Assembly (NCBI GenBank): GCA_013288345.1
Contig: JABDCA010000018.1
Span: 1 to 55,759, forward strand
DNA from: Bacteroidota bacterium
GTDB lineage: Bacteria > Bacteroidota > Bacteroidia > JABEUT01
Direction: 5' to 3'
Length of the DNA stretch: 55,759 nucleotides
A program made the translations under genes and the position numbers. Within the stretch, counting starts at the first letter, position 1, and every line of letters starts with the position of its first letter. The notes under the pieces were generated by a model. That model did not search any database. It was given only the letters and a program-made list of their open reading frames with translations, and had not been told where the DNA came from. Of the stretch, positions 1-55,759 are shown one piece after another.

Positions 1-133
1 CGGTTAATTTTATTGGAGCTCATGATTATTAAGCTATTATAATTCTAATCGAGGCTTAATAATTGGCGGAAACTGGCGGTTTTTGGCGGTAAATAGTCTA
101 TGTTTTTACCCCCGTAAATAGTGAATAAAGGTT

Positions 134-183
134 TTAACACAGAGGGCACAGAGTATAAAACAACAGAGAGTTTCACAGAGTAA
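134..183. repeat. Degenerate CACAGAG intergenic repeat
   Basis: The stretch contains several spaced copies of CACAGAG or a close relative (ACACAGAGGGCACAGAG, then ACAGAGAGTTTCACAGAG). The same vocabulary recurs as an inverted repeat at 42069-42157 just upstream of lepA. Such CACAGAG-rich non-coding elements are common between genes in Bacteroidota; their function is not known to me. No protein-coding potential is apparent in this strand context. Confidence 0.5.
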
Positions 184-419
184 TTATAATTATGTAAAAT
201 TCCTTCCCTCTCATTGCTCAATTGCGAAGCAATCACGAACTCAAGTAAAATTAAACGCCCTGTGAGTAACGAGAGGGGTAGGGGTGAGGTCTTAATAATG
301 CAAATTTAAGCTATAAGTTAACTATATGTAACAAAATAATAAATAAAATATCAACAACCGCTTAAAAATGCTACTTTTAGCAGAATGAAAAGCCTATAGT
401 TAACGAGGAAGGTTTTTTA

Positions 420-427
420 TACATTTG
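420..427 (+). promoter_or_regulatory. Bacteroidetes -7 box for the mutase gene
   Basis: TACATTTG matches the Bacteroidetes housekeeping -7 consensus TAnnTTTG exactly and ends 17 nt before the ATG at 445. No clear TTG/TTTG -33 element is seen at the usual spacing. Confidence 0.6.
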
Positions 428-444
428 TAAAATAACAGACAAGT

Positions 445-3400
445 ATGCAAGCCGAAGTAAGTCCATATATCCCCAAGAATAAGATACGTATAGTAACAGC
501 CGCTTCGCTCTTCGATGGGCATGATGCGTCTATAAATATTATGCGCCGCATTATGCAGGCCAGTGGCGCCGAGGTAATTCACCTTGGGCACGACCGCAGT
601 GCGCTTGATGTGGTAAATTGCGCCATACAGGAAGATGCCAATGCAATAGCTATGACATCGTACCAGGGAGGGCATAATGAGTATTTAAAATATATGCTCG
701 ATCTGCTAAAAGAACAAGGTTGCGGGCATATTAAAATATTTGCCGGCGGTGGTGGTGTTATTCTGCCCGATGAAATAAAAGATTTGCATAAGTACGGCAT
801 AACCCGCATTTATTCTCCTGACGATGGCCGCAAAATGGGCCTGCAGGGAATGATAAACGACATATTGCAAAAGTGCGATGTGGCGCCTAAGGTTTCAGAT
901 ATTGATAAGCATATTAAAGGGCTTAAGAATAAAGATGCCAAATCTATTGCTGCCCTTATATCGTTGGTGGAAGATTTCCCGGATAAGGCTAAAGAAGTAC
1001 ATAAAAAGATACAGGGCCTGTCGGGTAAAAAAGTAATACCTGTATTGGGTATAACCGGTGTGGGTGGCGCAGGTAAATCATCGTTGATAGATGAAGTAGT
1101 GCGCCGTTACTTAATTGATTTTTCAGCTAAAGGCAATATAGAAGAAGGCAAGAGCATTGCTATTTTGTGCGTAGATCCTTCGAAGCGTAAAACCGGTGGA
1201 GCATTATTGGGCGATAGGATTCGTATGAATGCAATAGGTAATCCTCGTGTATATATGCGCTCTATGGCTACCCGCCAAAGCCATATGGCATTATCGCAAA
1301 GCATTACCAAGGCATTAGATATACTCAGGGCCTGCAATTTCGATCTGATATTATTAGAGACTTCCGGTATAGGCCAATCAGATACTGAAGTGGTAGATTG
1401 CTCAGATGTATCGTTATATGTAATGACACCTGAATATGGTGCTGCATCGCAGTTAGAGAAGATAGATATGCTTGACTTTGCTGATGTTATTGCCATAAAT
1501 AAGTTCGATAAACGTGGTGCACAAGATGCATTGCGGGATGTGAAGAAGCAGTTCAAGCGCAACCATAACCTGTTTACTAAAAAAGACGAAGAGCTTCCGG
1601 TATTTGGTACCATAGCATCGCAGTTCAACGATCCGGGTATGAACAGTTTGTATAAAACGATGATGGACACAGTTGCGGCAAAAACCAAAGCCGACCTGCA
1701 TTCATCATACAAACATGCGGAAGAACAATCGCAAAAAATATTTATCATTCCGCCTGATAGAGTTCGTTATTTATCTGAAATAACGGATACAGTCAGGGGT
1801 TATGGCAAATGGGCTGTGAGCCAATCGGAATTAGCAGAGAATTTATATGCACTGCACAAGGCTGAAGAAATGCTGGGTAAAAAGCCTGAGATAGAAAAGA
1901 AGAAAAAGGAAATAGAAGGAAAGCTTACTGCTGAAAACAGGCAGATACTTGCCGGATGGGAGCAGGAGATAAAACGTTATACCGATGAGTACTATGTGTA
2001 TAATGTACGTGGTAAGGATATTAAAGTAAAAACACATTCCGAATCGCTTTCGCATACACTCATCTCAAAAATTTCCGTTCCGCGTTATAAATCGTGGGGA
2101 GAAATATTGCATTGGGTATTGCAGGAAAATTTTCCGGGTAAGTTCCCTTACACAGCAGGTGTTTACCCATTCAAGCGTTCTGAAGAAGACCCTACACGTA
2201 TGTTCGCCGGCGAGGGCGGGCCTGAACGTACCAATAAACGTTTCCATTATGTGAGTGTGAGTATGCCTGCTAAAAGGCTTTCTACTGCATTCGATTCTGT
2301 TACATTATATGGCCGCGACCCTGATCATCGCCCTGATATTTACGGAAAGATAGGCAACTCGGGTGTATCTATTTGCTGCTTAGATGATGCAAAGAAATTG
2401 TATTCGGGTTTTAATTTATGCGACCCCAAAACATCGGTATCGATGACCATTAACGGGCCTGCTTCAATCATCGCAGCATTCTTTATGAATGCGGCTATTG
2501 ATCAGCAGTGCGAGTTATATATTAAAGAACACAAGCTTGAAAAAGATGTCCAGAAAAAGATAGATGCGATATATAAAAAGAAAGGCGTAAAACGTCCTGC
2601 TTACCAGGGTGCATTGCCAAAAGGTAATGATGGCCTAGGGCTTATGCTGCTAGGTATTACAGGCGACCAGGTTTTGCCACACGATGTATATGAAAAGATA
2701 AAAGCATTTACACTATCGCAAGTGCGTGGTACCGTTCAGGCTGATATTTTAAAAGAAGACCAGGCACAAAACACCTGCATATTCTCGACTGAGTTTTCGC
2801 TGCGACTGATGGGTGATGTGCAGCAATATTTCATTAATAATAAAGTCCGTAATTTTTACTCGGTATCTATATCGGGCTACCACATTGCTGAAGCAGGCGC
2901 TAATCCTATTTCGCAGGTTGCATTCACTGTTGCCAATGGTTTCACATTTGTAGAATATTACCTGTCGCGCGGAATGAAGATAGATGACTTTGCGCCTAAC
3001 CTCTCATTCTTCTTCTCGAATGGTATAGACCCTGAATATGCAGTAATAGGCCGTGTGGCACGACGTATATGGGCAAAAGCCATGAAGCTGAAATACGGAG
3101 CTGATGAGCGTTCACAAATGTTGAAGTATCACATACAAACATCGGGCCGTTCACTGCATGCCCAGGAGATTGACTTTAACGATATACGTACTACACTACA
3201 GGCTTTGTATGCCATTTACGATAATTGCAATTCGTTGCATACCAATGCATACGACGAAGCTATAACTACACCTACAGAAGAGAGTGTGCGTCGTGCAATT
3301 GCCATACAGCTAATTATTAACCGGGAACTTGGTTTGGCAAAAAATGAAAACCCATTGCAGGGTTCATTCATTATTGAAGAACTTACCGACCTTGTGGAAG

Positions 3401-3825
3401 AAGCCATTATGGCAGAATTTGACCGCATATCTGAACGTGGTGGTGTATTAGGCGCAATGGAAACGATGTACCAGCGTGGCAAAATACAGGAGGAAAGCCT
3501 TTACTACGAACGCTTGAAGCATACAGGTGAGTATCCTATTGTTGGTGTAAATATGTTCCTTTCATCTAAGGGTTCGCCGAGTATTATACCACGGGAAGTA
3601 ATACGATCTACCAAAGAAGAAAAAGAGTACCAGATAGGTATGATACATACCCTGCAAAAGGCCAACACCGATAAGGCACCGAAACTAATTAAGGATTTGC
3701 AACAGGCAGCGATACATAACGAGAACCTTTTTGATAAACTGATGGAGGCGACTAAGTATTGCTCACTCGGACAAATTACCAATTCGCTTTTCGAGGTAGG
3801 AGGACAGTATAGGAGGAATATGTAA
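445..3825 (+). CDS. icmF: Fused isobutyryl-CoA mutase (IcmF-type methylmalonyl-CoA mutase family)
   Basis: This is an adenosylcobalamin-dependent carbon-skeleton mutase predicted to interconvert isobutyryl-CoA and n-butyryl-CoA in the cytoplasm, and possibly related acyl-CoAs. Its 1126 residues hold three parts in the IcmF order. A B12-binding domain spans about 1-150, with the cobalamin loop DGHDAS at residues 24-29. A MeaI/ArgK-like G-protein chaperone spans about 195-520, with a P-loop GVGGAGKS near residue 205. A TIM-barrel mutase large-subunit domain runs from about 560 to the end. The chaperone fused between cofactor and substrate domains distinguishes IcmF from ordinary MutA/MutB. The ATG start follows a TAnnTTTG promoter by 17 nt. 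The gene stands alone, so the pathway (valine or fatty-acid catabolism) is inferred from the family. Substrate choice cannot be read with certainty. Confidence 0.9.
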
Positions 3826-3870
3826 AGGTAAGCCCTATCCCTCCTTTCTTTTTTGGGAATATTTTTCATT

Positions 3871-3891
3871 GATGTTTTGTTGGAAAACATC
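3871..3891. repeat. Perfect 8-bp dyad overlapping the -33 element
   Basis: GATGTTTT and AAAACATC form an exact inverted repeat around a 5-nt centre (GTTGG). The centre contains the TTG that sits 20 bp upstream of the -7 box of the next gene. No T-run follows on either strand, so an operator is more likely than a terminator, but this is inference. Confidence 0.45.
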
Positions 3892-3910
3892 AAAAATTTC
3901 AGTATATTTG
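3876..3910 (+). promoter_or_regulatory. Promoter of first SprB-repeat gene (TTG / TATATTTG)
   Basis: TATATTTG at 3903-3910 fits TAnnTTTG. TTTTGTTG at 3875-3882 provides a -33 element with a spacing of about 20 bp. The leader to the ATG at 3936 would be about 20 nt. This is one of the best-formed promoters in the window. Confidence 0.65.
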
Positions 3911-3935
3911 ACTGAACTGGTTTAACCAACTCACC

Positions 3936-6551
3936 ATGAAATTTAAATCACTACTGATTTTTCTTGTTGTATTATTAGTAACCTTCCCAACCCTTAGTAA
4001 AGGAAATTGCAGAAAAGAAGCACCAAAAAACAATGGTGGATGTACAATGTCTGTTTATGCTTTTCATAGAACAGTAGAAATAGGTGACAGTACATATATT
4101 TATATATCTTTTGCTGGCTCTAATGTTTCCTGGTTACCTGCATCTTCAATAACAAGCCCTAATGCATCATCCACTTATGCTCATCCTAAAACAACCACAA
4201 CATACACAGTAACAGCCACTACAACTTGTGGAACATTAACAGATACTATAACTATTTTTGTTGGATGTACAGTAGGTGTTGGAATAACATCCACCCCGTA
4301 TTATTGTTCATCTGCTGCTGGTAGTGCAAAGGTTACTGCATATGATGGAGTAGCTCCTTATACATTTAGTTGGAGCAATGGACAAACTAGCGACTCTATT
4401 TCAGGATTAATACCAGGGGCATATTCTGTAACTGTAAATGATGCCAATGGATGCGCTACTACTAGTGGTTTTTCCATTGCATCCACCCCAATTTCAATAA
4501 ATATATACGCATTTCCCCGTATTATTGAACCCGGACAAAATACAAATTTGCAAATCAATACGAATGATTCTTTGAACGCATTTTCTTATTCAGTGGCATG
4601 GTCGCCATCAGCATCAGTTACTAACCCGAATTCGATTGGTACAAATGCACATCCCACAACTACTACTACATATACTGCCACTATAAATACTTCATGTGGA
4701 ATATATACTGATACGGTTACTGTTTTTGTGGGATGCATAGCAGGTATAAATATGGTAACATATCCGTATTATTGTTCATCAGCTGCTGGTCAGGCTATTG
4801 CATATACCTCAGGTGTGCCGCCATTTACGTATACATGGAGCAACGGGCAAACAACTTCTGCCCTTACTGGATTAAATGCAGGAAGTTATACATTGACTGT
4901 AATGGATTCAAATGGTTGTAATGCTATAGATACATTTTCAATAAAATCATCCACGATTTTAATAGGTGCTTACGCCACTCCTGTGACTATTGAACCTAGT
5001 CAAATTTCTAATTTGCAAGCTTATGTAAGTGATTCTATATACTCATCTTCTACTAGTATTGTGTGGTCGCCGTCTTCTTCGGTTTTAAACCCCAATTCGT
5101 TCAATACGTCAGCTAATCCTAGTGTTACAACTACATATACAGCTACAATAACCACTCCATGCGGTGTAATAACGGATACAGTGACTGTTTATATTGGATG
5201 TGCATTTAAAGCAGTTACATCTATTACCCAATTTTATTGCACAGCTGATAGCGGTACTGCAACTACTTATATTGTATATCCATATCCCGGATTACCACCA
5301 TATACCTACCTATGGAGCAATGGACAAACAACAGCTAGTATTACAGGATTAAATGTGGGGAATTATTCCGTAACTGTAAAGGATTCAATTGGATGTACTA
5401 TTAAAGATACATTTTCCATTTATAATAGCACTTTATCATTTACTGCGAATGCATATCCAAATATAATAGTTTCAGGTGGTTATACATATTTAATGTCCTT
5501 TGTTAATGGTGATTCAGCATATTCATATCCTGTATCATGGTCCCCATCGTCTTCAGTTACAAATCCTAATTCATGGGGCACTAATGCTTACCCTACTGCT
5601 ACAACTACTTATACTGTTGCTATTACAACACCTTGTGGAATAATTACGGATACTGTAACTGTATTTGTATCATGTTCAAATAATTATGACCAGTTTATTT
5701 GCATTGTAACAACAGATACTTCCATTGATAAGAATGTAATAGTATGGGGAAGAAATAATTCACCACCCAATGGTTCTTTTAATATTTATGATTCAACAGC
5801 ATCTGGATGGACATTAATTGGCACAGTGCCTGATACTGCTTTGAGTGAATATATTGATACCGCCTCAAATCCTAATTCGCGACCATATAGTTATCGCATT
5901 TCAACTGTCGATTCTTGTGGGGAATCTACACTAAGTCCATTTAATAGTACCATTTACTTGCAGGTAGTTCAACTTAGTGGTAAGGATAGCCTTTACTGGA
6001 CAGAATACGTTGGCATTGCAACACCTGTTTACAGAATATACAGAGGCCCTTCATTAAATGCACTTACTCTGATTGACTCTGTTTCAGGAAGCTCGCTTTC
6101 CTATTTAGATAATGCACCACCAGCAGGTTCTATATATTTGGTTGAAGCAGTAAATCCTTCAAGTAGTTGCGTACCTACACATCGGTTTATTTCTAAATCA
6201 CACGGGTCTAATATAAATACATCGGTTTCTCTTTCAAATGGTGGTGTACCACATAAGCCAGTAGGTTTAGTAGATATAGTGTCATTAGTGAATTCAATGC
6301 TAATTAGCCCTAATCCGGCGAATGGCCTTGTTGCTGTGAGCTATAGTTTACTAAAAGATGAGAATGTTAGCATAAGTATAATTGATGAGTTTGGGCGTAC
6401 TGTTTACGACAAGCAATTATCAAATCAACATGCAGGTACATCAAAACAAGCAATTGACATAGGTAATATTGCAGAAGGTATATACTCTCTCCGGATCATT
6501 GCGAATGATGGTATTATGGTAAAGAAGCTTATTGTTTTGAAAAATAAATAG
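3936..6551 (+). CDS. T9SS-secreted surface protein with alternating PKD-like and SprB-like repeats
   Basis: The 871-aa protein starts with a Sec signal peptide (about residues 1-24, hydrophobic LLIFLVVLLVTF). It then alternates about four Ig/PKD-like units ('WSPSSSVTNPNS…TTTYT…CG..TDTVTV') with SprB-like units ('YYCSSAAG…PYTYTWSNGQTT..ITGLNAGSYTLTV.D.NGC'). A fibronectin-like middle follows at about 590-760. The end is a T9SS type-A sorting domain ('ISPNPANG…', '…AEGIYSLRII', final KKLIVLKNK). By family it should be exported across the outer membrane and either attached to the surface or released; SprB-type repeats belong to gliding adhesins. The next gene is a shorter paralogue. Ligand and adhesive role are unknown. 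Confidence 0.85.
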   Translation: MKFKSLLIFLVVLLVTFPTLSKGNCRKEAPKNNGGCTMSVYAFHRTVEIGDSTYIYISFAGSNVSWLPASSITSPNASSTYAHPKTTTTYTVTATTTCGTLTDTITIFVGCTVGVGITSTPYYCSSAAGSAKVTAYDGVAPYTFSWSNGQTSDSISGLIPGAYSVTVNDANGCATTSGFSIASTPISINIYAFPRIIEPGQNTNLQINTNDSLNAFSYSVAWSPSASVTNPNSIGTNAHPTTTTTYTATINTSCGIYTDTVTVFVGCIAGINMVTYPYYCSSAAGQAIAYTSGVPPFTYTWSNGQTTSALTGLNAGSYTLTVMDSNGCNAIDTFSIKSSTILIGAYATPVTIEPSQISNLQAYVSDSIYSSSTSIVWSPSSSVLNPNSFNTSANPSVTTTYTATITTPCGVITDTVTVYIGCAFKAVTSITQFYCTADSGTATTYIVYPYPGLPPYTYLWSNGQTTASITGLNVGNYSVTVKDSIGCTIKDTFSIYNSTLSFTANAYPNIIVSGGYTYLMSFVNGDSAYSYPVSWSPSSSVTNPNSWGTNAYPTATTTYTVAITTPCGIITDTVTVFVSCSNNYDQFICIVTTDTSIDKNVIVWGRNNSPPNGSFNIYDSTASGWTLIGTVPDTALSEYIDTASNPNSRPYSYRISTVDSCGESTLSPFNSTIYLQVVQLSGKDSLYWTEYVGIATPVYRIYRGPSLNALTLIDSVSGSSLSYLDNAPPAGSIYLVEAVNPSSSCVPTHRFISKSHGSNINTSVSLSNGGVPHKPVGLVDIVSLVNSMLISPNPANGLVAVSYSLLKDENVSISIIDEFGRTVYDKQLSNQHAGTSKQAIDIGNIAEGIYSLRIIANDGIMVKKLIVLKNK

Positions 6552-6586
6552 AAGTAATTGCCCTAATAATGTAAGATACTATACTT

Positions 6587-6606
6587 AGTATTACATTTGT
6601 AATACT
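6587..6606 (+). promoter_or_regulatory. -7 box (TACATTTG) embedded in a perfect 8-bp dyad
   Basis: TACATTTG (6592-6599) matches TAnnTTTG and ends 24 nt before the ATG at 6624. It lies inside an exact inverted repeat, AGTATTAC (6587-6594) and GTAATACT (6599-6606) around ATTT. A repressor site over the -7 box is plausible. A -33 TTG at proper spacing is not seen. Confidence 0.5.
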
Positions 6607-6623
6607 TAATTAATCCCCTTTGC

Positions 6624-8228
6624 ATGAAGTTAAAATTACTTGTACTCCTTTTTGTCTCATTCTTTACTTTTCAAGTATTCGGGAATGGTTACCCAAAACA
6701 TAAACCACAAAGTGCAGCATGTGTAGTGAATGCCTATGCTTCGCCAACTGTTGTTGAACCGGGAGATAGCTCTTATATATATGTAACAGTAGATTCATCT
6801 GCAGGAACATCTTCTTCTATGTCCTCGTTTACTGTTATTTGGTCACCTTCATCATCTGTTACCAGCCCCGATTCATCTTATACTTATGCACATCCAGCAA
6901 CTACTACAACATATACAGTAGCTATAACCAATGCATATTGCGGTACCGTAACCGATACTTTAGTTATTACTACCGGATGTACCATTTCAGTTGGAGTAAC
7001 AACAACACCTTATTATTGTTCTTCAGTTAAAGGAACTGCAACAGCAAACATATATAATGGTGTGCCTCCATATACCTATACCTGGAATACAGGACAAACT
7101 ACAGATTCTATTTCAGGATTAGTTAATGGAATTTACACGCTAACCGTAAAAGATTCGAATGGATGCGGCGCATCGCAAAAATATGGTATTGTGCGCGGCG
7201 GGATATCGCTTTATGTATCAGCATCCCCGGGTACCATTGAGGTTGGCGATAGCTCTCTTTTATCTGTGAGTGTTTATGATTCTGCTTCCAACTCTTCCTA
7301 TGCATCATCATACACTGTTTCCTGGTCGCCAACAACAGCGGTTACTTATCCTGACTCAGTATCTACTTATACTCATCCAGCCACCACCACACTTTATACT
7401 GTTACAATTACTACCCCTTGCGGTACATATAAGGATACGGTTACCGTATTTATAGGTTGCAGTACAACTGCTAATTTTTCAGGTGGAGAATATTTTTGCC
7501 CGGCGTATGGAGGCTATATTGTTGCTACCGCATCGGGGGGCATAGCGCCATATACCTATTTATGGAGTAAAGGAGGGCAAACTACAGATTCTATAGGAGG
7601 GCTTATACCCGGATTGTATGCTGTAACTGTAGAAGATTTTCAGGGATGTAGTTATACCGATTCAGTTAAAGTTTATAAAGATCAGGTTGCAATTGGCATA
7701 TCTGCTACTCCAACTTCAATATTGGTGGGTGACAGCGCTAATTTATACACCTACCTGAGCGATTCGTTGCTTGGTTCTTTATTCACGGGCCCTTATACAC
7801 TATCGTGGTCGCCTGCTGCAACTGTTACCTCTCCCGATTCGGCATATACGTATGCACACCCGATAGGAAATACTACCTATACTGTTAGTGCTGTTACCCC
7901 ATGCGGTACCGTGTCAGATACGGTTACTGTATTTATAAATGTAGTTGGTATTAACGGAATAGTATCTCCAGCCAATTCACTGTTAATAAGCCCTAACCCT
8001 GCAAATGGCTTAGTAACGTTGACTTACAGCTTACTCAAAAATGACAACATTACAGTAAGTGTAATTGACGAATTCGGACGCATTGTTTACGAGAAGCAAT
8101 TATCAAATCAACATGCAGGTACATCAAAACAAGCTATTGACTTGAGTGATATAGCAGAAGGCATCTACTCCTTACGGATGATAACCAACGATGGTATTAC
8201 CGTAAAGAAAATTGCAATCGTAAAATAA
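6624..8228 (+). CDS. T9SS-secreted SprB/PKD-repeat surface protein, shorter paralogue
   Basis: The 534-aa protein has the same plan as its upstream neighbour. A signal peptide covers about residues 1-20 (MKLKLLVLLFVSFFTFQVFG). Three Ig/PKD-like units ('WSPSSSVTSPDSSYTYAHPATTTTYT') alternate with two SprB-like units ('PYTYTWNTGQTTDSISGLVNG'). The end is a type-A T9SS sorting domain ('ISPNPANGLVTLTYSLLKNDN…'). It lacks the fibronectin-like middle of the longer copy. The two C-terminal domains share a 41-nt stretch of identical DNA, indicating recent duplication or gene conversion. It has its own promoter 72 nt after the previous stop. Function is inferred as surface adhesion or matrix; ligand unknown. 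Confidence 0.85.
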   Translation: MKLKLLVLLFVSFFTFQVFGNGYPKHKPQSAACVVNAYASPTVVEPGDSSYIYVTVDSSAGTSSSMSSFTVIWSPSSSVTSPDSSYTYAHPATTTTYTVAITNAYCGTVTDTLVITTGCTISVGVTTTPYYCSSVKGTATANIYNGVPPYTYTWNTGQTTDSISGLVNGIYTLTVKDSNGCGASQKYGIVRGGISLYVSASPGTIEVGDSSLLSVSVYDSASNSSYASSYTVSWSPTTAVTYPDSVSTYTHPATTTLYTVTITTPCGTYKDTVTVFIGCSTTANFSGGEYFCPAYGGYIVATASGGIAPYTYLWSKGGQTTDSIGGLIPGLYAVTVEDFQGCSYTDSVKVYKDQVAIGISATPTSILVGDSANLYTYLSDSLLGSLFTGPYTLSWSPAATVTSPDSAYTYAHPIGNTTYTVSAVTPCGTVSDTVTVFINVVGINGIVSPANSLLISPNPANGLVTLTYSLLKNDNITVSVIDEFGRIVYEKQLSNQHAGTSKQAIDLSDIAEGIYSLRMITNDGITVKKIAIVK

Positions 8229-8238
8229 AAACTAAATA

Positions 8239-8859
8239 CTAAAGGTCGTCGGGGTTAAGGAACCTGAATACCATAGCTGCAATTGCTGCACCTGCAAAAG
8301 GGCCTACTAAGTATATCCATAAGTTTTGCATGGAGTGATGCCCTACGATACAATCAATTAAAATTGGACCTGTACCTACAGCAGGATTAAATGCTCCACC
8401 CGATATTTGGCCGCCTGCAATAGCGCCTGCTAAAACAGTAAAACCAATTGCAAGGCCATAAAATGAATTGCCTGATGTTTTTTTAGATGTAGCAACATTC
8501 AGTACTACGCTGGCAAGTGCAAAAGTGAAAGCAATTTCAATAAGCAAAGGTTTAATGATACTGATACCGGCAGCAGGTGCAGGTGCAAATGTGTGGCCCA
8601 TTATTATGTAACAGCTAAATGCAGCAGCAGTTGCGCCTAGTAGTTGGGTTATCATATACATTATAGCTTCGTTAGCTTTTATCTTTCCTCGCATTAAAAT
8701 AGCTAGCGTTACAGCAGGGTTATAATGTGCGCCCGATACGTGGCCGCCCATATACACCATTACCATTAAGATAGCACCAATGGCTAATGGATTGCCACTT
8801 AGCCCGATTACTAAAACCAAAAAGAAAGTTCCTATAAATTCGACTAATAAGTTTTTCAT
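8239..8859 (-). CDS. Aquaporin / MIP-family channel with atypical second NPA flank
   Basis: An inner-membrane major intrinsic protein for water or small neutral solutes. Length is 206 aa from the chosen ATG (8859). A longer in-frame extension exists, but MKNLLVEFIGTFFLVLVIG is the normal MIP start and the extra 26 residues are polar and unrelated. Six hydrophobic segments and two half-helices are visible, with NPA boxes at residues 47-49 (HYNPAV) and 158-160 (FNPAV). The residue after the second NPA is Val, where nearly all aquaporins have the selectivity-filter Arg, so pore selectivity may differ. The gene is convergent with the T9SS paralogue (10-nt gap) and divergent from the peroxiredoxin. 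Substrate cannot be assigned. Confidence 0.85.
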   Translation of the reverse strand: MKNLLVEFIGTFFLVLVIGLSGNPLAIGAILMVMVYMGGHVSGAHYNPAVTLAILMRGKIKANEAIMYMITQLLGATAAAFSCYIIMGHTFAPAPAAGISIIKPLLIEIAFTFALASVVLNVATSKKTSGNSFYGLAIGFTVLAGAIAGGQISGGAFNPAVGTGPILIDCIVGHHSMQNLWIYLVGPFAGAAIAAMVFRFLNPDDL

Positions 8860-8901
8860 GTATGCAGTTTTTAAGTTTAGGTAAAAGTATAGTGAATTCT
8901 T

Positions 8902-8909
8902 TAATTTTG
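8902..8909 (+). promoter_or_regulatory. -7 box upstream of peroxiredoxin
   Basis: TAATTTTG matches TAnnTTTG and lies 54 nt before the ATG at 8964. No good -33 element is seen. It sits in the divergent aquaporin/peroxiredoxin spacer. Confidence 0.4.
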
Positions 8910-8963
8910 TATCATTGCATTCAGAATTTTCTAACAAGCTTATTAACTAATAATTTAAAATAT

Positions 8964-9434
8964 ATGGCAATTACTGTAGGGCAAAAAGCCCCCAATTTTG
9001 AACTCCCTGATGAGAATAAGAATATTGTTAAACTGGAGTCACTTAAAGGCAAGAACGTAGTTCTGCTTTTCTTCCCGGCTGCGTTTACAAGTACTTGTAC
9101 TAAAGAAATGTGTCAGACCCGTGATGAGCTTTCTTACTTTAATGGAATGAATGCAGAAGTATTTGGTATTTCGGTTGATATGCCTTTTACATTGGCAAAA
9201 TATAAAGCTGATAATCAATTGAATTTCCCTCTGCTTTCTGATTTTAATAAGGAAGCTATTACAGCCTATGGTTGTAAATACGATACCTGGGTAGCAGGTT
9301 TAAAAGGTGTTGCCAAGCGCTCATCGTTTGTAATTGATAAGGAAGGTGTTATTCGTTTTGCGCAAATACTTGAAGTAGCAGGCGATTACCCTGACTTTGA
9401 TGGAATAAAGAAGACACTGGAGGGATTGAAATAA
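8964..9434 (+). CDS. Peroxiredoxin (AhpC/TSA family, BCP/AhpE-like)
   Basis: A thiol peroxidase that reduces hydrogen peroxide or organic hydroperoxides in the cytoplasm. Length is 156 aa starting at MAITVGQKAPNFELPD, the usual N-terminus of the family; an upstream extension in frame is non-conserved and rejected. The peroxidatic cysteine is Cys45 in the PAAFTSTC motif. Cys50 follows five residues later, the position of the resolving cysteine in atypical BCP-type enzymes. A third Cys lies in YGCKYD. There is no signal peptide. A hairpin terminator follows the stop at 9454-9480. Reductant (thioredoxin or other) is not determined by sequence. Confidence 0.88.
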   Translation: MAITVGQKAPNFELPDENKNIVKLESLKGKNVVLLFFPAAFTSTCTKEMCQTRDELSYFNGMNAEVFGISVDMPFTLAKYKADNQLNFPLLSDFNKEAITAYGCKYDTWVAGLKGVAKRSSFVIDKEGVIRFAQILEVAGDYPDFDGIKKTLEGLK

Positions 9435-9453
9435 TCTGATTTAAACAGAATAG

Positions 9454-9480
9454 AAAAGGGCGGTATTTATCGCCTTTTTT
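9454..9480 (+). terminator. Rho-independent terminator after peroxiredoxin
   Basis: The arms AAAAGGGCG and CGCCTTTTT (one G-U pair) enclose an 8-nt loop and run directly into a T-run. It sits between the peroxiredoxin stop and the convergent cysN stop, so it may serve both directions. Confidence 0.75.
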
Positions 9481-9489
9481 TATTGGTGC

Positions 9490-10773
9490 TTATAGTATCA
9501 TCCCTGCCCCAACGGTTTCGTTGGTGGCTTCATCAATAAGTATAATGCTGCCTGTGCGGCGGTTCTTGCGGTAACTGTCGAAGAATAAAGGGCTGGTGGT
9601 GCGTATGGTTATTCTGCCTACATCGTTCAGTTTTATCTCTTTATCATCTTCAATACGATGCAGGGTATTGATGTTTATTTTGTATTGAATACTCTTTACT
9701 ACGCAACGGGCATCCTTAGTAGTATGCTTTATCATATACTTGCCACCCACAATTAGTTTATTTTCATTCAGCCAGCAGATCATCATGTCAATGTCCTGCT
9801 CAATTTTTGGTTGGTTATGTTCACGCACAAGCATATCGCCGCGGCTCAGGTCTATATTATCTTCCAGCAACATAGTTACCGACATACCCGGGTAAGCTTC
9901 TTCTATTGGCCCATCGTAAGTATCTATCGCTTTTATTTTGCTTACTGTACCTGAAGGCAGTGCCATTACCTTATCGCCTTTTTTAAATATACCACCTGCC
10001 ACTTTACCGGCGTAGCCTCTGTAATCATGGTACTCATCAGACTGCGGACGGATAACATATTGAACAGGAAAGCGGCAATCGATCAGGTTTTCATCACTTG
10101 CCACGTGAATATTTTCAAGTAAGTATAATAGTGTACTGCCACCATACCAGGGCATGTTGGTCGATTTATCTACCACATTATCGCCTGTAAGCGCTGCAAT
10201 AGGTATAAACTGCACATCTACTACTTCCAGCTTCGATGAGAACTTTTCGTACTCTGCACGTATCTTTTCAAATACCTCTTCTTTATAACCAACCAGGTCC
10301 ATTTTGTTTATACAAACTATAATGTGCCTGATACCAATAAGCGAAGTAATAAGCGTATGCCTGAGTGTTTGTTCGGTAATGCCATTGCGGGCATCTATCA
10401 TAATAATGGCCAGGTTAGCGGTTGATGAACCGGTAACCATATTGCGTGTGTACTGTATATGCCCGGGAGTATCGGCAATAATAAACTTGCGGCGCGGGGT
10501 AGAGAAATACCTGTAAGCCACATCAATGGTAATACCCTGTTCGCGCTCGGCACGGAGGCCATCGGTAAGTAAAGCAAGATTCACTTGCTCTTCACCTCGC
10601 TGTTCGCTCGAACGTTTTATAGCTTCGTATTGATCTTCAAAAATAGATTTACTATCGTATAACAAACGCCCAATGAGTGTGCTCTTGCCATCATCAACAC
10701 TGCCTGCGGTGAACAAGCGCAACAGGCCACGAGTGGCTGCAGGTAATGGCTTATGTATAGTAGAGTCTTTCAT
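9490..10773 (-). CDS. cysN: Sulfate adenylyltransferase subunit 1 (GTPase)
   Basis: The GTP-hydrolysing regulatory subunit of ATP sulfurylase; with CysD it makes adenosine 5'-phosphosulfate from sulfate and ATP. Length is 427 aa from the ATG at 10773. Eight further residues upstream are possible but fall in the intergenic repeat. EF-Tu-like G motifs are intact: GSVDDGKST at 24-32, DTPGH at 101-105 and NKMD at 156-159. Beta-barrel domains II and III follow from about residue 225. There is no fused APS kinase (CysC) domain. It lies downstream of cysD on the same strand, separated by a 124-nt spacer with imperfect inverted repeats. No cysC or cysH is visible here. Confidence 0.93.
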   Translation of the reverse strand: MKDSTIHKPLPAATRGLLRLFTAGSVDDGKSTLIGRLLYDSKSIFEDQYEAIKRSSEQRGEEQVNLALLTDGLRAEREQGITIDVAYRYFSTPRRKFIIADTPGHIQYTRNMVTGSSTANLAIIMIDARNGITEQTLRHTLITSLIGIRHIIVCINKMDLVGYKEEVFEKIRAEYEKFSSKLEVVDVQFIPIAALTGDNVVDKSTNMPWYGGSTLLYLLENIHVASDENLIDCRFPVQYVIRPQSDEYHDYRGYAGKVAGGIFKKGDKVMALPSGTVSKIKAIDTYDGPIEEAYPGMSVTMLLEDNIDLSRGDMLVREHNQPKIEQDIDMMICWLNENKLIVGGKYMIKHTTKDARCVVKSIQYKININTLHRIEDDKEIKLNDVGRITIRTTSPLFFDSYRKNRRTGSIILIDEATNETVGAGMIL

Positions 10774-10776
10774 GAA

Positions 10777-10890
10777 ATAATATCGAATATCGAACATCGA
10801 ATGCTGAATTTCGAAGTGTTGGACTTTTGATTTTTTTCTATTGTAGTTAATTTCATAATTCGATATTCCTTATTGGGTATTCGATATTTG
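10777..10890. repeat. TCGATATTC/GAATATCGA-type intergenic repeat between cysD and cysN
   Basis: Left block 10781-10818 carries repeated ATCGAA units (TATCGAATATCGAACATCGAA). Right block 10849-10890 carries the reverse orientation (ATTCGATATTCC … GGTATTCGATATTTG). Together they form an imperfect inverted repeat around a ~30-nt AT-rich centre. Similar repeats are frequent in Bacteroidota genomes. It splits the two genes of an otherwise tight pair, and could be folded in the cysDN mRNA. Confidence 0.6.
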
Positions 10891-10897
10891 TAGTTTC

Positions 10898-11800
10898 TCA
10901 GAAGTATCCTGCTTTTTTACGGTCTTCCATCGCTGCTTCAGAGCGCTTATCATCTGCCCGTGTGCCTCTTTCAGTAACACGCGATGCAGCAATTTCTTCA
11001 ATCACTTCATCAATGTTCGATGCGGTAGATTCAACTGCTCCGGTACATGACATATCGCCAATGGTACGAAAACGTATGATCCTTTCTTCGTACTTTTCTG
11101 TATCTCTTAATTTTAAAAATGGAGATTTTGCCAATAGCTGTCCGTCTCTGCTTACGACCTCACGATTGTGCGAGAAGTAAATAGATGGCAAAGGAATATT
11201 TTCATCTTTTATGTATTGCCATACATCAAGCTCTGTCCAGTTGCTTAAAGGAAAAACACGGAAGTTCTCACCTATATTTTTTTTGCCATTAAAGAGATCC
11301 CATAATTCAGGGCGTTGGTTCTTAGGGTTCCATTGCCCGAATTCATCACGATGAGAGAAGAACCTTTCTTTTGCTCTTGCCTTTTCTTCATCCCTGCGGG
11401 CGCCACCAATACAGGCATCTAACTTTAATTCTTCAATAGCATCGAGTAAGGTTACAGTTTGCAATAAATTACGGCTGGCATTATATCCGGTCTCTTCTTT
11501 TACCCGGCCTTTATCAATCGAGTCTTGTACATAACGTACTATAAGGCGTGCATCAATTTTTTTAACCCACTCATCGCGGTAAGTAATCGTCTCGCCAAAA
11601 TTGTGGCCCGTATCAATATGCATTAAGGCAAACGGAATTTTTGCCGGAAAAAATGCTTTACGCGCTAAATAGCTCACTACTATAGAATCTTTCCCACCCG
11701 AAAAAAGCAAAGCTGTCTTCTCAAACTGGGCAGCTACTTCACGTAATACGTAAATAGCTTCCGATTCAAGTTCTTCCAGATGATGAGTATTTGCGTGCAT
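10898..11800 (-). CDS. cysD: Sulfate adenylyltransferase subunit 2
   Basis: The catalytic subunit of ATP sulfurylase, transferring the adenylyl group of ATP to sulfate in the first step of assimilation. The 300-aa length is typical. The PP-loop is SGGKDS at residues 34-39, in a PAPS-reductase-like alpha-hydrolase fold. Further family blocks seen are MHIDTGHNF, GGARRDEEKARAKER and WTELDVWQYI. The ATG at 11800 follows a TAnnTTTG box (11822-11829, minus strand) by 21 nt, so cysD is the first gene of a cysDN unit. recJ ends 39 nt upstream and is probably transcribed separately. Confidence 0.94.
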   Translation of the reverse strand: MHANTHHLEELESEAIYVLREVAAQFEKTALLFSGGKDSIVVSYLARKAFFPAKIPFALMHIDTGHNFGETITYRDEWVKKIDARLIVRYVQDSIDKGRVKEETGYNASRNLLQTVTLLDAIEELKLDACIGGARRDEEKARAKERFFSHRDEFGQWNPKNQRPELWDLFNGKKNIGENFRVFPLSNWTELDVWQYIKDENIPLPSIYFSHNREVVSRDGQLLAKSPFLKLRDTEKYEERIIRFRTIGDMSCTGAVESTASNIDEVIEEIAASRVTERGTRADDKRSEAAMEDRKKAGYF

Positions 11801-11821
11801 TTTTTCTGTTAACTGGTATTA

Positions 11822-11829
11822 CAAATATA
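11822..11829 (-). promoter_or_regulatory. -7 box of cysDN
   Basis: On the minus strand the sequence reads TATATTTG, an exact TAnnTTTG match, 21 nt upstream of the cysD ATG and within the recJ-cysD spacer. A -33 element is not obvious. Confidence 0.6.
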
Positions 11830-11838
11830 ATGAATAGC

Positions 11839-13545
11839 TTAAGCCTTAACGTCTTTCAGGTTCAATTCAATGCTGGTAGTGCCGTTCCATTCGTTTTCGC
11901 GCAAGCTGTAACTTATACGGAATGGCTTACCTGATGCCACTATTTTCAGGTGTTCACCCATATCAAAGCCTATAACGTTAAACGAAGTGTTAGGGTTGTC
12001 CGCTTGCATAACATTCATCCGTAGGTGGTTACTGCCTACAACTTTGGGTTCGTATTTAGTAATTACATTATCTGAATAAAAAACAGGCGCCATATTTCCA
12101 GGTCCAAATGGGGCAAGCTGTTTTAATATTTTGTAAAAGCCATCGTTGATAGATGATAATGGCAATGGCGCATCAATTTCAATTACAGGACGAAGCAATT
12201 CTTCAGGTATGCTTTCTGAAACCACTTTTTCAAATAGCGCAATAAACGCAGGCAGATTCTCTTCGGCCATAGTTAAACCTGCAGCATATTTATGTCCGCC
12301 AAACTGTTCTAATAAATGCGAACATGCATCAATGGCTTCATACAGGTCGAAGTCTCTTACCGAGCGTGCCGAACCAGTTATTTTTCCATTCGATTTGGTA
12401 AGTATAATAGTAGGGCGGTAATAATGTTTTTCGATAAGACGAGATGCTACAATACCAATTACTCCTTTGTGCCATTCAGGGTTGTAGAGGACTGTTGTCT
12501 TTTTCTTTTTCAGTGAATGATCCGCTTCCAGCATATTTATTGCTTCCTGCGTAATCATGGTATCAACATCTCTTCTTTCGAAGTTTGTTTTGTTTACCGA
12601 ATCACTGCTGAACTTTGCTTTTTCAGGGTTATCGGCTATCAGTAACTCCACAGCATTTTTACCGGTTTCAATTCTTCCGGCAGAATTAATACGTGGCCCG
12701 AATACAAATACAAGATCATTAACTGTAATTTGTTTTTGCAATTGCACTAGGTCAATAATAGCTTTAAAGCCAGCCCTTGGTGCACTATTTATTCTTTTTA
12801 GCCCATGAAAAGTGAGTGTACGATTCTCTCCTGTAATAGGTACTATATCTGATGCAATGCTAAGGCCAACCAGATCGAGGTATTGCTCCAGCATATCAAA
12901 TGGCATGTCATAATTTATGGCAAGAGCCTGTATCAGTTTAAAGCCAATACCACAACCGGGCAGTTCTTTGTAAGGGTATTCACAATCTGTACGTTTAGGA
13001 TTCAGAATGGCAACAGCCTCCGGCAATGTTTTATCGGGTTTGTGGTGGTCACAAATAATAAATTCTATTCCCTTTTCAGTAGCATAGCTTACCTTATCAT
13101 GCGCTTTAATACCACAATCAAGCGCTACAATAAGTTTATATCCGTTCTCGGCAGCATAGTCAACTCCTTTAAACGAAATGCCATATCCTTCAGCATACCT
13201 GTCTGGTATATAATAGCCACAATTCAACGCTAAAAATTTCAAAAAGGTATATACTAATGCTACCGATGAAGTTCCATCTACATCATAATCGCCATACACT
13301 AATATCTTCTCATGGTTTATTGCAGCGTCGGCTATTCGCTTCACTGCCTTATCCATGTCCTTCATTTGAAAAGGATCGTGCAAGGATTTAAGATCGGGCC
13401 TGAAAAATTCTTTAGCCTGGTCGTATGTCTCTACCCCTCGTTGCACAAGCAAGTTCGCTATAACAGGACTTACCCGTATAGCCTCAACCAGTTTAAGCAC
13501 CTTGTCTTCAGGAGCCTGTTCCTTTACGTTCCAGCGTTTTTCCAT
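11839..13545 (-). CDS. recJ: Single-stranded-DNA-specific exonuclease RecJ
   Basis: A 5'-3' exonuclease of the DHH phosphoesterase superfamily acting in recombination and mismatch or base-excision repair. Length is 568 aa, normal for the family. DHH motifs are visible: YGDYDVDGTSS at 84-94, ALDCGIK at 141-147 and CDHHKP at 165-170. The DHHA1 motif FGGHKYAAGL is near residue 405, and a C-terminal OB-fold region covers about 455-568. Its ATG shares one base with the stop of trhO (TAATG arrangement), so the two are probably translationally coupled. Confidence 0.95.
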   Translation of the reverse strand: MEKRWNVKEQAPEDKVLKLVEAIRVSPVIANLLVQRGVETYDQAKEFFRPDLKSLHDPFQMKDMDKAVKRIADAAINHEKILVYGDYDVDGTSSVALVYTFLKFLALNCGYYIPDRYAEGYGISFKGVDYAAENGYKLIVALDCGIKAHDKVSYATEKGIEFIICDHHKPDKTLPEAVAILNPKRTDCEYPYKELPGCGIGFKLIQALAINYDMPFDMLEQYLDLVGLSIASDIVPITGENRTLTFHGLKRINSAPRAGFKAIIDLVQLQKQITVNDLVFVFGPRINSAGRIETGKNAVELLIADNPEKAKFSSDSVNKTNFERRDVDTMITQEAINMLEADHSLKKKKTTVLYNPEWHKGVIGIVASRLIEKHYYRPTIILTKSNGKITGSARSVRDFDLYEAIDACSHLLEQFGGHKYAAGLTMAEENLPAFIALFEKVVSESIPEELLRPVIEIDAPLPLSSINDGFYKILKQLAPFGPGNMAPVFYSDNVITKYEPKVVGSNHLRMNVMQADNPNTSFNVIGFDMGEHLKIVASGKPFRISYSLRENEWNGTTSIELNLKDVKA

Positions 13546-14498
13546 TAAATAGTATTAGCCATAACCTTGTCGTAATCAGCAAGGCATTTATCGCCACAGC
13601 AGCCTTTTCTTTCTTCTGAACATTTTTCGCATTGTATATGCAGGGTATGGCAAGGTTCATACGAACAGTTTATCTGCCTTTCTGAAACCACACCGCAACA
13701 ATGGCATTTACTTAAAATATCGTCGGTTACTTTTTCCGATAACCGTTCATCGAACACAAAATTCTTTCCAATAAACTTCGATTCCAGTCCGTGTTTTTTT
13801 ACCTGGTGTACATATTGTATTATACCGCCATGTAGCTGGTACACGTTCTCATATCCATTATGCTTAAGCCATGCACTGGCTTTTTCGCAGCGTATTCCGC
13901 CGGTGCAGTATAGCAGTATATTCTTGTCTCTTTTATCTTCTAATACTTCTAAAACCTTTGGCAGTTCATCACGGAAATTCTTAACATCGGGGCAAATAGC
14001 ATTATAGAACCTGCCCACTTCGCTTTCGTAGTTATTACGCATATCAACCACCACTGTTTCAGGCTCATCAACCATTTTATGAAAGGTAAGTGCATCAAGC
14101 CTTTGCCCTGTATTGGTAGTGTCAAAGGCATCATCTTTCAACCCGTCGGCCACAATCTTTTTCTTTACCTTCATTATAAGCGCAAAAAACGATTTGTTAT
14201 CATCCTCTATGGCGTATTTAAAAGGCACTTCTTTAAAAATAGGTATCTGGTAAAGGTGTTCCTCGAAAGCTTTAAAATTGTGCTCAGGTACACTTAACTG
14301 GGCATTGATACCTTCTTTAGCCACATATATGCGGCCCAATACATTAAGACTTTGCCAGTAGGCATATAATTCATCGCGCAAGTTTACCGGGTGCTCAATA
14401 TTCACGTAGCGATAAAAGGAAAGTGTTATCCTTTTAAACGTTTCCGCTTTTACCTTTTCGCGTAATTCTTTCTTATTTACCCTGTTATATAGAAACAT
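13545..14498 (-). CDS. trhO: tRNA uridine-34 hydroxylase, rhodanese family
   Basis: The TrhO/YceA family carries out O2-dependent hydroxylation of wobble uridine 34 to 5-hydroxyuridine in certain tRNAs. Length is 317 aa from the ATG at 14498; this start is preceded by AAGGA and a TAnnTTTG promoter, while the more upstream possible start is TTG. An N-terminal acylphosphatase-like domain is followed by a rhodanese domain whose active loop is CTGGIRCEK. A Cys-rich C-terminal tail (CHCCG, CSYEPCH, CEKC, CCGDKC) may bind metal. It is first gene of a trhO-recJ pair with one-base overlap. Confidence 0.92.
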   Translation of the reverse strand: MFLYNRVNKKELREKVKAETFKRITLSFYRYVNIEHPVNLRDELYAYWQSLNVLGRIYVAKEGINAQLSVPEHNFKAFEEHLYQIPIFKEVPFKYAIEDDNKSFFALIMKVKKKIVADGLKDDAFDTTNTGQRLDALTFHKMVDEPETVVVDMRNNYESEVGRFYNAICPDVKNFRDELPKVLEVLEDKRDKNILLYCTGGIRCEKASAWLKHNGYENVYQLHGGIIQYVHQVKKHGLESKFIGKNFVFDERLSEKVTDDILSKCHCCGVVSERQINCSYEPCHTLHIQCEKCSEERKGCCGDKCLADYDKVMANTI

Positions 14499-14516
14499 GT
14501 ATATCCTTGAAAGGTG

Positions 14517-14524
14517 CAAATTTA
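14517..14524 (-). promoter_or_regulatory. -7 box of trhO-recJ
   Basis: On the minus strand this reads TAAATTTG, matching TAnnTTTG, 18 nt upstream of the trhO ATG. Confidence 0.6.
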
Positions 14525-14726
14525 GCGTTTTTGGCTAAAACTGCTCATTTTATAGCCTTATCTTATTCAGGGGTAACATATTCATACATACAACCTTTAG
14601 ATTGCAGAATCTGTGAATTATGTAAATGTATGGACTATTACTGTAATGCTTTAAAGGCAGTGTATTCTCACCTTTGTTCCGTAATGATTTAATACTCACC
14701 GGAATTTAAAAAGAGGGGCTCAAAAT

Positions 14727-15218
14727 ATGGAAATGCAAGGCACAAATTTATTTATAGTGGATGACAACAAATTATTGGTTGCAACACTTAGCCAATACCT
14801 GCAGAACAGGTTTGGACCCAGTATGCATATAACGACCTTTAACAGTGGAGAAAGCTGTTTGGAGAAAATTGATGAAAAAACGGATATTGTTATTCTTGAT
14901 TATCAAATGGAAGGCAAAAATGGCCTGGAAGTTTTGAAGTCTATCAAAGCGGTTAATTCAAAAACAGAAGTTATTATGTTGTCGAGTAATGAGGATATGG
15001 CCTTGTCAATAGAGTCATTTAAATCGGGCGCTAAAGATTACGTAATAAAAGGCACGGGCTCATGGAAAAAAGTAGGCAAACTGGTTAACCATGTTGTTAC
15101 AGCACCTATAAGGCTTATGGTGAAAGAATTCAGTATATCAAAGCAATTAGCCATTCTGCTAACTGCATTTATTGTAATTGGTATAGTAGTATTTTGTGCA
15201 TTACAAATGATGAAATAA
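14727..15218 (+). CDS. Receiver-domain protein with C-terminal membrane anchor
   Basis: A 163-aa response-regulator receiver domain (about 1-122) with no DNA-binding output domain. Acidic pocket D12-D13, phospho-acceptor D58 (VILDYQMEG), switch Ser86 and Lys108 (YVIKG) are all present, so it should be phosphorylatable. After a basic linker (KEFSISKQ) it ends in one strongly hydrophobic segment, about 140-160 (LAILLTAFIVIGIVVFCAL). This predicts a receiver tethered to the cytoplasmic face of the inner membrane. The next gene, 46 nt downstream, is an Hpt protein, so the two probably form a phosphorelay module. The kinase is not in the window. Tethered orphan receivers are unusual and the output is unknown. 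Confidence 0.8.
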   Translation: MEMQGTNLFIVDDNKLLVATLSQYLQNRFGPSMHITTFNSGESCLEKIDEKTDIVILDYQMEGKNGLEVLKSIKAVNSKTEVIMLSSNEDMALSIESFKSGAKDYVIKGTGSWKKVGKLVNHVVTAPIRLMVKEFSISKQLAILLTAFIVIGIVVFCALQMMK

Positions 15219-15264
15219 TACAGATAAAAAGTATATATATGATTAGTAACCGGGGGAACAAGAA

Positions 15265-15636
15265 ATGGTAAAAGAAGAAAGCTCAGTTAAAAAGATATGC
15301 GATTTCAGGTATCTTACGGAGATGATGGGAGGAAAAAAACCTTTGATAGCAGGAATTATGAATACTTTTCTAACTCAGATACCAGAAGAGATAAATGGTA
15401 TTAATGATGGCATAGCCAGAACAAATTACCCGGCTATTATGAACTTTTCTCATAACATGAGGTCAACTGTATCTATAATGGGTATTGCAGTGCTTAAGCC
15501 CATTTTGCAGGAAATGGAAAACCTGGCAAAAGAAGCAATGAATATGGATAAAATAAAGGAATTAAATCAAAAGGTTAATTCATTGTGTACGCAGGCAATT
15601 GAAGAAATTGAAAAAGAGAAATTCAATTACGTTTAA
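15265..15636 (+). CDS. Histidine phosphotransfer (Hpt) domain protein
   Basis: A 123-aa mostly helical protein matching an Hpt four-helix bundle. The candidate phosphorylated residue is His63 in FSHNMRSTVSIMG, the equivalent of the HxxKS signature with Arg in place of Lys. The surrounding pattern ('F…IP.EI..I…….Y..I….H.MRS….MG…L……E') is typical. There is no membrane segment or second domain. It is 46 nt downstream of the membrane-anchored receiver on the same strand, so phosphotransfer between them is likely. It ends 4 nt from the convergent BNR-protein gene. Confidence 0.78.
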   Translation: MVKEESSVKKICDFRYLTEMMGGKKPLIAGIMNTFLTQIPEEINGINDGIARTNYPAIMNFSHNMRSTVSIMGIAVLKPILQEMENLAKEAMNMDKIKELNQKVNSLCTQAIEEIEKEKFNYV

Positions 15637-15640
15637 AAGC

Positions 15641-17230
15641 TTACTCTATAACCCACTTACCCCTTGCCAGTGTCTTTTCGCCTTGTACTAACGACCATAC
15701 ATAGGTACCTGTTGCAAGAGAATGGACTTTAATAGTATGCATGGTGCCTTCTCCAATAGGTAGTTCATCAACCTTTTTGCCATCTATACTAAATACCAGC
15801 ATGGTGCTGCCTTGTAATGATTGGGCAGTGTGGATCATTATATTGGTTTGGTTATGAAACGGGTTAGGGTACACATCAACCTTTATTGCCGGATTATCAG
15901 ATATAACAGGAACAGAAGTAAGTAATTTACTTATAGATGTAGCATTAAAAAAGGTGTTCTCTTTACCTGTGCGCATATCACTCCATAGTGCATAAACAGT
16001 CGAATCAGATACGGCACAGCCAAGGAAATCGTCACCATGAATAAGGGTAACAGCCGGAGAAACTGCATCGCTAATTCTAAAATTCGGAGCGTAGGTATTA
16101 CCACCATCTTTTGAGATGGTACCGTATATCTGAAAAGGTACAGTATCACCTGCGCCTGTATTACGCCTGTCGCGCCATACAGTTGCATAAGTTCCGTTTG
16201 GGGCAAAACTTCCCCATGCTAAATCATGGGCAGTATCATAAGCGCCTAACTTATCATCATTCAGGCGGACAGGCCCTGCCCAGGTTTTTCCTGCATTATG
16301 AGAATTGTAGGATACTACATCGGGTTCGCCAAAATGGTTCGATACGGCAGTTATAATAAGGTTAGTGGTATCAGCAGGGTTCGATGCAATGCTTATACCT
16401 TCTTTAACAAGTGAGTCGGCTGCGGGAATAGCATCGGCAGTAGTATAATTAACAGCAATATAAGGAGTAAAAGTATTACCACCGTTCGATGATTTAATAA
16501 CTACCAATCTTGGATAAACAGAATACTTGGTGTAGTATGAAAAATAAGCTGCATATAAAGTACCATTGGCAGAAACTGTTGTAAAAGCAGTTGCATCAGT
16601 TATGGAGCCTGTCGGAATGCTATCGTCCATTCGTTTTATTGGCGACCAGGTTGCACCACTATCGGTTGAATAGGTAAGCCATGGATAATGGGGTTGAGGT
16701 GTAAAGTATGCATTTTGACTGGTAAGGTAAACCCTTCCTGAATATGGGCCATTGCTTCCGTCGGCTGCTATCCATGGGCGGTCTATAGGTAAGTTAGGCT
16801 GCGCTTTATATGAAATAGCTTTTACGGGAGCTTTCCAGGTAATGCCACCATTTACGGAACGTGTAACCATAATATAACCTGAATCATTCGTCTTTAATCC
16901 CGAAAGGTCGATATAGGCTAAGTAAACACAACTATCCTTACCAAAATACATAGTTGGGTCGGCACAGGTAAACTTAGGCGATGCATGCGGTAATAGTTGA
17001 AGACTGCTCCATGTTTTTCCTCCATCGAACGAGGAGCGGGTGGCCATGGCATTCTCCAAATTGCTGGTAGAAAAATACATCCATGCGCTAACAAGGTGCT
17101 TTGGGTTTTTAGGATTGGCTGTCAAATAACATTCCCCATCCCAATAAATAGAATTAGACAGGTTGATGTTCTGCGAAAATGCCTGAATAGAAATATAACA
17201 GGCAAGGAGTAAAAGAATACTTTTTTTCAT
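15641..17230 (-). CDS. Secreted BNR/Asp-box repeat protein with T9SS sorting domain
   Basis: The 529-aa protein has a signal peptide (MKKSILLLLACYISIQAFS), a beta-propeller-like body with about six Asp-box repeats, and a type-A T9SS domain from about residue 445 ('VDVYPNPFHNQTNIMI…', '…LATGTYVWSLV'). The Asp boxes match S.DGG.TW: SFDGGKTW, SVNGGITW, STDSGATW, SSNGGNTF, SHNAGKTW and SKDGGNTY. Asp boxes occur in sialidases and in many non-enzymatic propellers. I did not recognise the sialidase arginine triad with confidence, so the enzymatic label should not be assumed. It likely acts outside the cell or on its surface. Its promoter is at 17280-17287. Confidence 0.8.
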   Translation of the reverse strand: MKKSILLLLACYISIQAFSQNINLSNSIYWDGECYLTANPKNPKHLVSAWMYFSTSNLENAMATRSSFDGGKTWSSLQLLPHASPKFTCADPTMYFGKDSCVYLAYIDLSGLKTNDSGYIMVTRSVNGGITWKAPVKAISYKAQPNLPIDRPWIAADGSNGPYSGRVYLTSQNAYFTPQPHYPWLTYSTDSGATWSPIKRMDDSIPTGSITDATAFTTVSANGTLYAAYFSYYTKYSVYPRLVVIKSSNGGNTFTPYIAVNYTTADAIPAADSLVKEGISIASNPADTTNLIITAVSNHFGEPDVVSYNSHNAGKTWAGPVRLNDDKLGAYDTAHDLAWGSFAPNGTYATVWRDRRNTGAGDTVPFQIYGTISKDGGNTYAPNFRISDAVSPAVTLIHGDDFLGCAVSDSTVYALWSDMRTGKENTFFNATSISKLLTSVPVISDNPAIKVDVYPNPFHNQTNIMIHTAQSLQGSTMLVFSIDGKKVDELPIGEGTMHTIKVHSLATGTYVWSLVQGEKTLARGKWVIE

Positions 17231-17279
17231 GATACTATGACAAATTGATCAAACAAAAGTTTAATCTATTCTGTAATAA

Positions 17280-17287
17280 CAAAGTTA
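17280..17287 (-). promoter_or_regulatory. -7 box upstream of BNR-repeat gene
   Basis: On the minus strand this reads TAACTTTG, matching TAnnTTTG, about 50 nt upstream of the ATG at 17230. The palindromic repeat begins about 20 bp further upstream. Confidence 0.4.
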
Positions 17288-17308
17288 TGAAATAATGGTA
17301 TTACTCAG

Positions 17309-17429
17309 CCCCAAACCTCTAAAGGGGCTTTAAATTAGATATGTCGTGCTGAGCTTGTCGAAGCATATTCAACTGACACTTCGACAGGCTCAGTGTGACG
17401 AGCGTTAAAGCCCCTTTAGGGGTTTGGGG
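17309..17429. repeat. 121-bp palindromic repeat, copy 1 (nested inverted repeats)
   Basis: Outer arms of 25 bp (17309-17333 and 17405-17429; CCCCAAAC … GTTTGGGG) match with one mismatch. Inner arms (TGAGCTTGTCGAAG and CTTCGACAGGCTCA) form a second inverted repeat. A second copy with the same nested layout lies at 39369-39490. Both sit between co-directional minus-strand genes. No transposase is inside, so it is a non-autonomous or REP/MITE-like element. Confidence 0.85.
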
Positions 17430-17437
17430 TACTAAAT

Positions 17438-17469
17438 AAAAAAGCCCCGCAGTAATGCGGGGCTTTTTT
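17438..17469. terminator. Strong terminator after the ECF-operon
   Basis: Perfect 13-bp arms (AAAAAAGCCCCGC and its complement) surround a 6-nt loop, with a T-run on the minus-strand side. It ends the four-gene operon whose last stop is at 17497. Confidence 0.85.
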
Positions 17470-17470
17470 A

Positions 17471-17502
17471 CTCAAACTTTATCTCAACCTCAAACTTTAT
17501 CT
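17471..17502. repeat. 14-bp direct repeat across the end of the PKD gene
   Basis: CTCAAACTTTATCT occurs at 17471-17484 and again at 17489-17502, an 18-bp period. The second copy overlaps the stop codon of the PKD-repeat gene at 17497-17499. A related CTCAACCTCAACC string occurs at the relA 3' end. Confidence 0.6.
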
Positions 17503-19776
17503 TGTAATCACAGTCTTTGTATTGTATACTCTGTCAGCAGTAATAATCCTTACAAAATAGGTTCCACCTGAAATGTTTTGAAGGTTAACATCTTGCTGTA
17601 TCATCCCGTTGCTCGAATGTGTTTGTGTTTGATAAACAACTTCACCCAGCAGGTTGGTTATTTGCAATTCCGCATTCTGCGCATTTTCTATTCCGGTAAT
17701 GGCAACTCTGAATGCTCCATTGTTAGGATTAGGGTATAGCTTGAAGTCGGCATTCGGGTTGCTAATTGTTGCAACACCTGCAGGCTCTATATCAATAGGC
17801 ATACTAAAGGTTGTAAAGTCATACCTGTCGTTTACGCCTGTGCTTCTATGGTGTTGTATACCCGGATACTGGGTGAACCAGAGTGATAAGGTAACAGTAT
17901 GTATGCCGGTGTTATGGTAATAGTGGCTATAAGTAGTCATACCTATACCGCTATCGGCACCTGTTGTGTCACCTGCATCCCATCTGTAGTAGGTTACCCC
18001 ATTGGTTCCGGTTGATGTGCTTGTGAAAATGTAAAGGTAATTGCCAACGGTATCTCCATAGTTAGTTGAAGTAAAGCTGGCATGTAATGAATCCTGGTTA
18101 GATATATTGATGGTTTCCATTACAGAGTCAATGCAATATGCACTACCTGTGTTCTCGATAATCAGCCATACGTTATAGCTTCCGTTAGATGGGAAAGTTA
18201 AGTTGGTGCTGCTGCCTGTGCCTAAAATTGTAGCAGAACTATCAGACTTCCATGTATACTGTGTACCACCATAAGTGCCTGTACTGGTACTGCTCACATA
18301 AACCATTCCTTTGGTAGTATCATTGCTTACAGTAAAGCTTGCACTAAGTGTACAAGGTGTAGTAATGTTACTGATAGTTATAACAGTATATGTAGAATCT
18401 AAGCAAAGTGAACTATCAGCCGAAGCAGTAAGTGTAACTGTATAAGTACCGTTTGCAGTATAGATATGCTTATCGGTATTGCTGTTTGTAAAATCATTAC
18501 CACCATCACCAAAATTCCAGTACGAATTTAAATTGGTATTGATTGTACTTGAAGTATTGGTAAATGATACGTGACCGTTTACACCAACTGTATAAGTGAA
18601 GTGAGCAACCAAATGACATTCGTTACTGTCTGCAGTATATTGCGATACATATTGGTAGGTAGAATCAACGCAGTAAGCAGAGCCTGTATCTCTTACAGTT
18701 AGCCATGGATAATAGTTGCCTTGGTATACGTATGTATGGTTGAAGGTAGGCGTTGTTCCATGCACTGTAGGGGTTCCATCACCTGCATTCCAATAATACA
18801 AGGTGTTAGCGTTGGTTCCTGTAGATGTGCTGGTAAAGCTTACCAACCCAGCTGCACCAACGGTATAGGTATAATTCGCACTAAGAGTGCAAGGTGTGGT
18901 TATATTAGTTACGTTAATTTGTAAAGTATCGGTAGATATACAAGTAGTACTATCGGCATATACAGTAAGCATAACCGTATAGTTGCCATTAGCAGTATAA
19001 GTATGGCTATATGTTGTAGGAGCATAGTTTGTACTTCCGCTTCCATCACCCGGGTTCCAGGTATAGTATGCATATCCGTTTATACCTGTTGTGGTACTGG
19101 TAAAACTCATGTGCCCGTTAACGCCATAGTTTACTGTAAAGCTTGCGTTAAGGTTACACGGCGGGTTTCCTGTGCCAGTTGTTATATTAACAGTGTCATA
19201 AACCGTACTTGTACAGCCATAACCATTGGTGATGGTTAATGAAGGATAGTAATAACCATTATTTACATAAGTATTAGATGGATTCGCGTTTGTTGAGGAA
19301 TTTCCATCGCCAAACCACCATTGGTAAGTTGCTCCTACACCAACCCCGGTTGATCCAGCGCTAGAGAAGTTTACTAATCCGGCTGCACCCATAGTAAAAC
19401 TTGGTTGTGGGTTAAGGCTACAAGTGCCGCTGTTTGATATCGTTACTGTGGTAGAAGCGCTGTCAAATGGGTTGCCTGTACTGTCCCAAATATACAACAC
19501 AATAGTGTAAGAGCCATTGTATGCATAAGTATGGTTAAATGTTCTAACCGCAGGTCCGTTTACTACGGGGCTGCCATCACCTGCATTCCAGGTATAAATA
19601 GTATTTGGGGAAGTACCTGTAGATGTACTGGTGCAATTTACCAGCCCGCTACTACCGGTGGTGTAGGTAAAGCTGGCTTTAAAAGCCCAGGCAGAGTTGA
19701 TAAAGCAAATGCCTAATGCAAGCAGGAATAGCTTCATCAGTTTTTTGCGCGTTGTGGGTAGGTTTTTTGTTTTCAT
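17497..19776 (-). CDS. Secreted seven-PKD-repeat protein with T9SS sorting domain
   Basis: About 759 aa from the ATG at 19776; an ATG nine codons further upstream (19803) is equally possible. A signal peptide (KLMKLFLLALGICFINSAWA) leads into seven tandem PKD domains of 80-90 aa. Each has 'SFT…G…FTSTSTG…..Y.W..GDG…..…..H.Y…G.Y.V.L….' with the PKD hallmark WNAGDG, WWFGDG, WNPGDG or WNFGDG. The end is a type-A T9SS domain ('FKLYPNPNNGAFRVAI…', '…ISGGTYFVRIITADR'). It is the last gene of the operon started by the ECF sigma factor, 98 nt after the lipoprotein stop. It is probably a surface-exposed structural or adhesive protein made on demand by that sigma factor. Confidence 0.85.
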   Translation of the reverse strand: MKTKNLPTTRKKLMKLFLLALGICFINSAWAFKASFTYTTGSSGLVNCTSTSTGTSPNTIYTWNAGDGSPVVNGPAVRTFNHTYAYNGSYTIVLYIWDSTGNPFDSASTTVTISNSGTCSLNPQPSFTMGAAGLVNFSSAGSTGVGVGATYQWWFGDGNSSTNANPSNTYVNNGYYYPSLTITNGYGCTSTVYDTVNITTGTGNPPCNLNASFTVNYGVNGHMSFTSTTTGINGYAYYTWNPGDGSGSTNYAPTTYSHTYTANGNYTVMLTVYADSTTCISTDTLQINVTNITTPCTLSANYTYTVGAAGLVSFTSTSTGTNANTLYYWNAGDGTPTVHGTTPTFNHTYVYQGNYYPWLTVRDTGSAYCVDSTYQYVSQYTADSNECHLVAHFTYTVGVNGHVSFTNTSSTINTNLNSYWNFGDGGNDFTNSNTDKHIYTANGTYTVTLTASADSSLCLDSTYTVITISNITTPCTLSASFTVSNDTTKGMVYVSSTSTGTYGGTQYTWKSDSSATILGTGSSTNLTFPSNGSYNVWLIIENTGSAYCIDSVMETINISNQDSLHASFTSTNYGDTVGNYLYIFTSTSTGTNGVTYYRWDAGDTTGADSGIGMTTYSHYYHNTGIHTVTLSLWFTQYPGIQHHRSTGVNDRYDFTTFSMPIDIEPAGVATISNPNADFKLYPNPNNGAFRVAITGIENAQNAELQITNLLGEVVYQTQTHSSNGMIQQDVNLQNISGGTYFVRIITADRVYNTKTVITR

Positions 19777-19874
19777 GTTGGTTTGGGTTATGCTTATTTG
19801 CATTATTAGTTTTCAGTTTAGGCCTTTATACACAGATACGGTACCTTTATATAAAGGGTTGGGTTTAATTTAAA

Positions 19875-21038
19875 TTATTTATAGGCCACCGCAATAATTG
19901 CATCTCCATTCTTGATTGCCAGGGTTTTGCCTGTATAGTCAAATAATATGCAATCGAACTTTACATGTAGTTGTTTGGTGCTTTGGTTATTCTCATTGTT
20001 CTGGTAGTTTGTTACCGAAGTTATTTGAAAATAACTGCTATCGGGCTGTGCAGGATTATTAGAAGTGTACTGATCACCGGTAGCATCGGTATAAATTATT
20101 GTGGCATTAGCCAGACCTTGTGGGTTAGGTGCTAAAATAGGTGAAGATATATTATAGCTAAAAACATGCGAGTAGGCTATACTATTAGGAGTGGCAGCAT
20201 AGGCAGTTGAACTGGCTTTGATATTGTTTGTTATGTCATGTACAGTAAGGGTTACCGTGTGTGGATTTGAATCACTAAAGGTATGTGCTGCGTTTGTTGT
20301 GTTTGCTGTATCATTTACTGTAAGACTGGCAGGGTCTCCAAAATCCCAGTGATACGAGTAATTGCCTGATCCACCATAGGTGGTAGGCATAAAAGTTATT
20401 CCACTATCTGTAATTGAGCAATTCAGGCTAACATTGGTATTGCCCATTTGTAATGGATTGCTCAATGTTTTGGATGTATTGTCACTAAATGTTACAAATA
20501 GCGATGAATTATAGCTTCCTGCATGGCTATATGTATGGACTATGGCGCTTAGTGCAGACGAATTTATAGTGGTTACAGTACCATCACCAAAATTCCAGGC
20601 GTAGCTTTTTACCTTTACCGAAGTATCAGCAGTAGGAGTAAAAGTTACGAAAATAGAATCTGAATTACCACCGGGTACCAAGTAACTTAAATACCCTGTT
20701 GCTAACGAATGCCCAATATTAGTTTCACTTGCACCTAAAGGTAAGGTATGATAATTATTAATAATAAACTCGATGCTTGGCGGGCAGTTGCTGGTGCAAT
20801 TATATTCTTTCAGGTTGCCTGTATAATTATATACCCCATTTGCAGAATCTTGAGTATAGGATGAGTACATGTAATAGTTATTTAAGCCTGCTCTGAGGTT
20901 CATAGCAGTACCACCCACAATGCCTGTAAAGCTAAATACAGGGCTTGCATTTTGAGTAGCTATATGTTCCTTTTTGCAGCCAGGTGTAAATAAGCTTACC
21001 AGCAAACAAAGAGTTATTATCTGAGATATTCTTTTCAT
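19875..21038 (-). CDS. PKD-domain lipoprotein
   Basis: The 387-aa protein begins with a lipoprotein signal (MKRISQIITLCLLVSLFTPGC), with Cys21 as the predicted lipidated residue and KKEH after it. Two PKD domains are visible: SYAWNFGDGTVTT near residue 150 and YSYHWDFGDPASLT near 230. The C-terminal ~120 residues look beta-rich and unassigned. It is placed between the anti-sigma/barrel protein (2-nt gap upstream) and the PKD/T9SS protein, so it is almost certainly co-transcribed and could anchor or present the secreted PKD protein at the outer membrane. That partnership is inference. Confidence 0.75.
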   Translation of the reverse strand: MKRISQIITLCLLVSLFTPGCKKEHIATQNASPVFSFTGIVGGTAMNLRAGLNNYYMYSSYTQDSANGVYNYTGNLKEYNCTSNCPPSIEFIINNYHTLPLGASETNIGHSLATGYLSYLVPGGNSDSIFVTFTPTADTSVKVKSYAWNFGDGTVTTINSSALSAIVHTYSHAGSYNSSLFVTFSDNTSKTLSNPLQMGNTNVSLNCSITDSGITFMPTTYGGSGNYSYHWDFGDPASLTVNDTANTTNAAHTFSDSNPHTVTLTVHDITNNIKASSTAYAATPNSIAYSHVFSYNISSPILAPNPQGLANATIIYTDATGDQYTSNNPAQPDSSYFQITSVTNYQNNENNQSTKQLHVKFDCILFDYTGKTLAIKNGDAIIAVAYK

Positions 21039-21040
21039 TA

Positions 21041-22507
21041 CTATTTTATAATATCGTATGAAAGTATTAATCGTAAACCGCTGTTCCTTTCAAAAACATT
21101 GTTGTTGAAAAAGGAATTATTTTCAATATCAAGCAAGCCGTAATAACCTTCGGCACTAATTGTAAAGCGTTGTATTTTTCTGCGATAGGCTAAGGTGATT
21201 TGTGCATCAAGACTATTTATGCCATCAGTATAGCCCATTTTATCTGAAGAAGTGTAACCGGAAGTACCAAAATAATTCTGGTTGTAACTAACTACATTGC
21301 TATTCGAGTTTAGTAAGTACAATACATTAACGCCCAGTGCTACTATATTCTTACTGTCGATGTTGTATTGGAATTTAATGGGCATTGCAACATAATAAAG
21401 TGTTTTGAGTGTCACTGAAGTAACATTCGTAACGGAGCCAAAATCGTATTGTGCAGTAGTGCCCGAATAAAGTGTATTTACATGCGTAAGGCTATTATAC
21501 TGTAGTCCAATAAGAGCTGAAATGTTTGTGTTGAAATAATGAGTTACACTAAGGCCTATGATCGGACTAATTCCACTTCCTTGTGTTGCACCTGCTTTCA
21601 TCCATCCCAAAGAGTAACCTGCACCTGCATCAATACTAAATAAGGTGTGGGTGTATTTAACAACCGGCGCGGGTGGCTGATTGCTACCCGCGCTGTTGTT
21701 TGAGGTGGAAGAATCTGTTTTTTTAGCTGTGTTTGCCGTTGTTGTAACTACCTGATTTTTGTTTGCAGTATCCTGCGCAGCATTTGTATTAGTAGTTGCC
21801 TGGGCAGAAGTATTAAGATTTTGCTCTGCAGTTTTTCCTGCATCAGCTACCTGTGTGGTATTGTTACTTGTATTGTTTTCATTTGCAGTAGTGGTATTTT
21901 GATTGGTTACCGGTTTGTTGTTATCGGTAACTGTAGAGGTGCCCGGAGTTGTAGTATAAGTTGATGATGAAGTTCTATTGTTTGCCAATTGAGTAGCATG
22001 AGATTTTTGTCTCTTACTTTTTTCTGTTTCAGGCCTTACATAACTATATGCAGTTGCAGATGAGTCAGCAGTAGTTTGTTTTTGGTGCTTGTTCTTTTTA
22101 GTATTTCCTGTGCTTTGGGTAGTTACAGTTTCAACAATTAGGTGTGTACCCGAATCTGAAACAGAATGATTTGGAACAGGCGAAGGCTGCAAGTTTTCAG
22201 CTTTAGTTTTAGACGTAGTAGCAGGTACTGTATTTATTTGACTTTGTACAACAGCATTATTGTTTTGCTGCGCCGAGGTATTAGTAGCTTGGTTAGAGGT
22301 GTTAGCGCTATAGATGAACGGATACATGATAGCTGCACCAACTATAATGCCTGCCAAAAACACAAGAGAGATAAAACCATATTTCTTTTTCTTCTCCGAT
22401 TTTTCAATCATGCCTTCGGCCTTGTCCCAGTTCGTTTCATCGAAAGGAAAGTCACGCTCCGATAATTTGGAGCGCAATAGGTCGTCAAATTTTTCCTGTT
22501 CGTTCAT
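21041..22507 (-). CDS. Anti-sigma-like inner-membrane protein with outer-membrane-barrel-like C-terminus
   Basis: The 488-aa protein has three parts. Residues 1-43 are charged and cytoplasmic (DDLLRSKLSERDFPFDETNW…), as in Bacteroidetes anti-sigma regions. A single transmembrane helix covers about 44-67. A Thr/Asn/Gln-rich linker runs about 68-275. A C-terminal part (about 282-488) has alternating hydrophobic strands ('YTHTLFSIDAGAGYSLGWMKAG…', '…FTISAEGYYGLLDI', terminal LRLILSYDIIK) like PorT/OmpA-type 8-strand barrels. One chain could thus touch both membranes. Its start shares one base with the ECF sigma stop, which argues for stoichiometric sigma/anti-sigma expression. The anti-sigma role is inferred from position and topology. 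Confidence 0.65.
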   Translation of the reverse strand: MNEQEKFDDLLRSKLSERDFPFDETNWDKAEGMIEKSEKKKKYGFISLVFLAGIIVGAAIMYPFIYSANTSNQATNTSAQQNNNAVVQSQINTVPATTSKTKAENLQPSPVPNHSVSDSGTHLIVETVTTQSTGNTKKNKHQKQTTADSSATAYSYVRPETEKSKRQKSHATQLANNRTSSSTYTTTPGTSTVTDNNKPVTNQNTTTANENNTSNNTTQVADAGKTAEQNLNTSAQATTNTNAAQDTANKNQVVTTTANTAKKTDSSTSNNSAGSNQPPAPVVKYTHTLFSIDAGAGYSLGWMKAGATQGSGISPIIGLSVTHYFNTNISALIGLQYNSLTHVNTLYSGTTAQYDFGSVTNVTSVTLKTLYYVAMPIKFQYNIDSKNIVALGVNVLYLLNSNSNVVSYNQNYFGTSGYTSSDKMGYTDGINSLDAQITLAYRRKIQRFTISAEGYYGLLDIENNSFFNNNVFERNSGLRLILSYDIIK

Positions 22508-23070
22508 TACAATAAAAATGATTTAACTGTAAACGCCATTTTATGGAGCATTACCTTTAATTGTTCCCGTGAAAAATGCAAATGCCATTTTGATGTTCCT
22601 TCGCTTATACCCAGCATATTGGCAATTTCCTTGTGTTCAAAACCATCTACCACATATAAGTTAAATACTCTTTGGCTCATGGGTGGCAGTTGTACTATCA
22701 GCTTATGTATTTCCTCTACATTCATTTTCGAAATGGCTTCATTCAAAGCTCCCGCTATGGGCAGTTCCTCAAAGTCCTCTACGTATTTTATATTCTCTTT
22801 ATGTTTCTTCTCCTTGCGGTATTCATCAATAAGTACATTTATAATAACCCGGCGTATCCACGATTTAAAAGGTATATGCGATTGGTATTTCTCCAGGTTG
22901 TTCAGCACTTTTAAAAAACCGGTGTTCAAAGCCTCTTGTGCCTCCTCGTATGATTGTGTATATCGTATGCAAATACTCATCAGGTATCTATAGGTCTCTT
23001 TATAAAGCTCGTATTGCGCTTTACGCTCTTTTCGTATGCAGGCTGTAATTAAGTCGACTTCTACATTCAT
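22507..23070 (-). CDS. ECF RNA polymerase sigma factor
   Basis: A 187-aa group-4 sigma factor. Sigma-2 covers about 10-80 ('YRYLMSICIRYTQSYEEAQEAL…GFLKVLNNLEKYQ'). Sigma-4 covers about 115-175, with the helix-turn-helix HKEIANMLGISEGTSKWHLHFSREQLK. It is first gene of the minus-strand operon 23070-17497 and overlaps the next gene by one base. No exact TAnnTTTG box was found upstream, which would fit an alternative or autoregulated promoter in the 248-nt spacer shared with the divergent threonine dehydrogenase gene. Target genes probably include its own operon. Confidence 0.9.
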   Translation of the reverse strand: MNVEVDLITACIRKERKAQYELYKETYRYLMSICIRYTQSYEEAQEALNTGFLKVLNNLEKYQSHIPFKSWIRRVIINVLIDEYRKEKKHKENIKYVEDFEELPIAGALNEAISKMNVEEIHKLIVQLPPMSQRVFNLYVVDGFEHKEIANMLGISEGTSKWHLHFSREQLKVMLHKMAFTVKSFLL

Positions 23071-23318
23071 TATTGCAATACGGGCTTACATCAATTTACT
23101 AACTAGTACGCGGGCCTTGGTCAATGGGTTGGGTGATTTTTGAATATTACCGAAATATCTATACAAGTAATTGAAAATCAATATGATTAATATTGACTTA
23201 AGCGCTTGAATAAGTATCTGAAACAAATCTACTAAAAATGCACCGAATTAGGCAGGCTTACCCTAAAACCCCGACCGAAATTTTAGTACTTTCGCCCATC
23301 TTCACATAAACACAGGGT

Positions 23319-24263
23319 ATGGATACAAAGATACTGGTCATTGGTGCCGGAGGGCAGATTGGGAAAGAGCTTGTACAGGAATTATGCAACATATATGGCA
23401 GCAATAAAATTGTAGCATCCGACATAAGACCCGATAATGATATTGACTGTGCTTACGAAGCGCTGGATGTATTAGATACCAAACGACTGGTTGAGATAAT
23501 CAAGAAACACAACGTAAAAGAAATATATCACCTGGCAGCTTTGCTCTCTGCTACGGCTGAGCAATACCCTGAAAAGGGCTGGAAGCTGAACATGGAAGGC
23601 TTACTTAGTGTATTAGAACTAATGCGCGAAAAGGTGATTGATAAAATGTTCTGGCCAAGTTCTATTGCTGTTTTTGGCCCCAACACTCCTAAAATAAATA
23701 CACCTCAGTATACTGTAATGGAGCCAAGTACTGTGTATGGCATAAGCAAACAGGCAGGTGAGCGTTGGTGCGAATATTACCATAACCGTTATGGCGTTGA
23801 TGTGCGGAGTGTAAGGTACCCAGGACTTATTGGCTGGCAATCGGCACCGGGCGGTGGCACAACAGATTATGCGGTACATATTTTTCATGAAGCAATAAAA
23901 AACAAAAAGTACGAATGCTTTTTAAAGGAAGACACTGCTCTGCCAATGATGTATATGAGCGATGCTTTGCGGGCCACTATAGGACTTATGCAAGTACCGG
24001 CAGATAAAGTGAAGATACGTTCTAGTTATAATCTTTCAGGGACAAGTTTTTCGCCAAAGGATATTGCAGCAGAAATAAAAAAGCATATTCCGGAATTTAC
24101 AATTACCTATAAACCTGATTACCGCCAACCTATTGCCGATAGCTGGCCACATAGCATTGATGATTCACTTGCCCGCGAACATTGGGGTTGGAAACATAAG
24201 TACGATCTGCCGGAAATGACAGCCGACATGCTGCAACACATCGGAAGCGTTAAACAAGCATAG
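23319..24263 (+). CDS. L-threonine 3-dehydrogenase, SDR (epimerase-like) type
   Basis: Predicted to oxidise L-threonine to 2-amino-3-ketobutyrate with NAD+, the first step of threonine to glycine breakdown. The 314-aa extended short-chain dehydrogenase has GAGGQIG at 9-15, active Ser114/Ser115 (WPSSIAVFG), and Tyr140/Lys144 (YGISK). The block RYPGLIGWQSAPGGGTTDYAV is characteristic of the UDP-galactose-epimerase-like threonine dehydrogenases known from Flavobacterium and relatives. No kbl (2-amino-3-ketobutyrate ligase) gene is adjacent. A general NAD-dependent epimerase is the fallback reading, but the substrate block makes Tdh most likely. Confidence 0.85.
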   Translation: MDTKILVIGAGGQIGKELVQELCNIYGSNKIVASDIRPDNDIDCAYEALDVLDTKRLVEIIKKHNVKEIYHLAALLSATAEQYPEKGWKLNMEGLLSVLELMREKVIDKMFWPSSIAVFGPNTPKINTPQYTVMEPSTVYGISKQAGERWCEYYHNRYGVDVRSVRYPGLIGWQSAPGGGTTDYAVHIFHEAIKNKKYECFLKEDTALPMMYMSDALRATIGLMQVPADKVKIRSSYNLSGTSFSPKDIAAEIKKHIPEFTITYKPDYRQPIADSWPHSIDDSLAREHWGWKHKYDLPEMTADMLQHIGSVKQA

Positions 24264-24280
24264 TTCCAATGAAAACTTGT

Positions 24281-24308
24281 CACTATACACTATACACTAT
24301 TCACTTGT
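24281..24308. repeat. 7-bp tandem repeat upstream of trmB
   Basis: Units CACTATA, CACTATA, CACTATT and CACTTGT run head to tail just before the trmB start codon. It is a short degenerate tandem repeat with no recognised function. Confidence 0.6.
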
Positions 24309-24311
24309 AAC

Positions 24312-24995
24312 GTGGGCCATCGTAAACTAAAAAAATTCGCTGAGGTAGCTACCTTCAACAATGTGTTTGAACCAACACAAGCAGCAGGAGAGCCGATTGA
24401 CTTTCCGCTTAAGGGCAAATGGAATGCAGATTATTTTAAGAACGATAACCCTATTATTCTTGAATTGGGTTGCGGCAAAGGAGAATATACCATTGGGCTT
24501 GCAAAGCGGTTCCCCAACAAGAATTTTATTGGCATGGATATTAAAGGTGCCAGGCTTTGGAGAGGCGCTAAGATTGCCGTGGAAGAAAAAATGGCCAACG
24601 TTGCTTTTGTGCGTAACCGTATCGATTTTATTGAATCGTATTTTGGCCCTAACGAAGTAAGCGAAGTATGGATTCCTTTTCCGGATCCATACCCACGTAA
24701 AGGAAAGACAGAAAAAAGACTAATGTCGGCATCTTTTGTAAAACGCTACCGTAACCTTGCAAAACCGGGAGCAATAATTCATTTTAAGAGTGATAATGCT
24801 GACTTATATGCGTATGCTATGGAGCAGGTGCAGGAACATAAGTATAAGTTACTTGCTAATTCGGCAGATGTGTATAGCGATGCTTCAACGTTAGGAGAAG
24901 AACGGGAGGAATTGCTGACCAAAATCCAAACTTATTACGAATCGACATTTTTAGCGATAGGCAAGAAGATACATTACGTAGAATTTGTAATTTAG
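24312..24995 (+). CDS. trmB: tRNA (guanine-N7-)-methyltransferase TrmB
   Basis: An SAM-dependent methyltransferase making m7G46 in the tRNA variable loop. It is 227 aa with a GTG start at 24312. No in-frame ATG exists before conserved sequence, and the upstream frame closes at a TGA at 24270. SAM motif I is ELGCGKG at 51-57, followed by FIGMDIKGARLW. The TrmB signature PFPDPYP is at 122-128 and KRLM follows. It is 48 nt after the threonine dehydrogenase and 19 nt before purS, so the three may be co-transcribed. Confidence 0.93.
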   Translation: MGHRKLKKFAEVATFNNVFEPTQAAGEPIDFPLKGKWNADYFKNDNPIILELGCGKGEYTIGLAKRFPNKNFIGMDIKGARLWRGAKIAVEEKMANVAFVRNRIDFIESYFGPNEVSEVWIPFPDPYPRKGKTEKRLMSASFVKRYRNLAKPGAIIHFKSDNADLYAYAMEQVQEHKYKLLANSADVYSDASTLGEEREELLTKIQTYYESTFLAIGKKIHYVEFVI

Positions 24996-25014
24996 CACCT
25001 CAATTATATACCAG

Positions 25015-25266
25015 ATGAAATTTATAGCCGAAATAGATGTGATGCCTTTGAAGGCACTCTTAGATCCACAAGGAAGAGCTGTAACAGGCGTACTTAAAAA
25101 TATTGGCCTTGGCGAACTCGAAAATGTTCGTGTGGGTAAGCATATTACTGTTGAAGTAGAAGCCGGCACCGAAGAAACCGCCAAGCAGAAAGTAGAAGAA
25201 GCCTGTAAGAAATTATTGGCTAACCCTATTATGGAAAGCTTTCATTTTACGATTAAAGCTAATTAA
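25015..25266 (+). CDS. purS: Phosphoribosylformylglycinamidine synthase subunit PurS
   Basis: The small structural subunit of the three-part FGAM synthase (PurS-PurQ-PurL) in purine synthesis. It is 83 aa, a normal length. The pattern 'V.PLKALLDPQGRAV.GVL…G……VRVGK.I.VEVEA' followed by 'ANP.MESFHFTI' fits the family. It is isolated from purQ and purL here and sits 19 nt after trmB. The gene ends at a convergent hairpin shared with relA. Confidence 0.88.
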   Translation: MKFIAEIDVMPLKALLDPQGRAVTGVLKNIGLGELENVRVGKHITVEVEAGTEETAKQKVEEACKKLLANPIMESFHFTIKAN

Positions 25267-25327
25267 GGCTTAGGTTAAGATTTAGGTTCAGGCTCGAACA
25301 ATAATTTCTCAATCTTAGCCTCAACCT
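25266..25327. terminator. Convergent hairpin between purS and relA
   Basis: The 17-nt arms 25266-25282 and 25311-25327 pair at 14 positions, with G-U pairs possible at others (AGGCTTAGGTTAAGATT against AATCTTAGCCTCAACCT). A clear T-run is absent, so termination strength is uncertain. Confidence 0.45.
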
Positions 25328-25332
25328 CAACC

Positions 25333-27555
25333 TTATTGGTTCGTGTCAACCCTGCTTACTTTAATAACACCATCTACCTTTTCAAGCTTTTTCATTAAGC
25401 TGGTAAGGTGAGCGGTATCGTGTACGAACACTATAATATTTCCTTCAAAGGTGCCATCGTTGGTATCGAAACTGATGTAACGCATGTTTACGTTCAGTTC
25501 GTTCGATATAACCTGGGTAACATTATTTACCAGGCCCATTTTATCGATACCAATAATTTTTATACCTGCCAGGAATGAGATAAGCTTTTGGCTGGTCCAT
25601 TTTGCCTTTACAATTCTATAGGCATGGTTCGACATAAGCTCTATAGCATTGGGGCAGTTTACACGGTGTATTAAAATTCCTTCGTGTGCGGTTATAAAAC
25701 CAAAAACGTCATCGCCGGGTATTGGGCTGCAACATGGCGATAGCTTGTATTCTAAATTATCAATGCTGTCACCAATAACCAAAAAGTCTGATTTGCCACG
25801 CTTGTTCGATACAAGTTGCTCAAGTGTTTGTGCAGGAACTTGTGGCTCTATCTTTTTATCTTTTACTTTAATAAAGTCTTTCAGTTCCTTAGTGGAAAGG
25901 TTGCCCATCCCAACCCTGTAGTACAATTCAGATACATCGGAAAGATTAAGGAACGAAGCCAAGCGCTTTACAAAAACATCACTAAACTCCAGTTTGTTTT
26001 GCTCAAATTTTTCTTGCAATGTTTCTTTTCCAAGGGCAATTTGCTTGACCTTTTCTTCTTTCAAAAACTCTTTTATGCGCGACTTGGCTTTGGCCGTAAC
26101 CACAAAGTTCATCCAGTCGGCCTTTGGCGTTTGCTTGTTCGATGTAAGTAGTTCTACCTGGTCGCCGCTATTCAGTTTATGGCTAAGCGGAACAAGCTTA
26201 TGGTTTACTTTAGCTCCAATACATTTGGTTCCGATTTCTGAATGCACATCAAAAGCAAAATCGAGTGCGGTAGAGTTTACAGGCATAGAACGCATTTCGC
26301 CTTTTGGTGTAAACACAAATATTTCGTCGGCAAAAAGGTTTAGCTTGAAATCATCAATAAAGTCCAGTGCATTACTATCTGGGTTCGATAACGACTCACG
26401 TATTTTTCTCAACCACTCCTCCAGCGGGTCTTCAGTATGCTCCGGTCCGCCTTGTTTGTATTTCCAGTGTGCTGCATAACCTTTTTCAGCTACTTCGTTC
26501 ATACGCTCACTGCGTACCTGCACCTCAACCCATTGTCCGTTTGGCCCCATAACGGTAGTATGCAATGCTTCATAGCCATTTGCTTTCGGTGTAGAAACCC
26601 AGTCGCGCAAACGATCGGGGTTAGGGTAGTAAAAATCAGTAACTATCGAATAAACTCTCCAGCAATCTGCTTTTTCCTGTTCAGGTGGTGAGTCAACTAA
26701 TATGCGAATAGCGAAAATGTCGTACACCTCTTCGAAGGGTACGTTCTTATTTTTTATTTTACTCCATATGGAGTAAATAGATTTCGGCCTTCCGAATATT
26801 CTGAACTTTATTTTTTGTTCGTGTAAGGCTTCACGTAGCGGAATAATAAACCTGTGTATATAACGGGCACGCTCAGCCTGGGTATCTTTTAATTTTTTAT
26901 CTAAGTCACTGTAAATCTCCGGCTCGGTATATTTCAATCCCAAGTCTTCCAACTCGGTTTTAATATTATTTAAACCTAGGCGGTGGGCGAGTGGAGCATA
27001 TAAGTAAAGTGTTTCAGATGCTATTTTTAACTGCTTGGTCCTCTCCATCGACTCAAGCGTACGCATATTATGCAACCTATCGGCCAGCTTAATAAGTATA
27101 ACCCTTACGTCGTCGGCAAGAGTAAGTAACATTTTACGGAAGTTCTCTGCCTGTAATGAAGAAGAAGCATCAAACACTCCTGATATTTTTGTTAACCCGT
27201 CAATAATAGAGGCAACTTTTTTGCCAAACATTCCCTCAATATCCTTAAGGGTAATGTCGGTATCTTCTACCACATCGTGCAGCAAGGCGCATACAATAGC
27301 AGTTGCGCCAAGGCCAATTTCTTCAGCAGCAATACGTGCTACAGCAATAGGGTGGTATATATAAGGCTCACCCGATTTGCGGCGGGCCTCTTTATGCGCT
27401 TCAACAGCTACGTTAAAGGCCTTGCGTATCATTTTTTTGTCATCGTCGTCGAACTTACGGCGCGATGAACGCAACAAGCCGCGATACCTGTTCAGTATCT
27501 CTTTCTTCTCCTGCTCTATATTAATTACCGGCGTAATCGGTGCTGCGGCTTCCAT
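25333..27555 (-). CDS. Bifunctional (p)ppGpp synthetase/hydrolase (RelA/SpoT family)
   Basis: Makes and degrades the stringent-response alarmone (p)ppGpp. It is 740 aa, full length for a long Rsh. An HD hydrolase domain covers about 45-200 with His68 (YIYHPIAVARI) and His93-Asp94 (LLHDVVED) intact. The synthetase domain covers about 235-390 (FRIFGRPKSIYSIW, DIFAIRILV). TGS covers about 410-475 (FVFTPKGEMRSMP). A helical/zinc-finger-like region (SPCCSPIPGDDVFG) and an ACT domain follow from about 660. Intact hydrolase motifs suggest a SpoT-like bifunctional enzyme. It is divergent from hemE, each with its own TAnnTTTG box in the spacer. Confidence 0.95.
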   Translation of the reverse strand: MEAAAPITPVINIEQEKKEILNRYRGLLRSSRRKFDDDDKKMIRKAFNVAVEAHKEARRKSGEPYIYHPIAVARIAAEEIGLGATAIVCALLHDVVEDTDITLKDIEGMFGKKVASIIDGLTKISGVFDASSSLQAENFRKMLLTLADDVRVILIKLADRLHNMRTLESMERTKQLKIASETLYLYAPLAHRLGLNNIKTELEDLGLKYTEPEIYSDLDKKLKDTQAERARYIHRFIIPLREALHEQKIKFRIFGRPKSIYSIWSKIKNKNVPFEEVYDIFAIRILVDSPPEQEKADCWRVYSIVTDFYYPNPDRLRDWVSTPKANGYEALHTTVMGPNGQWVEVQVRSERMNEVAEKGYAAHWKYKQGGPEHTEDPLEEWLRKIRESLSNPDSNALDFIDDFKLNLFADEIFVFTPKGEMRSMPVNSTALDFAFDVHSEIGTKCIGAKVNHKLVPLSHKLNSGDQVELLTSNKQTPKADWMNFVVTAKAKSRIKEFLKEEKVKQIALGKETLQEKFEQNKLEFSDVFVKRLASFLNLSDVSELYYRVGMGNLSTKELKDFIKVKDKKIEPQVPAQTLEQLVSNKRGKSDFLVIGDSIDNLEYKLSPCCSPIPGDDVFGFITAHEGILIHRVNCPNAIELMSNHAYRIVKAKWTSQKLISFLAGIKIIGIDKMGLVNNVTQVISNELNVNMRYISFDTNDGTFEGNIIVFVHDTAHLTSLMKKLEKVDGVIKVSRVDTNQ

Positions 27556-27586
27556 ATCGTAATAAAAGTGTATTCAATTGAGTTTG

Positions 27587-27594
27587 CAAAATTA
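27587..27594 (-). promoter_or_regulatory. -7 box of relA/spoT gene
   Basis: On the minus strand this reads TAATTTTG, matching TAnnTTTG, 32 nt upstream of the ATG at 27555. Confidence 0.5.
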
Positions 27595-27639
27595 CGCTTT
27601 TATCTGCAAGGCTGAAAGTTTTAGTACTTATAAAATCGA

Positions 27640-27647
27640 TAAGTTTG
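27640..27647 (+). promoter_or_regulatory. -7 box of hemE
   Basis: TAAGTTTG matches TAnnTTTG and ends 24 nt before the hemE ATG at 27672. This placement also argues against a start further upstream. Confidence 0.55.
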
Positions 27648-27671
27648 TGGCTTCATATTACGAATGGATAT

Positions 27672-28694
27672 ATGCAGAACGATTTACTGTTAAAAGCGGC
27701 CAAAGGAGAAGAAACATCACGTGTTCCGGTGTGGATAATGCGTCAGGCAGGGCGTATATTGCCGGGTTACCGCAAAGTGCGCGCATCGGTAAAAGATTTT
27801 ACCCAACTGGTAAAAACGCCTGAACTGGCTTGCGAAGTTACCTTAGAGCCTGTGCATGTACTTGGAGTAGATGCAGCCATTATTTTTTCAGACATTCTGG
27901 TAATACCTGAGGCAATGGGTTTGCCCTACCAAATGATTGAAAGCAAGGGCCCGCATTTTGAAAAAACCATTAAGACAGTAAAAGATATTGAGGCCCTGCG
28001 AGTAGGCAGTACCGAAAACTGGGATTATGTGGTAAATGCACTGAAACTTACCAAAAAGGAATTGAATGGTAAGGTTCCTTTGCTGGGTTTTGCCGGTAGC
28101 CCATGGACCATTTTTGCATATATGACCGAAGGCAGTGGTTCAAAGACCTTTTCAGTGGCAAAAAGGATGATTTTTAGTGAGCCAAAACTGGCCCATAGCC
28201 TGTTAGAAAAGATAACTGAAACTACTATTCGTTACCTGAAGGATCAGGTGAATGCTGGTGCTGACTTGGTGCAAATATTTGATTCCTGGGGAGGAATACT
28301 AGGGCATGATACCTATTGGGAGTTTTCACTTCAATATATGGCACGTATTGCAGATGAGCTAAGTAAAGTTGCGCCTGTTACCGTATTCCCCAAAGGAGCA
28401 TATTTTGCAAGCGAGCAACTGGCAAAAGTTAATTGCAGGGTAATAGGGCTCGACTGGGCAGTTAACCCTACCGAGGCCAGAAAAATATTTAAAGACAAGA
28501 CCTTGCAGGGCAATATGGACCCATGTATGCTCTATGCTGATACAAAATCAATAAAAAAGGCCACAGAAACGATGCTTGATGCATTTGGTGGCAGAAACTA
28601 CATAGCCAACCTGGGCCATGGTGTTTACCCCGATACCCCTGTTGACCATGTAAAGTGCTTTGTAGACACGGTTAAGGAATATACTCCCCGATAA
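27672..28694 (+). CDS. hemE: Uroporphyrinogen decarboxylase
   Basis: Decarboxylates the four acetate side chains of uroporphyrinogen III to give coproporphyrinogen III in haem synthesis, in the cytoplasm. It is 340 aa from the ATG at 27672. A possible upstream TTG start at 27645 overlaps the promoter box and adds non-family residues. The substrate-binding motif PVWIMRQAGR (Arg24, Arg28) and catalytic Asp74 (IIFSDILVIPEAMG) are present, as are YMTEGSGSK and the C-terminal NLGHGVYPDTP. It appears monocistronic. Confidence 0.95.
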   Translation: MQNDLLLKAAKGEETSRVPVWIMRQAGRILPGYRKVRASVKDFTQLVKTPELACEVTLEPVHVLGVDAAIIFSDILVIPEAMGLPYQMIESKGPHFEKTIKTVKDIEALRVGSTENWDYVVNALKLTKKELNGKVPLLGFAGSPWTIFAYMTEGSGSKTFSVAKRMIFSEPKLAHSLLEKITETTIRYLKDQVNAGADLVQIFDSWGGILGHDTYWEFSLQYMARIADELSKVAPVTVFPKGAYFASEQLAKVNCRVIGLDWAVNPTEARKIFKDKTLQGNMDPCMLYADTKSIKKATETMLDAFGGRNYIANLGHGVYPDTPVDHVKCFVDTVKEYTPR

Positions 28695-28773
28695 GCCATA
28701 CAAAAGCCTGTACCAGAGTACAATAAACGGGCTGTTTATGCGTTATTAATAGCAAAACCTCACGTTATTTTCT

Positions 28774-28781
28774 TAAATTTG
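28774..28781 (+). promoter_or_regulatory. -7 box of gliding-motility-type secreted protein
   Basis: TAAATTTG matches TAnnTTTG and ends 18 nt before the TTG start at 28800. Confidence 0.5.
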
Positions 28782-28799
28782 TAGATTAAACCTATACTG

Positions 28800-30866
28800 T
28801 TGGCTAAAAGCAAACATATAATAGTTACCCTTTTTTGCATTATTGGTTTAATGGCAATTAGTTCGCGTATTGCTGCACAATCAACCATTGGGCCACCACT
28901 TATTACCTGCATAGCAATTGACTCAGCCGGAACAACAGCTACAGTTACCTGGACAATACCCAGTGATACTAATAATACATTCAGTTCATACACCATTAAT
29001 TCGAGTAATGTTGCAGGTGCAGGCTATACCAGCGGCCCGGCAGTTTGGCCCGACAATGTAAACACAACCAATATTACAGGCATAAATGCCAACATAAGCT
29101 CTATATACTTTTTTGGAGTTACCAATACCTCTAAAGGAAATGCGGTGGGTGATACGGTACAAAGCATTAACCTTATTTTGACACCTTTAGTTGGTGGTGG
29201 TGTAGCACAATTGACCTGGAATGCTATGCATACCCCTAACCTTAAAGGATTTAACGGTTGGTATAAAATATATCGTGAATACTTGTTTAAATGGACATTG
29301 ATTGATTCTACCAAGGGATTGATTTATAAGGATACTATAACCTATTGCAATGCCAAACTGAAATATAAAATTGTAACTGATGATGCCTCAGGATGCCAAT
29401 CTAACTCAAACTGGGTTGCAGGAAGCTTTGTAAGTAAATTTCCACCGGCCTCACCTGTTATGGATACTGTAAGTGTAGGGGCTGCCGGTAATGTTGAAAT
29501 TTCATGGTACAAAAGCAGTTCGGCTCAGGCAACAGGTTATATCGTGTATGAACTCATAAACAACAAATGGGTGCCCATTGATACTACTCATGGAATAGGC
29601 AGTACGTATTATAATTTTACCGGAGGTTCTCCTGGAACCGGTTCCGAGAATTTTTGTGTAGCCGCTTTTGATAGTTGCCAAAATCTAAGCCCAATAAGCG
29701 CACTGCAACGTACCCTGTTTATAAAAAATGTACCGGATAAATGTGCACAGGAAAACACATTGAACTGGAACGCGTATGTCAATCTTATTCCGGGTGTAGG
29801 AAAGTATGTGCTTTATCAAAGTGTTAACGGCGGTAAGTATACTGTACTTAATTCTTCCGATACAACTACTTACGAGGAAACCGGGTTGAATACCATAGAA
29901 ACGCTTTGTTACTTTGTACAGGTTATAGATAAGAATAACCCTAGTGTAACTGCTTCTTCCAATATAATATGCTACCAGACAACATTGCCACCACCACCAA
30001 AATTTAGTTACCTGCAGTTTGCAACGGTTTTAAATAATGGTAGCGTTTCAACAAAAAACCAAATCAACTGGTATATAGATACTGGAGCTGGGGTTCAGGA
30101 ATACCTTGTTAAAGGTGAGGACTCGATAGGTGGATTACAAACTATTGTGGCAACCGTACCTGCTGTTGCCCATCAGGTTTATTATAGCTGCATTGATCCT
30201 ATCGCTAATCCTAATAATCATAGTTATACCTATAGGGTTTTTGCAAAGGATAGTTGCAATTATATTATTGATAGTACCAATATTGGCCAAACTATGTTCC
30301 TTAGTGCAATGGGTAATAATACTGGGCAGAACGTGCTGACCTGGAATAATTACATTCATTGGGCCAATGGCGTTGCGCGATACTTTATTTATAGGAATGA
30401 AGACGGGGGAGCGTTTTCATTGATCAGTCCGGCATTGGCCCCAACGGCAGGTGTTAATACCTATACTGATGATGTAAGTGCTATCATTACCGGGCAAGGT
30501 GTGTTTGGCTATTATATACAGGCAATTGAAGTTCCTTCGACTTATACTTTTGTAGATACGAGCATATCTAACATTGCGGAAGCCTATCAGGACCCTCGTT
30601 TATATATACCCAATGCTTTTAACCCGAATGGGATAAATAAGATATTTAAACCTGTAGGTGTGTTTGTAAATATTCAGAACTACGACTTTACCATATACGA
30701 CCGCTGGGGCCAGTTAATATTCGAAACAACCGACGATACTCAGGGATGGGATGGCACTTTCCACGGCCGCAAGGTAGAGGAAGGTGTGTATATTTATCGT
30801 ATTACATACTTGTCGAGCAAGGGCGAGTACCTTAACCAAAAGGGCTGGGTAATGATGCTTAAGTAG
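28800..30866 (+). CDS. Secreted protein with gliding-motility-associated (type B) C-terminal domain
   Basis: The 688-aa protein probably initiates at TTG (28800); the next in-frame ATG would remove most of the signal peptide (SKHIIVTLFCIIGLMAISSRIAAQ). The body looks like several fibronectin-III-like modules ('…ITWTIPSDTNNTFSSY…', 'ISWYKSSSAQATGYIVYEL…', 'LNWNAYVNLIPGVGKYVLY', 'LTWNNYIHWANGVARYFIY'). The end is the CHU_C / gliding-associated domain ('YIPNAFNPNGINKIFKP', 'YDRWGQLIFET', 'GWDGTFHGRKVEEGVYIYRI', '…GWVMMLK'). By family this is a T9SS cargo sorted by the type-B signal, retained on or released from the surface. The binding partner is unknown. Confidence 0.82.
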   Translation: MAKSKHIIVTLFCIIGLMAISSRIAAQSTIGPPLITCIAIDSAGTTATVTWTIPSDTNNTFSSYTINSSNVAGAGYTSGPAVWPDNVNTTNITGINANISSIYFFGVTNTSKGNAVGDTVQSINLILTPLVGGGVAQLTWNAMHTPNLKGFNGWYKIYREYLFKWTLIDSTKGLIYKDTITYCNAKLKYKIVTDDASGCQSNSNWVAGSFVSKFPPASPVMDTVSVGAAGNVEISWYKSSSAQATGYIVYELINNKWVPIDTTHGIGSTYYNFTGGSPGTGSENFCVAAFDSCQNLSPISALQRTLFIKNVPDKCAQENTLNWNAYVNLIPGVGKYVLYQSVNGGKYTVLNSSDTTTYEETGLNTIETLCYFVQVIDKNNPSVTASSNIICYQTTLPPPPKFSYLQFATVLNNGSVSTKNQINWYIDTGAGVQEYLVKGEDSIGGLQTIVATVPAVAHQVYYSCIDPIANPNNHSYTYRVFAKDSCNYIIDSTNIGQTMFLSAMGNNTGQNVLTWNNYIHWANGVARYFIYRNEDGGAFSLISPALAPTAGVNTYTDDVSAIITGQGVFGYYIQAIEVPSTYTFVDTSISNIAEAYQDPRLYIPNAFNPNGINKIFKPVGVFVNIQNYDFTIYDRWGQLIFETTDDTQGWDGTFHGRKVEEGVYIYRITYLSSKGEYLNQKGWVMMLK

Positions 30867-30942
30867 GGTATTTAATTGAATAGCTTTTAGCTACATAGGC
30901 AAAGTAACCGCGTAAAGCAGCCCCCCACAAAAAAAATAAGAT

Positions 30943-31311
30943 TTAGTGAATAATAACGGTTGTGGTAGCTGTACCGCCAACATTTAACTGTAACAAGCCC
31001 TTACCTGTCATAGCACCTTTGCTGGCAGCTATATCGAATATGGCCGGTAATTTAAATGAAAAATAGGCATGTCCATTATTGTCGGTAGTAGCGGTACCTG
31101 TTACCTGGCCAGGGCCTTTGTATCCTGAAGCAGATAAATAAACAGTAGCGCCAACAACAGGAACCTGAACACCCGATGTGCCGGTAGTATCTACAACCAA
31201 AATGGTTGCATCACATGTTGTATTTTTTTGGCAGGAAGATTGTGTTACAGCAACTGCCGAAAACAATATTACTGCCACTAGAAAGAAGGAGAGTGTAATT
31301 AATTTTTTCAT
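30943..31311 (-). CDS. Small putative lipoprotein with Ig-like/carboxypeptidase-regulatory-like fold
   Basis: The 122-aa protein has an N-terminal hydrophobic signal (LITLSFFLVAVILFSAVAV) followed by TQSSC, a loose lipobox. The mature part has 'TCDATILVVDT……VPVVGATVYLSASG…..GTATTDNNGHAYFSFKLPA.FDIAASKG', the pattern of bacterial Ig-like 'prealbumin/CarboxypepD_reg' modules. It is probably periplasmic or outer-membrane attached. A TATTTTTG box on the minus strand lies only 2 nt from the ATG, so the true promoter is unclear. It is divergent from the cyclophilin. Confidence 0.6.
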   Translation of the reverse strand: MKKLITLSFFLVAVILFSAVAVTQSSCQKNTTCDATILVVDTTGTSGVQVPVVGATVYLSASGYKGPGQVTGTATTDNNGHAYFSFKLPAIFDIAASKGAMTGKGLLQLNVGGTATTTVIIH

Positions 31312-31364
31312 CCAAAAATAAAATCATGTACCTTTACGACGTACAAAAATAAACAAATTTTGAA

Positions 31365-32213
31365 ATGATTAAAAGAAATCTCATAACAGCTATGGTTTTA
31401 GGGGTAACCACCCTTGGCATGGCTGCAACGTTTGCAGGGCATACAGGCGAAAAAGAGACCAAAATAAAAATTCATACTACCATGGGCGACATGGTGGTAA
31501 AGCTTTATAACGAAACCCCTCAAACCAGGGATAATTTTATTAAGCTGGTTAAGCAGAAGTTCTATGATAGCACACTGTTCCACAGGGTTATACATACATT
31601 TATGATACAGGGAGGCGACCCAAACTCAAAAAATGCCAAACCGGGTGTAATGTTGGGTAGCGGCGATGCCGGTTATACTGTTCCTGCTGAAATTGTACCG
31701 GGCCTTTTTCATAAAAAGGGTGCTTTGGCAACGGCAAGGCAAGGCGACCAGGTTAACCCGACCAAAGCGTCATCGGGCTGTCAGTTTTACATTGTACAAG
31801 GCAAAGTATTTACAAACGGGGCTTTAGATACTATGGAACAACGGATGAATTTTGGCATAAAGCAACAGATTTTTACCAAGATTATCAGCATGCCTCAAAA
31901 TACCGAAATGAAAAGAAAATTTATCAAATACCAGAACGAGAGTAATATTGACAGTTTGCAGGCACTCACTAAAACAATAGAACCTATTATTGATTCTATG
32001 TTTGAAAAAGCCGATAAATTTAAATTCAGCCCTGAGGAGAGAAAGGCTTATACAACAATAGGTGGTACACCGCAGTTAGATAATAACTATACCGTTTTTG
32101 GCGAAATTGTGGAAGGATTGGATATTGTAGATAAAATAGCTGCGGTTAAAACCAGCCCTGGTGATAGGCCTGTTGAAGATGTACGAGTATTGAGTATGGA
32201 AATAGTGAAGTAA
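31365..32213 (+). CDS. Secreted cyclophilin-type peptidyl-prolyl isomerase
   Basis: Catalyses cis-trans isomerisation of prolyl bonds, here probably in the periplasm. The 282-aa protein has a signal-peptide-like start ([21 protein letters not shown]) and a cyclophilin domain in two parts. Motifs [30 protein letters not shown] and [11 protein letters not shown] hold the catalytic Arg, Phe and Gln positions. A helical insertion of about 80 residues (about 155-235) comes before the final strand block '[22 protein letters not shown]'. The long insertion is larger than in compact cyclophilins. It lies 4 nt upstream of pheS, so they are probably co-transcribed. Confidence 0.9.
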
Positions 32214-32217
32214 CAGT

Positions 32218-33246
32218 ATGGAAAGCAAAGTAAAAGAACTAACAGCAGAAGTAGGTGGGGTAAGTATAACTAACCCCGAAGATGCGGAACAATTCCGCTT
32301 AAAATATTTAAGTAAAAAGGGAATACTTGCTGTATTGTTCGATGAGTTTAAAACCCTTGCACCTGAAGAACGAAAGGTGGTTGGTAAGCAACTGAATGAA
32401 CTTAAGCAGCTTGCTGAACAGAAATTCGCGCAGGCAAAAGATCTGTCCTCAAACAATGGTTCTTCTGCCAAGGAAAGTATTGACCATTCATTGCCATCTG
32501 AGCCTGTTGATTTAGGTTCAAGGCATCCTATTTCATTAGTAAGAACAAGCATAGTAGATATATTTAATAAAATAGGTTTCACTATTTCTGAAGGGCCGGA
32601 GATTGAAGATGACTGGCATAATTTTGGGGCGCTTAACTTCCCCGATGATCATCCGGCACGCGATATGCAGGATACTTTTTTTGTGGAATCAGACTATGCT
32701 GAAAAGTGGCTACTCAGAACTCATACTTCATCTGTACAAGTAAGAGTGATGAAGAACCAAAAGCCTCCTATTCGTACTATATCACCGGGCAGGGTTTACC
32801 GGAATGAAACCATTTCTGCACGTGCGCATTGCCAGTTTCACCAGGTAGAAGGATTGTATGTAGATGAAGGTGTTTCATTTGCTGACCTTAAACAAACGCT
32901 CTACTACTTTGTACATGAAATGTTTGGCGAAGACATTAAGATACGTTTCCGCCCTTCGTTCTTCCCGTTTACTGAACCCAGTGCCGAAATGGATATTACC
33001 TGCATTATTTGCGAAGGCAAAGGCTGCCCTGTTTGCAAGCAAAGCGGTTGGGTAGAAATATTAGGCTGTGGTATGGTACACCCTAAGGTGCTCGAAAATT
33101 GTGGTATCGACAGTAATAAATATACCGGCTATGCATTTGGTATGGGTATTGAACGTATTACGATGTTGCGCTACCAGATAAAAGATTTGAGATTATTTTT
33201 TGAAAATGATATGCGGTTCTTATCGCAATTCAAGTCGGTTTTATAA
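32218..33246 (+). CDS. pheS: Phenylalanyl-tRNA synthetase alpha subunit
   Basis: The class II aminoacyl-tRNA synthetase catalytic subunit that charges tRNA-Phe together with PheT. It is 342 aa. An N-terminal coiled-coil tRNA-binding arm covers about 1-90. Motif 2 contains [22 protein letters not shown] and motif 3 contains [15 protein letters not shown] CxxC…CxxC segment ([12 protein letters not shown]) follows the [12 protein letters not shown] block, as in many bacterial PheS. pheT is not adjacent. The downstream HMG-CoA lyase starts 12 nt later. Confidence 0.95.
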
Positions 33247-33258
33247 TTCATAATTGCT

Positions 33259-34107
33259 ATGAAGATAATAGAATGCCCACGTGACGCAATGCAGGGGATA
33301 CATGACTTTATCCCAACCGATAAAAAAGTTGCCTATATAAATTCATTGCTCAAAGTAGGGTACGATACTATTGATGTGGGCAGCTTTGTATCACCAAAGG
33401 CTATTCCGCAAATGAAGGATACTGCGGAGGTGCTGAATAAAATTGAATTGACAGGTACTAAAAGCAAATTGCTTGCCATTATTGCAAACCTCCGGGGTGC
33501 GCAGGATGCAGTGCAGTTCGATCAGGTAAAATATCTGGGCTTTCCATTTTCCATTTCTGAAACTTTCCAGCAACGTAATGCCAATTCTACCATTGCAGAA
33601 TCATTGATAAGAGTGGAGGAGATACAGAATTTATGTGTGAAACATAATAAGGAACTGGTGGTATATATATCTATGGCCTTTGGGAATCCTTATGCGGAAG
33701 AGTGGAACCCGGAGATAGCTATTCACTGGTCGAGGAAGTTGCATAATATGGGTATTCGCATTCTGGCATTGTCTGATACTATTGGTGTTTCTAATCCTGA
33801 AAATATTACTCAACTTTTTTCCACCCTTATACCCGAACTGAAAGATGTAGAGTTTGGCGCCCACCTGCATACCACCCCTGATAAATGGGAAGAAAAAGTA
33901 AAGGCAGCTTATGATAGTGGTTGCCGCAGGTTCGATAGTGCTATTAAAGGTTTTGGCGGCTGCCCTATGGCAAGCGATAAGCTTACCGGTAATATGCCTA
34001 CCGAAAACCTGATAGGTTATTTCAAACAACACAATGTCTCTCTTTCACTCGATATGCAGGCATTTACCGAGGCTATGATCATTGCAGGTAAAACTTTTCC
34101 GCAGTAA
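33259..34107 (+). CDS. Hydroxymethylglutaryl-CoA lyase
   Basis: Cleaves HMG-CoA to acetyl-CoA and acetoacetate, the last step of leucine degradation. It is a 282-aa DRE-TIM barrel (HMGL-like). The N-terminal ECPRDAMQG supplies the catalytic Arg8 and metal ligand Asp9. FGAHLHTT carries the metal-binding HxH. The HMGCL signature GGCPMASDKLTGNMPTENL holds the catalytic Cys near residue 235. Citramalate or isopropylmalate synthases are longer and lack this Cys loop. It closes a cyclophilin-pheS-HMGL run with 4- and 12-nt gaps. Confidence 0.88.
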   Translation: MKIIECPRDAMQGIHDFIPTDKKVAYINSLLKVGYDTIDVGSFVSPKAIPQMKDTAEVLNKIELTGTKSKLLAIIANLRGAQDAVQFDQVKYLGFPFSISETFQQRNANSTIAESLIRVEEIQNLCVKHNKELVVYISMAFGNPYAEEWNPEIAIHWSRKLHNMGIRILALSDTIGVSNPENITQLFSTLIPELKDVEFGAHLHTTPDKWEEKVKAAYDSGCRRFDSAIKGFGGCPMASDKLTGNMPTENLIGYFKQHNVSLSLDMQAFTEAMIIAGKTFPQ

Positions 34108-34127
34108 ATATCTTTTTTTAGAGAATC

Positions 34128-34171
34128 AGAATTGTACTTACTTACGACTGATAACTATCGACTAACGACTA
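34128..34171. repeat. CGACT-rich degenerate repeat upstream of proline dehydrogenase
   Basis: Several close copies of ACGACT/CGACT (ACGACTGATAACTATCGACT, then AACGACTATT) fill the spacer just before the -7 box at 34177. It could be relic tandem duplication. No function is recognised. Confidence 0.45.
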
Positions 34172-34176
34172 TTCCC

Positions 34177-34184
34177 TATATTTG
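34177..34184 (+). promoter_or_regulatory. -7 box of proline dehydrogenase-murB
   Basis: TATATTTG matches TAnnTTTG exactly and ends 14 nt before the ATG at 34199. Confidence 0.6.
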
Positions 34185-34198
34185 CCGCACTATTTAGT

Positions 34199-35371
34199 AT
34201 GCTTTCATTCGACGATACAGCCATAGCATTTTCAGGTAAAAGCGATGCCCACTTAAGGCGTTCGTATTGGCTTTTTAAGTTAGTAGGTAATCCGGGCCTG
34301 GTAAACTTCGGCCAAAAGTTCACCGACTTTGCCATTAAAACACATCTGCCAATTCGCCCGTTTATAAAAGCAACTATTTTCAAACAGTTTTGTGGTGGAG
34401 AAGATATTGACGAATGCCTGAAGACAATTGAAAGCCTTGGTAAATATAATGTAGGATCGATACTCGACTATTCAGTTGAAGGTAAAGAAGAAGAAAACGT
34501 ATTTGACCACACCGCCGGAGAAATTGTTAAGACCATTGAACTGGCAAGTAAGAATAAACATATTCCGTTTGCAGTATTTAAACCTACCGGTGTGGGTGCA
34601 ATTGATCTGATCGAGAAAGTAAGCGCGAAACTTTCTTTGTCGAGTGATGAGCAGCAAGCCTGGGAAAGAATAAAAGGGCGTATTGATAAAATATGTGCTG
34701 CAGCGCATCAGCATAAAGTACAATTACTGATAGATGCAGAAGAAAGCTGGACGCAGGTGGCTATTGATGACCTTGCCCATGATATGATGCTGAAGTATAA
34801 TAAAGAGCAGTGTATTGTATTCAACACTGCCCAGATGTACCGCAACGACCGACTTGCTTATTTAGATAACGGACTGAAAGATGCCCGCGAGAAGAAATAT
34901 TTCTTTGGAGTGAAGATGGTGCGGGGCGCCTACATGGAAAAGGAAAGAGCAAGGGCCGAGAAGATGGGATATGCTTCGCCCATAAATAATACCAAAGCCG
35001 AAACAGATAAAGAATACAATACAGGAATAGAATTTTGCGTTAAGAATATTGATACAATTGCCCTGTGTGCAGGTACACATAATGAAAACAGCGCTATGCT
35101 TCTGGTTAAGTTAATGCAGCAGAATAATATCCCGGCTAACCATTCGCATATATGGTTCTCGCAGTTGCTGGGTATGAGCGACCACATTAGTTTTAATGTT
35201 GCCAATGCAGGTTATAATGTTGCTAAGTATGTACCATACGGACCGGTAAGAGATGTGTTGCCCTACCTGATACGACGTGCAAAAGAAAATACATCGGTAA
35301 AGGGACAGACAGGCAGAGAGCTGAGCCTTATTATAAAAGAAAAGCAGCGCAGGGCGGCTTCTAAAAATTAG
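34199..35371 (+). CDS. Proline dehydrogenase (monofunctional PRODH)
   Basis: An FAD-dependent enzyme oxidising L-proline to 1-pyrroline-5-carboxylate, probably membrane-associated peripherally. The 390-aa PRODH barrel has no fused P5C dehydrogenase domain, unlike PutA. Motifs are FAVFKPTG, LLIDAEESW, FNTAQMYRND, KMVRGAYMEKERARAE and the C-terminal YVPYGPVRDVLPYLIRRAKEN, the last carrying the paired Arg substrate ligands. The start is fixed by the promoter 14 nt upstream. It is co-directional with murB, 4 nt apart. The length and N-terminus fit the eukaryote/Bacteroidetes-like PRODH type. Confidence 0.9.
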   Translation: MLSFDDTAIAFSGKSDAHLRRSYWLFKLVGNPGLVNFGQKFTDFAIKTHLPIRPFIKATIFKQFCGGEDIDECLKTIESLGKYNVGSILDYSVEGKEEENVFDHTAGEIVKTIELASKNKHIPFAVFKPTGVGAIDLIEKVSAKLSLSSDEQQAWERIKGRIDKICAAAHQHKVQLLIDAEESWTQVAIDDLAHDMMLKYNKEQCIVFNTAQMYRNDRLAYLDNGLKDAREKKYFFGVKMVRGAYMEKERARAEKMGYASPINNTKAETDKEYNTGIEFCVKNIDTIALCAGTHNENSAMLLVKLMQQNNIPANHSHIWFSQLLGMSDHISFNVANAGYNVAKYVPYGPVRDVLPYLIRRAKENTSVKGQTGRELSLIIKEKQRRAASKN

Positions 35372-35375
35372 CCCC

Positions 35376-36395
35376 ATGAAACTTCACGAAAATTATCCGC
35401 TTAAAGATATTACCACCTTTCATGCTAAGGTATTTGCAAATGAGTATACTGAATTTGCTTCGGTCGAGGAACTGAAAGAAATATTATCGTCGCTTGTAAT
35501 TGTGGGCAAGCCCTTTATGATATTGGGTGGTGGAAGTAATGTGCTATTTACCGGAGATTATGGCGGAATTATAATTCGCAACGTTATAAAGGGCATTGAA
35601 GTAGTAAAAGAGGAAGAAGATGCTATTTATGTAAGAGCAAATGGCGGTGAAAAATGGCACGATTTTGTTTTGTATTGCGTTAGTAATAATTATGGCGGAG
35701 TAGAGAACCTTTCGTTAATACCCGGTACAGTTGGAGCAGGGCCGATACAAAATATTGGAGCATACGGAGTAGAATTGAAGGATACATTGCACGAGGTAGA
35801 GACCATGAATATTAATACATACGAGATAAAAAAATTCTCGAATGCCGAGTGTAAGTTTGGTTACAGGGACAGTATTTTTAAAGGAGAGCAGAAAGGTATG
35901 TATGTTATACTTGCTGTTACATTTAAGTTAGAGAGGAATCCTAAAAAGGTAAATGTATCTTATGGTACTATCAGCAAAGAGTTGGAAGATATGGGAATTA
36001 AGAACCCAACTATTGCCGATGTAAGTAATGCAGTAATTAAAATACGTTCCAGCAAATTGCCCGACCCTGAGAAATTGGGTAACGCGGGTAGTTTTTTCAA
36101 AAATCCAATTATTGAAAATGCGGATTTTGAAAAACTGAAACAACAATTTCCTGACATAGCTTTTTTTCCTATGCACCATGGATATACTAAACTGGCTGCC
36201 GGTTGGCTGATAGAACAGTGTGGATGGAAGGGTAAACGCATTGGTGATGCGGGAGTGCATAAGGACCAGGCCCTTGTATTGGTGAACTATGGCGATGCAA
36301 CCGGAAAGGAAATCTATGATCTTTCTACAAAAGTCATCGAGTCGGTTAAAGAAAAATTCGGAGTCATACTTGAACGTGAGGTAAACATGATTTAA
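35376..36395 (+). CDS. murB: UDP-N-acetylenolpyruvoylglucosamine reductase
   Basis: A cytoplasmic FAD enzyme that reduces enolpyruvyl-UDP-GlcNAc to UDP-MurNAc with NADPH in peptidoglycan synthesis. It is 339 aa, type I like the E. coli enzyme. FAD-binding blocks are ILGGGSNVLFTGDYGGIII and LIPGTVGAGPIQNIGAYG. Catalytic blocks are FGYRDSIFK, GNAGSFFKNPI (Ser) and a terminal EREV (Glu). It sits 4 nt downstream of proline dehydrogenase, an unexpected pairing that probably reflects shared promoter use rather than shared function. Confidence 0.95.
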   Translation: MKLHENYPLKDITTFHAKVFANEYTEFASVEELKEILSSLVIVGKPFMILGGGSNVLFTGDYGGIIIRNVIKGIEVVKEEEDAIYVRANGGEKWHDFVLYCVSNNYGGVENLSLIPGTVGAGPIQNIGAYGVELKDTLHEVETMNINTYEIKKFSNAECKFGYRDSIFKGEQKGMYVILAVTFKLERNPKKVNVSYGTISKELEDMGIKNPTIADVSNAVIKIRSSKLPDPEKLGNAGSFFKNPIIENADFEKLKQQFPDIAFFPMHHGYTKLAAGWLIEQCGWKGKRIGDAGVHKDQALVLVNYGDATGKEIYDLSTKVIESVKEKFGVILEREVNMI

Positions 36396-36402
36396 TAAAC
36401 AA

Positions 36403-36488
36403 TTTTGCCACTAAAGCACAAAAACACTAATAAATAACACACTAAACAATTTTGTGGATTTTGTGTTTTAGTGTTTTCGTGGCAAAAA
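36403..36488. repeat. Long imperfect inverted repeat after murB
   Basis: Arms of about 28 nt (from 36403 TTTTGCCACTAAAGCAC and ending TTCGTGGCAAAAA near 36487) pair with about four mismatches around a ~28-nt centre. The centre carries further CACTAAA/TTTTGTG units. It lies between murB and the SpoU methyltransferase. It may act as a terminator-like hairpin, but the size and repeats look like a mobile intergenic element family. Confidence 0.7.
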
Positions 36489-36512
36489 ATATTCTAAGAG
36501 AATTCAAGTATC

Positions 36513-37037
36513 ATGAGGAAATTATCGATAGATGAGCTTAACAGAAAAAGCACAGAGGAGTTTAAAAGTGCTTCTAAGATTCCGATTGTAATTGTGTTAG
36601 ATAACGTAAGGAGTATGAACAATATCGGTTCGGTGTTTCGTACGGCTGATGCATTTTTGTTAGAGGGTATTTATCTATGCGGTGTTACTGCAACTCCTCC
36701 TCACCGCGAAATACAGAAGACTGCCCTTGGTGCAACAGAATCTGTTAGCTGGAGACATTTTCCTGCAACTATTGATGCAGTAAATGATTTGAAGAAAGAG
36801 GGCTATACTGTTTATGCAGTTGAACAGGCTGAAAATAGTACCATGCTTGATAAATTAGATTTATCTGCTAAAAAAATAGCTCTTGTTTTTGGTAATGAAG
36901 TAAGTGGGGTAGAGCAGGCCATTATAGATACCTGCGCAGCCTGCATCGAAATCCCTCAGTATGGAACAAAACATTCCATTAACCTATCTGTTAGCGTGGG
37001 CATAGTAGTTTGGGAAATATGCCGCAAACTAAAATAG
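36513..37037 (+). CDS. TrmH/SpoU-family RNA 2'-O-methyltransferase
   Basis: A SAM-dependent knot methyltransferase of about the minimum size (174 aa) with only the SPOUT domain. The three motifs are seen: NNIGSVFRTADAF (motif 1), LVFGNEVSGVE (motif 2) and HSINLSVSVGIVVWE (motif 3). No N-terminal RNA-binding extension is present. The exact target (tRNA or rRNA nucleotide) cannot be assigned; TrmL-like or TrmH-like roles are both possible. It ends 5 nt before the convergent DUF6249-like gene. Confidence 0.85.
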   Translation: MRKLSIDELNRKSTEEFKSASKIPIVIVLDNVRSMNNIGSVFRTADAFLLEGIYLCGVTATPPHREIQKTALGATESVSWRHFPATIDAVNDLKKEGYTVYAVEQAENSTMLDKLDLSAKKIALVFGNEVSGVEQAIIDTCAACIEIPQYGTKHSINLSVSVGIVVWEICRKLK

Positions 37038-37042
37038 CTCTA

Positions 37043-37462
37043 TTACTTTACTTTTTTTAAGGAAAAGAGCAATAGCCCTGCAGCAATACCCAGAAATAAG
37101 GTAGCAAAGGTTAAATATCCAAAGGGTATGAAACTGCATACTATTAATGCAAGCCCTGTAAATCCCAGTATAAGGCCCCATTTAAGAGCTTCAAGTGGAA
37201 TACGCTTATTACCGTTAAGCAACATCTGTTTTAATGCTTCATCCGATACTCCCTTATCTATCAGGCGTTGCCTTGTTCTGTTGTCTGTTACAATTCGGAA
37301 TAATGATATTATGGAGTAAAATATAATGATGATTGTTACTAAGGGTATCCCCAATTCAAATACTTTATCGGGAATAGCATGTTGGTATGCCGGGTTTTGT
37401 TCTTGTGCGAATGCCAATAGAGGAGAGCAGCTAAGCAGGAGTGTCAAATGTTTCGTTTTCAT
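37043..37462 (-). CDS. Membrane protein resembling DUF6249
   Basis: The 139-aa protein has a signal-like N-terminus (MKTKHLTLLLSCSPLLAFA). One TM helix lies near 38-58 (LVTIIIIFYSIISLF). A short basic region DNRTRQRLIDKGVSDEALKQML follows, then two TM helices about 93-135. The 'RQRLIDKG…' pattern after the first helix resembles DUF6249 proteins, which often sit beside ECF sigma genes in Bacteroidota. Here it is divergent from such a sigma gene, with 119 nt between starts. A role in the sigma/anti-sigma system is a guess by association. Confidence 0.6.
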   Translation of the reverse strand: MKTKHLTLLLSCSPLLAFAQEQNPAYQHAIPDKVFELGIPLVTIIIIFYSIISLFRIVTDNRTRQRLIDKGVSDEALKQMLLNGNKRIPLEALKWGLILGFTGLALIVCSFIPFGYLTFATLFLGIAAGLLLFSLKKVK

Positions 37463-37581
37463 AATAATTGAGTTTAATTGATATTTTTACCAATATGACA
37501 AGCGGAGTTCAATAAATGTTGCAATTGCTTATAAAAAATATAGTGCAACAAAAATAGTCATAGACTTGTCTAATAGTTAAG

Positions 37582-38199
37582 ATGTTAGGGCAAAACGTAA
37601 ATAATGATAAAGACAGGGAGCTTGTAGAACAGGTTCTAAAGCGGGATGATGAAGCATTTCGTGTGCTTATTAAAGACAACCAGCGCCTGGTGTTTAGCAT
37701 TGTTTTCAAAATGCTTAATAATAATGCCGACAGCAAGGATGTATGCCAGGACATTTTTATCAAAGTATATCAAAGCCTGCCCGGCTTTAATTTTAATTCT
37801 AAATTATCTACCTGGATAGCCCGAATAGCTTATAATACATGCATTAACCATTTAAGAAAGCATAAGATACAGTTACTGGATGACGTAATACATAGTAGTG
37901 ATGAAGAGAGAATAGATGAAAATAACCCTATTGATTTTATAGAAGATACAAATGCTATACGCCCTGATAAAGTATTGTATTTAAATGAAATGAAACAACA
38001 TCTTGAGGTTGAAATGCAATTGCTTTCTCCTGTATTGCGAACTATTCTTGTTTTGTATCATCAGGAGGAGAGGAGTTATGAAGAAATTGCAGAGATAGTC
38101 AAGATACCTATTGGAACAGTTAAAAGTTATTTGTTTAGGGCAAGGAGTAACTTAAAGAACTCGATACTTAAAAAATATAAAAAAGAAGATCTATTATGA
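37582..38199 (+). CDS. ECF RNA polymerase sigma factor
   Basis: A 205-aa group-4 sigma factor. Region 2 covers about 25-95 (LVFSIVFKMLNNNADSKDVCQDIFIKVYQSLPGF…LSTWIARIAYNTCINHLRK). A region-4 HTH covers about 135-195 (LLSPVLRTILVLYHQEERSYEEIAEIVKIPIGTVKSYLFRARSNLK). The linker between the regions is acidic (DEERIDENNPIDFIEDTN). Its stop overlaps the next gene's start as ATGA, the normal sigma/anti-sigma coupling. A one-mismatch -7 box (TAGACTTG) lies close upstream. It is a separate system from the minus-strand sigma at 22507. Confidence 0.93.
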   Translation: MLGQNVNNDKDRELVEQVLKRDDEAFRVLIKDNQRLVFSIVFKMLNNNADSKDVCQDIFIKVYQSLPGFNFNSKLSTWIARIAYNTCINHLRKHKIQLLDDVIHSSDEERIDENNPIDFIEDTNAIRPDKVLYLNEMKQHLEVEMQLLSPVLRTILVLYHQEERSYEEIAEIVKIPIGTVKSYLFRARSNLKNSILKKYKKEDLL

Positions 38200-38636
38200 A
38201 TACCCATCTAACAGATACAGAGTTGCAGCAAATAGTTGAAGAAGCTGCGGGCTATGCAACCGAAAAGCAGTCCGAACACCTCAATGCTTGTTCTTTATGC
38301 ACGGCTAAAAAAAATGAATACGAGATTCTTTTCGGCTCATTAAAAGAAATGGAATCAGTTCTGATACCTGAATCATTTTCTGAAGGTGTAATTGGCGCTG
38401 TGGAGGAAATAAGAGAAAAGAGATCAAGGGTTGTACAGGCAGTGTTTTATATCAGTGCGAGTGTTATTGCTTTTATTGTATTGCTGATTACGGTACTTAA
38501 TGCAGGCGGGTTACAAGGAGCAAGCCAAAGTGTAGTCTTGAGCCTATGCTTTACTTCTTTTGTGTATGTGTGTATAATTGAAGGCTACGGATTGTTACAC
38601 AATCATAAAGCTACTTTGGAAGATATTACATTGTAA
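38196..38636 (+). CDS. Membrane anti-sigma factor (zinc-finger-like)
   Basis: A 146-aa protein translationally coupled to the ECF sigma gene by ATGA overlap. The N-terminal cytoplasmic part has HLNACSLC (His…CxxC), the ZAS-type zinc-binding anti-sigma signature. Two TM helices follow, at about 80-103 (AVFYISASVIAFIVLLITVL) and about 111-133. The short periplasmic loop argues against large-ligand sensing. It presumably sequesters the upstream sigma factor at the inner membrane. The signal is unknown. Confidence 0.82.
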   Translation: MNTHLTDTELQQIVEEAAGYATEKQSEHLNACSLCTAKKNEYEILFGSLKEMESVLIPESFSEGVIGAVEEIREKRSRVVQAVFYISASVIAFIVLLITVLNAGGLQGASQSVVLSLCFTSFVYVCIIEGYGLLHNHKATLEDITL

Positions 38637-38650
38637 AATAGAAATTGCCG

Positions 38651-39340
38651 TTAAGGCTTTTTGGTATTATCTATCTGCCCCATCAATACGTACTGCAAAA
38701 TGTTAGCACCCATTTCAAGGGCTTTCTCATGCAGTTCAGGCGGGTCGTTATAAACGTCGTGGTCTTCCCAGCCATCACCTAAGTCGGAATCGAAGTTGTA
38801 AAAAACCACCAAACGGCCATTGTATATTAAGCCGTAGCCGACAGGCTTACCACCATCATGCTCATGTATTTTGGGCAAGCCATGCTCGAAAGTGTATTTT
38901 TGATGATAGATGGGATGGCTGAATGGTAACTCTACCAATGTCAATTCAGGAAATACTTTTTTGATCTCTCTCCTGAAAGCTGAGTCTAATCCATAGCTAT
39001 CATTCACCTCTAAAAAGCCACCGCCAATTAAATAGTTCCTCAGGTTTTCAGCTTCTTCAGGGCTAAACAGAATATTGCCATTACCTGTTATGTGCACCAT
39101 AGGGTAATTGAATATCTCAGCACTGCCGGGCTCTACCAATGCTTCTTCGGGGTTAATGTTCATACCTAAATTCTTATTGCAAAAAATAGCAAGGTTAGGC
39201 AAAGAGGTTTTTCCATCGTACCAATTGCCTCCGCCTTTGTACTTCATACGGGCTAACTGATAGGTATAATTGTTCGAATACTTTGCTTTAAAAGAAAAGA
39301 GTGTGATAGAAATAAGCAGAAGAAAAAGGCCTTTTTTCAT
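38651..39340 (-). CDS. DUF4159 protein, exported
   Basis: The 229-aa protein, counted from the ATG at 39340, has a signal peptide (KKGLFLLLISITLFSFKA). A TTG six codons upstream is less likely. The body matches DUF4159: 'NYPMVHITGNGNILFSPEEAENLRNYLIGGGFLEVND', '…LPFSHPIYHQKY…', 'GRLVVFYNFDSDLGDGWEDHDVYND'. This family is found near MoxR/ATPase-type gene sets in Bacteroidota, but no such partner is visible here. It is probably periplasmic with a Rossmann-like/GATase-like fold; function unknown. Confidence 0.75.
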   Translation of the reverse strand: MKKGLFLLLISITLFSFKAKYSNNYTYQLARMKYKGGGNWYDGKTSLPNLAIFCNKNLGMNINPEEALVEPGSAEIFNYPMVHITGNGNILFSPEEAENLRNYLIGGGFLEVNDSYGLDSAFRREIKKVFPELTLVELPFSHPIYHQKYTFEHGLPKIHEHDGGKPVGYGLIYNGRLVVFYNFDSDLGDGWEDHDVYNDPPELHEKALEMGANILQYVLMGQIDNTKKP

Positions 39341-39368
39341 AAATTCAAAGTTAATCAAATTCTATCTG

Positions 39369-39490
39369 CCCCAAACCCCTAAAGGGGCTTTGAATAATAG
39401 TGCGTCATGTTGAGCCTGTCGAAACATATTCCGTTGACACTTCGACAAGCTCAGTGTGACGAACGTTAAAGCCCCTTTAGGGGTTTGGGG
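39369..39490. repeat. 122-bp palindromic repeat, copy 2
   Basis: It has the same nested inverted-repeat architecture as 17309-17429: outer arms CCCCAAACCCCTAAAGGGG … TTTAGGGGTTTGGGG and inner arms TGAGCCTGTCGAAAC and TTCGACAAGCTCA. The copies differ mainly in the inner loop and a few arm positions, often with compensation. It sits between rsmE and the DUF4159 gene. Confidence 0.85.
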
Positions 39491-39514
39491 CAGAAACGAA
39501 GCATAGGATAGAGC

Positions 39515-40219
39515 CTACTCATTCAGCGCATGCAAGGTACATGCAGCAACTAAAGCAGCAGTCTCAGTGCGTAAGCGGTGGTCGCCTAAGGTTATAGGAA
39601 TAAAGCCATGCCCTATTGCCTGTTCTACTTCTGTATTATGGAAATCGCCTTCAGGGCCGATAAGTACTAAAGCGTTTCCGCCTCTTGTGTATATTTTAGA
39701 GAAGGTACTTTTTTCTTTTTCTATGCAGTGCAATATAAATTTCTGTCCTTTAAAATCTTTTGTTTGCTCAAGCATTTCGGTAAACGAACAAAGCTCGTGC
39801 AGCTTTGGTATATAATTCCTGTTCGATTGTTTCATGGCCTCGATCACAATCTTATTCAGGCGTTCGTTCTTCAATACTTTTCGTTCGGAATAATGCGCAT
39901 TAACCGGAATGAATTCTGTTATGCCTATTTCGGTTAGTTTTTCAACCAGCCATTCAATGCGGGCAATATTTTTTGTGGGTGCAATGGCAACGTGCAATTG
40001 CCAAGTCGGTGCAGGCTCCTGATGATGTTCGAGTATTCGTAATACACAGGCTTTAGCGTTTGCAGTTTCTATTTCTGCTTTATAAGCCCCGCCTTTGCCA
40101 TCCGTAATTTTAACGTGTTCGCCTGTTTGCAGGCGCAATACTTTTATGCAATGGTGAGATTCTTCTGCACCGAGGGTACAGGTATCACCAATAACATCCG
40201 GAACAAAAAAGAGATGCAT
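39515..40219 (-). CDS. rsmE: 16S rRNA (uracil-1498-N3)-methyltransferase
   Basis: A SPOUT methyltransferase adding m3U1498 to 16S rRNA. It is 234 aa with an N-terminal PUA-like domain (about 1-70, HHCIKVLRLQTGEHVKITDGKG) and a C-terminal knot (ALVLIGPEGDFHNTEVEQA, LGDHRLRTETAALVA). Starting as MHLFFVPDVIG, it is preceded by lepA with a 3-nt gap, so it is expressed from the lepA promoter. Confidence 0.93.
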   Translation of the reverse strand: MHLFFVPDVIGDTCTLGAEESHHCIKVLRLQTGEHVKITDGKGGAYKAEIETANAKACVLRILEHHQEPAPTWQLHVAIAPTKNIARIEWLVEKLTEIGITEFIPVNAHYSERKVLKNERLNKIVIEAMKQSNRNYIPKLHELCSFTEMLEQTKDFKGQKFILHCIEKEKSTFSKIYTRGGNALVLIGPEGDFHNTEVEQAIGHGFIPITLGDHRLRTETAALVAACTLHALNE

Positions 40220-40222
40220 GTG

Positions 40223-42016
40223 CTACAGCTTAAGTACAGCCATAAAAGCTGATTGTGGTATTTCTACATTACCCACCTGGCGCATACGTTTTTTACCTTT
40301 CTTCTGCTTTTCCAACAGTTTACGTTTACGCGATATATCGCCACCATAACATTTAGCAGTAACGTCCTTACGTATGGCGCTAATGTTTTCGCGGGCAATT
40401 ATCTTGGCTCCGATAGCGGCCTGTATGGCAATCTGGAACTGCTGGCGTGGTATAAGTTCTTTTAGTTTTTCGCAAATTTTACGGCCGAACTCCTGTGCGC
40501 GGTCCTTATGTATAAGCGCTGCAAGGGCATCTACCAATTCAGCATTAATTAGTATATCAAGCCTTACTAATTCCGACTGGCGGTAATCAACAGGTGTGTA
40601 GTCGAAAGAAGCATAACCCTTAGATATGCTCTTTAGCCTGTCGTAAAAGTCGAATACAATTTCTGCTAATGGCATTTCAAATACCATTTCAACGCGGTCG
40701 GTTGTCAGGTATAATTGGTTCATTATAGTGCCTCGCTTCTCAATACACAACGACATAATAGCACCCACATATTCAGTTTTGGTAATAATATTGGCCCTTA
40801 TGTATGGTTCTTCTACGTGATCAATAAAGGTTGGGTCAGGCAGATCGCTTGGGTTATTTATATTGAGCTTCTCTCCCTTCATGGTATAAGCAAAGTACGA
40901 AACGTTAGGTACGGTAGTAATAACGGTCATGTTAAACTCCCGCTCTAAACGCTCCTGTATAATTTCAAGGTGAAGCATGCCCAAAAATCCGCAACGGAAG
41001 CCAAAGCCCAGTGCCGCAGTTGATTCCGGTTCGAATACTAATGCAGCATCATTCAGCTGCAGTTTGTCCATAGCGCCGCGAAGCTCCTCGTAATCATCGG
41101 TATCTACCGGGTAAATACCGGCAAACACCATAGGCTTTACTTCTTTAAAGCCCTGTATGGCACTTTCGCATGGCCTATCAACGTGGGTAATGGTATCGCC
41201 AACACGTACTTCCTTGGCTGCTTTAATACCCGATATTATATATCCCACATCGCCGGGGTAAATGGCATCGGTAGGCTTATAAGCCAGTTTCAAAACACCT
41301 ATTTCTTCAGCAATGTATTCGGTTTCGGTGGCAACAAATTTCACTTTATCGCCTTTTTTAATGGTACCGTTAACTACCTTAAAATAAGCTACTATGCCAC
41401 GGAAAATATTAAAAACAGAGTCAAATATCAGCGCCTGGAATGGTGCATCGGGGTCTCCTTTAGGGGCTGGAACACGATCTATAATAGCAGTTAACAGTTC
41501 ATCAACGCCTTGCCCGGTTTTACCGCTGGCAAGCATTATCTCTTCTCTTTTGCAACCAATAATATCCACCATCTGGTCCTTTACTTCCTCGATCATGGCA
41601 TTGGGCATATCCACTTTATTCAGGACAGGAATAACGGTCAGGTCATTATCTAATGCCAAATAAAGGTTCGATATAGTTTGTGCCTGTATACCTTGTGTAG
41701 AGTCAACCAATAACAGTGCGCCCTCGCAGGCAGCTATAGAACGTGATACCTCGTACGAAAAATCTACGTGGCCCGGGGTATCGATAAGGTTAAGGGTAAA
41801 CTCCTCACCCTTATGTATAATGTTCATTTGTATGGCATGGCTCTTGATAGTGATGCCACGCTCACGCTCCAAATCCATATCATCGAGCACCTGCGCCTGC
41901 ATATCGCGCTTATTGATGGTCTTGGTAAATTCCAATAGCCTGTCGGCCAGGGTACTTTTACCATGGTCGATGTGAGCAATGATACAGAAGTTGCGTATGT
42001 TTTGTTGTTTTGCCAT
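40223..42016 (-). CDS. lepA: Elongation factor 4 (LepA)
   Basis: A ribosome-associated GTPase involved in translation fidelity or 30S assembly. It is 597 aa from the ATG at 42016; four residues further upstream (TTG) fall into the promoter box. G motifs [10 protein letters not shown] at 13-22, DTPGHVDF and NKVDMPNA are intact. Domains II, III and V of EF-G type are present, and the unique LepA C-terminal domain ends [24 protein letters not shown]. It is followed closely by rsmE. Confidence 0.97.
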
Positions 42017-42025
42017 AAGAGGCGG

Positions 42026-42033
42026 CAAAAATA
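42026..42033 (-). promoter_or_regulatory. -7 box of lepA-rsmE
   Basis: On the minus strand this reads TATTTTTG, matching TAnnTTTG, about 9 nt upstream of the lepA ATG. The leader would be very short. Confidence 0.4.
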
Positions 42034-42068
42034 GGGTATTTTTTGGTTCCGGGACTCTTGTTGAATTT

Positions 42069-42157
42069 CCAACACAGAAGCCACAAAGGAAACAGAGTTA
42101 CACAGAGTTTTGTTATTTCTTTGTGAAACTCTTAAAACTCGGTGCACTCTGTGTTGA
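42069..42157. repeat. CACAGAG-type inverted repeat upstream of lepA
   Basis: The left arm starts CAACACAGAAGCCACAAAGG and includes ACAGAGTTACACAGAG. The right arm ends GTGCACTCTGTGTTG and includes TTTGTGAAACTC, giving an imperfect ~40-nt-arm hairpin. It is the same repeat vocabulary as 134-183 and marks the border between core genes and the accessory region. Confidence 0.6.
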
Positions 42158-42188
42158 AAAATGAGTGGGTTGCCCATTAATAATTTCT

Positions 42189-42196
42189 TAAATTTG
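42189..42196 (+). promoter_or_regulatory. -7 box of 42210 gene
   Basis: TAAATTTG matches TAnnTTTG and ends 13 nt before the ATG. A TTG at 42170 is a weak, short-spaced -33 candidate. Confidence 0.5.
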
Positions 42197-42209
42197 GAAA
42201 AAGACAGAA

Positions 42210-42833
42210 ATGGCTAAAAAATTGGAAGCCCCCTATAGCATCAAGAAACTACCAGAGCAGTTTTTATATGATGCAAAGAACATCGAATTTTCTGAAGCCA
42301 CCTATTATGTTTCGTATCCTGAATTTATTGAATATTTCAAGGGTATTGAAAAGCTTAGCAGACATAATTTGATAATTGGAATCAATTTCACTTATGGGTG
42401 GATGCCTACTATTTTAAATTTTAAATCCCTTGAACTAGAAAAACCTTTGGAGATACTAAATAATGCTAAAAAGGGCATTGTTCCTGATGTTAACGAACTT
42501 TCTATTTTAAAAAGGACTTTCAATAATTCGTTAGTAGGGTCATCAAAGCTTTTGCATTTTGTTAATCCTGAAAAATTTGCCATTTTAGATAGTAGAGTAT
42601 GGTATTACTTAACTAGGAGTAGTATACCTAACGATGAAAAGATATCCACTGCTTACTTGGAATATTTGAGCTATTGTGAATTCCTGGCAAATCAGCAGGA
42701 GTATAATAGTATTCACGAATCAATAGAGCGAAAAATAGAACAAAAAATGTCTAAGCTTAGGTCCGTTGAATTAGTTATGTATACTAAAGGTGAGAAACCA
42801 AAAAGACCGAAAATGGAAAAGGCTTTAGTATAG
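42210..42833 (+). CDS. Hypothetical protein with possible HhH/glycosylase-like core
   Basis: The 207-aa cytoplasmic protein has no signal or TM segment. I do not recognise the family. The segment 'NNSLVGSSKLLHFVNPEKFAILDSRVWYYL' (about 108-138) resembles the lattice around the helix-hairpin-helix of base-excision glycosylase-like folds, where an invariant 'P..F.I.DSRV' recurs. The C-terminus is very basic (KGEKPKRPKMEK). It has its own promoter and lies directly after the core lepA region, at the left side of the accessory DNA. A defence or DNA-repair role is possible but unproven. Confidence 0.5.
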   Translation: MAKKLEAPYSIKKLPEQFLYDAKNIEFSEATYYVSYPEFIEYFKGIEKLSRHNLIIGINFTYGWMPTILNFKSLELEKPLEILNNAKKGIVPDVNELSILKRTFNNSLVGSSKLLHFVNPEKFAILDSRVWYYLTRSSIPNDEKISTAYLEYLSYCEFLANQQEYNSIHESIERKIEQKMSKLRSVELVMYTKGEKPKRPKMEKALV

Positions 42834-43141
42834 TAAGTACTGTGTTTTGTAATATTCTGACTATCAATACTTTATGTATATTATTGATTCTCAGTCATAT
42901 TGGCGTTTCATTGTAAATCATTGTTGATTACAACGATGACCTTGAAAGGCCTGTAAACATGGGGAATTGCAAGAGTTGGTCGCAATATTTAGTCGCAAAG
43001 TGATAGCATGTGAATTAAAGCAAATAGTGATGAACTGCTTGTAAATAAAGGAAAATTGCTTGTAATTGGTGCGATTCATGTTTTAAATATAGCAAAAACA
43101 TGAATATAGGAAGTAGAAAGTTCTTAACGTATGCTGTTTTT
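42834..43141. other. Repeat-rich non-coding spacer at the left side of the accessory region
   Basis: No gene is seen. It holds a dyad at 42912-42932 (TGTAAATCA and TGATTACA), two direct GTCGCAA heptamers 13 bp apart (42979 and 42992), two TGCTTGTAA units 21 bp apart (43036 and 43057), and an exact 11-bp hairpin (43074-43084 and 43095-43105, ATTCATGTTTT). Direct repeats at helical spacing suggest protein binding, perhaps regulatory or recombination arm sites. Confidence 0.5.
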
Positions 43142-43507
43142 CTATGCCCGTGCTTTGATATTCTTCTGCTTCTTTATGAGGGGCTTAAAACGGAACCCGT
43201 TGGTAAAATCATGGTCAATACAACCACAACGAAAAATAAGCCCATGCCCCTGCTTATCGCCTTCGGCTAATAGCTGGGGCGCAACCTTGCTCAAAGTGGA
43301 CACAGAGCCACTCCAATAGCCCTTAAATATCAAATATTGCCTTAGTTCCTTAACACCCCTTAGTATTTCATTGAACTTGGGTGTTGCTATTACTGCTGCC
43401 TTTTCTGCTTCCCATTCTCTTTGAGCCTTAACATAACCATCCTTGTAGGCCTCAGCGATGTAACCCTGTAAATCCTGAACACTTATTGTAACTACTTGGA
43501 TGGTCAT
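43142..43507 (-). CDS. Small protein of accessory cluster, possibly HTH/excisionase-like
   Basis: The 121-aa protein is soluble and basic. The N-terminal helix 'ISVQDLQGYIAEAYKDGYVKAQREWEAEKAA' looks oligomeric. The part 'GVKELRQYLIFKGYWSGSVSTLSKVAPQLLAEG…GLIFRCG…FRFKPLI' has the length and rhythm of a helix-turn-helix plus beta wing, as in HTH_17/excisionase or DUF3853-type proteins of Bacteroidetes mobile elements. I consider that only a weak match. It is the last gene of a minus-strand run of four accessory genes, 18 nt after the small TM protein. Confidence 0.55.
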   Translation of the reverse strand: MTIQVVTISVQDLQGYIAEAYKDGYVKAQREWEAEKAAVIATPKFNEILRGVKELRQYLIFKGYWSGSVSTLSKVAPQLLAEGDKQGHGLIFRCGCIDHDFTNGFRFKPLIKKQKNIKARA

Positions 43508-43525
43508 TTAGCTAAGTATTAGGTT

Positions 43526-43711
43526 TTAACTTTCCATTTGCGCCATTACATCGCCTAATCCAATTTTTCCTTTGGATTTTCTCAGCATGAACCCGACAAC
43601 GATTATAAGTAATATGCCTGCTCCAACTGCTATGGCAATTTCTTTTTTGTAATCTTTAACAGGAACTGCAACATATACAGGCTCCTCAGTGTTTGCGGTT
43701 TGATTGTTCAT
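43526..43711 (-). CDS. Small single-TM protein
   Basis: The 61-aa protein has a polar N-terminus of about 24 residues, one TM helix at about 25-43 (IAIAVGAGILLIIVVGFML), and a basic tail (RKSKGKIGLGDVMAQMES). The positive-inside rule puts the tail in the cytoplasm. It overlaps the RHH/coiled-coil gene upstream by 26 nt and is 18 nt before the next gene, so it belongs to the same transcript. Function unknown; the compact overlap argues it is real. Confidence 0.6.
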   Translation of the reverse strand: MNNQTANTEEPVYVAVPVKDYKKEIAIAVGAGILLIIVVGFMLRKSKGKIGLGDVMAQMES

Positions 43712-44078
43712 CTTTTAAAATGGTATTATAGGTTTTGATTAATTGAGTGGCGTGGCTTTTATCTCCTTCGCTTAATTCAATAATGAATGTGCCTGCAACT
43801 TTTTTGGCAAACTCTTTCTCATTCGCAAGCTGTTTAGTTAACTCCGCAATCTTTTTCTTTTGGGCTTCGTTCAACTCTTTTTCTTTACTGAGCTGGACTT
43901 GTAGTTCTGCTATTTTCTTTTCAAACCCAGCGGCTTTTTTGAGATATTCCGATATATATAGTGAAAGAGTCTTTCCTGCTTTCAGGGCTTCTTTATTCAT
44001 GCTGAAAGCCATATCTTCATCGATACGGCTTGCAACAGGTATTCCAAATTGTGGGTCTTTCGGGGCTAATTTCGCCAT
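43686..44078 (-). CDS. RHH-like plus coiled-coil protein (MobC- or partition-like)
   Basis: The 130-aa protein has an N-terminal part (about 15-50) 'PVASRIDEDMAFSMNKEALKAGKTLSLYISEYLKKA', which reads like a ribbon-helix-helix DNA-binding fold (strand, then helix-turn-helix). A heptad-rich coiled coil follows at about 52-100 (KKIAELQVQLSKEKELNEAQKKKIAEL), then a short C-terminal domain. Such proteins act as MobC relaxosome factors, repressors or partition proteins in mobile elements; which applies here is not clear. A 6-bp dyad at 44083-44100 lies immediately before its start and could be an autoregulatory operator. Confidence 0.6.
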   Translation of the reverse strand: MAKLAPKDPQFGIPVASRIDEDMAFSMNKEALKAGKTLSLYISEYLKKAAGFEKKIAELQVQLSKEKELNEAQKKKIAELTKQLANEKEFAKKVAGTFIIELSEGDKSHATQLIKTYNTILKDEQSNRKH

Positions 44079-44082
44079 AGTA

Positions 44083-44100
44083 CACTCTTGTTATAGAGTG
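44083..44100. promoter_or_regulatory. Dyad upstream of RHH-like gene
   Basis: CACTCT and AGAGTG form an exact inverted repeat around TGTTAT, 5 nt upstream of the ATG at 44078. It is a possible operator for the RHH-like product, or a small leader hairpin. Confidence 0.4.
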
Positions 44101-44170
44101 CAAGCTTAGCCCAGACGCAAGGAGAGATACAAGAGGGATAAAGGATTAGAACTATAACCCCCTTAAATAG

Positions 44171-45271
44171 TTAGGACTTAGCCCTTGATTGTTTCTCAGC
44201 AGAGAATATTAAATATTTCCCCTGCTCAGTTTTTATCTCTATTATCGGATTCTTACAAATCTTTTGGTCGGAGGAGATTATCTCATTGAGATATTTCTCT
44301 TTGAATACGGTTATTTTACCACCCTTCCCTTTATACGTAAAGTTTTGTTCTATCCATTGTGCTAATTCAGTCTTTATGCAGCCTGTAATGAGGCTGGCGT
44401 TATACAAACGTTTAAAGGCATCTGCTAATTGATTGCCATTAGATTTGAACAGTAGTTTATCTGTTATTTTATTTCCGTTAAATGCAGCCAGAAGAAACTC
44501 GTGCTGATTTGGGTCAAAATACTTCTTTAATACTTCAATCACTTTCTCTATCTCTGAAAATACAGGTATCTTAATACTCACCGCAAGTAACGCTTGCCCT
44601 TTATTGGGTATTTCAGGTTGTATTTCTTCAAATTTGGGAACTTTTATCTGCTCAATATAATCTATGAGTTTCTGAGGGATAATATCTTTATCATATAATT
44701 GGTTCATGCGGGTATAATACTGTCCCAATAACTCTTTGGAGAAATGCCCCAAAGCATTATCAATAGATGTATAATTGATTACAAGATAACTGACCCATAT
44801 TTTTACAACAAATAAATTAAAATATTCGTATTGTGCATTTTCATTTTCCGGTAGTCTTGAAGCAAGGGCATCTAACTCATCAGTGTTCATTACCTTGCTG
44901 TCTTTTTTTTGTACGTTCGTTATATCTGAAAAACTATTGTCAAATGATATATGACTTCCGAGTATCTCTAATAGTTTTTCCGTAGACAGCTCAACGAATT
45001 TATCGCCGTATTGTTTTTCAATCTGTTGAAGGAGATTAATAACTTTCATTTGTATCATTCCTGAAATGTTAAAGTTCATTAGAAGTATCTCCAAGTATTC
45101 ATCTAAGGATTTAACTCCCATCTTTTCTAATATTTTCATAAAGGATTTGTAATCCTCTTTCATAGGATGGAAAAATGGCATAAGGTGTTTCTTAAACGTA
45201 GGAACGTCTGGATAGATTTGATTTAGTATGACAGCCATTTCATTATTATTTATATCCGGTACGTCGCTCAT
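44171..45271 (-). CDS. 366-aa accessory protein of unknown function
   Basis: A mostly helical, soluble protein without signal or TM helix. I cannot place it in a named family. The C-terminal ~110 residues ('LLFKSNGNQLADAFKRLYNASLITGCIKTELAQWIEQNFTY…KITVFKEKYLNEIISSD…CKNPIIEI') have the look of a winged-helix-like module seen in Bacteroidetes accessory and mobile-element proteins. The N-terminal 100 residues look like an all-helical bundle. It leads the four-gene minus-strand cluster, 92 nt before the RHH-like gene. Its upstream region contains the CGTAACG motif array, which may regulate it. Confidence 0.6.
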   Translation of the reverse strand: MSDVPDINNNEMAVILNQIYPDVPTFKKHLMPFFHPMKEDYKSFMKILEKMGVKSLDEYLEILLMNFNISGMIQMKVINLLQQIEKQYGDKFVELSTEKLLEILGSHISFDNSFSDITNVQKKDSKVMNTDELDALASRLPENENAQYEYFNLFVVKIWVSYLVINYTSIDNALGHFSKELLGQYYTRMNQLYDKDIIPQKLIDYIEQIKVPKFEEIQPEIPNKGQALLAVSIKIPVFSEIEKVIEVLKKYFDPNQHEFLLAAFNGNKITDKLLFKSNGNQLADAFKRLYNASLITGCIKTELAQWIEQNFTYKGKGGKITVFKEKYLNEIISSDQKICKNPIIEIKTEQGKYLIFSAEKQSRAKS

Positions 45272-45416
45272 AATGTAGATATATTAATTGTTTTTGTTTT
45301 AATTGCTGCAAAGGTCGGTAGTTTTTTTGTCAAAACACAAATTCTAAAAAGGTTCAGATTATTTCTTCTGTTAGCTCATCATAAAGGCATTACTTGGTTG
45401 CATATCCACGTTAATA

Positions 45417-45522
45417 TACGTAACGCAGTATATCATACGTAACGCTACGTTACGTATAACAAAAGGCACGTTACGTTATGTTACGGAATTTTATTTAACG
45501 TAACGTAAGCAGACGTTACGTA
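45417..45522. repeat. Array of CGTAACG / CGTTACG motifs in both orientations
   Basis: CGTAACG occurs at about 45419, 45438 and 45499; CGTTACG at about 45448, 45469 and 45514; and a variant TGTTACGG at 45479. Two form exact palindromes: ATACGTAACG(cta)CGTTACGTAT at 45435-45457, and CGTAACGT(6 nt)ACGTTACG at 45499-45520. Seven sites in 106 bp, absent from surrounding DNA, resemble iterons, a partition site or a cooperative operator array. Confidence 0.75.
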
Positions 45523-45594
45523 ATATGGCAATTTCGTTGGCACTTGGCAAAAAAAACTTCTTTTAATAAGGTCAGGTATTTAGAGTGAAAATGT

Positions 45595-45602
45595 TATTTT
45601 TG
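45595..45602 (+). promoter_or_regulatory. -7 box preceding the long hairpin
   Basis: TATTTTTG matches TAnnTTTG. It would start transcription near 45609, about 50 nt before the base of the hairpin, and could drive a small RNA or the leader of the lipoprotein gene. Confidence 0.4.
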
Positions 45603-45658
45603 GTATATAAACTAATAAAAACAAAATATTGGTATAAATAATTCAAAGGAACTAACAT

Positions 45659-45816
45659 AACAGCGTTAGCTTACTTGTATCTGGAAACTACGACAATCCA
45701 AAGATTCACAAGGATAAGTTATTCGCTCACGTCAAGGCGTGGGCTTTACTTATTTGTGGATTGGGTGCGTCGTAGTACCTCAGATGCGATAAGTGAATGT
45801 CCCACGCTGTTTTTTT
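45659..45816 (+). ncRNA. Putative structured RNA: ~150-nt near-continuous hairpin ending in T7
   Basis: The 8-bp closing stem AACAGCGT (45659-45666) / ACGCTGTT (45804-45811) encloses successive helices. These are CTTAcTTGTATCTGG (45670-45684) with CCtCAGATGCGATAAG (45778-45793), exact ACTACGAC (45687-45694) with GTCGTAGT (45769-45776), AATCCA with TGGATT, ATAAGT with ACTTAT, and GCTCACG with CGTGGGC around loop TCAAGG (45732-45737). Seven Ts (45810-45816) follow the closing stem. A TAnnTTTG box lies upstream. It may be a small RNA (6S-like in outline), a processed leader or a palindromic DNA element; Rfam family unknown to me. Confidence 0.45.
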
Positions 45817-45945
45817 ATAAACACCACTTAGGGATGTTGGGGTATAAACACAAAAAGCCCATGCCATAAAACAAAACATTCTTTCAATTAAAAGTGGAAG
45901 CCGAAAGACTTTATGAGTAGGCATAAAATTTAAAACCTTAATCAA

Positions 45946-46188
45946 ATGAAAACATTATCTATTATCACAATAGGATTAGTTATACTTATTAGCTCAGGCT
46001 GCGGCACTCTTTTCGGCGGTCATATTTCCGACTGTCAAAAGCACAAACCTGAAAAAGGAGGTCGTGAAATACGGGTAGCAGCACTGGTAGGCGATATTAT
46101 TGTACAACCCTGCCTGCTTTGGCTTGCTATTGATTTTGCTGACGGAGCAATTTATAAGCCGTGCAGTACGGATAAAAAAGACAAATAA
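45946..46188 (+). CDS. Small lipoprotein, YceK/YidQ-like
   Basis: The 80-aa protein has a lipoprotein signal (MKTLSIITIGLVILISSGC), with Cys19 predicted to be lipidated and GTLFGG after it. The mature part 'EIRVAALVGDIIVQPCLLWLAIDFADGAIYKPC' resembles the YceK/YidQ group of small outer-membrane lipoproteins (GCG…, V..D…P….D). It is flanked upstream by the hairpin region and downstream by a perfect bidirectional terminator. Function unknown. Confidence 0.65.
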   Translation: MKTLSIITIGLVILISSGCGTLFGGHISDCQKHKPEKGGREIRVAALVGDIIVQPCLLWLAIDFADGAIYKPCSTDKKDK

Positions 46189-46214
46189 GCCTTATCAAAT
46201 GAACCAGTAAATAA

Positions 46215-46245
46215 AAAAAGGCTCGGTAGTTTACCGAGCCTTTTT
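46215..46245. terminator. Bidirectional terminator
   Basis: Perfect 14-bp arms AAAAAGGCTCGGTA and TACCGAGCCTTTTT surround a 3-nt loop. A-run and T-run at the two ends let it terminate the plus-strand lipoprotein and the minus-strand T9SS gene. Confidence 0.9.
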
Positions 46246-46268
46246 ATTTTAATACCCTATTAGGAAAC

Positions 46269-47609
46269 TCATTGAATAATAAGCTTTCCGCTTGACATAT
46301 ATTCTCCTTTCTCCGAAACAACCCTATACAAGTAAATACCCGCAGGTTGACTGGTTAGGTTTATTTCTGTTGTATTTTTGTTAAGCCTATCTTGGTATAT
46401 ACTTTGCCCAAGCATGTTATATACTTCCATTTCTGCTTTGCTTGTTATATTATCAATTGAAATAGTAAACGTCCCATTACTTGGATTTGGGTAAACTTGT
46501 ACCCTTTCTTTGTTATTTGTCAACTCATTTATTCCTGTTAATGTATCATTCAACATAGCAATGTTACTTATTGCTGTATTACCAGAACTATCAAAACCAC
46601 CTCCAGCATAGAGGGTTGAATCATAAACAGCAATGTTCCAAACTAAATTAAAAGCACCTCCACCTAACCCAGCCCCAACTGGCGACCATTTTGTACCATC
46701 CCATTTAGCAATATTTTTTACCGACGTACCTCCGGCATTTGTAAGTTGCCCTCCAGCGTATATGTTACCCTTATAACCACAAATGCCATTAACTTGTACT
46801 GGTGATCCAGTAAGTCCTGAACCAAGAGCAGACCATGTTGTATCATTCCAAACAGCTATGTTATTAGCGGATTTTCCACCAGCCTTTGTAAATGTTCCAC
46901 CTGCATAAAGTTTACCATTATAAACACTTAATGAAAAAACAATCCCATTTAATCCTGAACCTACAGAATCCCATTTTGCGCCATCCCATGAAGCAATATT
47001 ATTAACTTTACTACCTGCTGCACTATCCATTTCTCCACCTACATATAGCTTTCCATTATAAACAGTAGATGCAAATGGAACACCATATATTCCATTTCCA
47101 ACCGAATCCCACTTAACACCATTCCATCTAATAATATACTGTATTCCACATCCATAAGCTATAAAATTCCCACCTGCATAAAGTTCTCCTTTATACACAC
47201 ACAATCCCTCAACATTCCATCCAACCTTATTCGTTATTCCAACACCAACTGAATCCCAGCTTAGTCCATTCCATTGGGCAATGCTTCTTGCAGAATCATT
47301 ACCAGCACCATAAAATTGTCCAGACACATAAAAAACTGAATCATATCCCATAATATCATCAAGGCCACCTCCGCTTTTATACTTTATACCTGAACCCAAG
47401 GAATCCCATTTTGAGCCATTCCAAACAGCTATATCATTTGCGGGAACCCCACCTGCCATTGTATATGAGCCACCTACATATAATTTGTTGTTGTAAACAC
47501 ATAATAAACCGGCAAACCCATTCATGCCTCCGCCCACAGGAAGCCATGTTTGGCAATGAGAATCCATTGAAATAACACAAAGAAATGATATGAATAAAAG
47601 CCTCTTCAT
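46269..47609 (-). CDS. T9SS-secreted propeller-like repeat protein
   Basis: The 446-aa protein has a signal peptide (KRLLFISFLCVISMDSHC) and about seven tandem ~45-aa units 'Y.GKLYVGG.F..AGG….NIA.WDG..WDSVGSGL.G', a propeller-like repeat often seen in Bacteroidetes secreted proteins. It ends with a type-A T9SS domain ('VQVYPNPSNGTFTISI…', '…AGIYLYRVVSEKGE'). It lies 30 nt downstream of the giant 2554-aa gene on the same strand, so both are probably co-expressed. It is probably a surface or extracellular protein; ligand unknown. Confidence 0.82.
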   Translation of the reverse strand: MKRLLFISFLCVISMDSHCQTWLPVGGGMNGFAGLLCVYNNKLYVGGSYTMAGGVPANDIAVWNGSKWDSLGSGIKYKSGGGLDDIMGYDSVFYVSGQFYGAGNDSARSIAQWNGLSWDSVGVGITNKVGWNVEGLCVYKGELYAGGNFIAYGCGIQYIIRWNGVKWDSVGNGIYGVPFASTVYNGKLYVGGEMDSAAGSKVNNIASWDGAKWDSVGSGLNGIVFSLSVYNGKLYAGGTFTKAGGKSANNIAVWNDTTWSALGSGLTGSPVQVNGICGYKGNIYAGGQLTNAGGTSVKNIAKWDGTKWSPVGAGLGGGAFNLVWNIAVYDSTLYAGGGFDSSGNTAISNIAMLNDTLTGINELTNNKERVQVYPNPSNGTFTISIDNITSKAEMEVYNMLGQSIYQDRLNKNTTEINLTSQPAGIYLYRVVSEKGEYMSSGKLIIQ

Positions 47610-47639
47610 TCTATAAATATACGAAAAAGAGCTAATACC

Positions 47640-50600
47640 TTAATGTACAATCATTATTTTATCCGCTTTTATCAGGTCGTTATTTTTATCGGTAATACGA
47701 TAATAATAAATACCCACTGCAAAATCACCTATAGGCAGTACTGTAATACTACTATTCAAATTTTCACACTTAACTACCTGTCCCATGCTATTGTATAAAC
47801 ATATAGTGGCAACTTCATCAGTCTGTAATAATATTTCTACATTTAGAAGAGAATTAGCTGGGTTCGGATAAACCTTAGCATTAGATAATGCACTCTTGGT
47901 TGCAGGTTTAATAGCATTATCGCTTCTATTGCTGCAAGTATTATGATACAGGGTATTGTCCATTATATCCATAATCGCTCTGGCTGTAAATACTTCCTTG
48001 CCATATTTCTCAGGGCATTCTTGTGCAACTGTTCGTAAGGTTGCAGCCTCTATACTATCAGGCACTAATTGCCCGTTCAGTAACATGCTTATTATAATAT
48101 TGCCAACAGCTTTGTAAGTCCCTTCCGGAGCATTAATAGGCACTATGGATGTGTTAATTGCCAGTGCGGAATTTAACTCCGCACTACTTGGCCCATTTGT
48201 GTCCGCCAATAAGTTATCAATACTATCAATTTTGCCGATGTTAGAGTTTTGCAAACTATCGTAAAACGAATTGATAAGCGAATCACTTAACAATGAACTA
48301 CCAGTATCTTTAATGAACTTATATAATGCATGTTTTTCTACCCAATGTGCAACTTCAGGATATAAATTAAAAGTATCTGTATTGTTAACTATTGCATGCG
48401 CAAGGGTTAATTGAGCAACCGGAGGGGGGCAATTTTTGAACTTATTACTTTTGCAGTAATAACAACTATGTGCACCTGAATTTGCATTGTTCATTGGAGT
48501 AATGTTATACGGTGCTTTGTTAAAACTAAGCTTATTTAGTGGTGGATTATAGAAGGGCTTATTTTGTACGTAAAACGGGGATTGCGAGCCAAAAGAATTA
48601 TTTGCATAAGTAGCAAAGCTGTATGTCCCATCCCATGTATTATCAAGTGGAGCTGTTGCATCACCCTGTTGGCCTATAATTGCATTTGCATTTAAAATTA
48701 ACCCCGTATTATTATTAATCATCAGGTTTTGGGTGACAAAAGTATTAAGGCTCTGTGGGCCTTCAAACGATAAACCATAATAGGTACTATTGGCAATATT
48801 GCAGCCCAAAAAGTTATTGGCGAGGCAGGTATTCAAATCAATACCTATATCCGCATTTCCCAAGCCTGTAATATCATTATCAATAACTGTACAAGAAAAA
48901 GCATCAGCCATTTCTATACCAATATTGGTAGTGCCCGGAGAGTTAAGGTTAATAATATTCGTATCAATTACTGCGCCCTGTAGGTTCACTGTATAAATGC
49001 CATTATTGTAAGTACTGATAGTATTACTTATAGCAGTATATCTGGTAGTAGTACTCAGTGCATTCTCAAATATACCAATGCCATAGTTAGCCCCAGTTGC
49101 AGGTATTGTACCAGTTATAGCAAGTGTATTTGTATTGGCGATAATCTTTGAAGTAGCATTGTTAAATCCGACAATCCCCAACATGCAATTATTCAGGTTA
49201 TTACTCAAAACTGAAATGTTTGACGTAGCCTGATTGCCAAATAAGCCAATACCGTTAGGCGAATTAGCTGTAAGGAACGCATTACTATTACTGATTGTGT
49301 TGTTTGTAATGCTGAACTTGCTTGCAGTATTATTCTGCCCAAAAGTATTACCAACCAAGACAGCATATTGGCAATCATTAAACGAATTGTAAACTGCACT
49401 GGCTGTAAGTTTGGTGTTATTGTTAATGTTCACACCCCGATTACAATTAATGAAAGTATTGTTATTTGTAGTCGCACTTTGCCCTACAGTCACAGTATTT
49501 TTAACTGTATTGTTTATAACAGCTATGCCTGATAATTGAGCAGTTGGGTTTTGCGTAGTATTGGTGGTAATATTCTGAAAGATATTATTCGCAATAGCCG
49601 CACTACTATTTGAAATGAGAATACCACAATCTAAATTATCAAAAGTATTTGTAGATGTAAGATTATTGGCAAAGCCAATAGTAAGGCTTTTCACGCTCGC
49701 TATGTTAATACCTATTAAGCCCCTATGTCCTAAATAAGGCGAAGGACTGACAAGTGTTTGGGGAGTAGTGCCCAATATAAAGCCGGGACTGGAACCAAAA
49801 GTGTAGGTATCATCATAGCACCTGAAATATGTTTGCGCTATATTACCAGAGTGAGTTCCATTATATGGCATTATGTTTAAACCTACATAATCCTTATTAA
49901 AGTCTGATGCAGTAATAGTATATAATGCACCGTTCTCAGATGTAATAGCATCAATAGCATCCTCAATCAGTGAATTATCAACGTTTATAGTTCCGCTTGG
50001 CTGCACATCAATGCCTTGCCACATTTCATCACATGAATGGATATGGCTATTATTTATTATCAAGTTGGCTCCATTTTGAACAAGAATATTTGAAAACGAA
50101 CCCATTAAAACATCACATTCATTAAGTGTTAATGTTATGCCAGAATTTACTATGAAATACCCATTGATATTCATGTTCAGGTCTCCTTGTATAGTGTAAT
50201 TATTTCCAGATTTTACTATTGTTCCACTACCCAACGGGGTAGAGCTTGTAAGCGTATTAGCATTAAAATCAGTAAAGCCATCAGCTTCAAATTGGTCGCA
50301 GCATCCTCCAACGAGAAAGGTTTGTGTGCAGCAATTACTACCACAGCATACGTCAAGTGTAACAGTAAAAGGCTTTGTTAATATGCTTACAAGATACGGT
50401 ACATAAACTGTGGCATTTGAACCTGAAAGAGCTGCCTGAACATAAGCCCCATTGGCTATTGCATTGGCTGATAAGCTCCATGTATAAGTTGGATTGGTAC
50501 AAGCAAAACCTGAAATGGTTGATGTTAGATTCAGTGCGGCATAATCTTTCCCGCCAACATTTACTAAGTTTCCGGCACAAGTAGCGGAAGGCCCAGCAAT

Positions 50601-53600
50601 ATTAATTGCCCCTACATTAACTACTATACTGACTTTTTGGGTACAGCCTGTGCTTGTAGTTGAAGTAACGAAATAAGTGAGGGATGATGTAGGTGATACG
50701 GTAATTGAGCTTGTAGTTGCACCCGTATTCCAAACATAGTTGTTTCCACCGCTGGCAGTCAGAGTTACCGAACTACCTATGCAAATGTTTGGAGAGGGTG
50801 AGGCATTTATAGCTATTACAGGACATGGAGGTGCACAACTCGATTGCCAATATAGTCCGGTTAGCCCCACGCCATAACAATCTCCTCCTGCGGTCTGAGA
50901 AGTATTGTTGGTATAAAAAGCATAAGGAACACTGGTTTGGCCTGAAGTAAGAGTTATTGGTGTTACATCAAAATTCCAAAATAAATTTGGAAATGAAACG
51001 GTAGTATTATTGTAAGTATCAACATGCACATTACCTGCGTAATTACTATTAGCACCAGACATTATAGAAAAGGCCTTCGCTGTACCCGGTGTACCCGGTA
51101 AACATACATTGCTTTTACTAAAACAATCTGTCATCGTATAATATACAGCACTAAAATAATTTTGTATGATATTACCATCATCTATTTCTATATTACCTTG
51201 ATAACTCGCTGTCAAGTCCTGATAGACAACAATTAAAGAGACACCATACATATCATTGCCTGAAAGGCCTGCTCCAGGGCTAAAGCTAATATTATAAATT
51301 CCATTTCCATTTATAATGCTGGTGACATCTGCACTCCCTGCAAAAGTACCCTCGTCACCCCAGCATTCAGGAATATTGAACAATCCTAAATAATTAACAG
51401 GGAAAGTAGTTTTGACACCCCCCGAATTAGATACTGTTACAGTGGGGAAGGGATTAATATTCCCAAATGGAAGGGAGGAAAAATAATAGGATGACATAAA
51501 ATATAAATATGCTTTTAATATAGCTCCATGACATGGGGCAATAGTAGGTAACCCTTTAAGTGTTACCGAGGTTGGAAGCCCGGTGCCATTTGTATTGAAA
51601 GGAATTGGCGATGTCTGGCTTTTGGTTTCAACTAATTGATGAGCCTCAACATAATTTAATCCGCAAACATTTAACAGAACTAAGGCAGGTTCAAGAACTC
51701 CACTAACAGCAGTCGGTTGATGAGTATATACAGTCAGAACCGTAGGGCATACATTGAAAACAACGGTATTACTATTGCAGTTTGTACATGAATTTAGCGT
51801 GTGGCTTAATTTGATTAGATACGTATTCCCAATTATTATGTTTGTATCTGTTATTGTTACCGTACTTGAATCAGTATTAGAAGGGCTTGCTGAATCCATA
51901 GGCATACCATTGCAGGAGCTATACAAATAGGCTTTACTTATCGTTCCTGATGAGCTATCAGTGTTAAAACTGCTGACCAATAAATTCAAATATTTACCAC
52001 TTGCCGTGAAACTATACCACTTGGTATTCCCTTGTAATTCCTGATTATTTATACATGCAGAACCTTCGGCAGGAATATTGATTGGTGTAATGCACGTACT
52101 ACCGGGTAGGCAGTTATTCACAATTACAGAATAACTCGAACTTGCTTTGCAACCACCAATTCCGCTTCCTGTTAGATTATACGTATGTGTAGCATTTGGA
52201 GAAACTATAATAGTATCATTAGTACTGCCTGTGCTCCATTTATAGGTGTTTGCACCACTTGCTGTAAGCACGGCATTAGAGATGCCTTTGCAAATTGTAG
52301 GCGAAGAAGAAGTTATAGTAACTATAGGCGTTGGGTTAACTGTTATAGTATCACCAGCTGTGCCATTACAGCCATTGGCATTTGTTCCAATTACTGTATA
52401 TATAGTATTACTTGTTGGCGATACTTCTATTGTGTTGGTTGTTGCTCCATTACTCCATACATAAGTTAAGGCACCCGAAGCATTTATAGCTATAAAGTTG
52501 CCACTACATACAGAATCCCTGTCATTTGTTTTTACTTTAGGCAAAGCATTTACTGTAACTTTTACCGTTTGTGTTGCACTGCAACCTGCATTAGTTGTTC
52601 CGGTAACTGTATAATTTGTATTTGAGATAGGGTTAGCTGTTACAATGTTTGTTGTGGTAGAATTTAGTCCTGTTGCAGGGCTCCAAGAATAAGAATCGGC
52701 ACCACCTGCGGTAAGTGTTGTGGAGCTTCCATTACATATTGTTGCAGAAGTAGGGCTAATGTTAACTGTCGGGGTAGGGTTCACATTAACAACTACAGTT
52801 TGAGAATAAGGAGAAACACCAACCTTTCCTGTTACTGTATATGTTGTAGTAACTGTAGGAGAAATGGTCAATGTTGCCCCTGCATGACCTGTGTTCCATA
52901 TGTAATTTTTCCCTCCACTGGCTGTAAGAGTGACTGAATTGCCAGAACAAATAGTAGTAATAGGAGGGTTAATAAAGATAGGGCCTGTATTTACAGTTAC
53001 TATAACAGTTTGTGTTGAAATACATCCACTGGAATTTGTACTGCTGACAGTATATGTTGTAGTACTTGTTGGGTTAGCAATTACAGAAGCTCCACTTGTT
53101 GCACTTAAACCTGTTGAAGGTGCCCATGTATAACCACTTACTCCACCGCTTGCAGTAAGGGTAGTTGAGCCACCAGCATTAATTGTTGAAGCAGATGGCG
53201 AAATATTTAGCGTTGCTGTTGTATTAACTACTATAGTATCAAAAGTAATTCCTACACAACCAAATGGACTTGACCCTATTAAATAGTAAATAGTTGTATT
53301 TAAAGGAGAAACTATAATGGAACTCGTGGTTTCGCCATCACTCCATGAATAGTTACTTCCACCGCTTGCAGTAAGCGTAACTGAATTACCAGCACATATT
53401 AAATTACCAGACGATGAAATAGTAAGTATCGGAAAAGGATTAACTACTATAGTGTCTATTGCATTATTTGAGCATCCCAAAGCATTAGTACCTATTACAC
53501 TGTATACTGTTGTTCCATTAGGAACAACAAAGATGGAACTTGTAATGTCACCCGTATTCCATAAATAGGTTGAGGCACCACTTGCAGTAAGTGTTACCCC

Positions 53601-55304
53601 ACCAGTAGCACACACAGGGTTTTGTGAAGCGGTAATTGTAATTACTGGTAATGGGTTAACTATTATAGTATCTAGTGTGCTTCCAGTACAGCCTCCAATT
53701 GTTGTTCCCGATACACTGTATGTTGTAGTTGTAGTGGGAGAAACAGTTATTGAGCTGTTAGTTGAGCCATTGCTCCACAAATATGTACCTTGATTATTTG
53801 AACTATCCGCACCGCTAACAGTAAGTGTTGTTGAATTGCCAATACATATTTTATTGTTTGATGCGGTAATAGTAAGTATAGGGTTAACTTTAACGGTATC
53901 TATTGAATTACTTAAACATCCATTAGAACCTGACCCAATAACACTATAGGCAGTAGGTGCAGTTGGAGAAATCGTAATAGAACTTGTTGTAGCACCAGTA
54001 TTCCATAAATAGGAATTTAGTCCACTAGCAGTGAGTGTTGCAGGAGAACCACCGCAAATAATATTTGGCGAGCAGACAAAGCTTGCTTTAGGCCCTCTTG
54101 GAAGTGGTGCATGAGGTGGGCCGCTAATTTGAACCAAAGTAAGATTGCCATATGGTAAAGAGCCATCAGTATATTGAAAAACAAATAACACATTTAGTTG
54201 GCGACTAACGGGGTCACAGCTATATACCGTTCCGTTATGGGTAGGCTCACCTCCGTATATGGCAGTTCCATAAAGAACTCCGCAAGGCCCTAATGTAAGG
54301 TCGGAAAGTGGAGTAGAACCATTCGTATCATTAAAATCAGCTAAAACATTATAATTATTGGTATTGGGATTAAAGCTATAAATTACACCAGCACTATATG
54401 CTCCGCCAGACGATGTATTCCCGTAAAAAATATCTGCAACGGAATCATAGAGTAAGCCAGCATCTGGTTGAAATCCAGTAGCCTGATAGAAATTATATAC
54501 AACTTTTTCTTGCCCAGTTAAAACATTAAAACTATATATCACCCCCTGATTCTTACTTCCACCAAAAGCAGTTGTTCCATAAAACAACCCATTTTTAGTA
54601 TCAAGAGCGAGAATTCCACTTTCAGGTTGAAACCCGTTAGCCCCAGTAAAAGTAAATAAAATGCTATCCTTCCCTGTTGCCGGATTGAATTTGAAAATGG
54701 TACCGTCATTCGCCCCTCTTCTGTTTGTACCTCCATGCTGGGTTACACCATAAAACATATTCTTATATAAACATAAGCCCTGCCCAAATGGCAAAGTGGG
54801 GCTACCTGTAGAATTGGTGAAATTTACTAAATCTAAATATTGATTATTGGCAGGATTGAAACTAAAAATCACACCTTCGTTAGAAGTGCCTCCTAAATAG
54901 GTCATGCCATAAAACAGGCCGTTATAAAAAGATAAGTCGTTTAAATGAGGACTAGCCCCATCCGAACCTTTCAGGTCATATAAATCAATATATTGACCTG
55001 TTGTAGGATTGAAGTTGTAAATCACTCCATATCCATATTTTCCACCTGCACTTGCCGCACCATAATATAATCCATTGTTAGTGTCTATAACTATACTGCC
55101 TAATGGAGAACTTCCGGTTGAATCGGAGAAGTTATATAATATACTATCCGTTCCAGAGGAGATATTGTATTGATGTATTATTCCACTCCCATTAATTCCA
55201 CCATTTTCAGTAGTACCATAAAGCACATAGGATTGGGCTTTACTATTTATACTACTTAATAGAAGTGCAAAAATAATGGTGGCTAATAGTGTAAGTCTTT
55301 TCAT
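47640..55304 (-). CDS. Giant T9SS surface protein: GloVer repeats, Ig-like array, beta-helix
   Basis: The 2554-aa protein has a signal peptide (KRLTLLATIIFALLLSSINSKA). Residues about 27-395 are tandem GloVer-type repeats ('GVIYSFNP.TG…VLY.F….GS.P…L….GLFYGTT..GG'). About 406-1060 are nine Ig/PKD-like units ('NPTP…I..SGNS.TLTASGG..YSWNTGATTSSI.VSPT.TTTYSVTGT…GC'). About 1065-1175 is a CBM-like sandwich and about 1178-1385 a DUF3344-like block. A tenth Ig unit is near 1491-1560, and about 1695-2260 is a right-handed beta-helix with many 'NNTI/NNxF' turns. The end is a type-A T9SS domain ('AKVYPNPANSLLNVEI', 'FAVGIYYYRI'). The architecture fits a long fibrous adhesin or glycan-interacting surface protein. 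It is transcribed away from the recombinase. Confidence 0.85.
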   Translation of the reverse strand: MKRLTLLATIIFALLLSSINSKAQSYVLYGTTENGGINGSGIIHQYNISSGTDSILYNFSDSTGSSPLGSIVIDTNNGLYYGAASAGGKYGYGVIYNFNPTTGQYIDLYDLKGSDGASPHLNDLSFYNGLFYGMTYLGGTSNEGVIFSFNPANNQYLDLVNFTNSTGSPTLPFGQGLCLYKNMFYGVTQHGGTNRRGANDGTIFKFNPATGKDSILFTFTGANGFQPESGILALDTKNGLFYGTTAFGGSKNQGVIYSFNVLTGQEKVVYNFYQATGFQPDAGLLYDSVADIFYGNTSSGGAYSAGVIYSFNPNTNNYNVLADFNDTNGSTPLSDLTLGPCGVLYGTAIYGGEPTHNGTVYSCDPVSRQLNVLFVFQYTDGSLPYGNLTLVQISGPPHAPLPRGPKASFVCSPNIICGGSPATLTASGLNSYLWNTGATTSSITISPTAPTAYSVIGSGSNGCLSNSIDTVKVNPILTITASNNKICIGNSTTLTVSGADSSNNQGTYLWSNGSTNSSITVSPTTTTTYSVSGTTIGGCTGSTLDTIIVNPLPVITITASQNPVCATGGVTLTASGASTYLWNTGDITSSIFVVPNGTTVYSVIGTNALGCSNNAIDTIVVNPFPILTISSSGNLICAGNSVTLTASGGSNYSWSDGETTSSIIVSPLNTTIYYLIGSSPFGCVGITFDTIVVNTTATLNISPSASTINAGGSTTLTASGGVSGYTWAPSTGLSATSGASVIANPTSTTTYTVSSTNSSGCISTQTVIVTVNTGPIFINPPITTICSGNSVTLTASGGKNYIWNTGHAGATLTISPTVTTTYTVTGKVGVSPYSQTVVVNVNPTPTVNISPTSATICNGSSTTLTAGGADSYSWSPATGLNSTTTNIVTANPISNTNYTVTGTTNAGCSATQTVKVTVNALPKVKTNDRDSVCSGNFIAINASGALTYVWSNGATTNTIEVSPTSNTIYTVIGTNANGCNGTAGDTITVNPTPIVTITSSSPTICKGISNAVLTASGANTYKWSTGSTNDTIIVSPNATHTYNLTGSGIGGCKASSSYSVIVNNCLPGSTCITPINIPAEGSACINNQELQGNTKWYSFTASGKYLNLLVSSFNTDSSSGTISKAYLYSSCNGMPMDSASPSNTDSSTVTITDTNIIIGNTYLIKLSHTLNSCTNCNSNTVVFNVCPTVLTVYTHQPTAVSGVLEPALVLLNVCGLNYVEAHQLVETKSQTSPIPFNTNGTGLPTSVTLKGLPTIAPCHGAILKAYLYFMSSYYFSSLPFGNINPFPTVTVSNSGGVKTTFPVNYLGLFNIPECWGDEGTFAGSADVTSIINGNGIYNISFSPGAGLSGNDMYGVSLIVVYQDLTASYQGNIEIDDGNIIQNYFSAVYYTMTDCFSKSNVCLPGTPGTAKAFSIMSGANSNYAGNVHVDTYNNTTVSFPNLFWNFDVTPITLTSGQTSVPYAFYTNNTSQTAGGDCYGVGLTGLYWQSSCAPPCPVIAINASPSPNICIGSSVTLTASGGNNYVWNTGATTSSITVSPTSSLTYFVTSTTSTGCTQKVSIVVNVGAINIAGPSATCAGNLVNVGGKDYAALNLTSTISGFACTNPTYTWSLSANAIANGAYVQAALSGSNATVYVPYLVSILTKPFTVTLDVCCGSNCCTQTFLVGGCCDQFEADGFTDFNANTLTSSTPLGSGTIVKSGNNYTIQGDLNMNINGYFIVNSGITLTLNECDVLMGSFSNILVQNGANLIINNSHIHSCDEMWQGIDVQPSGTINVDNSLIEDAIDAITSENGALYTITASDFNKDYVGLNIMPYNGTHSGNIAQTYFRCYDDTYTFGSSPGFILGTTPQTLVSPSPYLGHRGLIGINIASVKSLTIGFANNLTSTNTFDNLDCGILISNSSAAIANNIFQNITTNTTQNPTAQLSGIAVINNTVKNTVTVGQSATTNNNTFINCNRGVNINNNTKLTASAVYNSFNDCQYAVLVGNTFGQNNTASKFSITNNTISNSNAFLTANSPNGIGLFGNQATSNISVLSNNLNNCMLGIVGFNNATSKIIANTNTLAITGTIPATGANYGIGIFENALSTTTRYTAISNTISTYNNGIYTVNLQGAVIDTNIINLNSPGTTNIGIEMADAFSCTVIDNDITGLGNADIGIDLNTCLANNFLGCNIANSTYYGLSFEGPQSLNTFVTQNLMINNNTGLILNANAIIGQQGDATAPLDNTWDGTYSFATYANNSFGSQSPFYVQNKPFYNPPLNKLSFNKAPYNITPMNNANSGAHSCYYCKSNKFKNCPPPVAQLTLAHAIVNNTDTFNLYPEVAHWVEKHALYKFIKDTGSSLLSDSLINSFYDSLQNSNIGKIDSIDNLLADTNGPSSAELNSALAINTSIVPINAPEGTYKAVGNIIISMLLNGQLVPDSIEAATLRTVAQECPEKYGKEVFTARAIMDIMDNTLYHNTCSNRSDNAIKPATKSALSNAKVYPNPANSLLNVEILLQTDEVATICLYNSMGQVVKCENLNSSITVLPIGDFAVGIYYYRITDKNNDLIKADKIMIVH

Positions 55305-55501
55305 GGTAAATGGTTTTATACAGTATATGATGGCGTGAGCGGTAATTTGGTTGCATAGGTAAGTTGTAAATCAGTCATATGCAAATATTTCAGGCTTTAT
55401 TCTCAATTATTATAAATAAGTTGTCACTAACGTAACTAAAACATAACACGTCCGTTAAATGTTGATTTTTGTTTAAAGCTTTTGGATTATTTAAATAAAA
55501 A

Positions 55502-55530
55502 AAAGCCTGACATAATTTATGTCAGGCTTT
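55502..55530 (-). terminator. Terminator of the tyrosine recombinase gene
   Basis: A perfect 14-bp palindrome (AAAGCCTGACATAA and TTATGTCAGGCTTT, 1-nt centre) lies just past the recombinase stop at 55557. The minus strand continues in a T-run, so it ends that transcript. Confidence 0.85.
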
Positions 55531-55556
55531 AGTGAAACCTCAATGCAGCATATTTT

Positions 55557-55759
55557 TTAGGCTGCTTTGACAAAACTAAAACGATTGGTTACTTCCATAA
55601 GCTTATCTAACCCTTTCTTTATATCCCTTTCATCAATACCTATATATCTTCTTGTTATATCAGTACTACTATGCCCAAGTATTTTGCTTATGGTTAAGAG
55701 TTCAACGCCTTTTTTATATAAGATAGTGGCACAACTCCTACGCATGGTATGCGTACCTA
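55557..55759 (-). CDS. Tyrosine recombinase/integrase, C-terminal fragment (cut by window edge)
   Basis: The last ~66 codons of a phage-type integrase on the minus strand; the gene continues beyond the window. Reading into the edge gives GTHTMRRSCATILYKKG, the H-x-x-R box of the catalytic domain. LLTISKILGHSSTDITRRYIGI follows, with the nucleophile Tyr in RRYIG and the preceding GH(S) motif. These are diagnostic of tyrosine recombinases such as XerC/D-like and ICE/phage integrases. N-terminal and core-binding parts are not visible. Its position beside the giant surface gene and the accessory cluster suggests the end of an integrated element. Confidence 0.88.
   Translation of the reverse strand, partial: GTHTMRRSCATILYKKGVELLTISKILGHSSTDITRRYIGIDERDIKKGLDKLMEVTNRFSFVKAA

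Follow-up and report, generated by a model that had tools for sequence, protein, structure and literature searches.

Four co-directional genes lie on the minus strand of the window, by which we mean the whole 55,759-nucleotide stretch that was analyzed (Table 1). An ECF sigma factor gene is followed by the gene for a 488-aa protein, a lipoprotein gene, and the gene for a 768-aa protein exported by the type IX secretion system (T9SS). The initial annotation had called these four ORFs, and an ORF check of the window found every one of them. The one-base overlap it described was also present, as base 22507 is used both by the stop of the sigma gene and by the start of the 488-aa gene; the 387-aa lipoprotein gene starts two bases after the latter. 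The identities given to the sigma factor, the PKD lipoprotein, and the T9SS PKD protein matched the Pfam domain calls, and the best solved chain for the sigma protein was SigW (E 5.7e-10). Pfam scored six PKD stretches in the 768-aa protein, and a leave-one-out analysis of the seven annotated repeats still found the one left out, which upholds the count of seven. The four genes had been described as a single operon. Because a second copy of the predicted sigma promoter stands before the fourth gene, we prefer to read the locus as an operon of three genes followed by a fourth with a promoter of its own. A terminator-like hairpin closes the unit; it was not among the sites listed by a terminator consensus scan, and the generic sigma-70 promoter and terminator scans of the window performed no better than on shuffled sequences.

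Table 1. Features of the sigma factor locus and the evidence for each
Feature	Position	Strand	Evidence
Predicted ECF promoter of the sigma operon, CCCAACC-N16-CGTA	23107-23133	-	Kept before the sigma genes of relatives
ECF sigma factor, 187 aa	22507-23070	-	Pfam Sigma70_r2 and Sigma70_r4_2
Predicted Dma-type dual-membrane anti-sigma protein, 488 aa	21041-22507	-	AlphaFold2; Foldseek; profile links to NigD-linked Dma
N-terminal cytoplasmic domain (predicted), residues 1-42, motif SERDFPFDE-NW-AE	22382-22507	-	Kept among relatives; hhalign
Inner-membrane helix (predicted), about residues 43-66, after KKKK	22310-22381	-	Hydropathy; helix in the model
Disordered Thr/Asn-rich tether, residues 70-277	21677-22300	-	pLDDT; composition and length across relatives
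Beta-barrel (predicted), residues 287-487, read as eight strands	21047-21649	-	DSSP on the model; Foldseek
Lipoprotein, 387 aa, Cys21, two PKD domains between an N-half (~30-130) and a C-half (~287-387)	19875-21038	-	Alignment of 18; C-half profile; Pfam PKD_4
Second predicted ECF promoter copy, before the T9SS gene, CCCAACC-N16-CGTA	19837-19863	-	Motif match in the lipoprotein-T9SS intergenic gap
T9SS-exported protein, 768 aa, seven PKD repeats	17497-19803	-	Pfam PKD and Por_Secre_tail
Type A T9SS sorting domain of the 768-aa protein	17506-17739	-	Por_Secre_tail, E 1.5e-11
Intrinsic-terminator-like hairpin and T run closing the unit	17438-17463	-	-29.4 kcal/mol for 17428-17480; z -9.0 versus shuffles

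The 488-aa protein scored below the cut-off of every family in Pfam and NCBIfam. Its structure was predicted with AlphaFold2 from an input of the window protein and nine relatives (10 sequences). The resulting model (pTM 0.41) contained helices at residues 3-16 and 25-69, a stretch with pLDDT <50 at residues 66-277, and a barrel at residues 287-487. The pLDDT values of the barrel, taken in 10-residue blocks, were mostly 80-94 with dips to 49-75, and those of the N-terminal domain were moderate (53-72). DSSP assigned nine strand segments to the barrel region of the model; segments 414-424 and 433-445 are read as one bulged strand, which would give eight strands in total. When the barrel was searched with Foldseek, OmpA and Ail led the list, NspA ranked 8th, and OmpX ranked 25th, all of which are eight-stranded barrels. 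A single hydrophobic segment was found, at residues 43-61, with a mean hydropathy of 2.29; no 19-residue window exceeded 1.6 unless it started at 42-50. The single transmembrane helix, disordered linker, and eight-stranded barrel that had been expected are supported by prediction, and the linker, estimated at about 200 residues, measured 208 (22% Thr, 15% Asn). The lysines preceding the helix suggest an N-in orientation, residues 1-42 may bind the sigma factor, and the chain would be placed in both the inner and the outer membrane.

This order of parts is known from the Dma proteins (Dma1 and Dma2) of Bacteroides thetaiotaomicron, a dual membrane-spanning anti-sigma family in which, according to the available part of the report, an N-terminal sigma-binding domain is followed by a transmembrane helix, a disordered tether, and a C-terminal barrel (PMC13088901). 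The initial annotation had put forward a two-membrane anti-sigma/barrel chain as new; its architecture is that of the published family. The window system is a predicted Dma-type module, and the two-membrane architecture was already known. Dma1 is linked to NigD1 in the same source (PMC13088901), and we therefore took two other genomes (L231 and L232), in which a NigD gene lies beside a sigma gene and the gene for a 409-425-aa Dma-like protein, as carrying Dma1-type systems; this putative assignment is read from the NigD neighbor and sets the two beside the B. thetaiotaomicron proteins by description. The barrel profile of the window family matched the two Dma-like proteins with E values of 4.8e-5 and 8.6e-5, and the head profile alone gave 0.038 and 0.010. 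An hhalign comparison with the NigD-linked Dma reached a probability of 88% (E 3.2e-6), covering the head only (67 columns, 18% identity) and leaving the barrel unaligned. The window sigma protein shared 29% identity over 165 columns with the sigma factor beside one NigD-linked Dma. The profile and hhalign comparisons suggest a modest sequence link between the window family and NigD-type Dma. NigD itself was considered as the third gene and rejected: NigD_N gave no match in the window's own genome (87% complete), and NigD was found in 2 of 296 genomes of the phylum.

With the window's 488-aa protein as the query, 22 of 60 genomes gave a match, including the own genome and nine of the ten others of the genus. 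The own genome holds two more Dma copies, both accompanied by sigma and lipoprotein genes of their own. A separate search returned nine records, all from uncultured Bacteroidetes or Bacteroidia MAGs and corresponding to the same-genus stretches. Across the phylum, the Dma profile matched 91 of 395 genomes, many by head or barrel only, and this number is not taken as the size of the family. In the 62 loci taken for context analysis, 50 ORFs matched the head, 50 matched the barrel, and 48 of 52 matched both, a proportion that is not free of bias, as the loci were fetched through Dma or lipoprotein matches. The tether measured 137-359 residues (median 207) in the 48 ORFs, or 117-359 in 47 ORFs by another cut; from this range, a minimum length is kept, whereas the sequence varies. 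Residues W27, G295, G318, and P376 were invariant in 22 aligned sequences. Sigma and Dma distances were correlated, at 0.79 with the head and 0.83 with the barrel; as common descent and pairing would look alike in such a comparison, the correlation was set aside as evidence of sigma-Dma pairing.

Genome searches for the gene order found sigma-Dma-lipoprotein triplets in 16 families of the class besides the window's own, as the initial annotation had anticipated of a conserved system, and the arrangement is therefore beyond chance. Outside its PKD domains, the lipoprotein matched no Pfam family, and none of ten scanned relatives (nine of them short) did so at any Pfam cut-off. Eighteen lipoproteins align over their full length, with conserved parts on both sides of the PKD region. 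Shorter relatives have the C-half without PKD, and three of these lie behind a Dma gene (L172, L175, and L180; 207-220 aa), with weak N-half matches (E 0.0028, 4.6e-6, and 0.0035, respectively). The PKD domains may have been inserted into one domain of about 200 aa. In the lipoprotein model (mean pLDDT 62.8), confidence was largely confined to the PKD region, and Foldseek returned generic Ig-like folds. Cys21 is followed by KKEH, a partial fit to the Capnocytophaga export optimum C-X-K-(D/E)2-X as given in the available text of the source (PMC5080379). The lipoprotein would be co-regulated with the barrel and act as its partner in the outer membrane.

As a probe of the phylum, the full-length lipoprotein profile was discarded because its matches, in 236 of 395 genomes, took in ordinary PKD domains. 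It was replaced by the C-half, which matched 49 of 198 genomes. Three C-half matches were left out of the context loci, namely G548 (contig end), G508:C99, and G456:C16:389869 (weak). The 62 loci contained 58 C-half ORFs. Forty-four of them have at least 290 aa, and 41 of these 44 lie directly behind Dma and sigma genes; the remaining three are L031, which is a second copy in tandem, L166, and L181, the last a probable start mis-call of the short form. Of the 14 short ORFs, 3 lie behind a Dma. Because 22 of the 62 loci had been chosen by Dma, the fairer linkage figure comes from the loci chosen by the lipoprotein C-half alone. Among the better-scoring of these (L144-L169), 25 of 26 have Dma and sigma genes directly upstream, versus a Dma in 3 of the 14 weaker ones (L170-L183). 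In the Dma-chosen loci, the lipoprotein gene came next in 17 of 22, with one truncated where its contig stops.

The own genome gave 120 matches to T9SS sorting domains at E 1e-3 or better and contains SprA. Among 41 complete triplets, 31 have a T9SS-CTD gene within 700 bp on the same strand (22 downstream and 9 upstream); by comparison, such a gene lies downstream of only 7 of 394 other ORFs. The sigma operon and the T9SS PKD gene of the window are each preceded by a copy of the predicted promoter, and CCCAACM-N16-CGTW had two matches in the window against 0.05 expected. A looser form of the motif also matched at 50230, probably by chance. Among 15 regions upstream of Dma-linked sigma genes, CCCAAC-N17-CGT was found in 14, and the remaining one (L030) was one base off. 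In the 62 loci, which do not include the window, the 300 bp upstream of each ORF were scanned for the exact motif. It preceded 27 of the 49 Dma-linked sigma genes, 19 of the 46 T9SS-CTD genes, and 3 of the 318 other ORFs of at least 150 aa, and the reversed motif occurred 0, 0, and 1 times in the same groups. One locus (L028) escaped this count because its sigma gene is split into two ORFs. The motif likewise precedes the T9SS genes of L026, L027, and L031. At least one of the 19 T9SS motif hits, that in L041, is probably due to chance; the Dma match of this locus covers the head only and looks false.

The base after CGT (A, G, or T) was the same in the sigma and T9SS promoters of 14 of 15 loci, including the window, with L005 differing. 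Of 200,000 label shuffles, a procedure that ignores relatedness, 7 gave agreement of this size, and a hand-thinned set agreed in 7 of 8. In view of the shared promoter and the paired base, the sigma factor most likely controls T9SS cargo genes in addition to its own operon. The control of PKD proteins by the sigma factor proposed at the outset is thereby supported by prediction.

The own genome contains 11 motif sites, whereas the reversed pattern occurs 4 times. Each of the three Dma-linked sigma genes (on contigs C18, C3, and C16) has one such motif site upstream, and four more precede T9SS-CTD genes, namely that of the window, two on C16 behind the paralogue, and one for a 980-aa protein on C4. 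Further sites lie before a small gene on C7, which has the motif in genome G009 too, about 315 bp before the gene for a 1386-aa protein on C9, and before a 211-aa gene on C14; a site inside the C16 lipoprotein gene is likely due to chance. The C16 set has the variant CCCAACA...CGTT and the C18 set CCCAACC...CGTA, as if the paralogous modules were insulated from each other by promoter variants. Ten other genomes of the genus held 102 motif sites and 61 control sites in total; the motif outnumbered the control in seven of these genomes and did not in three. In 49 genomes outside the genus, the motif fell below the control (173 versus 270). These counts suggest a genome-wide regulon in the genus only, with the motifs at operon sites reaching further. 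In view of these counts, the regulon is read mainly from the loci at the operon.

Taken together, we consider it likely that the locus encodes a Dma-type sigma/anti-sigma module that drives its own operon and T9SS surface proteins. The gene set, domain architecture, conserved linkage, and shared promoter with its paired variation are supported by computation, and the release mechanism and signal would be as follows. At the inner membrane, the 488-aa protein would bind the ECF sigma factor through its N-terminal domain; its barrel, at the far end of the disordered tether, would lie in the outer membrane. Some change there or at the cell surface may then cause the 488-aa protein to release the sigma factor. 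Once free, the sigma factor would recognize CCCAAC-N17-CGT promoters, amplify the sigma-Dma-lipoprotein operon, and turn on T9SS-exported surface proteins, the neighboring PKD protein first.

Other explanations were weighed against this reading. The 488-aa protein could be cut during maturation into an inner-membrane anti-sigma factor and a separate outer-membrane barrel, leaving no spanning chain, and a disordered periplasmic tether of about 210 residues might well be prone to proteases. However, the tethers stay long (137-359 residues in the 48 ORFs), head and barrel occur together in 48 of the 52 ORFs of the biased locus set, and the published Dma model, in the available part of the report, has domains running from the outer membrane to the cytosol (PMC13088901). 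We regard cleavage as unlikely. It is less probable still that the sigma factor controls its own operon only, with an unrelated T9SS gene whose motif reflects chance or another promoter. The exact motif is absent before 22 of the 49 sigma genes and before 27 of the 46 T9SS-CTD genes, it is short, and it shows no genome-wide enrichment outside the genus, all of which would fit this explanation; against it stand the contrast between T9SS-CTD genes (19 of 46) and other ORFs (3 of 318), the agreement of the base after CGT in 14 of 15 loci, and the presence of a T9SS gene in 31 of 41 neighborhoods.

Classical FecI-FecR-TonB receptor signaling from which the receptor is missing appears highly improbable. 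An ECF sigma gene adjoining one for a membrane protein with a periplasmic part would be compatible with it, but Pfam and NCBIfam gave no FecR match, no TonB receptor gene is among the four or in the operon, and the barrel is predicted to be part of the 488-aa chain itself. The initial annotation had likewise proposed a relay without a separate TonB receptor and FecR, and FecR-type signaling was rejected for lack of a domain match.

Starting from the Dma-type module as the preferred reading, a tentative and rather improbable extension is a surface-display checkpoint, in which the Dma barrel and the co-expressed PKD lipoprotein (as plug or antenna) would sense whether T9SS cargo, here the PKD protein that the same sigma factor would switch on, has arrived at or covered the outer surface, and adjust the sigma factor. 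If true, a feedback loop would link secretion to transcription via a single protein chain. This branch gives Dma a fixed lipoprotein partner, a predicted promoter, and predicted T9SS targets, each of which is directly testable, and the predicted target set makes Dma-type function itself testable. The three paralogous modules with two promoter variants in one genome offer a natural test of sigma insulation.

In the FecI-FecR-FecA system, the state of the outer membrane is passed to an ECF sigma factor by a receptor and an anti-sigma factor that are separate proteins. The relay proposed here is similar, whereas the window has no FecR match, and the barrel and anti-sigma head are predicted in one chain. 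In Porphyromonas gingivalis, PorXY-SigP/PorA also ties an ECF sigma factor to the T9SS: SigP raises its own gene, and PorA, a surface CTD protein acting upstream of SigP, is a partial parallel (PMC7712824). Unlike in the window, a two-component system activates SigP, whose targets are T9SS component genes, and the available part of that source does not mention a barrel anti-sigma factor (PMC7712824). The closest likeness is to Dma and its Das sigma factors in B. thetaiotaomicron, with the same order of parts, an adjoining ECF sigma gene (ECF21 there), and a further gene, as in the three-gene operon of Dma2 (PMC13088901). According to the available text, Dma is reported from Bacteroidota only and was studied in B. 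thetaiotaomicron, where the reported outputs are vesicle formation, NigD1, and polysaccharide utilization loci and the signal is not known (PMC13088901). Among the literature matches listed, none ties Dma to PKD or T9SS cargo by its title or the start of its abstract. The window system differs in that its third gene belongs to a PKD lipoprotein family and its predicted output includes T9SS cargo, and the lipoprotein partner, the promoter, and the T9SS targets look new relative to the Dma described so far.

Two further operons of the sigma factor, Dma (the predicted dual membrane-spanning anti-sigma protein) and lipoprotein were found in the same genome (loci L005 and L006, on contigs C3 and C16), and the C16 operon carried a different promoter variant, CCCAACA...CGTT. 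In locus L030, a homologue of the window's BNR-repeat T9SS protein (66% identical) was located directly behind the lipoprotein, occupying the position held by the PKD protein in the window. In the window, the BNR-repeat gene itself lies immediately past the terminator-like hairpin. Next to it, on the opposite strand, is a gene whose product, with a hydrophobic C-terminal stretch, we take to be response-regulator-like, followed by a small ORF presumably resembling a phosphotransfer protein.

In L031, where the PKD lipoprotein gene is tandemly duplicated behind a single Dma, the T9SS gene was located upstream of the sigma factor with a separate promoter copy. L157 contains two sigma–Dma pairs in facing orientation, and a T9SS-CTD gene was present upstream of each pair on the same strand.

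Arrangements in the loci compared
Locus	Positions	Strand	Feature
Window	15641-17230	-	BNR-repeat T9SS gene
Window	14727-15636	+	Response-regulator-like gene, small ORF
L031	4281-6689	-	Duplicated lipoprotein genes
L157	2549-8187		Facing sigma–Dma pairs
L196	1206-1232		Promoter motif
L234	3978-4004		Promoter motif
L231	2922-5695		Sigma–Dma pair, NigD gene
L232	2990-5700		Sigma–Dma pair, NigD gene

In two genomes of the genus (L196 and L234), the predicted promoter motif was found ahead of the same 150-aa gene, presumably DinB-like, which might be a regulon member beyond the T9SS set. In L231 and L232, the sigma–Dma pair was divergent from a gene for NigD, the lipoprotein reported with Dma1, and these are probably Dma1-type loci.
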